Below are positions 1-35,171 of a stretch of DNA of 35,171 nt, in pieces. The stretch's first letter is position 1. The number at the start of each line of letters is the position of its first letter. The notes beneath the pieces are model-generated. The model saw only the letters and a list, made by a program, of their open reading frames with translations, was not told where the DNA came from and ran no database searches. The stretch is from the IMG/VR virus record IMGVR_UViG_3300030099_003858, positions 7,629 through 42,799 of that record. One strand, 5' to 3'. The translations under genes were made by a program, and so were the position numbers. The stretch is from a virus.

Positions 1-196
1 TAATTGTCTTACCTGCCGCTAAAGTTAGCCCCTTAGAATCATCAGCGACATCAGCGCCACCAATAGTCATCTCAATAGAGCCATCTTTATTCTCAACCCA
101 AACAAGATTAGGATGATCAACAGATGCGGCCTGCGTAGCAGTCCAAACGACTTCCCTAGCTGTACTCAGCGCATTATCTTCGCCATGAACGGCCAT
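1..196 (-). CDS. Partial unknown protein (N-terminus only)
   Basis: The start codon is at 196, preceded by a good GAGGAG ribosome site that lies at the end of the upstream endonuclease VII gene. The reading frame stays open to the window edge, so only about 65 residues are visible. They begin MAVHGEDNALSTAREV and later contain VWVENKDGSIEMTIGGADV, which suggests short beta strands; I do not recognise a family. As second gene of the leftward arm it could be a virion or packaging gene, but that is inference from position only. Confidence 0.6.
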   Translation of the reverse strand, partial: MAVHGEDNALSTAREVVWTATQAASVDHPNLVWVENKDGSIEMTIGGADVADDSKGLTLAAGKTI

Positions 197-208
197 AAAT
201 TCTCCTCA

Positions 209-655
209 TTAGAATACTCCCTTAAGTTTACTCAAAGATTCCTCACGATCAAGCTCTTCCAAAATATCTTCCAAAGGACGAGCATCAGACTCCTCCAAAT
301 AATCCGCAGCCTTCCGCAACACCTCGGGGCGATCCAAGGAATGCCCCAACACCGAATTACAATGCAAACAAAGAAGACCACGAATCAAATACCGATCACC
401 ATGCAAATGATCCACATGAATCTTCGACGTAGACATAACAGAAAAATCAGCATCACAAATCTTACAACGACCACCCTGCGCAGCCATCAAACGAGTCTTA
501 TGCTTCGCAATATGATACTGCCGACGCTTATACACCTTCCAACACGGATCACAATACGTTTGATTATCCTTATAATCCGACACCCACTCCTCACAATAAC
601 GACAAAACTTTAATTTTTTATTATGAAAATCAGCAGTAGCCATCAATAAGAACAT
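209..655 (-). CDS. Endonuclease VII-like HNH Holliday junction resolvase
   Basis: Probable phage recombination endonuclease VII (Endonuclease_7 family, T4 gp49-like), which cleaves branched DNA before packaging. An N-terminal CxxC...CxxC pair (C18, C21, C35, C38) could bind one zinc. The core then has CKIC (C64, C67), the catalytic VDHLHG (D82-H83) and CLHCN (C96, C99, N100), which match the zinc ligands and Asp-His-Asn site of the T4 enzyme. At 148 residues it is close to the T4 length of 157. A second in-frame ATG at 643 (MATADF) is possible; neither start has a strong Shine-Dalgarno site. It is the first gene of the leftward arm and faces the hairpin array. The phage also has a RuvC-like resolvase on the other arm. 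Confidence 0.88.
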   Translation of the reverse strand: MFLLMATADFHNKKLKFCRYCEEWVSDYKDNQTYCDPCWKVYKRRQYHIAKHKTRLMAAQGGRCKICDADFSVMSTSKIHVDHLHGDRYLIRGLLCLHCNSVLGHSLDRPEVLRKAADYLEESDARPLEDILEELDREESLSKLKGVF

Positions 656-701
656 ACTTCAGGGCAACAAAAAACACAACCCAAAACCCAAATCCGTCAT
701 A

Positions 702-755
702 TACATACGTGTGGGGTAGAGTGCTGTACGGGGTACAGCACCCCCACACGATGTA
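702..755. repeat. Long two-tier hairpin nearest the endonuclease VII gene
   Basis: Outer arms 702-716 and 742-755 pair over 14 bp with A707 bulged out. After a 4-base bulge (717-720) the inner arms GTGCTGTAC (721-729) and GTACAGCAC (733-741) pair perfectly around a GGG loop. No T-run follows on either strand, so it is not a typical intrinsic terminator. Confidence 0.85.
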
Positions 756-1138
756 AACAGACCCCCCTGGTTTCTCCGAAACCCATAGGGGGGCCTATCG
801 CCCCTCACTAACCCGACATATCGGCAGGAAACCTGCCGTATCGTCGGTAAGTTCACCCCGAACCCCACCCAAACAACTAACTTACCACCACAACAAACAA
901 ACAAACCCCAACCACTCACACCCTGCGTTTTCTGCTTTGTCTCTGTTCTTTTGGTAAGCCTGTGCAAGGGCGTTCTTTTCCATGAAAAGAACCAAAAATG
1001 CCACGGAGTGATCCGTGGACGATCACCCCGCGTTCGGGGGGAACAGTTTGCGTTTTTCGGAAGAACACCGAAAAACGTTTCTTGAAAAGACCAAGAAACA
1101 AGTCTCTTCTTCTTCAGGGATGAAGAAGCAAATCCTTT

Positions 1139-1231
1139 CCCCGCAACCATTTATTGTTTTATTCGCACATGTCGGTACCCCAACACCGCCTGTGCGGTGT
1201 TAGCGACATGTGACGTATTGTGGTTGCGGGG
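1139..1231. repeat. Nested hairpin element, copy A
   Basis: Three tiers of perfect pairing: CCCCGCAACCA (1139-1149) with 1221-1231, CACATGTCG (1166-1174) with CGACATGTG (1204-1212), and AACACCGC (1182-1189) with GCGGTGTT (1194-1201) around a CTGT loop. The single-stranded linker GTACCCC between tiers two and three is identical in copy B at 1527-1580, while the stems differ by compensatory changes. Confidence 0.85.
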
Positions 1232-1319
1232 ACCTACTTTTTTCTGCAAAAAGTAGGCAAAAACGCCCCCCCCAGTGCCAGAATTGTACAATCCGCTCTG
1301 CTCTGGTGACGTGCTTAAC

Positions 1320-1372
1320 GGAAACGCGGGGGCCCGGAACACCCCACTGGGGTGTTCTTCCCCGTCGTTTCC
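1320..1372. repeat. Nested hairpin element, variant C
   Basis: GGAAACG (1320-1326) pairs with CGTTTCC (1366-1372), CGGGG (1327-1331) with CCCCG (1360-1364), and GAACACCCC (1337-1345) with GGGGTGTTC (1349-1357) around an ACT loop. The inner hairpin is nearly identical to that of copy B (1548-1564), but the outer stems are unrelated. Confidence 0.8.
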
Positions 1373-1526
1373 TACACTTCAAATCGTCGCCAAGATTTTT
1401 TCAGCCGTTGATCCGTATCTGCCCTACGGAAAAGTGAATTTAAATTCTTTGGCAAAGTCGAGTGCCATTTCTCAGAAACGACACCACACAGACAGTGGTG
1501 TCGATTCGAAATGTTGCACTCACTAC

Positions 1527-1580
1527 GATTACGATGTCGGTACCCCAACACCCCACTGGGGTGTCGGCGACATCGTAATC
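1527..1580. repeat. Nested hairpin element, copy B
   Basis: GATTACGATGTCG (1527-1539) pairs with CGACATCGTAATC (1568-1580) over 13 bp without mismatch. Inside, ACACCCC (1548-1554) pairs with GGGGTGT (1558-1564) around an ACT loop. The core ATGTCGGTACCCCAACACC is shared with copy A (1169-1187). Confidence 0.85.
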
Positions 1581-1658
1581 TATGCCAAACAATTAAAATG
1601 TTTTCCGTGGTCAGCTACGGATCTGAAAACGACGGCTGAAAAATTCTTGTCTTTGGAT

Positions 1659-1686
1659 TTGACACTGCGAGCAGTAGGGATAGTAG
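1659..1686 (+). promoter_or_regulatory. Candidate promoter for the rightward arm
   Basis: A perfect -35-like TTGACA at 1659-1664 is followed, after 16 bases, by a weak -10-like TAGTAG (1681-1686). It lies just after the hairpin array and about 40 bases before the first small gene of the arm. The poor -10 box keeps this tentative. Confidence 0.3.
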
Positions 1687-1724
1687 CGGTGGCACATTGT
1701 GAGAGAAAAGAAAGGAAAAACACA

Positions 1725-1817
1725 ATGAATTTAATAGAAAATCTAAAGTGCATCATCAAGAGATGGTGGACTTGCGACGTTAGATATAGATCAGAGTTTC
1801 AAAGGAAAGGAAAGTGA
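1725..1817 (+). CDS. Small basic protein, 30 residues
   Basis: A 30-codon frame starting MNLIENLKCIIKRWW and ending QRKGK, preceded by GAAAGGAAAAACACA, the ribosome-site style used across this arm. It is basic and has a Trp-Trp pair in a potentially amphipathic helix. The frame stays open far upstream through the hairpin array, but only this ATG has a ribosome site. No family recognised. It is the first of three closely packed genes (1725-3077). Confidence 0.5.
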   Translation: MNLIENLKCIIKRWWTCDVRYRSEFQRKGK

Positions 1818-1819
1818 AA

Positions 1820-1939
1820 ATGGATATAGATATAGAAATGTTTGAATACAAATCATGGTTAATGAGAAAAGAACTTGAAGCCATGGAAATTATTCTATTG
1901 CCTGAAGATATAGAAAAAGAAGGAGAAAAAAATGAATAA
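1820..1939 (+). CDS. Small acidic protein, 39 residues
   Basis: Starts two bases after the previous stop with MDIDIEMFEYKSWLMRKELE, ends in a Glu/Lys-rich tail and overlaps the next start by 8 bases. The upstream AAAGGAAAGG gives a good ribosome site. Predicted to be acidic and helical. No family recognised; tight packing supports co-expression with the 381-residue protein. Confidence 0.55.
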   Translation: MDIDIEMFEYKSWLMRKELEAMEIILLPEDIEKEGEKNE

Positions 1940-3077
1940 AAAAGAAATAGAAATGTTAATAGATGAAGGATATGAAGACATCGAAATGAACGGTGAAAGC
2001 GTATCCCATAATCAACTGATAATTGAATTAAATAAAAAGGAGGTTCCAGACATGGGACATAAACAATATATTGAAAGTAATAAGAATCCAGACGTTATAG
2101 GGGAGCACAGCATCTTCGACGATTCTGATAAAGGCCCAGATATTAAAGATGCGCCTAAGGGATTGAAAGCCTATACCGTTACTGCTAAAGCCAATAGCGG
2201 AAGCGGACAATCCGTCAACTGGAATTGGGAGCAGATCCACCAGATCATTTGCGACAGCATGTTTCCTTGGCCCGACGTGAGTTCATTTCCGAGTGAGTCA
2301 AGCATCATGAGATCCGAACTCTCGAACGAAGAGAAAAGGGCAAAGATCCTGTCACGTCGAGCTACTCAGCATAAAGCGAACACGCTGGTTGCGCCGAATC
2401 CGAAAGCCAAGTCAGACATGTCATGGGCTCTAGGCGAGTCAATAGGCTTCCAGTACATCGGCAACGGCGCAAGCCTCGACTTCTACGGAATCGGAGATCA
2501 AGTCCCAGAGTTTGTGGACACTTGGGTCTTTAAGGCTATTGACGACCAGCATCTTAGGATGTCTGAAGTTATCACACTTGAGGCAATAGTCCAGAACCCA
2601 GACGGTTCACAGGAATGGCATAAAGTCGGTTGGATGTATCCGCCGAGTGACTGCCCTGACGCTAAAAAGTTCCTTAACCGAATCTTCGCCAGCTACACCG
2701 CTAAGTCCAACGACTCGGCGGGGGATGGACAAACTGCCGAGATGAAAGCCATGTCGATGCCCGAGATCACGCAAGAGGAAATCAACTATCTTGCGAGAAA
2801 ACAGGAAGGCATCTTGTCCATCGAGGAGCGAGAAGCCGAAGAGCGTAAGCAAGCCAGAAGAGCAGAGGCAAGACGCAGAAGGGAAGAAGAGACTGCAGAA
2901 ATGACTCTTGAGTCAGACAAACAGAGGATTAAAGATCTTCAGAGGAAAACCGAACTTGTGGAGTCAAAGACTAAGAGAAAAGATAAAAAGCCAATGCTAG
3001 ATGAGTATATCGAAGTTGGTGAAAAGTTAGAACCAAATAACCCATTCCATAACTTCTCAAATTCAGTTAGGAAATGA
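1932..3077 (+). CDS. Unknown 381-residue protein with C-terminal charged coiled coil
   Basis: I recognise no family. The N-terminal 80 residues are acidic and polar. The middle (about 85-260) looks globular, with Trp-rich stretches such as VNWNWEQIHQII and MYPPSDCPDAKKF. Residues about 285-350 are a strongly charged Glu/Arg helix likely to form a coiled coil. The 1932 start has AGGAGAAAAAA before it. A stronger ribosome site, AAGGAGG at 2037-2043, precedes an in-frame ATG at 2052 (MGHKQY), so a 341-residue form is also likely. Two lines inside the gene (2401-2520) are 53% GC against about 38% in downstream genes, which hints at a different origin. A strong terminator follows at 3087, and hairpin arrays lie on both sides of this small operon. 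Confidence 0.75.
   Translation: MNKKEIEMLIDEGYEDIEMNGESVSHNQLIIELNKKEVPDMGHKQYIESNKNPDVIGEHSIFDDSDKGPDIKDAPKGLKAYTVTAKANSGSGQSVNWNWEQIHQIICDSMFPWPDVSSFPSESSIMRSELSNEEKRAKILSRRATQHKANTLVAPNPKAKSDMSWALGESIGFQYIGNGASLDFYGIGDQVPEFVDTWVFKAIDDQHLRMSEVITLEAIVQNPDGSQEWHKVGWMYPPSDCPDAKKFLNRIFASYTAKSNDSAGDGQTAEMKAMSMPEITQEEINYLARKQEGILSIEEREAEERKQARRAEARRRREEETAEMTLESDKQRIKDLQRKTELVESKTKRKDKKPMLDEYIEVGEKLEPNNPFHNFSNSVRK
2037..2054 (+). promoter_or_regulatory. Strong internal ribosome binding site with in-frame ATG
   Basis: AAGGAGG at 2037-2043, 8 bases before ATG 2052, is a near-perfect Shine-Dalgarno site and is stronger than the one at 1932. It either marks the true start or makes a second, 341-residue product. 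Confidence 0.6.
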
Positions 3078-3086
3078 GTTAATCAT

Positions 3087-3141
3087 GGAGTTGAGAGGTA
3101 AGTTCCCCTTGCTTGCCTCTCAACTCCTAACATTTTTTTTT
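3087..3141 (+). terminator. Rho-independent terminator
   Basis: Arms 3087-3102 and 3112-3127 pair over 16 bp with one G-T wobble around a 9-base loop. A nine-base run of T's starts at 3133. It closes the 1725-3077 operon. Confidence 0.9.
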
Positions 3142-3153
3142 ATCTGGCGGTAG

Positions 3154-3335
3154 TTGCATATTTTTCGCCAGCTAAAGCTGGAACAAAAAATATGCAAACG
3201 AGACTCTGTCTCGTGCTCTGCTTCTTCACGTGAAGAAGCAAACGCCACTCAACGATGAGTGGACAATCGCTCCGTATCGCAACGGAGAGTGCGCTCGGGT
3301 TTCGCCCCGAGACGACGACTCCTCAAGCGCCGGAG
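3154..3335. repeat. Second hairpin array after the 381-residue gene
   Basis: The 343 bases between 3077 and 3421 hold the terminator and then a run of hairpins: 3154-3165/3186-3197 (12 bp) with 3168-3172/3177-3181 inside; 3198-3204/3208-3214; a perfect 22-base palindrome at 3219-3240; 3245-3251/3256-3262; 3270-3275/3282-3287; 3294-3299/3306-3311; and a weak 3319-3322/3332-3335. The style matches the 702-1630 array, and the stem GCTTCTTCA/TGAAGAAGC is close to that at 1109-1128. No gene is apparent. Confidence 0.8.
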
Positions 3336-3420
3336 AGGCTTGGGATTTGGTAAGCCATTTACGTGGCCCGAGCAAACCCAAAATATAAACAAAGTTATCT
3401 ATAAAAAAGGAGGAATAACA

Positions 3421-3780
3421 ATGTTTAAATATTTACTAATAGTTATAACTTTAATTATTGGTACTTACTATTACCTAGATAGGACAGAACCCTACGAGTA
3501 TGGTGAATGTGATCCATTTTGTAATGTTACTGTTCAAAGGGTTATTGATGGCGATACCTTTACTACTGAAAGTGGTTTGGTTATTAGGCTTGCTGGTGTT
3601 AATACGCCAGAGATCAATAGCCCTCTTGGTTACCAGCACAAATTGTGTTTGGAAGCCTTGATAGGTAATAAGAATATAAGAATAAAATTATTACAGAAAG
3701 ATAAATATGGAAGACAAGTGGCTCAAGTAATAAGTCACAGGTCAACATGCAATAGACAAGAATTGAGATTGTTCTCATAG
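3421..3780 (+). CDS. Membrane-anchored staphylococcal-nuclease-like protein, short C-terminus
   Basis: Thermonuclease (SNase) family, which hydrolyses DNA or RNA with Ca2+. The start at 3421 has a perfect AAGGAGG site; the frame is open further upstream, but that is hairpin DNA. Residues 4-18 are a hydrophobic membrane anchor or uncleaved signal. The SNase fold follows: VIDGDTF (D45), IRLAGVNTPE (R56, N61, E64) and DKYGR (R98). These match staphylococcal D21, R35, E43 and R87, with D40 replaced by Asn. At 119 residues the protein stops soon after the YGR motif and lacks the usual last helices with the VN...L...GLA segment. It may be a minimal or degraded enzyme, perhaps used on exogenous or host DNA at the membrane. 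Confidence 0.8.
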   Translation: MFKYLLIVITLIIGTYYYLDRTEPYEYGECDPFCNVTVQRVIDGDTFTTESGLVIRLAGVNTPEINSPLGYQHKLCLEALIGNKNIRIKLLQKDKYGRQVAQVISHRSTCNRQELRLFS

Positions 3781-3791
3781 AAAGGATAGAT

Positions 3792-4031
3792 ATGACTGGT
3801 CGTTATGATCATGAAATAAAAATAAAAGTAAAGGATGTAAGAGAAACGATAAAAGCTTTGGAAGATATTAACTTTCATAGCGGATTGTTTCTCTTGCAAA
3901 ATGAACATATTCCAATGACTGAAGATAGTGATGTCAAGTGGATGTATGACGTGCAACAAGCATGTCGACTTTTGATTAGAAATAATCCAAGAAATGTATT
4001 TATTAATAAACCAAGAAAGGAAACAATATGA
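3792..4031 (+). CDS. Unknown 79-residue protein
   Basis: Starts MTGRYDHEIKIKVKDVRETI after a GAAAGGAT ribosome site and overlaps the next gene by 4 bases (ATGA). It looks like a small alpha/beta protein, basic at the C-terminus. No motif recognised. It lies between the nuclease and a ssDNA-binding-like gene, so a DNA-metabolism role is possible but unproven. Confidence 0.65.
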   Translation: MTGRYDHEIKIKVKDVRETIKALEDINFHSGLFLLQNEHIPMTEDSDVKWMYDVQQACRLLIRNNPRNVFINKPRKETI

Positions 4032-4477
4032 ATACACTAACGGAACTGCACCGTAATGCAGAAGCTGAAGGAGACTTAGATGCTTTCCTTCCCGAGGGTT
4101 ACATCCGTGACTCTCAAGGATATATTATCCCCGACAGTGGCTTTAGTGGCGTTGTCGATATAGTAGCTATCAAGTTTGGCGAGACTCAGAAAGGTCATCT
4201 TTCTATGGGTCTTCAACTTGCTACTGAAGATGGTATCCGGTTCTGGACTAATCTGTACTTTTCAGATAATCCTACCGCTAACCAAATCACCCTTTTGGAA
4301 TTATCTAAATTGGGTGTGACTAAGGAATACCTAGATGCTGATCCTAGCAATGATGATGTTGCTGAGATGCTCATTGGTAAGCCTTGTAAAGTAAAAGTAA
4401 CTCATGACTTTGGTAGAGAAGGCAAGATATTTATTCGTGCCTCTTTTGCCTCTGCACCTGTTGCCGATACTTTCTAA
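4028..4477 (+). CDS. DUF669-like putative ssDNA-binding protein (first paralogue)
   Basis: A 149-residue protein resembling phage DUF669-type proteins, OB-fold-like factors often found beside recombination genes. Visible signature: a beta-rich core (FSGVVDIVAIKFGETQKG), then IRFWTNLYFSDNPTANQ, a leucine-rich helix (LLELSKLGV), and an MLIGKPCKVKVTHDF strand. The same order (GETK.G, RFW..YFS.N..AN, L.GA..KV) occurs in the protein at 13552-13971, so the two are paralogues. Its ATG overlaps the previous stop. It probably coats or protects single-stranded DNA; partner and specificity are unknown. Confidence 0.65.
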   Translation: MNTLTELHRNAEAEGDLDAFLPEGYIRDSQGYIIPDSGFSGVVDIVAIKFGETQKGHLSMGLQLATEDGIRFWTNLYFSDNPTANQITLLELSKLGVTKEYLDADPSNDDVAEMLIGKPCKVKVTHDFGREGKIFIRASFASAPVADTF

Positions 4478-4515
4478 TTGGTGAACCTGAGCATGTTCCA
4501 AAACTGCTCAAATAA

Positions 4516-4555
4516 AATAATAAAAAGAAAAAGGTTTAATAAAATAAATGAAAGG
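4516..4555 (+). promoter_or_regulatory. A-rich leader module, copy 1 (not followed by a gene)
   Basis: The block AATAATAAAAAGAAAA, then GGT, then AATGAAAGGA recurs almost unchanged at 5670-5707 before the 5718 gene. Here its ribosome-like AAAGGA is followed only by short frames (for example a 14-codon frame at 4570-4614) and then by direct repeats. The start of this intergenic gap (4478-4515) holds only a weak TGAGCA/TGCTCA stem (4488-4510). Confidence 0.45.
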
Positions 4556-4573
4556 ATAAACATTGGGTTATGT

Positions 4574-4625
4574 CAATATGTAGTGTGGCCTTAGTAAGCC
4601 TCTCCAATATGTAGCGTGGCCTTAG
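4574..4625 (+). repeat. Pair of 21-base direct repeats, 31-base period
   Basis: 4574-4594 and 4605-4625 differ at one base (ATGTAGTGTGGCC versus ATGTAGCGTGGCC) and both end CCTTAG. The second copy ends 12 bases before the lysozyme-like start, where no ribosome site is visible. Tandem spacing near three helical turns suits a protein-binding operator; an RNA role is also possible. Confidence 0.6.
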
Positions 4626-4636
4626 CTGGGTAGTGT

Positions 4637-5038
4637 ATGTTAAATTTTTTGTGGTTTTTTTGTGTGCCTTGGGTTCCTGTTCATGTTCCGGATGTTGTTC
4701 CAAGTCAGTGGGGTGCAGATGTTGATCGTTGGTATCCTATTGTTGAGATTGCTCTGGAGTCGTACGGTATTCCTGATGAGATTGATACGTTTATGCGTGT
4801 GATGCATTGTGAGTCTCGTGGTGATCCTTTGGCTCATAATACTGTTGTGTATGATAATCCTAAGGATCAGGCTTCTGGTTTGATGCAGCATATGCCTCGT
4901 TGGTGGGATGAGCGTGTTGCGTCTGCTGGTATGCCTGGGTATTCGCCTTTTGATCCTGTTGCGAATATTTTTACTTCGGCTTGGTTGTTGACTAGTCGTG
5001 GTGGTGGTTGGTCGCATTGGAGTTGTTATGGACTTTGA
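4637..5038 (+). CDS. Lysozyme-like / lytic transglycosylase (SLT-type) protein
   Basis: A 133-residue peptidoglycan-degrading enzyme of the lysozyme-like superfamily. A short hydrophobic N-terminus (LNFLWFFCVPWVPV) may be a signal or anchor. The catalytic-region motif HCESRGDP (Glu59) is followed by SGLMQHMP (80-87) and SPFDPVANI, the usual order in SLT-type folds, ending in GGWSHWSCYG. The protein is compact and ends right after the fold. It lies in the replication arm, not next to the holin-like gene (34603-34881). No Shine-Dalgarno site precedes ATG 4637, and the adjacent direct repeats may control it. It could act as endolysin or as an entry lysin. Confidence 0.8.
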   Translation: MLNFLWFFCVPWVPVHVPDVVPSQWGADVDRWYPIVEIALESYGIPDEIDTFMRVMHCESRGDPLAHNTVVYDNPKDQASGLMQHMPRWWDERVASAGMPGYSPFDPVANIFTSAWLLTSRGGGWSHWSCYGL

Positions 5039-5192
5039 TTTTGATGTTGAGAAGCCTAAGCGTCTTTCGTATAAGAAGCCTAAGTATTGGGTTCAGTGTT
5101 TGGATTGTGATGCTATTTTGTCTGATCGTGTTGCTGATCGGTATATGGATTGTCCGTTTTGTGATGGTGCTAATTGGTCTTCTGATAAGTAG
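5028..5192 (+). CDS. Small zinc-ribbon protein, 54 residues
   Basis: Start chosen at 5028 (MDFDFDVEKPKRLSYKKPK), because GGAG lies 5 bases upstream; it overlaps the lysozyme-like gene by 11 bases. CLDC and CPFC (18 residues apart) form a typical CxxC/CxxC zinc ribbon. Likely a small nucleic-acid or protein-binding factor. A terminator follows at 5212. Confidence 0.65.
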   Translation: MDFDFDVEKPKRLSYKKPKYWVQCLDCDAILSDRVADRYMDCPFCDGANWSSDK

Positions 5193-5211
5193 ACAAAATA
5201 GTTACTTTTTT

Positions 5212-5271
5212 GGGTACTAGGTAGGGCCTCCTAATTCAATTATCTACCTAGTACCCTTCTCTCTTTTTTAT
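5212..5271 (+). terminator. Rho-independent terminator
   Basis: GGGTACTAGGTAG (5212-5224) pairs perfectly with CTACCTAGTACCC (5244-5256) over 13 bp, with a 19-base loop, followed by a T-rich tract. It ends the 3421-5192 gene group. Confidence 0.9.
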
Positions 5272-5278
5272 TAAATAT

Positions 5279-5316
5279 ATTATTATTATTAGTATTAGTA
5301 GTAGTAGTTAGTAGTG
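5279..5316 (+). repeat. TTA/TAG triplet microsatellite in leader
   Basis: A run of TAT/TTA then AGT/GTA triplets lies between the terminator and the 5342 gene. Such tracts are slippage-prone; the changing triplets suggest old expansion. It may act as an AT-rich spacer or promoter context, but no clear -35/-10 pair is visible. Confidence 0.55.
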
Positions 5317-5341
5317 TTTGTGCTGGTTAGGAGCATTTATT

Positions 5342-5674
5342 GTGTTAGACAAATTGTTGACAAATTTTAAGCAAATTAGACAAAAAAATGTGCAAGTAGT
5401 GGAATGTGAGATATCTTTTTGCGATAGAGATATCTATTCTAAGGGTTTTTGTTCTATGCATTACCAACGTAATCGTCTTTTGGCTAGTCAGGGTATGACA
5501 AAAGACAATAATTTTGTTGAGTGGTATTCTGCTATGCATAAGTGGCGTAATTCTAAGACCCATGGTCCTGATGGAGCCCCGTTACCTTGTAGTATGGAGG
5601 ATTGTGATCGTTTTGTGTATGCTCGTGGTTTGTGTAATCGTTGTTATAATCGTGAACGCCGGTTACATAAATAA
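5342..5674 (+). CDS. Tandem zinc-finger protein, 110 residues
   Basis: GTG start at 5342 chosen because AGGAG ends 8 bases upstream; a TTG at 5318 is in frame but has no ribosome site. The protein has two copies of one zinc motif: C-x4-C with KGFCSMHYQR near the N-terminus, and C-x4-C with RGLCNRCYNR at the C-terminus. The fourth ligand is His in the first copy and Cys in the second, so the gene grew by internal duplication. A Trp-rich linker (VEWYSAMHKWRNSK) separates them. The fold resembles small phage zinc proteins that accompany HNH genes, but no nuclease motif is seen. Probably nucleic-acid binding. Confidence 0.65.
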   Translation: MLDKLLTNFKQIRQKNVQVVECEISFCDRDIYSKGFCSMHYQRNRLLASQGMTKDNNFVEWYSAMHKWRNSKTHGPDGAPLPCSMEDCDRFVYARGLCNRCYNRERRLHK

Positions 5675-5707
5675 TAAAAAGAAAAGGTGTTTTAAAAAAT
5701 GAAAGGA
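5670..5707 (+). promoter_or_regulatory. A-rich leader module, copy 2
   Basis: Nearly the same sequence as 4516-4555 (AATAATAAAAAGAAAA, GGT, then AATGAAAGGA). Here its AAAGGA serves as ribosome site for the 5718 gene. The repetition suggests a shared translation leader or a duplicated gene junction. Confidence 0.45.
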
Positions 5708-5717
5708 AATGAAATGT

Positions 5718-6032
5718 ATGAAAGATGATGAGTTAAGTACTGTATCTTATACTTTGGTTCTTGATGCTCCGAAAACGTTTGCTTTGCAGATTGCTGTTGC
5801 TGATCAGTTAGCGATAATGCATGATGCGTTGCAAACAGATTTGAATGATGAGACTAGGGTTCAAGCTACTCGTTTGCATGCTATTTATCTGAGTTTGTTA
5901 GATGATTTAGATGTTCGCAAAGAGGATTTAGCGAATAGAACTTCAGATTATTTAAAAGGAACTGAAAGTAATGTTGTTGATATGAATGATTTTAGAAAGG
6001 AAGATTTAAATGACGATTCTAGAAAAGAATAG
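5718..6032 (+). CDS. Unknown 104-residue acidic helical protein
   Basis: ATG 5718 is preferred over 5709 because AGGA lies 10 bases upstream of it. The sequence (MKDDELSTVSYTLVLDAPKT) starts with a beta-like segment and then is largely helical and acidic, ending in DFRKEDLNDDSRKE. It overlaps the next gene by 23 bases, so translation is probably coupled. No family recognised. Confidence 0.6.
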   Translation: MKDDELSTVSYTLVLDAPKTFALQIAVADQLAIMHDALQTDLNDETRVQATRLHAIYLSLLDDLDVRKEDLANRTSDYLKGTESNVVDMNDFRKEDLNDDSRKE

Positions 6033-7167
6033 TGGTAAAAACTTAACGTTTGCTGATTTGCGTAGTAATTTGGAACAGTTGCGTGAGGCTAGAGTTGATG
6101 TGATTGTTGATTCTAGTGATTTGGCTGTGATTTCTCCTGGTGCTTTGCAAACTCCGTATATTGATGATGCCATTACGCATGCTGGTGTGGGTTTGCCGTC
6201 TCGTGATTGGCAGCTTACTTCTCATGCGTTTAGGCAGTGGTGTGCAAAGATGAATGTGCCTGCTTCGTATCTTAGTAGGATTGCTGATTGGGGTGAGGAT
6301 ATTAGGTTGTCTCAACTGTCTATGGAGATTATGAATGTTCATAATGCTGTTGAGGCTAAGCCTTTGTTGTTGCGTTTATTGCTTGATCCTTCGACGGATG
6401 AGCATGTTTGTCGTGCTGTTTTGTCTCCGTCATATAGTTTTATTGAGAATTTTGACGTGTTGACTGCTGTGTTTGATGGCTTGCGTGTTGTTAGGGAACA
6501 GCATGGTATAGGTTTTGAACCTGGTCCTGCTTCTGTTTCTGATACTCATATGCGTGCGAGAGTTAATATGCCTCAGTTGCAGATGGCTGCTGATGCGTTG
6601 TTGAAAGATTATCGTTCGCCTTGGACTGGTGCTTCTGGTACTGATAATCCTACTGTGTTTATGGGTATTGAGATTCGTAACTCTGAGGTTGGTGGTGCTG
6701 CATTCACGTTAGTTCCTGTAATTATTATTCAGGTTTGTGATAATGGTATGACTTTGACTAAGGATATTTTCCGTAAGGTTCATCTTGGTTCTGCTATGGA
6801 GATGGGACATGTTTCTCAACGTACTATGCAGGCTACGATGGAGCTTATTACTGCACAGACTGTGGATAAAGTTGTGGAGATTGCTACCCCCGAGTTTCTA
6901 CAAGCTAAGGTTGATGAGTTCATGGAGTTGAAACGTCCTGTTGTTCCTGTTGCTATTCAAACGTATTTGCAGCAGGCTTTTGATAATGAGACTGCTGATA
7001 GGGTCTTTGATGATTTTATTACTGGCGGTGATATAACTGCCTTTGGTGTAGCTCAGGCTATTACTTCTCATTCGCAACGGGATAATGTTGGTAATGATTT
7101 AGCACTTGAAATGGATGATTCTGCTTTGATTCATGCTGAGAAAGTGTTGCAAGAAATTGATAGTTAG
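6010..7167 (+). CDS. DUF932-like phage/plasmid protein
   Basis: A 385-residue protein resembling the DUF932 family, widespread in phages and plasmids, often near ssDNA-recombination genes, with no settled biochemical role. Family-like features are the central strand IEIRNSEVGGAAFTL followed by VCDNGMT, preceded by a helical N-terminal part (SHAFRQWCAKMNVPASYLSRI). Length fits the family. It starts inside the previous gene. After its stop come 441 bases without a gene, holding the structured RNA candidate. Confidence 0.7.
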   Translation: MTILEKNSGKNLTFADLRSNLEQLREARVDVIVDSSDLAVISPGALQTPYIDDAITHAGVGLPSRDWQLTSHAFRQWCAKMNVPASYLSRIADWGEDIRLSQLSMEIMNVHNAVEAKPLLLRLLLDPSTDEHVCRAVLSPSYSFIENFDVLTAVFDGLRVVREQHGIGFEPGPASVSDTHMRARVNMPQLQMAADALLKDYRSPWTGASGTDNPTVFMGIEIRNSEVGGAAFTLVPVIIIQVCDNGMTLTKDIFRKVHLGSAMEMGHVSQRTMQATMELITAQTVDKVVEIATPEFLQAKVDEFMELKRPVVPVAIQTYLQQAFDNETADRVFDDFITGGDITAFGVAQAITSHSQRDNVGNDLALEMDDSALIHAEKVLQEIDS

Positions 7168-7174
7168 TTTTTTA

Positions 7175-7600
7175 GATCGTCGTACAAGGGAGACTTGGTA
7201 AACGAGCTCATTGTGCGACATAGAGTGCCTTAATAGGTTAAATGTGTTTAGGAGTGGAAAGTATACTTAATCACGTGTGTCCAGCGCCCTGAGAATCGTC
7301 GCAGATAGGTAAGGAGAGACTAAATAACAGCTCTAAAAGTTTTAAAATCGCTTCAGATCAAGACGCAGGAGTCTTGGACATGTCAGATGTTCCGGTCCTC
7401 TGATGCTGAAGGAAGTAATAGGGGAATGTAATAAAGGACGGATTGATCATCCAGTGTGCATGGCGAAAACCTAGCGGTTAGTAGTCGGCAAAGCAAAGAA
7501 TTGTTAACAGGTTCTTTGACGAATATGTCCCACCAGATCCCAGAGCCTTCGATAGGAGGATTCAGGGAGGTGTCCCCTGTTACTTCATGTAGACGCTAAT
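7175..7600 (+). ncRNA. Candidate large structured RNA, about 430 nt
   Basis: No coding frame of note lies between 7167 and 7609, but the plus strand folds well. Stem 1: 7179-7187/7211-7219 (9 bp, one wobble), capped by 7190-7197/7203-7209. Three-way junction: CTTCAG (7351-7356)/CTGAAG (7406-7411) encloses CAAGAC (7359-7364)/GTCTTG (7371-7376) and TCAGA (7383-7387)/TCTGA (7399-7403). Stem 4: CAAAGAA (7494-7500)/TTCTTTG (7512-7518); its loop TAACAGG (7505-7511) pairs with CCTGTTA (7576-7582), a pseudoknot. Stem 5: 7537-7540/7558-7561. A competing hairpin, 7563-7567/7575-7579, uses the same downstream bases. Size and setting recall ornate phage RNAs such as GOLLD or ROOL, but I cannot match their consensus. 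A group I intron is less likely. Confidence 0.6.
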
Positions 7601-7602
7601 AT
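7597..7602 (+). promoter_or_regulatory. Candidate -10 box for leaderless ruvC mRNA
   Basis: TAATAT (7597-7602), overlapping TATAAT (7600-7605), lies just upstream of GTG 7609 with a 6-base gap. That spacing would start the transcript at the GTG itself. No ribosome site is present near this start, which is consistent with leaderless translation. No good -35 box is seen. Confidence 0.35.
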
Positions 7603-7608
7603 AATTAT

Positions 7609-8076
7609 GTGACAATACCTCGCACGTATTTAGGTGTAGACCCTGGCAGCACAACAGGTCTTGCCGTGCTGAGGTTAACAGGTGATGGGTATATTGCAGC
7701 CCATGATCAAGTTGCTGGTCCTCATGATGCCTCGTATTGGATAAGAGAGCATTGTGAGGGCCAGTTTATCGAGCTTGTGTATGAAACATTTTATATTGGG
7801 GGTAGGACATTACGGGCTGCAAACCAGGGTGTGTTTGATGCTTTGTATTTGGTTGGTTGGATTGCTGTTGAGTGTGATGGTTGGATTGGGACTAGGTTGT
7901 ATCCTCAGTCTCCTTCGGAAGGGAAGACAGTTAAGAATGGTCCTATGAAGAAGATGGGTTTGTATAATCCGCAGATGCGGCATGCTAATGATGCGATGAG
8001 ACATATTGTTCGTCATCATTTGTCTCATTTGCCGGATAGTGTTGTGTCAAAAGAATATATAAAAAATGTGAATTAA
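7609..8076 (+). CDS. RuvC-like Holliday junction resolvase
   Basis: A 155-residue RNase H-fold nuclease of the RuvC type, cutting four-way DNA junctions with two Mg2+ ions. Acidic residues expected for the site: D11 in YLGVDPGSTTG, E59 in VYETFYIGGR, and D128 in HANDAMRH. Length is close to bacterial RuvC (about 170). The only possible start is GTG 7609, because TAA occurs at 7597 and the fold begins at residue 7. Unlike nearly all neighbours, it has no Shine-Dalgarno site. It is the second resolvase of this phage, unrelated to the Endo VII-like one. It probably resolves replication and recombination intermediates. Confidence 0.85.
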   Translation: MTIPRTYLGVDPGSTTGLAVLRLTGDGYIAAHDQVAGPHDASYWIREHCEGQFIELVYETFYIGGRTLRAANQGVFDALYLVGWIAVECDGWIGTRLYPQSPSEGKTVKNGPMKKMGLYNPQMRHANDAMRHIVRHHLSHLPDSVVSKEYIKNVN

Positions 8077-8095
8077 TAAATAGAAAGGAAAAGTA

Positions 8096-8323
8096 ATGAC
8101 TGTTATTAATAGTGAGTTAACTGTGCATTGTAAGGATGTAGAGAAAGCTAAAGTTATAGTTAATCATCGTTCGTATGGTTCTATTGTCAGGTTTAAACTT
8201 GATGAGAATAATACTGTAAGGATCTTTTTAGATAATCGTGATGACTTTAACAAGTTGTTTAATATCCTGAGTTGGGATGTTAGCGTTGAGGAGGTTGCTA
8301 ATGGCAGCGAAGATGAAAAATGA
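8096..8323 (+). CDS. Unknown 75-residue protein
   Basis: Starts MTVINSELTVHCKDVEKAKV after a GAAAGGAAAAGTA ribosome site. The alternating hydrophobic pattern (VIVNHRSYGSIVRFKL, TVRIFLDNRDDF) suggests a small alpha/beta fold such as a ferredoxin-like domain, with an acidic tail. No family recognised. It overlaps the next small gene, so is probably co-translated. Confidence 0.65.
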   Translation: MTVINSELTVHCKDVEKAKVIVNHRSYGSIVRFKLDENNTVRIFLDNRDDFNKLFNILSWDVSVEEVANGSEDEK

Positions 8324-8435
8324 TTTATATGAGCAAGCTTTAGAAATGACTCAGGACCCTGTGTTTAGGTTAGCTGTTCTTATTATTATTGAGGACACGA
8401 TAGATAAAACTCTTGCTCAGATGAAGGATAGATAA
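8301..8435 (+). CDS. Unknown 44-residue protein
   Basis: Starts inside the previous gene after a perfect GAGGAGG site and ends TAATG, sharing bases with the helicase start. Sequence MAAKMKNDLYEQALEMTQDP continues to VFRLAVLIIIEDTIDKTLAQ, a short helical protein with one hydrophobic stretch. Coupling on both sides supports a real gene. Function unknown. Confidence 0.65.
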   Translation: MAAKMKNDLYEQALEMTQDPVFRLAVLIIIEDTIDKTLAQMKDR

Positions 8436-10135
8436 TGTTTACTCAGTTACCTGAGCACAGTGATGTGCTTTATTTAGAAGATTTAAAAGTTTGGCGTATA
8501 CATCATGAAGATCCTCATAAGAAGGACATAATACTTCCTGATACGTATTCGTCTGCTTGGTATATTCGTTTGTCTGATCATTGGGATAGTTGTTACGTTA
8601 ATGATGAGGGCAAGAAACGTATTAGTGATTGGGGCGATCAGCGTTTTATGTTTGAGTCCCGTGAGAAAGTTATTGAGAACTCTGAGGATTTCTTTGGTTA
8701 TCAGTGGCAGACTGGTCAGTTACTTGCTCATGTTGGTTGTATGAATAAGTCTTTGTTTATTAATGATGGTACTGGTTTGGGTAAGACTCGTTCTGCTTTA
8801 GCTGGTTTGAGTAATAACTATGCTATGGGTCCTAATATTATTGTGTGCCCTAAAGTAGCTATTCCTGTGTGGGTTAAAGAGATTGAGGCTGTGTTCCCTG
8901 GCGCTGATTATATTACTATTGTTGGTGAAAAGAAGGAACGTGAGGCTAGGTTAAAGCATGTTGAGGATGTTAACTTTACTATTATCTCTTACGATAGCCT
9001 TATTAAGCATGTTAGTTGTAGGAGTTGGCCTAATAGCAAGAAGCTTCTTAATGCGGAACTTGATGCGTATAGGTGGAACTCTGTAATTGTTGATGAGTCT
9101 CATAGGATTAAGAATCCTCAAGCTTTGCGGACTCGTTGTTGTTGGACGCTTGGTGATAATGCTGATAAGCGTATAGCTGTTACTGCTACGCCTACTACTG
9201 GTAGCCCTGAGGATTTGTGGGCTCAGTGGAGGTTCCTTGCACCGCAAGAGTTCCCTACGTTAACTGATTTTCGTGAGCGTTTTCTTGAAATGCGTGAGAA
9301 TTGGCATGGTGGTTTTGATTGTGTTGGTTGGAATGATACTGGCTATACACATTATTTGCAGTTGTGTGGTTGGCGTACTCGTCACCGCACGTTTGGTTGT
9401 AAAGAAGTTGATTATGCTATGAAAGGTATGACTGTTCCTGAAGAAGGACCACATACTGTTATTAAAGTTCCTTTGAACACACTTCAGCAACAAGGGTACA
9501 ATCAAATGTTGGAATCCTATATATCAGTGTGGGAAGATGATGTTCTTATAGCCAAAAATGATTTAGATAAATTTACTAAGCTTAGACAATGGGCTAATGG
9601 CAGACCTGTTTTGAATGATGCGAATCGTGTGATGGGTTTGGATACTCCGTCAGCTAAGGTAGATGCCCTAGTTGATTTGCTTTGTGATGTTGATTGTAAT
9701 GTTGTTGTATTCTGTGAGCATTCTAAAGTAGCTGGCATGTTTTATCGTGCCCTTGAAGAACGTTTGCCTGAGCATTTGCTTGTGAATATTATTACTGGCG
9801 ATACTAGACAAGCTACTAGAGATCATCTCATCAAGTCTTTTCAAGATACTGATGACTTGCAAAGAAAGATACTTGTGTGTACTAGTGGCACGATGTCTGA
9901 ATCTGTGTCTCTTACTAACGCTGGTCTGCTTGTCTTTGCGCAGGAACCTACGAGTCTTCACCAGTTTGTCCAGTGCCGTGGGCGTGTCCGTAGGGTTGGT
10001 TCAACACAGGTTGTGCCTGCTATTTCCCTTCGAGCAGAAGGTACTGTTGAAGAGCATTTGGCTTTGAAGATGTCGAATAAGTTTGATGCGTTTAATGAAT
10101 ACTTTGAAGGACTCATAAAGAAAGGAAAAGATTAA
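8435..10135 (+). CDS. SNF2/SF2-type DEAD-like helicase
   Basis: A 566-residue superfamily 2 ATPase. Motif I is DGTGLGKTRS (111-120), motif II VDESHRIKNP (219-228), motif III TATPTTGSPEDLW (250-262). The C-terminal RecA domain ends with the motif VI arginines in QCRGRVRRVGS (about 513-523). This order and the DESH box fit the SNF2-like helicases common in phage replication modules, which remodel forks or branch points. The first 85 residues are an unassigned N-terminal domain. It starts at TAATG with the upstream small gene and ends at TAATG with the next one. Confidence 0.88.
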   Translation: MFTQLPEHSDVLYLEDLKVWRIHHEDPHKKDIILPDTYSSAWYIRLSDHWDSCYVNDEGKKRISDWGDQRFMFESREKVIENSEDFFGYQWQTGQLLAHVGCMNKSLFINDGTGLGKTRSALAGLSNNYAMGPNIIVCPKVAIPVWVKEIEAVFPGADYITIVGEKKEREARLKHVEDVNFTIISYDSLIKHVSCRSWPNSKKLLNAELDAYRWNSVIVDESHRIKNPQALRTRCCWTLGDNADKRIAVTATPTTGSPEDLWAQWRFLAPQEFPTLTDFRERFLEMRENWHGGFDCVGWNDTGYTHYLQLCGWRTRHRTFGCKEVDYAMKGMTVPEEGPHTVIKVPLNTLQQQGYNQMLESYISVWEDDVLIAKNDLDKFTKLRQWANGRPVLNDANRVMGLDTPSAKVDALVDLLCDVDCNVVVFCEHSKVAGMFYRALEERLPEHLLVNIITGDTRQATRDHLIKSFQDTDDLQRKILVCTSGTMSESVSLTNAGLLVFAQEPTSLHQFVQCRGRVRRVGSTQVVPAISLRAEGTVEEHLALKMSNKFDAFNEYFEGLIKKGKD

Positions 10136-10449
10136 TGGGTATGAGAAAGATAGGTGAGATTCCTGTGGATTCAGGTCAGATGATGTTAGTAGATCCTTGC
10201 TATATTCTAGCTGATAATAATACTAAGGATGAAAAGTTAAATAAATTATATGAGGATTGTTGCGATGTTACATGTAGCGATGCAATGGCTGGAACGATTA
10301 ATCTTGGTGCAGTATGTAGTACTGGGTATGGCGATGGTTCTTATCCTGTGTACGTTGATGTCGAAGATGGTCGCATATCGAAGATGGTCATCAGATTCAT
10401 AAGACCTAACGCTTGGTACGAAGATGAAGACGAAGACCTGGATTGGTAG
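10135..10449 (+). CDS. Unknown conserved-looking 104-residue protein
   Basis: Starts at the helicase stop (TAATG); GAAAGGAAAAG is the ribosome site and a second Met at 10141 is possible. The motif VDSGQMMLVDPCYI near the N-terminus and STGYGDGSYPVYVDVEDG in the middle have the look of small beta-rich proteins often seen in phage and bacterial genomes, with a very acidic tail. Cysteines are frequent (five). Role unknown. Confidence 0.6.
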   Translation: MGMRKIGEIPVDSGQMMLVDPCYILADNNTKDEKLNKLYEDCCDVTCSDAMAGTINLGAVCSTGYGDGSYPVYVDVEDGRISKMVIRFIRPNAWYEDEDEDLDW

Positions 10450-10462
10450 TATACTCTAATCC

Positions 10463-10654
10463 ATGGGTATGACGTTCGGAGCTTGGCTCAGATACGGAAT
10501 TAAAGAAGGGTTTTGCACATCTAACTACTGCGCTAACCATGACTTGTATGCGCCTGAAGACGGAGAACTATTCAGTCAACTCGCTGATGAGTATGACGGT
10601 ATGGATTTCTGTTGGCCTACAGTCAGATTACGTACGTTAGCTGAGGATGATTAG
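10463..10654 (+). CDS. Unknown 63-residue protein
   Basis: Sequence starts MGMTFGAWLRYGIKEGFCTS and ends in WPTVRLRTLAEDD. The ribosome site is weak. Its stop shares a base with the GTG of the exonuclease gene, which supports coupling. Acidic, rich in Trp, Tyr and Cys. No family recognised. Confidence 0.55.
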   Translation: MGMTFGAWLRYGIKEGFCTSNYCANHDLYAPEDGELFSQLADEYDGMDFCWPTVRLRTLAEDD

Positions 10655-11412
10655 TGGAACCTAAGATTCTGTTTTATGACATTGAGACTGCTCCTAACTT
10701 AGCGTATGTCTGGGGTCATTATCAGCAAGATGTTATTCAACATGAACGTGAATGGTATATTTTATGTTTTGCATGGCGTTGGGGTCATCAAAAAACAGTA
10801 CATGCATGTGCTCTTCCTGATTTTCCCAAGGCCTATGCTAAAGATCCTGAAGATGATTTCAATGTAGTAAAAAAACTGCATGAGTTGTTTGATGAAGCTG
10901 ATATTATTGTCGCTCATAACGGTGATAGCTTTGATTATAAGAAAGCTAACGCCAGGTTTGTTAAGCATGGGCTTGGGCCTGCTTCACCTGTTGCTTCTAT
11001 TGATACTCTTAAAGTAGCTCGTAAACATTTTAAATTTACTACTAATCATCTCAATAGTTTAGGTAAGTATTTAGACATTGGGGTAAAGACTGATACTGGT
11101 GGGTTTAAAACGTGGGCTGGGTGTATGCGCGGTGATCCTGCTGCTTGGAAAACTATGGTGAAGTACAACAAGCAAGATATTAATTTGTTGTATGACGTGT
11201 ATATGGAGCTGCGTCCTTGGATGCATAATCATCCTAACTGGAATATGTATACGGAAGAGAATGGTTGCCCTACGTGTGGTCATAAGAAAGTCCATCGTCG
11301 TGGGTATAGACGTACTCGTACCATGACTTATGTTCAGTTTAAATGCCAGAAGTGCGGTGCTTTTTCTCGTCAGCGTGTTGCTGAAAAAGATTACCGCCCT
11401 AACATAATGTAA
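10654..11412 (+). CDS. DEDD-type 3'-5' exonuclease (RNase H-like) with zinc ribbon
   Basis: A 252-residue RNase H-fold exonuclease, close to the YprB/RNase_H_2 and DnaQ-like group. Exo I is YDIETAP (D9, E11), Exo II AHNGDSFDYKKANARF, Exo III YNKQDINLLYDVY with the DEDDy spacing. A C-terminal zinc ribbon (CPTC...CQKC, about 205-235) with basic residues probably grips DNA. GTG start. No polymerase domain is attached and none is seen in the window, so it may proofread in trans or trim ends in recombination. Confidence 0.8.
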   Translation: MEPKILFYDIETAPNLAYVWGHYQQDVIQHEREWYILCFAWRWGHQKTVHACALPDFPKAYAKDPEDDFNVVKKLHELFDEADIIVAHNGDSFDYKKANARFVKHGLGPASPVASIDTLKVARKHFKFTTNHLNSLGKYLDIGVKTDTGGFKTWAGCMRGDPAAWKTMVKYNKQDINLLYDVYMELRPWMHNHPNWNMYTEENGCPTCGHKKVHRRGYRRTRTMTYVQFKCQKCGAFSRQRVAEKDYRPNIM

Positions 11413-11451
11413 AAAATAAAATAGTTTTTTAAAAAAATAGAAAGGAAAAAT

Positions 11452-11733
11452 ATGGATGATTCAAACCTTCCTGAGATGATGCGTAAGACATTGGATTATG
11501 ATCATGGTCAACGTTTGCTTGTGTTTGCTCATGTTATGAAACGCCCTGTGCAGGGTAAACCTGGAGAGAGTGAGTATTATGTGGAGAGCATGGTAGATGT
11601 TCCTCCAGAGGAACCCAACTCTTCGTCTTGTGTAATCATGGGTAGTCCTATGTTTGATAATTATGATGATGCTGTTTTGCATATGAATGACAGGCTTGCT
11701 CAAGTTGTGGAGGAACGTTATGCCAGTGACTGA
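11452..11733 (+). CDS. Unknown 93-residue protein
   Basis: Starts MDDSNLPEMMRKTLDYDHGQ after GAAAGGAAAAAT. Contains a beta-like segment (QRLLVFAHVMKRP), a flexible middle, and a C-terminal helix (DDAVLHMNDRLAQVVEERY). The 39-base gap before it is pure A/T with no clear hairpin. Its 3' end carries the ribosome site of the next gene. No family recognised. Confidence 0.6.
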   Translation: MDDSNLPEMMRKTLDYDHGQRLLVFAHVMKRPVQGKPGESEYYVESMVDVPPEEPNSSSCVIMGSPMFDNYDDAVLHMNDRLAQVVEERYASD

Positions 11734-11905
11734 TAATTGGGTTTGGGATTCTTGTCCTGCTTGTGAAGCTACGATGGTGCATCCGTTTGTAGCGCTAAGT
11801 AGGAGAGATAATAAAACGCATGTCTGTCCTGATTGTGGTTTGCGTGAAGCATTCGAGGATTGGCGTGAGATGGAAAAAGGATTAATAGAATTGGAGGGTA
11901 AGTAA
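11720..11905 (+). CDS. Small zinc-ribbon protein, 61 residues
   Basis: Start at 11720 chosen because GGAGG lies 6 bases upstream; it overlaps the previous gene by 14 bases. CPAC and CPDCG form a CxxC/CxxC zinc ribbon, followed by LREAFEDWREMEKGL. Proteins of this shape are common accessory genes in phages; a role in nucleic-acid binding is inferred. It ends at TAATG with the nuclease gene. Confidence 0.7.
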   Translation: MPVTDNWVWDSCPACEATMVHPFVALSRRDNKTHVCPDCGLREAFEDWREMEKGLIELEGK

Positions 11906-12810
11906 TGCCTACTGTTGTACAAAGATTTAATGAGAATGGGGAACGTTTGCGTCCTGCGAACATGAGTGTTTCTGCTACTGGACTTGTAACGTATAGTGTG
12001 TGCCCCCGTAAGTTTAAGTGGTCCCGTGAGGATGACTGGGAATATGATGGGCCTAAGAAGGCTAATGCTATGTGCCTTGGTTCTCTTGTTCATTACTTGT
12101 TGGAAATTGGCATACCTGTTATGACGCAGCCTGGCTATGGTCCTATGTCTGCTCTTGAAGTAGCGAAACGTGAGATTGATTCTTGGATTGCTGCCTATAC
12201 AGATAATGAGTTAGTGCAGACTGAAATTTATACTGACATAGTTCCTTATGCTAAGCACATGGCTTTGAATACATTTAATTGGTTCGAGCAAGAAAAGTTC
12301 TTTGACCGTTACACAATACTTTCTATGGAGGCAGATTATGTTCACAATCTTGACTTGGGTTGGGAGCTTCGTTGTCGTCCTGACCTTGTCGTACGTGATC
12401 GGATCACTGAGCAAGTAGGTATCATTGATTTCAAGACTGGCACATCTATTGACCAGGCTCCCATGAACTCTGATTGGCAGATGCGTGCTATGGCTGTGAT
12501 CATGGAGCATGCTTATGGTGATGTTGCTTTTGGTGGCCATCTTCGTATTAAGAAGATTAAGTCCACACGGGGTAAGCCTCCGTATGTGCAGTTAAATGAG
12601 ATGCGCTTTGATCCAGAAAGAATCCGACTAGCTACTGATGAAATTAATCATTTGATGCATCAAATAAGTGAAGACGTGGTACACTTACCTTCACCTACTT
12701 GGACTTGTCCCTCGATGTGCAGCTTTTATGATGCATGTGAGGCTAAAAGTGCTAATCAAGATTGGGAATATGTAATGAAAATTGATCACAAGAAAGGAAC
12801 AGATGAGTGA
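11905..12810 (+). CDS. PD-(D/E)XK nuclease, Cas4/RecB-like with Fe-S cysteines
   Basis: A 301-residue nuclease of the RecB/Cas4 group. YSVCPRKFKW gives Cys33. The active core is RCRPDLVV (about 155-162) then IIDFKTG (about 172-178), the classical D...DxK, followed by the QMRAMAV helix (QxxxY-like position). C-terminal CPSMCSFYDAC (268-278) gives three more cysteines, which with Cys33 would hold a 4Fe-4S cluster as in Cas4 and AddB. It likely resects DNA ends for the ATPase and ssDNA-binding protein encoded next. Confidence 0.85.
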   Translation: MPTVVQRFNENGERLRPANMSVSATGLVTYSVCPRKFKWSREDDWEYDGPKKANAMCLGSLVHYLLEIGIPVMTQPGYGPMSALEVAKREIDSWIAAYTDNELVQTEIYTDIVPYAKHMALNTFNWFEQEKFFDRYTILSMEADYVHNLDLGWELRCRPDLVVRDRITEQVGIIDFKTGTSIDQAPMNSDWQMRAMAVIMEHAYGDVAFGGHLRIKKIKSTRGKPPYVQLNEMRFDPERIRLATDEINHLMHQISEDVVHLPSPTWTCPSMCSFYDACEAKSANQDWEYVMKIDHKKGTDE

Positions 12811-13531
12811 TTTAAAAGTTTATCTCCATATACATGGAGTGTTTGGATCAGGTAAGACAGCCTTTGGGTTGACTGGCCCTGGTCCTCGTTTAATAGCTGA
12901 CGTTGAAGGCGCTAGCTTTAAGTCAAAGTATGGAGGGATTAAAACTCTTTGGGATGATTGGCATATGTCTGGTGAAGATGATACTGACACTGTTGTTTAT
13001 CCCATCAAGGAGGAAGATGACCTCAAGTTTATTATTGATTACTTAAAGAAGGGTGATCATCCTTTTGAAACGTTTACGTTGGATAGCTTGACGTTGTTTC
13101 AAACAAAGCTAAAACGTGAGTTGCAGAATCCTAATCAAGAGTTTAATCCTGATGGTGAGTTTACGTTTCATGCGTGGAACAGGGTCTTGAATCATATGCT
13201 TATGCAATGTGAAGACTTGTTGTCATGTGTTGAACCGTCTGCTAATAAACCTATTAACGTGTGTTTGATATCTGCTACAGATCGTGAGGCTCATTATATG
13301 CGTCCACTTCTAGAAGGTCAGATACGTAAACGGTTGCCAGGTTTGGTAGATATTCATGGGTTTATGAAACTGCAACGTGATAAAGAAGGCGAGCTTCGTC
13401 AGCTTTTATACTTTGAACCTACTGATTTGATTGATGCTAAGTGTCGTTTGTGGCAAATTGCAGAATCATATCCTAAGGGCTATATTGTAGACCCTACGAT
13501 AGAAAAAATAATAAAAGATCTCAACAAATAA
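12803..13531 (+). CDS. RecA-like ATPase, Sak4-type recombinase candidate
   Basis: A 242-residue P-loop ATPase of the AAA_24/RecA-like type. Start at 12803 (MSDLKVYLHIHGVFGSGKT) has AAAGGAAC upstream and overlaps the previous stop by 8 bases. Walker A is GVFGSGKT (12-19), Walker B FETFTLDSLTLF. Such ATPases (Sak4) promote phage single-strand annealing with a dedicated ssDNA-binding protein, and a DUF669-like gene does follow directly. The order nuclease, ATPase, SSB, primase is a standard recombination/replication block. Confidence 0.8.
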   Translation: MSDLKVYLHIHGVFGSGKTAFGLTGPGPRLIADVEGASFKSKYGGIKTLWDDWHMSGEDDTDTVVYPIKEEDDLKFIIDYLKKGDHPFETFTLDSLTLFQTKLKRELQNPNQEFNPDGEFTFHAWNRVLNHMLMQCEDLLSCVEPSANKPINVCLISATDREAHYMRPLLEGQIRKRLPGLVDIHGFMKLQRDKEGELRQLLYFEPTDLIDAKCRLWQIAESYPKGYIVDPTIEKIIKDLNK

Positions 13532-13551
13532 GAGAAAAGGAGAGGTAAAAT

Positions 13552-13971
13552 ATGCCTTCATTTAGTAATTTGCGTGCAGGTGCACAGGAACGGTGGGCTC
13601 CCGAAGAGGGTGGCGAATACACTGTTGTTGTTGTAGAGGTGCGCAACGGAGAAACAAAGAACGGATACCCATCCGTGAATCTGTGGCTAGAAGTCATAGA
13701 TGGACAAGATAGTGGAGAGCGTTTCTGGGATGGAACGTATTTCTCAGCTAATAGTAGAGCTAATGCTATGGCATTCGCGAAGCTAGAAGCTGCGTCTTCT
13801 TTGCTTAACGAAGCTTTCTGGGCTCAAGATCCAGATGGCGCTGAGATAGAACGTAACCTTATGGGTGCTAAGCTCAAAGTACGTACTACGTTTGAAGAGA
13901 ATAAGGACGGCGGTGACCCTTGGTTACGTTGTACTTATGTAGCTACCAGCAATGAGGTAGAAGACTTTTAA
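13552..13971 (+). CDS. DUF669-like putative ssDNA-binding protein (second paralogue)
   Basis: A 139-residue protein with the DUF669-like signature: GGEYTVVVVEVRNGETKNGY, then ERFWDGTYFSANSRANAM, an A/L-rich helix, and LMGAKLKVRTTFEEN. The acidic tail NEVEDF resembles the protein-interaction tail of SSB proteins. It sits next to the RecA-like ATPase and so is the more likely recombination partner than the paralogue at 4028-4477. Ribosome site AGGAGAGG. Confidence 0.75.
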   Translation: MPSFSNLRAGAQERWAPEEGGEYTVVVVEVRNGETKNGYPSVNLWLEVIDGQDSGERFWDGTYFSANSRANAMAFAKLEAASSLLNEAFWAQDPDGAEIERNLMGAKLKVRTTFEENKDGGDPWLRCTYVATSNEVEDF

Positions 13972-13983
13972 TAGGGAGGGACT

Positions 13984-16488
13984 ATGAATCCGGATGTAGC
14001 TATTTCCATAGCTAACCAAGCCAACGCTAGGGTACTAAGAAAAGAATTGCATCCGGCTCAGGTCCTTACCCATTTTGGCCACAGCCCTGAGATAATCGGT
14101 AGGTTGCGGTTAAGTTATTTGTCCCCGTTTAGGGACGACACCAACCCTTCGCTCGATGTGTTCAGGAGTAGGTCGCACGAGTGGAGGGTTGGTGATTTTG
14201 CTGAAGGCTGGCAAGGTTCTTCTATTGATTTGATTCAACGGTTTGAACCTGCGTGGTCTAATGATCAGGCTATTGATTTGGCCCGTGTCTTGTACGCTAA
14301 TCAGTTAGCTTCTGGTGTTGATTATGATACTGATGCTGCTATGAATCAGCGTGAGTTTCGTTGGCCTAACCCTAACCATGACAATAAGTCAGCTAATGTT
14401 TGGCATTATTATTATTCTCAGAACCATCCATGTCTTCCACCTGTTGGGTATCTTCGCACTCATTTTGATATTCATGTTATGGCTAATGAAATGGTGTGGG
14501 TTCCTTATTACGATATAGATAATAAGATTATCGGTTATAAAACGTTGTCGCGTAGTGGCGGTAAGCGAGCTGGTGTTGGTTCTAAGATGGCTTTGTATGC
14601 GAATAGGTATACGTTGAGTCGTTTAAAATACTCTAATGATCCTATTATTATTTGCGAGGGTGAGTCTGATACGTGGGTGATGGACTATTTGTATGGTGAA
14701 GAGTATGTAGTTGTTGGTTTCCCTGGCGCTAATCAAAATGTTCAAGAGTTGTTAGGAGTGTACGAAAATTCTGTTTGGTCGAATAGGTACATTGCTATCG
14801 TTTTTGACGGTGATGCGGCTGGTACGTCTGGTCGTGCTCAGGTAGCTCAGTGGTTGTATGATCATGGGGCTACTGTTACGTTGACTCCTTTGCCTGATAA
14901 TAAGGATGTAGCTGATATGCAAGAGCAGGAGATTCGTGATGTGTTCGATGAGTGGCAGATGCCTTTTGGTGAGCCTCAGAAGATTATTCAAGTAGGTAAT
15001 TGTTATCGTCGTTTAACTAGTGATGGTTCACACGGGACAGAGATCACTAACTGGGCTATTGACATAGATAGGTTTCTTATCGGTGAAGACAATGAGTCGT
15101 GGGCTATCGAAGGTTCGCTTCTCCCGACTGGTCGTAAGGTTACGCTTACCTCTACAGAGTTTCGTTCAGTTCAGAAACTTATTGACTGGTCGCAACGTAA
15201 CACTAGACAGTTCTTTGGTAACACTACTGATGCGCAGAAGTTAGGGTCCTACCTGTTAGATCAGGCTACAATGAAACCTGTGGGTAGAATGACAACTAGA
15301 GCTGGTTTGCATCGTGGTGATTTTGTTTGGCCTGATGGTTGTATTGGCGACCAGGAGTGGCGTTATATAGAAAAAGAATCTGGTTTGATGCTTGGTTCTA
15401 CTAACTCTCTTACGTTACCTGCTGGTAAAACTAATCATCAGATAGCTAAGTGCATTGAAAATCTGTATCTTTTGCATAAGCCTGAAGTTACTATGCCTGC
15501 TATGGCTTGGATGGCTGTAGCTCCTTTGCGTACTTTGCTGAAAGAGTTTCCTATTCTTCATTTGTCTGGGACTAGTGGATCTGGTAAAACTACGTTGACT
15601 AGCATCATGACTATTATGATGACTGGTTCTATGATTACATCTAATCTTACAACTACTACTCCGTATGCTATCTCAGCTCATTTCATGGCTTCTAATGCTT
15701 TTCCTATATGGTTTGATGAGTACAGGCCAGGGGCTAGAGATGACGCTAAAAAGACTTTAGATCAGTTGTTGCGTGATACGTACACTGGTCAGATATCTAC
15801 TAAAGGTTCGATGAATAGGAATAGAGCTGAGGTTACTCAGATACTTACTGATGTTCCTGTTGTTATTACTGGTGAAGATACGCTGTCAGAAAAGTCTCAC
15901 GTTGATAGGTGTATTATTATTAATATCCCTATGGAGGGAAAGAACTCTTCGGCTAAGGATTTCTTTGAATGGGAATCTTCCTACGCTTATCAGTATTTAC
16001 AATGGTTGCATGCTAATGATTTAACTCATAGTATTGAGCTTCCTTCTGTCGATATTGGAGATGACTTAGCTCCTAGGCAAAAACATAATCTTTCTGTGTT
16101 GCAATATGGTTACAATTTATTGAAGGATTATGTTGATTATTTGGATACTGGTTGGGAGTTACCTCCCCCTAATTGGGATCTTATATTGCATGATGCTCAT
16201 GTAGCTGCTGATGAGAATCCTATTATTGAATTGATTCGTTGGGCGTATGAGTCTAATGAGCGTGCTGTCGTAGCGCATGAGGATTCGATTGCTATTTCTA
16301 CTGTCGAGTTGATGCGTATTCAGAATGCTCCTTGGGGTCCTCGCTTGCCTATTCCTTTTGAGAAACATACGGCGTTTGGTCGTTGGTTAGAGGATCATAT
16401 GGGTGCTAAAAAAGAACGTATCTTTAATGAGGGTAAGCAGAAAAGAGTGTATCTTGTTAATTATGAGGATGTGATGGGAGAAGAATGA
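13984..16488 (+). CDS. Primase-helicase (TOPRIM plus C-terminal P-loop ATPase)
   Basis: An 834-residue replication protein. Residues 40-90 resemble the CHC2 zinc-binding primase domain (SPFRDDTNPSLDVF, FAEGWQGSSIDL) but lack its cysteines and histidine. The TOPRIM core follows: IIICEGESDTW (221-231) and VFDGDAAG (273-280). The C-terminal half holds a Walker A, LSGTSGSGKTTL (about 525-536), and a Walker B-like FPIWFDEYRPG (about 573), resembling DUF927/D5-type helicases. It should prime and unwind DNA at the fork. Ribosome site GGGAGG; it overlaps the small-terminase-like gene by 4 bases (ATGA). Confidence 0.85.
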   Translation: MNPDVAISIANQANARVLRKELHPAQVLTHFGHSPEIIGRLRLSYLSPFRDDTNPSLDVFRSRSHEWRVGDFAEGWQGSSIDLIQRFEPAWSNDQAIDLARVLYANQLASGVDYDTDAAMNQREFRWPNPNHDNKSANVWHYYYSQNHPCLPPVGYLRTHFDIHVMANEMVWVPYYDIDNKIIGYKTLSRSGGKRAGVGSKMALYANRYTLSRLKYSNDPIIICEGESDTWVMDYLYGEEYVVVGFPGANQNVQELLGVYENSVWSNRYIAIVFDGDAAGTSGRAQVAQWLYDHGATVTLTPLPDNKDVADMQEQEIRDVFDEWQMPFGEPQKIIQVGNCYRRLTSDGSHGTEITNWAIDIDRFLIGEDNESWAIEGSLLPTGRKVTLTSTEFRSVQKLIDWSQRNTRQFFGNTTDAQKLGSYLLDQATMKPVGRMTTRAGLHRGDFVWPDGCIGDQEWRYIEKESGLMLGSTNSLTLPAGKTNHQIAKCIENLYLLHKPEVTMPAMAWMAVAPLRTLLKEFPILHLSGTSGSGKTTLTSIMTIMMTGSMITSNLTTTTPYAISAHFMASNAFPIWFDEYRPGARDDAKKTLDQLLRDTYTGQISTKGSMNRNRAEVTQILTDVPVVITGEDTLSEKSHVDRCIIINIPMEGKNSSAKDFFEWESSYAYQYLQWLHANDLTHSIELPSVDIGDDLAPRQKHNLSVLQYGYNLLKDYVDYLDTGWELPPPNWDLILHDAHVAADENPIIELIRWAYESNERAVVAHEDSIAISTVELMRIQNAPWGPRLPIPFEKHTAFGRWLEDHMGAKKERIFNEGKQKRVYLVNYEDVMGEE

Positions 16489-16940
16489 GTAGACAGGTAG
16501 CCTTAGATGATCCAACTACTCGTAGTACTTTGTTGATGGCTATAGCTACTGGTAAGACCAGGGCTGAGGCTTGTGCGGATGCTGGTATTACTGTTCAGAC
16601 GTTGCGTCGGCATGAAAAGCGTGACGCTGAGTTTGCTGAGCAGATGTTAGATGCTGAGGAAGCTGCGTTTGATCAGGTTGAGAGGCGTATGCGTGAGATG
16701 GCTGTGGCTGGTGATTCTTCTATGATTAAAGAGTATCGTTCTTTGAAGCGTAGACGTGAGGCTCGTGAGACTAGGACTTCTAAGCTTGAGGTTGCTGCTA
16801 CGCATACTCATGTGCTTGAGGCTACGAATAGTATTCGTGAGCTTATTGGTACGTTGCAAGCTAGACGTGATCAGCAGGCTGTTAGCGCTGGGGAAATAGT
16901 GATTGAGGAGCTTGAGGAAGTCCAGCAGCTTGAGCAATAG
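16485..16940 (+). CDS. Probable terminase small subunit
   Basis: A 151-residue helical DNA-binding protein. Residues 12-50 form a helix-turn-helix (LLMAIATGKTRAEACADAGI then VQTLRRHEKRD), as in many small terminases. A long charged helical region follows (QVERRMREMAV, YRSLKRRREARETR), suited to oligomerisation, and the tail is acidic. It would recognise packaging sites and recruit the large subunit, which is not in the window. An ordinary HTH regulator is the alternative. It is the last gene of the rightward arm; its final 59 bases are antisense to the end of the giant virion gene. Confidence 0.6.
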   Translation: MSRQVALDDPTTRSTLLMAIATGKTRAEACADAGITVQTLRRHEKRDAEFAEQMLDAEEAAFDQVERRMREMAVAGDSSMIKEYRSLKRRREARETRTSKLEVAATHTHVLEATNSIRELIGTLQARRDQQAVSAGEIVIEELEEVQQLEQ

Positions 16941-19900
16941 ATTCGTTTTCTAATAAGGTTTGGAACATGCTTAGTTGTGGGCTTCGTGCGTCTTCTGCTT
17001 GTATTGTTTTAGGCGCAAGTGGTAGCCCTAAGCTTTCTCGTTGTGCTTGATTTAGTGTTGGTGTTCCGAACGCTAGGTAATGGTATATGTCTGCTGGTGT
17101 TGGCCGTACTCCTAAAGAAAATGCTAATGCCATGTACATAAATGCGTCTTCTTTTAATTGAGCGTTTGCTTTTTCTGCTTCTGCTTTGGTCATTACCCCT
17201 TTGCCTGTGTTCCACATGTCTAAGCTATCTACTCCAAATATTGATTGCTGTTGCCTTCTGCTTAATGTAGAGAAAATGTAATCAACTATTTGCGCTGTTG
17301 TCATTCCTTTTTCCTGACCATCTCTGTATATGCGTTCAGCTTCTGTTGCGTAGGGTCGTATGTTTTGTGCTCGTGATAGTGGTATGCCCAGGTTTTCAAA
17401 CAGTAAAGCTGTTCGTGCTACTGCTTGGTTGATTCTGTCGTTTGTTTCTGTTTCTTCTTCAAAGACGTTGCTGTGGAATCCCGCTATTCCTAGTGTTCCT
17501 AACACTTCGTTAGGTAGTCCTAGTGATGGGTGTGATAATGATATTGCTAGTATGTCTTCGTCTGTTGGTTTAAGTCTTGGCAAGCTTTCATCTCTGCCTC
17601 TGTTAATCATTGATTCAAATATTTGTAATGCTACTTGAACGTCTTCCATGCGTTCTTCGTCTGTTGTAGAGTTAGCTGCCATTTCAGGTATGTTTATTCC
17701 ATAGTATTCTGCTGATCTTTCTAGAGTTGTTTGTGATGCTGCCCTGTTTTCTGCCGAAATTGGATCTACACTGTATAGTTGCATCGCAAAAAATCTGTCT
17801 GCCTCCGAGTAGTTGCCTGCTGTTCGTAGATCTTCCATTGTAAGGATGTCTACTTCTCCTGCTTCTTGTAGTTCTTTCATTACTTTGTTGAACTCTGTTC
17901 GGTAACCAGCTATTAGCCTCATTTGTTGCTGTGTGTCTAACATGTATGTTTGTACACCGCCAAAAACGTTCATTGCTCGTAGCCAAAGTTTTTCTTTTTT
18001 CGTTAGCTTAGCTAGTTCTTGATCTATTTCTTGGTGTGATGCTACTGTGTCAATGTTGTCAAAGCCTACTGCGTTGAATACACCAAACTTTTCGAGCATG
18101 CCTGCTGACTTTATAACTGCTGGTAGTGCTGCTCCTACGAAACGAAGCACTCTGGACTCCCAGTCTGGGTTTAGTATTGCTCCGCTAAATGAGCTTCTGC
18201 CATGTATTTCGTCGTATCCGTATGTAACTGCTGACTGTACACCACCAGCCATTAACTGTGTGATGTTTCGCCAGTTCTCCGAAGGGTCTTTTCCTTGTAG
18301 TTCAGGTGGGAATAGTTGATCTACGAAAGGCACTAGTTGTGGTACGGATGCCAGGTTTTGCATTGTTTCCATTGCTGCTATAAACGGTGTTTCAAATCGT
18401 ACTGCTGCAAAGTTTCTATTTACCATTGACCATCCTGAATCTTTTACCCAATCAGGAAGGAAAGGCTGGTCGCCTAGTGGGTTGTCTTCTCCGAAGAAAG
18501 ATTCTGTTACTGTTTGTACAGCTTTCTGTGTGTTGATTACTGATCCAGGGTTAGATGCTAGTAGCCGTACTTGTAGGTCTAGGTTCTTTCTCATAAATGT
18601 GTAGAATCTAGACAGTTTGCTTTTTATGAATAGTTCTTTTGCTGTTAGATCACTGTAGTCAAAGAGAAACTCTCGTACTCTTGTAGCTGATTCCATTGCG
18701 TTTAATGCTTTTGAGTCTACACCGTCTAGGTATAGTGCTATACGTGAGTTGTCTTCTATGAATGTACCCATCTTTTGACCTGTTCGTATGACTACGTTAT
18801 CTACTAGCCGGTCTTTGATTCCTCTGCCTTGACCTATTCCTCTGAATATTGTTTGATCGCGTTTCATGTCAGCAAAAAAGCTTTGTGATAAAACACCTGT
18901 GTGGTTTAATTGCTTTAGGCGCAATCCTACTTGTTTGTCAAAATTAGCGGCAGTCTTTAAATCACCTTTCCACGTCCCTAGTTCTACTAATTCTTTTACC
19001 GCTTGGTCGTAGTTTAAAACGTATTTTGCTTTCATGTAGCTGTGTACTGCTGCGTTAGCGTGTTGCAGTTTGATAGCTTGACCTACATATTTAGGGTTAC
19101 GCATGCCTGCTAATGCCATCATAAACATGTTGGCTCCCCAGTTACGTGAGTGGTATCCAGTACCACCAATAACGGGAACAGTTGCATAAGCTGACCATAC
19201 TGTTTGGAAATCGTTTACGTATTGACCCATTAAACTTTGTGTGTACCCTGACTTCACAGCAGGCAATATGTCTTTTTGTATTGCGTCTAAGATGTCTGTG
19301 TCTATAAAGTGTACATTGTTTCCTACGTTTACTGCCGAGTACCCAGTTATGTCGTCTATCTCTGACACTTGTTTCTGAATGTTTTTAAGATCGTAAACTT
19401 GTATTGTTCGTTTAATTGGTTTGCCTGATGCAAAAGAATTAGGAACAGTGTACGTGTAATTGTAAAAAGGTCTTCCTTTTTCTGGAACAACTTCATCGAT
19501 CTTTCCCATAACTGATGCTGGTCTAGCTACTTTACCTCCTGAACCAGCTACGTCTTGCCCAAATATTTTTACGTTTTCAAGATCACCTACAAAGTCGTAG
19601 AGCAAATAGCTTTCTTCCATTTCACGTGCGTAACGCAACCATTGGTCTACTGGATCTATGTCATAGAATTTAGTTATAAGAAACTCTGGGTCTTTACCTA
19701 TCCTTTTTTTACCCGCAGCTTCTAACGTTTCTGACAAAACTTCGTTTACTTTTATTACTGAAAGTACTTCAGGTAATACAGCTCTAGCACGCAACCTACT
19801 TGTGGTATCCATTCCTCTTGTCAATGCTGTTGCTGAATCCATTTCTGTAAAAGCTTTTCGAGCTATTTCAGCTTGACTAGCAGTACCTGAAAATCCTCGA

Positions 19901-22761
19901 AAAAAGCTAGCTACTCCTTTTTTAGCTTGGTCAACAGTAACTACTCCCTGATCTACAAGTTCTCTAAAAGCTTTGCTTTGCATCAAATAATTTTTAACAG
20001 CTTCATCATCACTTAAATCATCTAAAGCTTTACGAGCTCCAGGTCCACCAGATTCTAACCATTTAGCAACATTGTCAGCTATTTTGCTGTCACCTACTCT
20101 TGGTATGTATTGCATAGGATCAATACTCGAAAATTCAGTATCACCTTTTAATGCTTTATTTATGTTGTTATATTTGATTGCTAAGTAATCAGCGCTGTCT
20201 ACAAACGTACCTATTTCGTCAATAACATCTGCAGGTAAATCAAACTCTTTTGCTAATTGAGCTTTTAAACTGTCAACAGATTCAAGGTTTCGTTTAGTTA
20301 TTCTCCATGCATCTACTACGTTTGCGAAAATATCATTAGCTTGAGCAGCTCGTTCAGGTAAACGTGACTTAATCAATTTAACTATGTTTTCTGCTTGAGT
20401 TGTAATAATTTCTTTAATAGTTTCTTTCGAGAACTCAGCAGATCGTTTAGCTCCTGCTGTCCAATGCCGCAACTCATCAATAGTAGATGCTCCTGCAACT
20501 CCTTCAGCTTTAGAGAACGTTCTAAAATCTTCAGCTAACGTAGACAAACGATGCAGACCAGTTAATTTACGTGTCTGATAATTAATCTTTTGCAGTATGC
20601 CTTCTGGTCCACCGTTAGGAGCTTTAGTTAATTGCGATAACTCGTCAACTATTCCTAATTCTCTCCATTCAGCACCTTCTTTGTACATAGTGACAAAGCT
20701 ATCTACGTCAGTAGCGCCTCGAATCATAGCGTCATCTATTGCTGCTATTGTCTGATCATAAGATGCTCTTATTACACTGTAATTTTCAACAGGTTTGTAA
20801 ACACCTGGACTTACTTGATCAAGCAAACGTGACTGCACAAGGAAATCAAAGACTTCTCTTTGTGCAGCCTCAGAATTATAAAGAGCTGGGTTTCCCATTT
20901 TCCCTCCAGCTCTTACAAAGATCTCTTGTACTTTGTCATTGCCTAATCTAAGCTCAGGGAAATTTGTCCAATCTTCTATATTTCTAAACTCATCAAAAAT
21001 TAAACGCGATGTTTGCATTCGATTTCGCACGTTTTTTAACGAAGCAGCACCACTAAATATTTTACCGTCTACTAAACGAGGCACATACTGAGTAACATAC
21101 GACCAAGTAGCTTTATTAGTACCTCGTATATTCCTTCCAGTCTTAGCTAAACTACGAGTAAACGGTATTGCATAGTCTTTTAACCCTATATTTCCACCCT
21201 TTACCGCACCTGGGACAGTCATAAACAAGCCACCGCCAGCTCGACTCATAACTCGTTCAGCTCTACGATTTATGACACGAGCTTGCCGCTTAGATATTTC
21301 ATCCATGAAATTATCCAAGCCTTCGCCTATTGATCCTACTTTTCCGTTAACGTTGTCCAAGCCTTTGTTAGCTTTGAGCAATGTTTTCAATATTTCGGCA
21401 TCGTCCGCAGGGTTAAAAGCTCCTGTCCCTGCTATCTTTTTCCACGCAGTACCGTTTTGTAACTCGGCTACTATTTCTCCAGCTCGCGAAGCTGCTGAAG
21501 ATCCTTGAGAAGCGCCAAATTTGCTGCTGTTAATAAACACGTCATTTAATTGTTTCTTAGATAGGCTAGTTACAACACGTGCAGCCCCTTTAATGCCTGT
21601 CTTAGCTATCACCCCAGTACCTAAAGTCAAATAGGTTATCGGGTCCATAGCTACAGAACCTGCAAGGTTTACTACATTGTTTAAATTAAGAGCTTTCCAA
21701 CCTAAATCTTTGCCCCAGTCAGGGTTAATGCCCCATGCTTCAAAGAAATCAAGTCGGCCATCTGCATTAGTATCATATTTAGTGCCGTCAGATATAGAAC
21801 CTGAATCCCTAATCATGTTTTCTAACGGGTTGGTTAAAGCACTAGCAGGATCTGTGACCCAACTAGGTAGTGCATCTATATTCATCCCTGCAACTTTAGC
21901 TATTCCCAACGGTGCAAGAGTCCAATAGCTAAATAGATCTCCTATTTCACCTGCAGCATTTAAACCGCCTTTAACTAACCTGGCCCCTGCACTTTCTATA
22001 TCTCCTTCTATCATGTCTCGTGTAGCATAAAACACTGTTTGTATTGGTTTATCTACCGCATCAAAAGCCCAACCTACAAGTTTCATAAATGCATTTGTTG
22101 AAGGAGGTTCTTTGTACACGTCCTCAAATAAAGTGTTGCCGTTAGTTTCTTTTTCAAAAATTAATTTAAAAGGTTCGTAATCTCTAAACAAATGAAGTAT
22201 GTATTGCCCTAATTCTTGCGCCTCTTTATTTTTTGAACCGTCTTTATTAACAGCTTCTAAAGAACGTAAAGCTACAACAGCTATGTTTCGTATGTTTTTA
22301 GCATTGTCTGGGCCTAATTCTTTTACTGTGTTTATATCGTCCCATACTTCATTAAATTCATTTTGCCGACTTGCTAATTCTTTATTTCTAGCTGCCCTTG
22401 CTAAACGTTGTTCTTCCCAAGACATTTGTTGAGGCGATCTACTGCCTGTTCCGAGGTATTCAGCTACAGCATTAGGAGAAACATCAGTAGGAGAAGCATT
22501 AACAGTAGGCAACTCATACGTTGTCCGCCCATCTTCATCCAATAGGAATGTTCCTGCAGGAAGAGCCGAACGGTAGTCGGTTGCTTGCGGAGCAAAACCT
22601 TGCGGAAGCATGCCTTGTTGTGACATGGCTGCATATGATTGGAACGGGTCACCTGCGTATGTTTGAGGAGTTAGGTATTCTCCGTAAGGACTAATTGGAG
22701 CTGGTCGATTAATGTTTTGATTTTGTTTGTATAGCTCAATGAAGTCTATTTGTTCTGCCAT
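16882..22761 (-). CDS. Giant internal virion protein, 1959 residues
   Basis: Probable ejection or internal core protein. The N-terminus (about 1-110) is Pro/Gln/Tyr-rich and disordered. The rest is mostly helical with charged repeats. Near residue 1200 is HSRNWGANMFMMALAG, and near 1370-1400 FDYSDLTAKELFIKSKLSRF then TFMRKNLDLQVRLLASNP. This second stretch resembles the FDY.DLT...FYTFTRKNLPLQ signature I associate with very large polyvalent virion proteins. No transglycosylase, protease or polymerase motif is evident, so an enzymatic role cannot be claimed. The ATG at 22761 has only a weak ribosome site (GATAGAAG). Plus-strand G/C bias reverses inside the gene near 19.4 kb. The 3' end overlaps the small-terminase-like gene. 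Confidence 0.7.
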   Translation of the reverse strand: MAEQIDFIELYKQNQNINRPAPISPYGEYLTPQTYAGDPFQSYAAMSQQGMLPQGFAPQATDYRSALPAGTFLLDEDGRTTYELPTVNASPTDVSPNAVAEYLGTGSRSPQQMSWEEQRLARAARNKELASRQNEFNEVWDDINTVKELGPDNAKNIRNIAVVALRSLEAVNKDGSKNKEAQELGQYILHLFRDYEPFKLIFEKETNGNTLFEDVYKEPPSTNAFMKLVGWAFDAVDKPIQTVFYATRDMIEGDIESAGARLVKGGLNAAGEIGDLFSYWTLAPLGIAKVAGMNIDALPSWVTDPASALTNPLENMIRDSGSISDGTKYDTNADGRLDFFEAWGINPDWGKDLGWKALNLNNVVNLAGSVAMDPITYLTLGTGVIAKTGIKGAARVVTSLSKKQLNDVFINSSKFGASQGSSAASRAGEIVAELQNGTAWKKIAGTGAFNPADDAEILKTLLKANKGLDNVNGKVGSIGEGLDNFMDEISKRQARVINRRAERVMSRAGGGLFMTVPGAVKGGNIGLKDYAIPFTRSLAKTGRNIRGTNKATWSYVTQYVPRLVDGKIFSGAASLKNVRNRMQTSRLIFDEFRNIEDWTNFPELRLGNDKVQEIFVRAGGKMGNPALYNSEAAQREVFDFLVQSRLLDQVSPGVYKPVENYSVIRASYDQTIAAIDDAMIRGATDVDSFVTMYKEGAEWRELGIVDELSQLTKAPNGGPEGILQKINYQTRKLTGLHRLSTLAEDFRTFSKAEGVAGASTIDELRHWTAGAKRSAEFSKETIKEIITTQAENIVKLIKSRLPERAAQANDIFANVVDAWRITKRNLESVDSLKAQLAKEFDLPADVIDEIGTFVDSADYLAIKYNNINKALKGDTEFSSIDPMQYIPRVGDSKIADNVAKWLESGGPGARKALDDLSDDEAVKNYLMQSKAFRELVDQGVVTVDQAKKGVASFFRGFSGTASQAEIARKAFTEMDSATALTRGMDTTSRLRARAVLPEVLSVIKVNEVLSETLEAAGKKRIGKDPEFLITKFYDIDPVDQWLRYAREMEESYLLYDFVGDLENVKIFGQDVAGSGGKVARPASVMGKIDEVVPEKGRPFYNYTYTVPNSFASGKPIKRTIQVYDLKNIQKQVSEIDDITGYSAVNVGNNVHFIDTDILDAIQKDILPAVKSGYTQSLMGQYVNDFQTVWSAYATVPVIGGTGYHSRNWGANMFMMALAGMRNPKYVGQAIKLQHANAAVHSYMKAKYVLNYDQAVKELVELGTWKGDLKTAANFDKQVGLRLKQLNHTGVLSQSFFADMKRDQTIFRGIGQGRGIKDRLVDNVVIRTGQKMGTFIEDNSRIALYLDGVDSKALNAMESATRVREFLFDYSDLTAKELFIKSKLSRFYTFMRKNLDLQVRLLASNPGSVINTQKAVQTVTESFFGEDNPLGDQPFLPDWVKDSGWSMVNRNFAAVRFETPFIAAMETMQNLASVPQLVPFVDQLFPPELQGKDPSENWRNITQLMAGGVQSAVTYGYDEIHGRSSFSGAILNPDWESRVLRFVGAALPAVIKSAGMLEKFGVFNAVGFDNIDTVASHQEIDQELAKLTKKEKLWLRAMNVFGGVQTYMLDTQQQMRLIAGYRTEFNKVMKELQEAGEVDILTMEDLRTAGNYSEADRFFAMQLYSVDPISAENRAASQTTLERSAEYYGINIPEMAANSTTDEERMEDVQVALQIFESMINRGRDESLPRLKPTDEDILAISLSHPSLGLPNEVLGTLGIAGFHSNVFEEETETNDRINQAVARTALLFENLGIPLSRAQNIRPYATEAERIYRDGQEKGMTTAQIVDYIFSTLSRRQQQSIFGVDSLDMWNTGKGVMTKAEAEKANAQLKEDAFMYMALAFSLGVRPTPADIYHYLAFGTPTLNQAQRESLGLPLAPKTIQAEDARSPQLSMFQTLLENESIAQAAGLPQAPQSLFPQR

Positions 22762-22770
22762 TAGGCGCTT

Positions 22771-24612
22771 CTATCTAGGTCGTTGACTTTGATTATTGTA
22801 ATTTAAAAATAGTTCACTGTATCTTTTCATAGGATCTTCAGCTAATTCCATTAATCTGTTTTGATTAGCCATCAAATCAATGGGTTCTGTGTTGCGAGGA
22901 CCTGAACTTTGGAAAGGATTAAGAAAACCAAATCTGTCTTTAAACGTTTTCAAAGGACTTTGGTAACCTCCACCTGGATTAACATTCGATGTTTGAGGTT
23001 TTGAAGTTTCTACAAGTCTCATAAGTGGATCTCTAACAGTATCAATGTCTCTAGACCATCCCTCATATTGAGGCAATAAAGGAGTAATTTTTTGTTCTAA
23101 ATTTCTTAAACCTTGTAATTGAGCTGGAGCCGTAACTACACCACGCTCAGCTAACGCTTCTGCTGTGCCTTTAGAGCCAGCTTCTTGCGCAGCTAAAGAC
23201 TGTAAAACATTTTCAGTATATCCTCCAGCACCTTGAGCGCCTTCAGTCCTAACTACTTTATCTAAATTACCTACAGAAAGATTTCCTTTAGGAGCCTGGG
23301 TATCTGCTAATCTATCTTGCTCAGTGTAACCAGTAATATTTTCTGCCATCCAAGCATAATAAAAATCTTCTTCGTTTTCATACGCAGCTTTTTCATCTTC
23401 ACCTAAGTTATCCCACTCTTCTTTAGCTCTAACAGTTGCAGGAACATAAACGTTTCCAAAAGTTTTAGAATCAGTAAACCAATTTGTCATAGTTTCATCT
23501 GTCCTAGAAGGACCAAAAATTGAAGTAACATCTATTTCGATACCGTTTAACCATGATGTATCATAATGAACCATTTTTAACTCAAGATCTAAAGCTTCTT
23601 TTAAACGATCCATTTCATCTGGTTTAATGTTTTCAAGCAATTCATAATTAGGAAATTGTGTAAGTATACTATCAATAAATTCTGGATTAGAAGTTACCTT
23701 ATAAGCATCTTCAGGAGTAAGACCATTTTCTACTAAAGTACTATAGCTATCTGTAACAATTCTTCCGTATACACCTAAACCTTCATTAAAAAAAGCTTGC
23801 TCACCAAGAGTTTCTAAAGCTGTTGGGTCAATTCCATAATCACTAGAAATATTGTTAACAGTAAAATCTCTTAAATCTTGAGCAGCAGAAGGATTAGTAT
23901 TTAAAGTTTGCATTCCTTGATTAGAAAATGATACGCCCCAAATTTCAGAAAGTAATTCTTTTTCCAAAGGGTCTATAGTTCCATCTGCTGTCATTTTGTA
24001 AGTAGTATCTTTATCTGCATCTTCAGTAGCTTGAGCTTGTCGCGCACCATATATGCCAGCTCCAATAAGACTTCCAAGTGGCGTTTCAAGATCAACAGTA
24101 GTGCTGCCTGTAGTTGGATCTGTTCCTAGCCCCAAAATAGTTTCATAAGGATTTGGGCCTGTAAAAGAAGGATAACCATTTCCGCTACCAGTAGAAGAAC
24201 CTCTACCACCTGATCTACCCGCTGACTGTCGAGCAGCCAAATCAATCTGAGACTGCAACCTAGCTTCCAAAGCAGGCAACGAAGCCCCTATAGCATTTAA
24301 ATAATTTTGAGTAGCTACATTACTAGACTCAATACGGCTAACAGCAGCTTGCTGATTGGCCATCATTTCACGAGTAACTCCACCAACCAAAGTATCGTAA
24401 TCATTCATCAATTCAGATATAGCATCCTGATTCAAACCCTGGCTTTCTAACTCAGTTTGCCGTTTTTCTACTGCAGCAACAGCACCAGATTGCATGTTTG
24501 TAAGGATTTCTTTAGCTTGCGAACCGTGTTTGCTATATAGCTCTAACGCTAACTCATTAGTTTGATTAACAGATTCTTCCAACATTGAAACATCAGTCGA
24601 TATCTCAGACAT
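22771..24612 (-). CDS. Large virion-associated protein, 613 residues
   Basis: Starts MSEISTDVSMLEESVNQTNE with AGGAG upstream, overlapping the LysM gene by 8 bases. Residues 1-135 are a long coiled-coil-like helix rich in Gln and Ala (VAAVEKRQTELESQ, IDLAARQSAGR). A Gly/Ser-rich hinge follows (SGGRGSSTGSGNG). The remainder is acidic and helical. Its place between LysM and the giant protein suggests an internal core or ejection protein. No catalytic motif recognised. Confidence 0.65.
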   Translation of the reverse strand: MSEISTDVSMLEESVNQTNELALELYSKHGSQAKEILTNMQSGAVAAVEKRQTELESQGLNQDAISELMNDYDTLVGGVTREMMANQQAAVSRIESSNVATQNYLNAIGASLPALEARLQSQIDLAARQSAGRSGGRGSSTGSGNGYPSFTGPNPYETILGLGTDPTTGSTTVDLETPLGSLIGAGIYGARQAQATEDADKDTTYKMTADGTIDPLEKELLSEIWGVSFSNQGMQTLNTNPSAAQDLRDFTVNNISSDYGIDPTALETLGEQAFFNEGLGVYGRIVTDSYSTLVENGLTPEDAYKVTSNPEFIDSILTQFPNYELLENIKPDEMDRLKEALDLELKMVHYDTSWLNGIEIDVTSIFGPSRTDETMTNWFTDSKTFGNVYVPATVRAKEEWDNLGEDEKAAYENEEDFYYAWMAENITGYTEQDRLADTQAPKGNLSVGNLDKVVRTEGAQGAGGYTENVLQSLAAQEAGSKGTAEALAERGVVTAPAQLQGLRNLEQKITPLLPQYEGWSRDIDTVRDPLMRLVETSKPQTSNVNPGGGYQSPLKTFKDRFGFLNPFQSSGPRNTEPIDLMANQNRLMELAEDPMKRYSELFLNYNNQSQRPR

Positions 24613-25357
24613 ACCTAGCTCCTATCGCTTCAGCAGTTAAACGTTCACGAGCTGCACGTTCTTGCTCTAACCTGCCAAACTCCAGGTTTTGAAAAGCAGC
24701 TCTTTGTTCAGCATCATAACGATCACGATCAGCTATGTATTCGGCAAACTTAACTGTCCTATCTTGTTCGTAATCGTCGCTTATCTCAGCTTCTTTACGG
24801 AATCTGCCGCCACCAAATGCCATACCTCTACCAGCAAGAACATTTAAATTTTTATCTAAAGCGCGTCTTTCTTCTAAAGCAGAACGACCACCTGATCTAG
24901 CTTCTAAATCAAATGGGCTTTCTCCTTCTTCATAATCACCAAACATATTAGCCATAGATCCAAGCAGAGCAGTAGATTGTGTAGCTCGTATCTGGTTAAT
25001 GTCTTCAATGTTTAATAAATACTGCGCATAAAAAGATTGATATGCAGGGTCACTAGAAAAATCCTCTATAGGATCTGCAGCTTCTATCTCTGTAGGAGTA
25101 TAAAGTCCGTCGTCCTCCTCTTCTTCCTCGACAGGATCTGTTTCTTCTGCAGGGTTTAAAACACGATACACAGGTTCAGGTATATTTATTTTTTGGCCAA
25201 CACGCAACATTCCTGCATTTCCAGTAGCTGTAGCCATAGTTAAATTATTTAAACGCAACAAATCTACTGGGTTAACTGTAATTCCAAGCTCTTCAGTAAA
25301 TTTTCTAGCCAAGCCAAAGTAAGAATCCCCTGGCTCTACCGTGTATTTAAATGCCAT
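24605..25357 (-). CDS. LysM-domain virion protein
   Basis: A 250-residue protein with an N-terminal LysM domain (about 3-58): YTVEPGDSYFGLARKF, then a leucine-rich middle (LLRLNNLT), and RVGQKINIPEP. LysM binds N-acetylglucosamine chains in peptidoglycan. An acidic linker (PVEEEEEDDG) leads to a helical, charged C-terminal half with Arg/Glu repeats. No lytic domain is attached, so it probably docks the virion or its internal proteins to the cell wall during entry, with the lytic activity elsewhere. Ribosome-like GAGGAG lies 14 bases before the ATG. Confidence 0.8.
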   Translation of the reverse strand: MAFKYTVEPGDSYFGLARKFTEELGITVNPVDLLRLNNLTMATATGNAGMLRVGQKINIPEPVYRVLNPAEETDPVEEEEEDDGLYTPTEIEAADPIEDFSSDPAYQSFYAQYLLNIEDINQIRATQSTALLGSMANMFGDYEEGESPFDLEARSGGRSALEERRALDKNLNVLAGRGMAFGGGRFRKEAEISDDYEQDRTVKFAEYIADRDRYDAEQRAAFQNLEFGRLEQERAARERLTAEAIGARYV

Positions 25358-25366
25358 ATGAGTATA

Positions 25367-25501
25367 TTACTCCTCTTCTTCCGGCTTGTCATCAAGCATT
25401 TCCTGTAGTTTCTGTATCTGTAGCTTCTGCACACAAATAGTCAGTTCTTTGTTAAACGTCTTATCCATTTCTGCTACCAATTCTTCTAATGTAATGTCCA
25501 T
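25367..25501 (-). CDS. Small acidic coiled-coil protein, 44 residues
   Basis: A short gene between the LysM protein and the tail fibre, starting MDITLEELVAEMDKTF with AGAAGGATAAGA upstream and ending in DDKPEEEE. The leucine/glutamine heptad-like run (VQKLQIQKLQEML) predicts a coiled coil. Could be a fibre or tail assembly chaperone; that is only inference from position and shape. Confidence 0.65.
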   Translation of the reverse strand: MDITLEELVAEMDKTFNKELTICVQKLQIQKLQEMLDDKPEEEE

Positions 25502-25503
25502 TC

Positions 25504-27822
25504 TTATCCTTCTAACGTTGTTACTCTTGCCGAGAGTTCTTGTATAGCTTTAACTATAGGTGCTAAAAGCTCACCGCCACGCAATCCTTGACGATCTACA
25601 CCTGTTACTTCGTTTCCATTTTCATCAACATATGTTTCTGCTGTGTCGTTGGTCCATAAAGCCCTATCAGATGCTTTGTTCCCTAAAGTGCTAGCTACTT
25701 CTTGAGCTACAAAACCCATATGTGTACGAGTACCTACGTACCCTGATCTGTCATTCCATTTAAAAGTTACTGGTCGCAGGTCATTAATAAAAGATAACCC
25801 AAGATCTACATCAGCTATGTCTTTTTTATCTCTGCTGTCAGATGTTTGAATGTATGGATTAGTTGCACGAACATCATCCCAACGATAAGAGCTAGTTCCC
25901 AAATCTTGAGAATTGTCATTGTAAGGGTAGAAGTAACTTGAGTGCATTACATATTTTGCAGTACTACCTATACCAAAAAAATGACGTATTCTATCTGTAT
26001 AATGATGAGAGCCTGATGTATTCATTGGTCCTAAATCCATGTAGCCATCACCAGTATCTATACGCAATGTGTCGTTAGATCCTTCACTCATTTTAGGCCC
26101 AGAATTTATTACGACATTTCCTCCGTTTGCTTGCAAATGTAAGTTACGAGCTGTAGTAGCATCAGACTTGCAATATATTTCGTTATCGTCAAGTTGCAAA
26201 TGGTTGCCAGTAGAGTCACCCAAAACCAAAATACCAGTCGGACTAGCGCCAAGCTCAGCATCGTCTGTTCCTAAAACGTGAAGTCTTTTCTCTTCATCTA
26301 TGTACATAGCTCGTGCAGGACCAGATTCGCTACCTGTACCTGTCCAAAATTCCATTCGTACAGCATCGTCAGCATCAGTATCATCATTTTTAACGACTTG
26401 TATTCTTCCAGATTCAAGAGAAGCAGCGGCTGGATCACCAGCAGGAGTATGAAAACTAATACCTACGCCAGCACCAGCAACCAAGTTCAAACTGTTATCA
26501 GCGTCAGTTGACTTTAAGGTAAGCAAATATTCAACACCACTAGTAGTTGACTGCTCTGTGCTTATAGTCAAACCAGTTAATGTACCAACACTCGTCAAAG
26601 ACGAAGCAGTAACCCCAGAGTTCAACGTACTACCAGACAAATTGTTAGCGTCTATATCTATGTTAGCGCTACCGTTAAAAGAAGTACCTGCTATATTGCG
26701 AGCAGTAGCTAATGTTGTAGCAGTTGCCGCATTACCAGACGTATCCTGGCTACCAGCAGTATTGACACCTGGCAGGTTTATGTTACCTGTGCCATCAAAT
26801 GAAACTCCACCTATTGTTCTAGCTGTTTCTAGAGCAGTAGCTGTAGCCGCATTTCCTGTTGTGTCTTGGTTTCCTGCTGTGTTTACTCCAGCTAAATCTA
26901 TGTTAGCTGTGCCATTAAACGACACACCACCTATATTCCGTGCTGTTTCTAAAGCTGTAGCTGTTGCGGCATTGCCGCTAATATTTGTTACACCCGTAAT
27001 GTAACCATAAGAAGTGATTTTATCCTGAATTGCGGCACTCGTCATTAAAGTTGTATCGTTGTCAGCAAACGATTCGCTACCTGTTTGGATAGCAGATGCA
27101 GCAAAATCAGATACTTCTAAATCTGAAACTGAAGGAGTTGCCGCATTAATTCTGTCATCTATAGCGGCACTTGTCATAAGCGAAGTATCATTATCGGCAA
27201 AAGATTCACCACTGGTTTGAATTGCTGCACCAGCAAATTCAGAAATAGTAAGACCTGAAACATTAAGGGTAACAGCTCCACTGGCCCCTCCGCCCGAAAG
27301 ACCAGTTCCTGCTGTTACCCCTGTTATATCCCCCGTATTTGTTGTGTACCCGTAGGACTCGATCTTATCTTGGATAGCAGCACTAGTCATAACCGTAGTG
27401 TCATTATCTGAAAAAGATTCGCTGCTTGTTATTATTGCAGATCCAGCTATTTCAGATAATGTCACTCCAGATACATTTAATGTTACATCTCCAGATGATC
27501 CTCCACCAGACAATCCAGTTCCTGCGGTAACAGCGGTAATATCACCAGCCGTTGTGCTATAGCCATAAGATTCTATTTTGTCCTGGATAGCTGCTGATGT
27601 CATTATTGAAGTGTCGTTATCAACAAAACTTTCACTACCCGTTTGAATAGTTGTTAAAGACACATTGTCAAGTTTTAATCCATTAGCTTGTATTTCGCCT
27701 TTTGATTGACGCAAATTTCCGTTAAGGATCATGCCTGTGCCAACACTCGTAGCAGACAAAACAGGTGTATCTTCGTCACGATCAACGTTAAGTTGATTTA
27801 TGTATTCTGTCCAGGTTGTCAT
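25504..27822 (-). CDS. Tail fibre with repeats and C-terminal S74 chaperone domain
   Basis: A 772-residue receptor-binding fibre. Residues about 61-275 contain four copies of a unit with DNDT..MTSAAI, three of them with a following turn-rich GDIT..TAGTGLSGGG segment or its remnant. Residues about 279-395 hold three 40-residue repeats, GNAATATALETARNIGGVSF being the first. A globular region follows (ADNSLNLVAGAGVGISF, MYIDEEKRLHVLG). From residue 660 is the intramolecular chaperone Peptidase_S74: TSDSRDKKDI, FINDLRPVTFKW, MGFVAQEV, and a C-terminal coiled coil. This domain drives trimerisation and then cuts itself off at the Ser of its SD motif. Confidence 0.88.
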   Translation of the reverse strand: MTTWTEYINQLNVDRDEDTPVLSATSVGTGMILNGNLRQSKGEIQANGLKLDNVSLTTIQTGSESFVDNDTSIMTSAAIQDKIESYGYSTTAGDITAVTAGTGLSGGGSSGDVTLNVSGVTLSEIAGSAIITSSESFSDNDTTVMTSAAIQDKIESYGYTTNTGDITGVTAGTGLSGGGASGAVTLNVSGLTISEFAGAAIQTSGESFADNDTSLMTSAAIDDRINAATPSVSDLEVSDFAASAIQTGSESFADNDTTLMTSAAIQDKITSYGYITGVTNISGNAATATALETARNIGGVSFNGTANIDLAGVNTAGNQDTTGNAATATALETARTIGGVSFDGTGNINLPGVNTAGSQDTSGNAATATTLATARNIAGTSFNGSANIDIDANNLSGSTLNSGVTASSLTSVGTLTGLTISTEQSTTSGVEYLLTLKSTDADNSLNLVAGAGVGISFHTPAGDPAAASLESGRIQVVKNDDTDADDAVRMEFWTGTGSESGPARAMYIDEEKRLHVLGTDDAELGASPTGILVLGDSTGNHLQLDDNEIYCKSDATTARNLHLQANGGNVVINSGPKMSEGSNDTLRIDTGDGYMDLGPMNTSGSHHYTDRIRHFFGIGSTAKYVMHSSYFYPYNDNSQDLGTSSYRWDDVRATNPYIQTSDSRDKKDIADVDLGLSFINDLRPVTFKWNDRSGYVGTRTHMGFVAQEVASTLGNKASDRALWTNDTAETYVDENGNEVTGVDRQGLRGGELLAPIVKAIQELSARVTTLEG

Positions 27823-29639
27823 GTGTTGATGTTAGTTAAAGGAGTTTGTGCTTGCACCGAATAAACTACTGATACTTCTTTTAAAGCTACTGATTTTATT
27901 CCAGTAATACTTATATCTATTTGAGAAGATAAAGGTATTCTTGCTGGACGCAACACTACTCTGCCTCGTTTTGGCATATACACTGTTCCTGAAGTTGCGC
28001 TAAGTTCCGAAGCATCTAACGACCCTACGGTAACAGTAGATATTTCATCGCCTTCGTGAACGCAATCAGCTTTAACAGTAAATGCTGGTGTAGTAAAACC
28101 AGAAGAGTTCCAATAATCAAAATCAATAATAACTTTTTCAATAGACCCAGATGCTTTATCAGGTGGCCTATAAGTTGCTAACCATACAGCACCTTCAAAA
28201 CGATCATCAGCATCGTTAGTGTGATCAGCTACTTCAGTGTTAGTAGTGTAAGTGTCATTGCTATTAGATGGCCTATTTAATGTTACAGGCCTTATGTAAA
28301 ATCTGTCATCAAAAATTGTTGACGAATTTGCCGTATTATAAATAGGAGATGCAAAAAATCCCCAATGATCATTTCCCATAGGAACAGCATCAACAAACGA
28401 AGAATTAAGCACGCTATCATCACCTGGACCAAAATACAAATGTTGCGTCCAAACTCCATTAACTAACTCAAGTGATCTATTGCCTTTGTAAATGTTATTA
28501 GGAACAGAACTCCCCACCGTTTTAACCATGTACGGTAAACATATTGCGTTATGAGCTTGCGAACTCATTCCCCTCATAAAAAATACGTCTTGCGAATCGT
28601 CACCATCTTGAGGAACTTTAATATAATTAAAAGTTTGGTCATCTATTGTGTCTTTAGTCGCTACTACTATTCCACTTTGTTTAGTAATAAATATTATTGC
28701 GCTTCCTGTAGTAGCTGCAGTCACATAAAAATCAGGAATAACTTTTGTCCCTATATAACGTATTTCACCAAAATCAGGATCATCAGTAAACGTGTATTTG
28801 TACCATCTGCCATCAGCCATAGCTATCAACAAATTATCAAACACTGGCCACACACCAATAATAGGAAGATTACTGTCAGCTCCAACGTCTATAAAACCTA
28901 ACGCTGTCCATTGCTTAATGTCGCCAACTTTAGAATAATGTATTCTATTTCCGTTATGGTTAGTTCCACTGTCATAATCTCCCCATGACCAATACCTATC
29001 TCGCCATCCAAATAAACATGTTGGGTCCCAATTAGAAGGATATTCATAATCTGTTTCTGCTGTGCCAGCAGTTATAGTTTGATAACCGTCAGCACTTGGA
29101 TCATCTAAATTATGCAAGTAACCGTCGCCACCTATTATCATGTTCTTGTCACCAAGTTTTTTAAGATGCAAAGAACTAATAACAGTTTCAGGGCTTGCAT
29201 CCCAAGCTCCTCCACCACCATAACTGTAATATCTACTTGGTTTTAATTGTGTCCTTAAAGCAGACCAGTCAGCAGTATAGGAACCTCCTACTGCTGCATC
29301 AGCAGTAACATCATATGAACGTTTTGTACTAGAACTAGCTTCAATAACATGGAATGAAGAATCTGCATCTGAAGAAGTATTTAAAGCTTGCCCTCCAGCA
29401 TCATCTTCTTGAAACCAAAAAGCGCCACGAAATGATTGATACGTATCACTAAGCAAATATATGTTGCTAAACAATGACTTAAGACAAGGCCTAGGCCCTA
29501 AAGAACCATTAGCGTACACTTGCATGTTAACGCAATCATAATCATGATTTTCTTTAGGCCCATACTCAGGCCCCCAAGAATGCCAGGGCCCATTTACCCA
29601 GTTGTTATAAGTAACAATCTCCTGCGACTCTACCGGCAT
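27819..29639 (-). CDS. Tail nozzle-like protein (T7 gp12-type candidate)
   Basis: A 606-residue beta-rich protein starting MPVESQEIVTYNNWVNGPWH at the stop of the adaptor gene (TAATG); an ATG 12 bases upstream is in frame but lacks support. The N-terminal NMQVYANGSLGPRPCLKSLF resembles the opening of podovirus tail tubular B/nozzle proteins, which begin by listing mapped parameters and then form a beta-propeller. Repeated W/Y/D-rich strands (LFGWRDRYWSWGDYD, NLLIAMADGRWYKYTF) fit a propeller. Position after the adaptor supports the call. It overlaps the fibre gene by 4 bases. Confidence 0.65.
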   Translation of the reverse strand: MPVESQEIVTYNNWVNGPWHSWGPEYGPKENHDYDCVNMQVYANGSLGPRPCLKSLFSNIYLLSDTYQSFRGAFWFQEDDAGGQALNTSSDADSSFHVIEASSSTKRSYDVTADAAVGGSYTADWSALRTQLKPSRYYSYGGGGAWDASPETVISSLHLKKLGDKNMIIGGDGYLHNLDDPSADGYQTITAGTAETDYEYPSNWDPTCLFGWRDRYWSWGDYDSGTNHNGNRIHYSKVGDIKQWTALGFIDVGADSNLPIIGVWPVFDNLLIAMADGRWYKYTFTDDPDFGEIRYIGTKVIPDFYVTAATTGSAIIFITKQSGIVVATKDTIDDQTFNYIKVPQDGDDSQDVFFMRGMSSQAHNAICLPYMVKTVGSSVPNNIYKGNRSLELVNGVWTQHLYFGPGDDSVLNSSFVDAVPMGNDHWGFFASPIYNTANSSTIFDDRFYIRPVTLNRPSNSNDTYTTNTEVADHTNDADDRFEGAVWLATYRPPDKASGSIEKVIIDFDYWNSSGFTTPAFTVKADCVHEGDEISTVTVGSLDASELSATSGTVYMPKRGRVVLRPARIPLSSQIDISITGIKSVALKEVSVVYSVQAQTPLTNINT

Positions 29640-30265
29640 TAAACATCCCAATCCCTACGTGTAGCAATAGCAACAGGTTCATAGGTTCTGCTAACATCAT
29701 CAGCAAAACCTCTAATTTGTTGTTTATATTGTGTTTCCAACATCTGATACAGCTCGCTATCACGCAACTTTTGCGCAACATATGACGCTGTTTTAGTAAT
29801 TAACACAGGATCAAACCAATCAGGACTATCTACACTTGCCGAAGTAGAACCTAAAACAGGCACAACTTTCAAATATCTATGAGTCATCGAATATGCTTTA
29901 TCTGGAACAGGGTATATGTAAAAAACACCTGCATGATCAGTGTAAAAAACAGGTACTCCTTCCATGTCGCCCCAAGATAAACGCCTTGTCCATTTCCAAG
30001 TACGTCTTTGCAAAATAGCAGGAGGATCATCAAGAGTTAAAGACAATGTTGTCTTCCAATTAGCATTAGGAGTATACGTATTGTCGCTAGCAGTAATATT
30101 TATTGTTTCCTGGGCTTCTCTCCAAGGCCATTCATGTGTAGCTTCACAATCTTGAACCGCTGCATTTAAAAAATCAAGAATATTAGCGTCTGTAACACGA
30201 GCATCGTCTGTAGCAAGGTTAACACGGTTGCGTACAGAGACAATTAAATTAGCAGCAGTTGTCAT
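29639..30265 (-). CDS. Head-tail adaptor (tail tubular A / T7 gp11-like)
   Basis: A 208-residue protein. The pattern is typical of podovirus adaptors: N-terminal helix NLIVSVRNRVN, then DANILDFLNAAVQDCEATHEWPW, a beta-rich middle (FYTDHAGVFYIYPVPD), then helices (VAQKLRDSELYQMLETQYKQ). Such proteins form a ring between portal and nozzle. ATGA overlap with the upstream 117-residue gene, TAATG with the nozzle gene. Confidence 0.75.
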   Translation of the reverse strand: MTTAANLIVSVRNRVNLATDDARVTDANILDFLNAAVQDCEATHEWPWREAQETINITASDNTYTPNANWKTTLSLTLDDPPAILQRRTWKWTRRLSWGDMEGVPVFYTDHAGVFYIYPVPDKAYSMTHRYLKVVPVLGSTSASVDSPDWFDPVLITKTASYVAQKLRDSELYQMLETQYKQQIRGFADDVSRTYEPVAIATRRDWDV

Positions 30266-30615
30266 TGCATGTCCTTAAAGTAAAATTCTGGATGTTGCAT
30301 GGCTTCTCGTAACAAAAAACCCCTAATTTGTGACTTAGTTTTGTGATCCAGGTCATCAAAAGCAGGCAAAACATCAAATATGCTTGGTTCCCTATCAACA
30401 GTAGTAAAAGCTTGTGGTTCCGTAGGAATTTTTGGAACGGGTTTCCGTGTAAAAGGAGCTCTTTCTACTTTAGCTGGAGTACCTAGCCCTGTAGTAACTG
30501 GAGCTTTTCGAGGTTTCCTGTTTTTTCTACGTTGGTTTCTGTTTAAAGGATTAGTTCTGCGTCTTCTAGCATCAATAACACCTAAATCCATGTTGCCAGG
30601 TTGCTTACTTGCCAT
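30262..30615 (-). CDS. Unknown 117-residue protein with basic N-terminal half
   Basis: Residues 16-55 are highly basic (ARRRRTNPLNRNQRRKNRKP), then a Pro-rich linker, then a folded C-terminal part (SIFDVLPAFDDLDHKTKSQI). Located between capsid genes and the adaptor. A basic arm of this kind may contact DNA or acidic capsid surfaces; a minor head or connector role is inferred. Confidence 0.6.
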   Translation of the reverse strand: MASKQPGNMDLGVIDARRRRTNPLNRNQRRKNRKPRKAPVTTGLGTPAKVERAPFTRKPVPKIPTEPQAFTTVDREPSIFDVLPAFDDLDHKTKSQIRGFLLREAMQHPEFYFKDMQ

Positions 30616-30624
30616 ACCTCTACC

Positions 30625-31056
30625 TTAGTACAACCTTCCACGATAGCCACCAACAGTTTGATGATGAGCAAAAGCTACTCGATCTTCAGCTTCTTCCATC
30701 TTATCAGCCTGTTCTTTTTTTCTATCTTTTATAATCTTGTCATTATGGTCATCTATCTCTTGAACAATTTGATTTACAGACTTGCGAGACATATCGCGCA
30801 TCATAAGATACTGAACCATTTGATAAGGGTTAGGGGGAGGATCAAAAGGAGCAGAACCGACAAGACTTTCCTTACCGGCTCCGTTCCTTTCATCCCATAT
30901 TTCTATTCTGTTTAACTCTTTGTTCCAACAAACCATAAGAAAGGGATCTCCTTCCCAACCCATAGCTGGTGAACCTTTAGTAATAATATCTGCTAAGTCA
31001 CCACCTATAAGTTTGGTTTCTCTTATACGTTGAGTTAATTCTTTTCGCTTGTCCAT
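30625..31056 (-). CDS. Unknown 143-residue head/connector-region protein
   Basis: Starts MDKRKELTQRIRETKLIGGD, with TAGGAGTG as ribosome site directly after a strong hairpin (31068-31102). The middle contains WEGDPFLMVCWNKELNRIEIW, a beta-like stretch; the C-terminal half is a charged helix (DDHNDKIIKDRKKEQADKME). Position right after the decoration gene suggests a virion connector or assembly factor. No family recognised. Confidence 0.6.
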   Translation of the reverse strand: MDKRKELTQRIRETKLIGGDLADIITKGSPAMGWEGDPFLMVCWNKELNRIEIWDERNGAGKESLVGSAPFDPPPNPYQMVQYLMMRDMSRKSVNQIVQEIDDHNDKIIKDRKKEQADKMEEAEDRVAFAHHQTVGGYRGRLY

Positions 31057-31067
31057 AACACTCCTAA

Positions 31068-31102
31068 GTCCAGCAGGGAAGAAAGGAAAAACCCTGCTGG
31101 AC
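31068..31102 (-). promoter_or_regulatory. Stem-loop just before the 143-residue gene
   Basis: GTCCAGCAGGG (31068-31078) pairs with CCCTGCTGGAC (31092-31102), 11 bp with a 13-base pyrimidine loop on the coding strand. No T-run follows; the ribosome site comes next. It may be a weak terminator, an mRNA processing or stability element, setting capsid-gene expression above that of the connector genes. Confidence 0.65.
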
Positions 31103-31114
31103 CTAGTTTAGAGG

Positions 31115-31420
31115 TTATTTACCTGTGACTTGTACCAAGTGGTTAATTGTACATGTACCGCTAAACTCTGCCTCAACACCTGAGGTATCGTTTTCGTCAA
31201 ATACTTTTAACTTACTATTGGTACTGTCAAACACTACGGAAATACCAGCAGCACTTTGAGAATGAGGTATTAAACTATCTATTTGGATTAGCCCATCAAA
31301 GTCAGAAGCAGCAATTGCCTCTCCACCTGCTGGGTATGTTCCGCTAAAAGTTACCTTCGCATCTATTACGACACGATCTCCCATTATACGCCGGTCTTGT
31401 TCACTTATCGCTATAGCCAT
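31115..31420 (-). CDS. Probable head decoration protein
   Basis: A 101-residue protein; start at 31420 (MAIAISEQDRRIMGDRVVID) chosen for its GGAGAG site, which overlaps the end of the capsid gene. The rest is beta-rich (AKVTFSGTYPAGGEAI, AGISVVFDSTNSKLKVFDEN). Small, beta-rich and immediately downstream of the major capsid gene, it fits a decoration or capsid-stabilising protein. This is inferred from size and position, not from a clear motif. Confidence 0.6.
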   Translation of the reverse strand: MAIAISEQDRRIMGDRVVIDAKVTFSGTYPAGGEAIAASDFDGLIQIDSLIPHSQSAAGISVVFDSTNSKLKVFDENDTSGVEAEFSGTCTINHLVQVTGK

Positions 31421-31421
31421 A

Positions 31422-32672
31422 TTAGCTCTCCGATAGTTGAGTAATTTTACCGTGTGCGTTTCTCTGGTCAGTACAGAGTTGGTGATATTTGAACATGTAA
31501 GCTTCAAATTGGTCATAGCCAGAAGTATTCCTAAGAATAGCTCCATCATAGTCTGCCCATTCCCAATCAGACATTTCATGTTGTACAACATGGTTAGTGT
31601 TGATCAAAAATGCTGTGTTAATTGGGCAATCTCTGTCAGCTACAAGTGGAAGTGAAACATCTCCGCAATCAATGGTTAGTGCTTTAAAACCACCCTTCAG
31701 GGTAAGTGAAGCGCCGTCATTAAATCGTTTCATGCTCTTTAACTGTGCTGCGTAGTTTCGACGAACACCTTTAGTGGTAACACATAGAGTTGGGCTTTTG
31801 CCTGCTTCTATGTCTATATCGTCAATGACTTTCTCAAAAAGAGTGTCAGTTGCAGCTCGGTTACTTCCGCTACTATTAATAGTTGATGACCAAGATGGAT
31901 ATGTGCTTGAGTCTACATTGTGCAATGAAGTACCAGCTCCTCCAATGATCTTTTGAAGACCAAGAAGTTCTTTTGTACCTGCATCGTCAGCAGCGTCAGC
32001 AGCAGATCCGTCAGCATCTTTTTTCGCATCTTCTCTGAAAAGAAAATGCGTACCGTCAATACCTGATGTTGGGTTAGTTGTAAATACTACTTGTAAATTA
32101 GCTTTATCTACTGACTGTACTTCAAGGCTGTTGCCTTTAGCATCTGCGTCACTAACTGTACCAATATCAAATTTTGCACCAACTGTGATTTGGTTCATTT
32201 GTTCTGCCGTAGTATCTGATGCAAGAGTTACTGTTGCTGTAGATACTGATGCACATTGTGCAACCGAGTTGTTACCATCACCAAATATTTGTCGGTTAAT
32301 GTCACGACGTAGGTCGTTTACACCTTGCGTCATTTCTGACGAAAGTGCTCGCACAAATGATCCTGAATCATTTACTGTTGCTTTCATAGCTTGACCAGAT
32401 ACTTTGATTCGCAAATAGTTATAGGCAAGGCCTACTCTTTGTTCTGCGTATCCCTGGCTACCTGCTGTAGGAAGTGCTTCGCCTTCTCCTCTTGCACCAA
32501 TACCTGTATTTCGGCTTACATGCAATGAAAGAACTGCTCGGCGGCCTTCTACGTGTTGAGTAGACCGTTCAATCTGGGCAAGCATCATGTTTTCATTGTT
32601 TAGCTGTTCGCGAGCTGGTGGAAGATAATACTCTTTTAGAGCTGCGTCCAGCGTTGAGGTCGTTGCCGTCAT
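31422..32672 (-). CDS. Major capsid protein (HK97-fold type)
   Basis: A 416-residue major capsid candidate. The N-terminal arm (LDAALKEYYLPPAREQLNNE) is followed by the E-loop-like region with GRRAVLSLHVSRNTGIGARG and LPTAGSQGYAEQRVGLAYNY. The spine-helix region RALSSEMTQGVNDLRRDIN-RQIF comes next, then the P- and A-domain strands. The VTTKGVRRNYAAQLKSMKRF segment and C-terminal LINTNHVVQHEM strand are also typical of capsid proteins of this class. Ribosome site AAGGAGTTAGCCAA. A candidate promoter and twin 5' hairpins precede it, consistent with high expression. No separate scaffold gene is obvious upstream. Confidence 0.85.
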   Translation of the reverse strand: MTATTSTLDAALKEYYLPPAREQLNNENMMLAQIERSTQHVEGRRAVLSLHVSRNTGIGARGEGEALPTAGSQGYAEQRVGLAYNYLRIKVSGQAMKATVNDSGSFVRALSSEMTQGVNDLRRDINRQIFGDGNNSVAQCASVSTATVTLASDTTAEQMNQITVGAKFDIGTVSDADAKGNSLEVQSVDKANLQVVFTTNPTSGIDGTHFLFREDAKKDADGSAADAADDAGTKELLGLQKIIGGAGTSLHNVDSSTYPSWSSTINSSGSNRAATDTLFEKVIDDIDIEAGKSPTLCVTTKGVRRNYAAQLKSMKRFNDGASLTLKGGFKALTIDCGDVSLPLVADRDCPINTAFLINTNHVVQHEMSDWEWADYDGAILRNTSGYDQFEAYMFKYHQLCTDQRNAHGKITQLSES

Positions 32673-32721
32673 TTGGCTAACTCCTTATATGCTTGTTGTT
32701 GAATAAATTACATTCGTTTAT

Positions 32722-32762
32722 GTCAAAGCCTGCTTTGACGCAACTAGGTAGCCTGCTACCTA
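32722..32762 (-). promoter_or_regulatory. Twin hairpins with identical loops in the capsid mRNA leader
   Basis: On the coding strand TAGGTAG/CTACCTA (32745-32762) and GTCAAAG/CTTTGAC (32722-32739) are both perfect 7-bp stems capped by the same CAGG loop, 5 bases apart. The first begins where the predicted transcript starts. They may protect the capsid mRNA from 5' decay or bind a regulator. The rest of the 125-base gap (32673-32721) is AT-rich leader. Confidence 0.75.
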
Positions 32763-32768
32763 TAAGCT

Positions 32769-32797
32769 AATATAAGTTATTTGTAACCTAAATGCAA
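32769..32797 (-). promoter_or_regulatory. Candidate promoter of the capsid operon
   Basis: On the minus strand TTGCAT (32797-32792) and TATATT (32774-32769) are separated by exactly 17 bases. The expected start near 32762 falls at the first twin hairpin. The -10 box matches consensus at five of six bases, the -35 at three. Confidence 0.5.
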
Positions 32798-33046
32798 CTA
32801 TTCTTCGAGTTCAGCTACTAAATGATTGCTAAAAGCTGCATCAAGTTCTTTTCGAGTTAGCTTTCCGTCATCAGCAAATGCAATCGCAATTTTCTGAAGG
32901 ACCTGCGCCACAGCAGCGACACCACTCAAAATTGCTGCTTTGTACACTGGGATGCCGCCAATCATACTGGCTCCTCCAATGATCGCCATTACCTGGATAC
33001 CGAAAACACTGACAATGCGTAGGACTGTGTTTACAAATAAACTCAT
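32798..33046 (-). CDS. Small membrane protein, holin-like
   Basis: An 82-residue protein. The first 53 residues are hydrophobic (VLRIVSVFGIQVMAIIGGAS, then AAILSGVAAVAQVLQKIAI), consistent with two membrane helices. The cytoplasmic-looking tail has FADDGKLTRKELDAAF, similar to an EF-hand-like acidic loop. Such small proteins in phages often act as holins or antiholins. Its start overlaps the previous stop (ATGA). Confidence 0.65.
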   Translation of the reverse strand: MSLFVNTVLRIVSVFGIQVMAIIGGASMIGGIPVYKAAILSGVAAVAQVLQKIAIAFADDGKLTRKELDAAFSNHLVAELEE

Positions 33047-33228
33047 TCTTCCTCGCTATCCCAATTAATAAGTACACCAAACATGTGGACAACAAAACTT
33101 GCAATAGAAATCCAAATACCATATTCACGTGTTTCTCCTGATAATGTTATTAATACTAGGCCAGTACCTCCAATGGTCCAGCCAAGCATGGTTGTTTCTT
33201 GAAGAAATTTTTTCAAGAATTTAATCAT
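33043..33228 (-). CDS. Small two-helix membrane protein
   Basis: A 61-residue protein: basic N-terminus ([14 protein letters not shown]), hydrophobic segment [16 protein letters not shown], short turn, hydrophobic segment [17 protein letters not shown], acidic end. It could be an antiholin or spanin-like partner of the adjacent membrane proteins. Overlaps both neighbours by 4 bases. Confidence 0.6.
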
Positions 33229-34625
33229 GTATTCCTCCTTCGTTGAGGGATTGATGGACCGCTCGCAGGCGATGTACCCATTATAGGCTTCGGCTGTATC
33301 GCGGGTCTAGCGGCTGCTACTGCACTTACAGTCGTCGCAGCTACAACGACACGCCTTTCTTCTACCGTGATAGTGCTATCTTCGGCGACATAATCATCAA
33401 AGCCACCTTCAAAGATGTTTACTTCTGATTCAAATTCATCTTTGACTTCATCAGGTGCTTCGTTAAATAAAGCTGGAGCAGCTTCAAATAGTTCTTCTAA
33501 CTGTTCTTCTTCTGCTTCTTCAAAAAAATCTTTATTGTCTTCTAAGACATCCTCAAAAAACTCTTCAACTTCTTCTGGGTCTGATAATACTTCATCCAAA
33601 AGTTCTGCTTCCTCCTCAAAGAGATCATCCACTTCAAGGTCTTCGTATTCGGGTTCCTCCAGTAATACTTCATCTTCTTCTATTATTTCAGGTTCCTCCT
33701 CCTCCTCCAAAGGTTCTTCGTCACTCCATTCCCCTTCAGATTCTTCAAATAAAATTTCAATTTCTTCTTCCTCAATTTCTTCAATTTCCAATTCTTCAAA
33801 ATCATAATCTTCTAATTCCAATTCCTCCCATGTGATATCATCTTCCCATGGGTCTAGTTCTAATTCCTCTATGTCTATTATCGGCATCTCAAATACTGGT
33901 AATGCTGGCTCTGGGGGTAGATATGGGGTGGGTTCAGGCTCTGGTGCTGGGGTGGGGAGCACCTCTGGCGGTGTGGGTTCTGGTTCTGGTAGCGGATCTG
34001 GCTCTGGAGTCGGCTCAGGAGTTGGATCGGGTTCAGGAGTAGGTTGTGGAGTCGGATCAGGAGTTGGCTCAGGGTCTGGCTCTGGTTCGGGCGTTGGCTC
34101 AGGTTCCGGAGTTGGCTCAGGCGTTGGCTCAGGCTCTTCCTGCGGAACTGTCCAATCACCTCCAGCAATATCCATTGAATACGTTCCAGTAGTATATTCA
34201 TCAAAAGCATCAGCCCTAAGAACGTAAGTTCCAGGTTCTAACGTTTCTTGTATTTGAGAATCCCAGCAGAAATTTGTGCCGTTATTATGTGGAGCCGAAT
34301 CATCATCTTCATAAAGTAACGTTTCGTTGTCGTTATATAAGTAAAGATACGGGTCAGCACTTGTGCTCTCCAATCCATGATCATTACACGTTAAACTTGT
34401 GTAAGTAGTAATAGTTACTTCAGTAGATTCAGATATTACAAAAGTAAATTCAGGTCCTTCTCCAATAGTTTCTACTATTATAGTGCATTCCCAGCCAGCC
34501 TCAGTCTCACTACAAACTGTTTGAGCAGGAGCAGAAGGAGCAAACCAGACAACTAAAAGCAAAGAAGCTAACAGCGACCTGCTTAAAATTTGACATGCTT
34601 TTTTAAGTTGCCGGAACCTCGCCAT
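33225..34625 (-). CDS. Secreted PPC-like protein with Pro-Glu repeats and acidic domain
   Basis: A 466-residue unusual protein. Residues 1-35 are a signal peptide (basic start, [19 protein letters not shown]). Residues 37-157 resemble a bacterial pre-peptidase (PPC-like) beta domain with the ends [20 protein letters not shown] and SMDIAGG. Residues 161-240 are PEPTPEP repeats. Residues 250-405 are extremely Glu/Asp-rich. The C-terminus has a short apolar stretch ([14 protein letters not shown]) and a basic end (QRRRNT). The plan suggests a protein exported across the membrane and spanning the wall, possibly in lysis, adhesion or virion-surface binding. It overlaps the holin-like gene by 23 bases. 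Confidence 0.7.
33906..34133 (-). repeat. Low-complexity Pro-Glu-Pro-Thr coding repeat
   Basis: Short imperfect tandem units encoding PEPTPEP and PEPDPEP variants (residues 165-240 of the secreted protein). Such DNA is slippage-prone, so its length probably varies between relatives; it makes an extended stalk. Confidence 0.8.
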
Positions 34626-34881
34626 ACATCTCTTCCAAGTCGGATTCGTCAGGCACTGACTTGGTTACAACCGAGCAGGACCCATCCTTTCCTAGAATAG
34701 ATGCAGCATATCCTTTCAAAAAGCTAAGAACAGCAGCTCCACCCGATGCAAGTATAAGTTTCCATTCAGAAATACCCATATCTACTATTGAGTTTGTGCC
34801 CAATGTTCCGCCTACAGCTTGAAAAAACGTGGCTACAACACGTTCTCCCAAATCTCTGTAATCAATTCTTTTAATTTTCAT
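34603..34881 (-). CDS. r1t-like holin candidate
   Basis: A 92-residue protein. The opening [20 protein letters not shown], then QAVGGTLG, then [26 protein letters not shown] match the plan of the phage r1t holin family: amphipathic start and two membrane helices with small residues, then a soluble acidic tail ([13 protein letters not shown]). Holins make membrane lesions that time lysis. Its ATG shares a base with the previous stop (TAATG). The lysozyme-like gene is far away on the other arm. Confidence 0.7.
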
Positions 34882-35171
34882 TACATTCCTCTTATTCTTT
34901 TTAATATGTTTATTAATACTACATTAGGATTTACACGTCCAACAGGAGTATTAGCATATAAATGTTGATCTCTTGGCATATACCCTGGAGCATCTAACGT
35001 TATAGTAGGTGGTATTCCTCGCATAGCCATTTCGTCAAGTATTTGAGCTTCTAAAAGACCCCTTTGATCATAGTAAGGTATTTCTCTAGGCACAGGTCGT
35101 TGTCCCATCATTGGATTAACTGGTTGTCCAAACCCTGGCTGCCATTCCCCATCAGGATCTTCATCTCTGTA
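34881..35171 (-). CDS. C-terminus of a larger protein, cut by the window edge
   Basis: A Met at 35111 gives a 76-residue frame, but the frame is open to the window end with a similar composition (DEDPDGEWQPGFGQPVNP), so this is the C-terminal 96 residues of a longer gene. It is rich in Pro and Gly, ends VNPNVVLINILKRIRGM, and lies upstream of the lysis and capsid genes. A portal or portal-associated protein C-terminus would fit the gene order, but no motif proves it. Confidence 0.6.
   Translation of the reverse strand, partial: YRDEDPDGEWQPGFGQPVNPMMGQRPVPREIPYYDQRGLLEAQILDEMAMRGIPPTITLDAPGYMPRDQHLYANTPVGRVNPNVVLINILKRIRGM

Follow-up and report, generated by a model that had tools for sequence, protein, structure and literature searches.

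What is encoded at the point where the two gene arms of an uncultured phage diverge, in a stretch of dense hairpins, and is it the DNA or an RNA copied from it that has been selected to fold? We examined this in a 35,171-nt stretch of DNA, hereafter the window, corresponding to positions 7629-42799 of the 42.8-kb virus record IMGVR_UViG_3300030099_003858. The minus strand carries the late genes: at the left of the window EndoVII, TerL, portal and endolysin, at its far right those for capsid and tail proteins. The plus strand carries the early/replication genes, including an SNF2 helicase, a polymerase exonuclease subunit, a PD-(D/E)XK nuclease, a Sak4-like annealing protein, a primase and SSB-like proteins, and this set is closed by a small terminase. 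Provided that the record is circular, the gene order suggests one late and one early block diverging from the hairpin junction.

In the GenBank phage collection, the closest capsids come only from Arthrobacter, Microbacterium and Cellulosimicrobium phages or from two uncultured podoviruses, and an actinobacterial host is therefore likely. The related IMG/VR contigs are presumably marine, judging by their dataset numbers, and the window phage, which is uncultured, is probably marine. A search for DNA similarity to phages and plasmids found none, with only two phage matches at E 4, and a host and prophage search in a genome collection gave just one weak Enterovibrio EndoVII fragment.

A hairpin field far above chance

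The preliminary description had reported a dense array of perfect hairpins with little spacing at 702-1630. The field is real and far exceeds chance. Between 702 and 1640, perfect stems with loops of 3-9 bases number 13 at a length of at least 6 bp (shuffled mean 1.43, maximum 5), 11 at 7 bp or more (0.49, maximum 3), 8 at 8 bp or more (0.08, maximum 2) and 6 at 9 bp or more (0.04, maximum 1). Folded as RNA, the whole region gives z-scores of -18.3 on the plus and -20.0 on the minus strand against 20 shuffles, and of -20.9 and -17.2, respectively, when refolded with 40. Three 450-nt windows tiling the field rank 1, 3 and 4 by structure among 116 along the window, rank 2 being a smaller second hairpin field at 3001-3450 (z -9.9). 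Nowhere in some 1 Mb of further contigs, a total that includes overlapping copies of loci, did local perfect hairpins reach a similar density.

The density thus held up, and the extent needed correction: the field is better bounded at about 740-1650, 850-960 is almost free of hairpins, and long-range stems exist beside the local ones, such as that spanning 1394-1645 (Table 1). Nor are almost all stems different from one another, as had been thought. Hairpins 1166-1212, 1320-1372 and 1527-1580 share a common build, in which a basal stem is followed by a 5-nt bulge at the 3' side and by an apical stem with a 3-4-nt loop; two of the three have the same GGUAC bulge, and the apical stems of the three are in part nearly identical. 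Copies A and B differ by U.G/C-G, A-U/G.U and G-C/C-G exchanges that preserve pairing in the minus-strand RNA.

Other readings of the region were rejected. Open reading frames inside the field have no homologues in Pfam or PHROGs and are not conserved in relatives, which argues against a protein-coding region. For a CRISPR array, already discounted in the preliminary description, the repeats are missing: 500-1800 contains two short repeated pairs and no further repeat family. Terminators had also been set aside; four terminator-like matches are in fact present, a number not above the shuffled 2.0 +/- 1.4.

Table 1. Features of the junction and its surroundings (window coordinates)
Feature	Position	Strand	Basis
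Endonuclease VII (EndoVII, His-Me finger), first late gene	209..643	-	PF02945 5e-19; PHROG endonuclease VII; alignment
Late promoter-like block, conserved in sequence	650..735	-	alignment of 8 junctions
Order within this block: ACAGCACTCT, -35-like TTGTGT (674-679), 17-nt T-rich spacer, -10-like TATGTT (651-656), 7 nt, EndoVII ATG		-	
Nested perfect stems CGTGTGGGG/CCCCACACG around GTGCTGTAC/GTACAGCAC, overlapping the conserved ACAGCACTCT	708..750	-	
Structured field with hypervariable sequence; probable structured RNA from about 1650 (5' end) to about 740 (3' end)	740..1650	-	stem counts, z, G-U excess
Stems 759-768/787-796 and 813-828/832-847, with UAGGCCCCCC motif	757..847	-	
GGCUUAC motif, recurring in structured elements of the window phage and relatives	954..960	-	
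Perfect hairpins 972-992 and 1001-1018; alternative stem 1004-1030	972..1030	-	
Perfect 10-bp hairpin	1051..1077	-	
Outer stem CCCCGCAACC/GGTTGCGGGG around copy A	1139..1231	-	MFE
Bulged hairpin copy A: architecture of copy B, identical GGUAC bulge	1166..1212	-	z -5.2, self-similarity, alignment
Perfect 10-bp hairpin	1233..1257	-	
Third bulged hairpin: apical stem nearly that of copy B, basal stem different	1320..1372	-	z -4.4
Rod-like 5' domain closed by UUUUUUCAGCCGU/ACGGCUGAAAAAA, holding hairpins 1479-1503 and 1527-1580	1394..1645	-	MFE and centroid fold
Bulged hairpin copy B: basal stem, 5-nt 3' bulge GGUAC, apical stem, 3-nt loop	1527..1580	-	z -5.9
Candidate early promoter TTGACA, 16 nt, TAGTAG	1659..1686	+	by eye, weak; missed by promoter scan
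Second, smaller hairpin field between two early genes (array seen over 3078-3400)	3140..3390		z about -9 to -11

Strong folding recurs in relatives and the sequence does not

As relatives we took IMG/VR contigs encoding an EndoVII of 82-90% protein identity, and studied seven junctions, all upstream of this same gene: that of the window and those of L012, L014, L016, L018, L019 and L022. All seven fold beyond shuffles on both strands, with z-scores of -4.5 to -17 on the late-gene strand, over lengths ranging from 380 to 1045 nt. Relatives without structure at this site, which would have spoken against selection on it, were thus not encountered, though their junctions hold fewer local perfect hairpins than the window's. 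With 7-base words, BLAST matched the lineages to one another in the last ~80 nt alone, the pair L018/L022 excepted, yet the adjoining EndoVII gene is 82-93% identical in DNA. Because every junction folds while the lineages cannot be aligned beside so similar a gene, structure is conserved at this site and sequence is not. The earlier suggestion that selection acts on structure itself gains from this recurrence, and from stem changes that preserve pairing.

A fold architecture common to the lineages is not established; a basal stem closing the whole RNA is present in the L018/L022 consensus, is not robust in the other lineages and is not claimed here. Scanning for the motif CCTGAAGTATGTTCT brought up no EndoVII-bearing relatives beyond those already known, and TerL and helicase searches yielded no additional junction. 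Contigs L013, L015, L017, L019, L020, L021, L023 and L024 end at or near the junction, at scattered positions, and this clustering may reflect assembly breaks at hairpins or variable sequence, or true genome termini.

Mismatches in stems point to an RNA read towards the late genes

DNA hairpins are indifferent to whether a stem mismatch is G-U or A-C. To favor neither strand, we disallowed G-U pairs when folding the junctions, and then tallied the single mismatches that lie within stems. In the EndoVII direction, the seven junctions contain 20 G-U against 4 A-C mismatches (p 0.0015), and folding the opposite strand gives 21 against 2 in that same direction (p 7e-5), where the shuffled background of this count is 5.0 G-U to 5.2 A-C. 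Every junction showing such mismatches leans to G-U in the same direction, the window's own count being small (2-3 against 0 A-C). A direct tally of helices with one mismatch gives 24 G-U and 10 A-C, with a background of 7.6:8.5.

The alignable pair L018/L022 agrees. Its consensus fold reaches -111 kcal/mol in sense (the late-gene strand) and -85 in antisense. The sense consensus holds 100 pairs, of which none is broken, with 3 double and 7 single-sided, G-U-dependent changes; since RNAalifold picks pairs that hold, the absence of broken ones is partly by construction, and the contrast between strands is the informative part. Several of these pairing-preserving changes sit in one long-range helix of more than 30 bp that is absent from the opposite-strand consensus. 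Strand-biased C-to-T deamination could imitate a G-U excess, but the mix of A/G and C/U exchanges between L018 and L022 makes this less likely. The plus strand of the window folds equally well relative to shuffles.

Conserved pairing with compensatory and wobble changes is thus seen in one close pair, in the hairpin copies within the window and in the mismatch test over seven loci. Base pairing is kept while sequence and length (~0.4 to 1 kb) vary, and the pairing rules are supported as those of RNA in the late-gene direction. As the G-U/A-C asymmetry, L018/L022 and the in-window copies agree, what has been selected is most likely a minus-strand RNA, read leftwards, and among the options raised in the preliminary description the long structured RNA is the one favored.

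A promoter-like block lies between the field and EndoVII

EndoVII is listed as an open reading frame from 655, and in the alignment its conservation begins at the ATG at 643. The ~80 nt before it are conserved in sequence in 8/8 junctions, though they have no consensus fold; a shared late terminator here was rejected, the fold of this stretch not being conserved. In relatives the block reads TTGnnn, 17 nt, TATGTT, 6-7 nt and start codon, a layout identified there by pattern and in the window by eye. These last bases resemble a late promoter from which a leaderless mRNA would start; such mRNAs are frequent in mycobacteria and the actinobacteria related to them. As the field lies upstream of this putative promoter, the arrangement favors a separate RNA over a leader, and read-through would be possible. 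No promoter for the RNA itself is convincingly common to all lineages: L018 and L022 have TATAAT, and TTGACG-17-TATAAT occurs inside L016, at different places.

Proposed reading and its alternatives

We put the probability at roughly 0.6 that the field is the DNA of a long, folded, leftward-read and untranslated RNA, whose transcription, ends and role we infer. Strongly folded and encoded at this site throughout the phage group, the RNA would be transcribed from the minus strand towards the late genes, from about 1650 at the right edge of the early/late divider down to 740, and would end just upstream of the separate, sequence-conserved late promoter before EndoVII.

A DNA-level role in packaging would instead place the linear genome ends at the junction, with hairpins or cruciforms guiding terminase cutting or concatemer processing, perhaps together with EndoVII as a Holliday-junction nuclease. 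A packaging signal or an origin had been among the initial suggestions, and the former draws on distant cultured relatives, Arthrobacter phage Jasmine and Microbacterium phage Shocker, which share the divergent junction, a related capsid (~30% identity) and a helicase/exonuclease/AAA-ATPase set with the window phage, and have exact direct terminal repeats at the corresponding junction (1330 bp in Jasmine, 484 bp in Shocker). The Jasmine junction is structured as well: its repeat opens at 45394, in the central loop of a perfect 11-bp hairpin, and this hairpin belongs to the stretch that ranks second by structure in that genome (z -8.5). The junctions of the two phages have no sequence similarity to that of the window. 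EndoVII is also directly downstream of the field, with TerL further on, and 8/14 EndoVII contigs in IMG/VR stop no more than ~610 nt from the EndoVII start. Against this, DNA stems should show no preference for G-U over A-C, the window's own record shows no terminal repeats, and Shocker is just modestly structured at its junction. The contig ends, moreover, do not share one site but are spread out, the pattern to be expected where assemblies break at hairpins or variable sequence. We regard a packaging or terminus element as unlikely.

A replication origin, with the single strand folding during initiation, would suit a field that is structured on both strands and located at a divergent junction where cumulative GC skew has its minimum; GC skew, however, tracks gene direction and is not independent evidence, no iterons or AT-rich unwinding element were noticed, and the G-U asymmetry would not be predicted, which leaves an origin very improbable. 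In a neutral intergenic region, template switching that turns quasi-palindromes into perfect ones could produce many perfect, local stems, hairpins that look duplicated and fast sequence turnover. It fails to predict long-range pairing and the RNA-type wobble retention between L018 and L022, and 0.4-1 kb of non-coding DNA kept at one site in all lineages suggests function; we consider such a mutational by-product the least probable explanation. Closer to the RNA reading is a 5' leader of the late mRNA acting in cis by attenuation or antitermination. The field lies directly upstream of the first gene of the late block, on one strand and in the same direction in all lineages, it follows minus-strand RNA pairing rules, and a T-rich run comes after it in most lineages. 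The antitermination RNA put of phage HK022 likewise forms a hairpin where a phage operon begins, but it is short and conserved in sequence, unlike this hypervariable field of 0.4-1 kb with a promoter-like block after it. That block, found in 8 junctions and without a conserved fold, stands between field and gene and puts the start codon 6-7 nt past the -10 element, as in a leaderless late mRNA. We therefore hold a leader to be possible and rather doubtful.

For the separate leftward RNA, action through duplex content or shape rather than letters seems likeliest, since letters, length and layout change and pairing does not. The leading, though tentative, possibility is that the structured RNA acts in trans by occupying a host RNA-binding factor, a nuclease or an RNA-sensing defence, which would also account for the fast sequence turnover. 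Next after it comes, with somewhat less weight, a structured leader in cis that makes the long late operon resistant to termination; given the promoter-like block downstream of the field, the RNA need not belong to the late mRNA.

The large phage RNAs known so far came to light through alignments and covariance models, which a hypervariable RNA would slip past. We suggest, tentatively, a class of long phage RNAs in which selection acts on the amount and place of pairing alone, not on letters, length or a fixed architecture. On this proposal, close relatives would come to carry unalignable, equally folded versions through an arms race with an RNA-reading host factor. If this were true, many long RNAs may sit in phage genomes, visible only to a scan for fold without sequence at syntenic sites, and a connection between structured phage RNA and the host factors involved in its sensing or degradation could be put to the test.

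Relation to known structured RNAs

At the gathering threshold, Rfam gave no match in the window or six related loci, and neither did the GOLLD and ROOL covariance models. A lax Rfam search of three junctions returned at best a Na+ riboswitch at 16.1 bits (cut-off 40.5, E 1.7), and nothing in L016 and L012. GOLLD and ROOL, non-coding RNAs of phages and prophages whose function is unknown, are long (GOLLD often >800 nt) and highly folded and show little sequence conservation (PMC12286853). The field resembles them in being long, folded, poorly conserved in sequence, of phage origin and likewise of unknown function. It differs in that they have one recognizable covarying architecture and often lie near tRNA islands, a frequent and not obligatory neighbourhood, whereas the field has no Rfam match, its window contains no tRNA, and its length and architecture differ between close relatives. 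A further comparison is cabRNA, a structured staphylococcal phage RNA from the terminase genes that is linked to CBASS immunity and demonstrates that a host is able to sense structured phage RNA (PMC10686824). Both would be structured phage RNAs at the terminase end of the genome, but cabRNA arises within terminase genes and the field is a separate intergenic region. By analogy, host sensing of such an RNA is a possible reason for the field's rapid turnover.

Other structured elements and motifs

The smaller array at 3078-3400 comprises a terminator-like hairpin followed by at least five stems, and carries a GGCTTAC motif on the minus strand. Its homology to the main field is not significant (score 176, where shuffles average 131 and reach 190). 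A syntenic structured element lies upstream of an early gene in L018 (2700-2945) and L022 (1710-1955); in L018 its mismatch types slightly favor RNA in the early, right-arm direction, opposite to the junction, in numbers too small to weigh. In Jasmine, the strongest structured stretch (L116:28201-28500, z -9.8) is inside the endolysin gene and not at the junction.

Upstream of right-arm genes, and read in their direction, we also identified a motif pair consisting of GTAAGCC and, after 6-24 nt, often GTNGCCCTA, which is possibly a phage-specific promoter or operator. It occurs at 4600, 3356 and 960 in the window, 1670, 4488 and 5648 in L012, 1201, 4562 and 5403 in L016, 2761 and 5745 in L018, and 1771 and 5750 in L022. 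Small, cassette-like early genes are found at L022:4440-5400, L018:5090-5320 and L007:1-480, each with a promoter-like TTGTACACAACAATGTGTATAAAAT, an AGAAAGG ribosome site and a GGGAGG...CCTCCC terminator. The sense strand of L016:5390-5980 contains GGGTGGGTGGGTGGG, a classic G-quadruplex pattern, and G-rich tracts occur there in other lineages.
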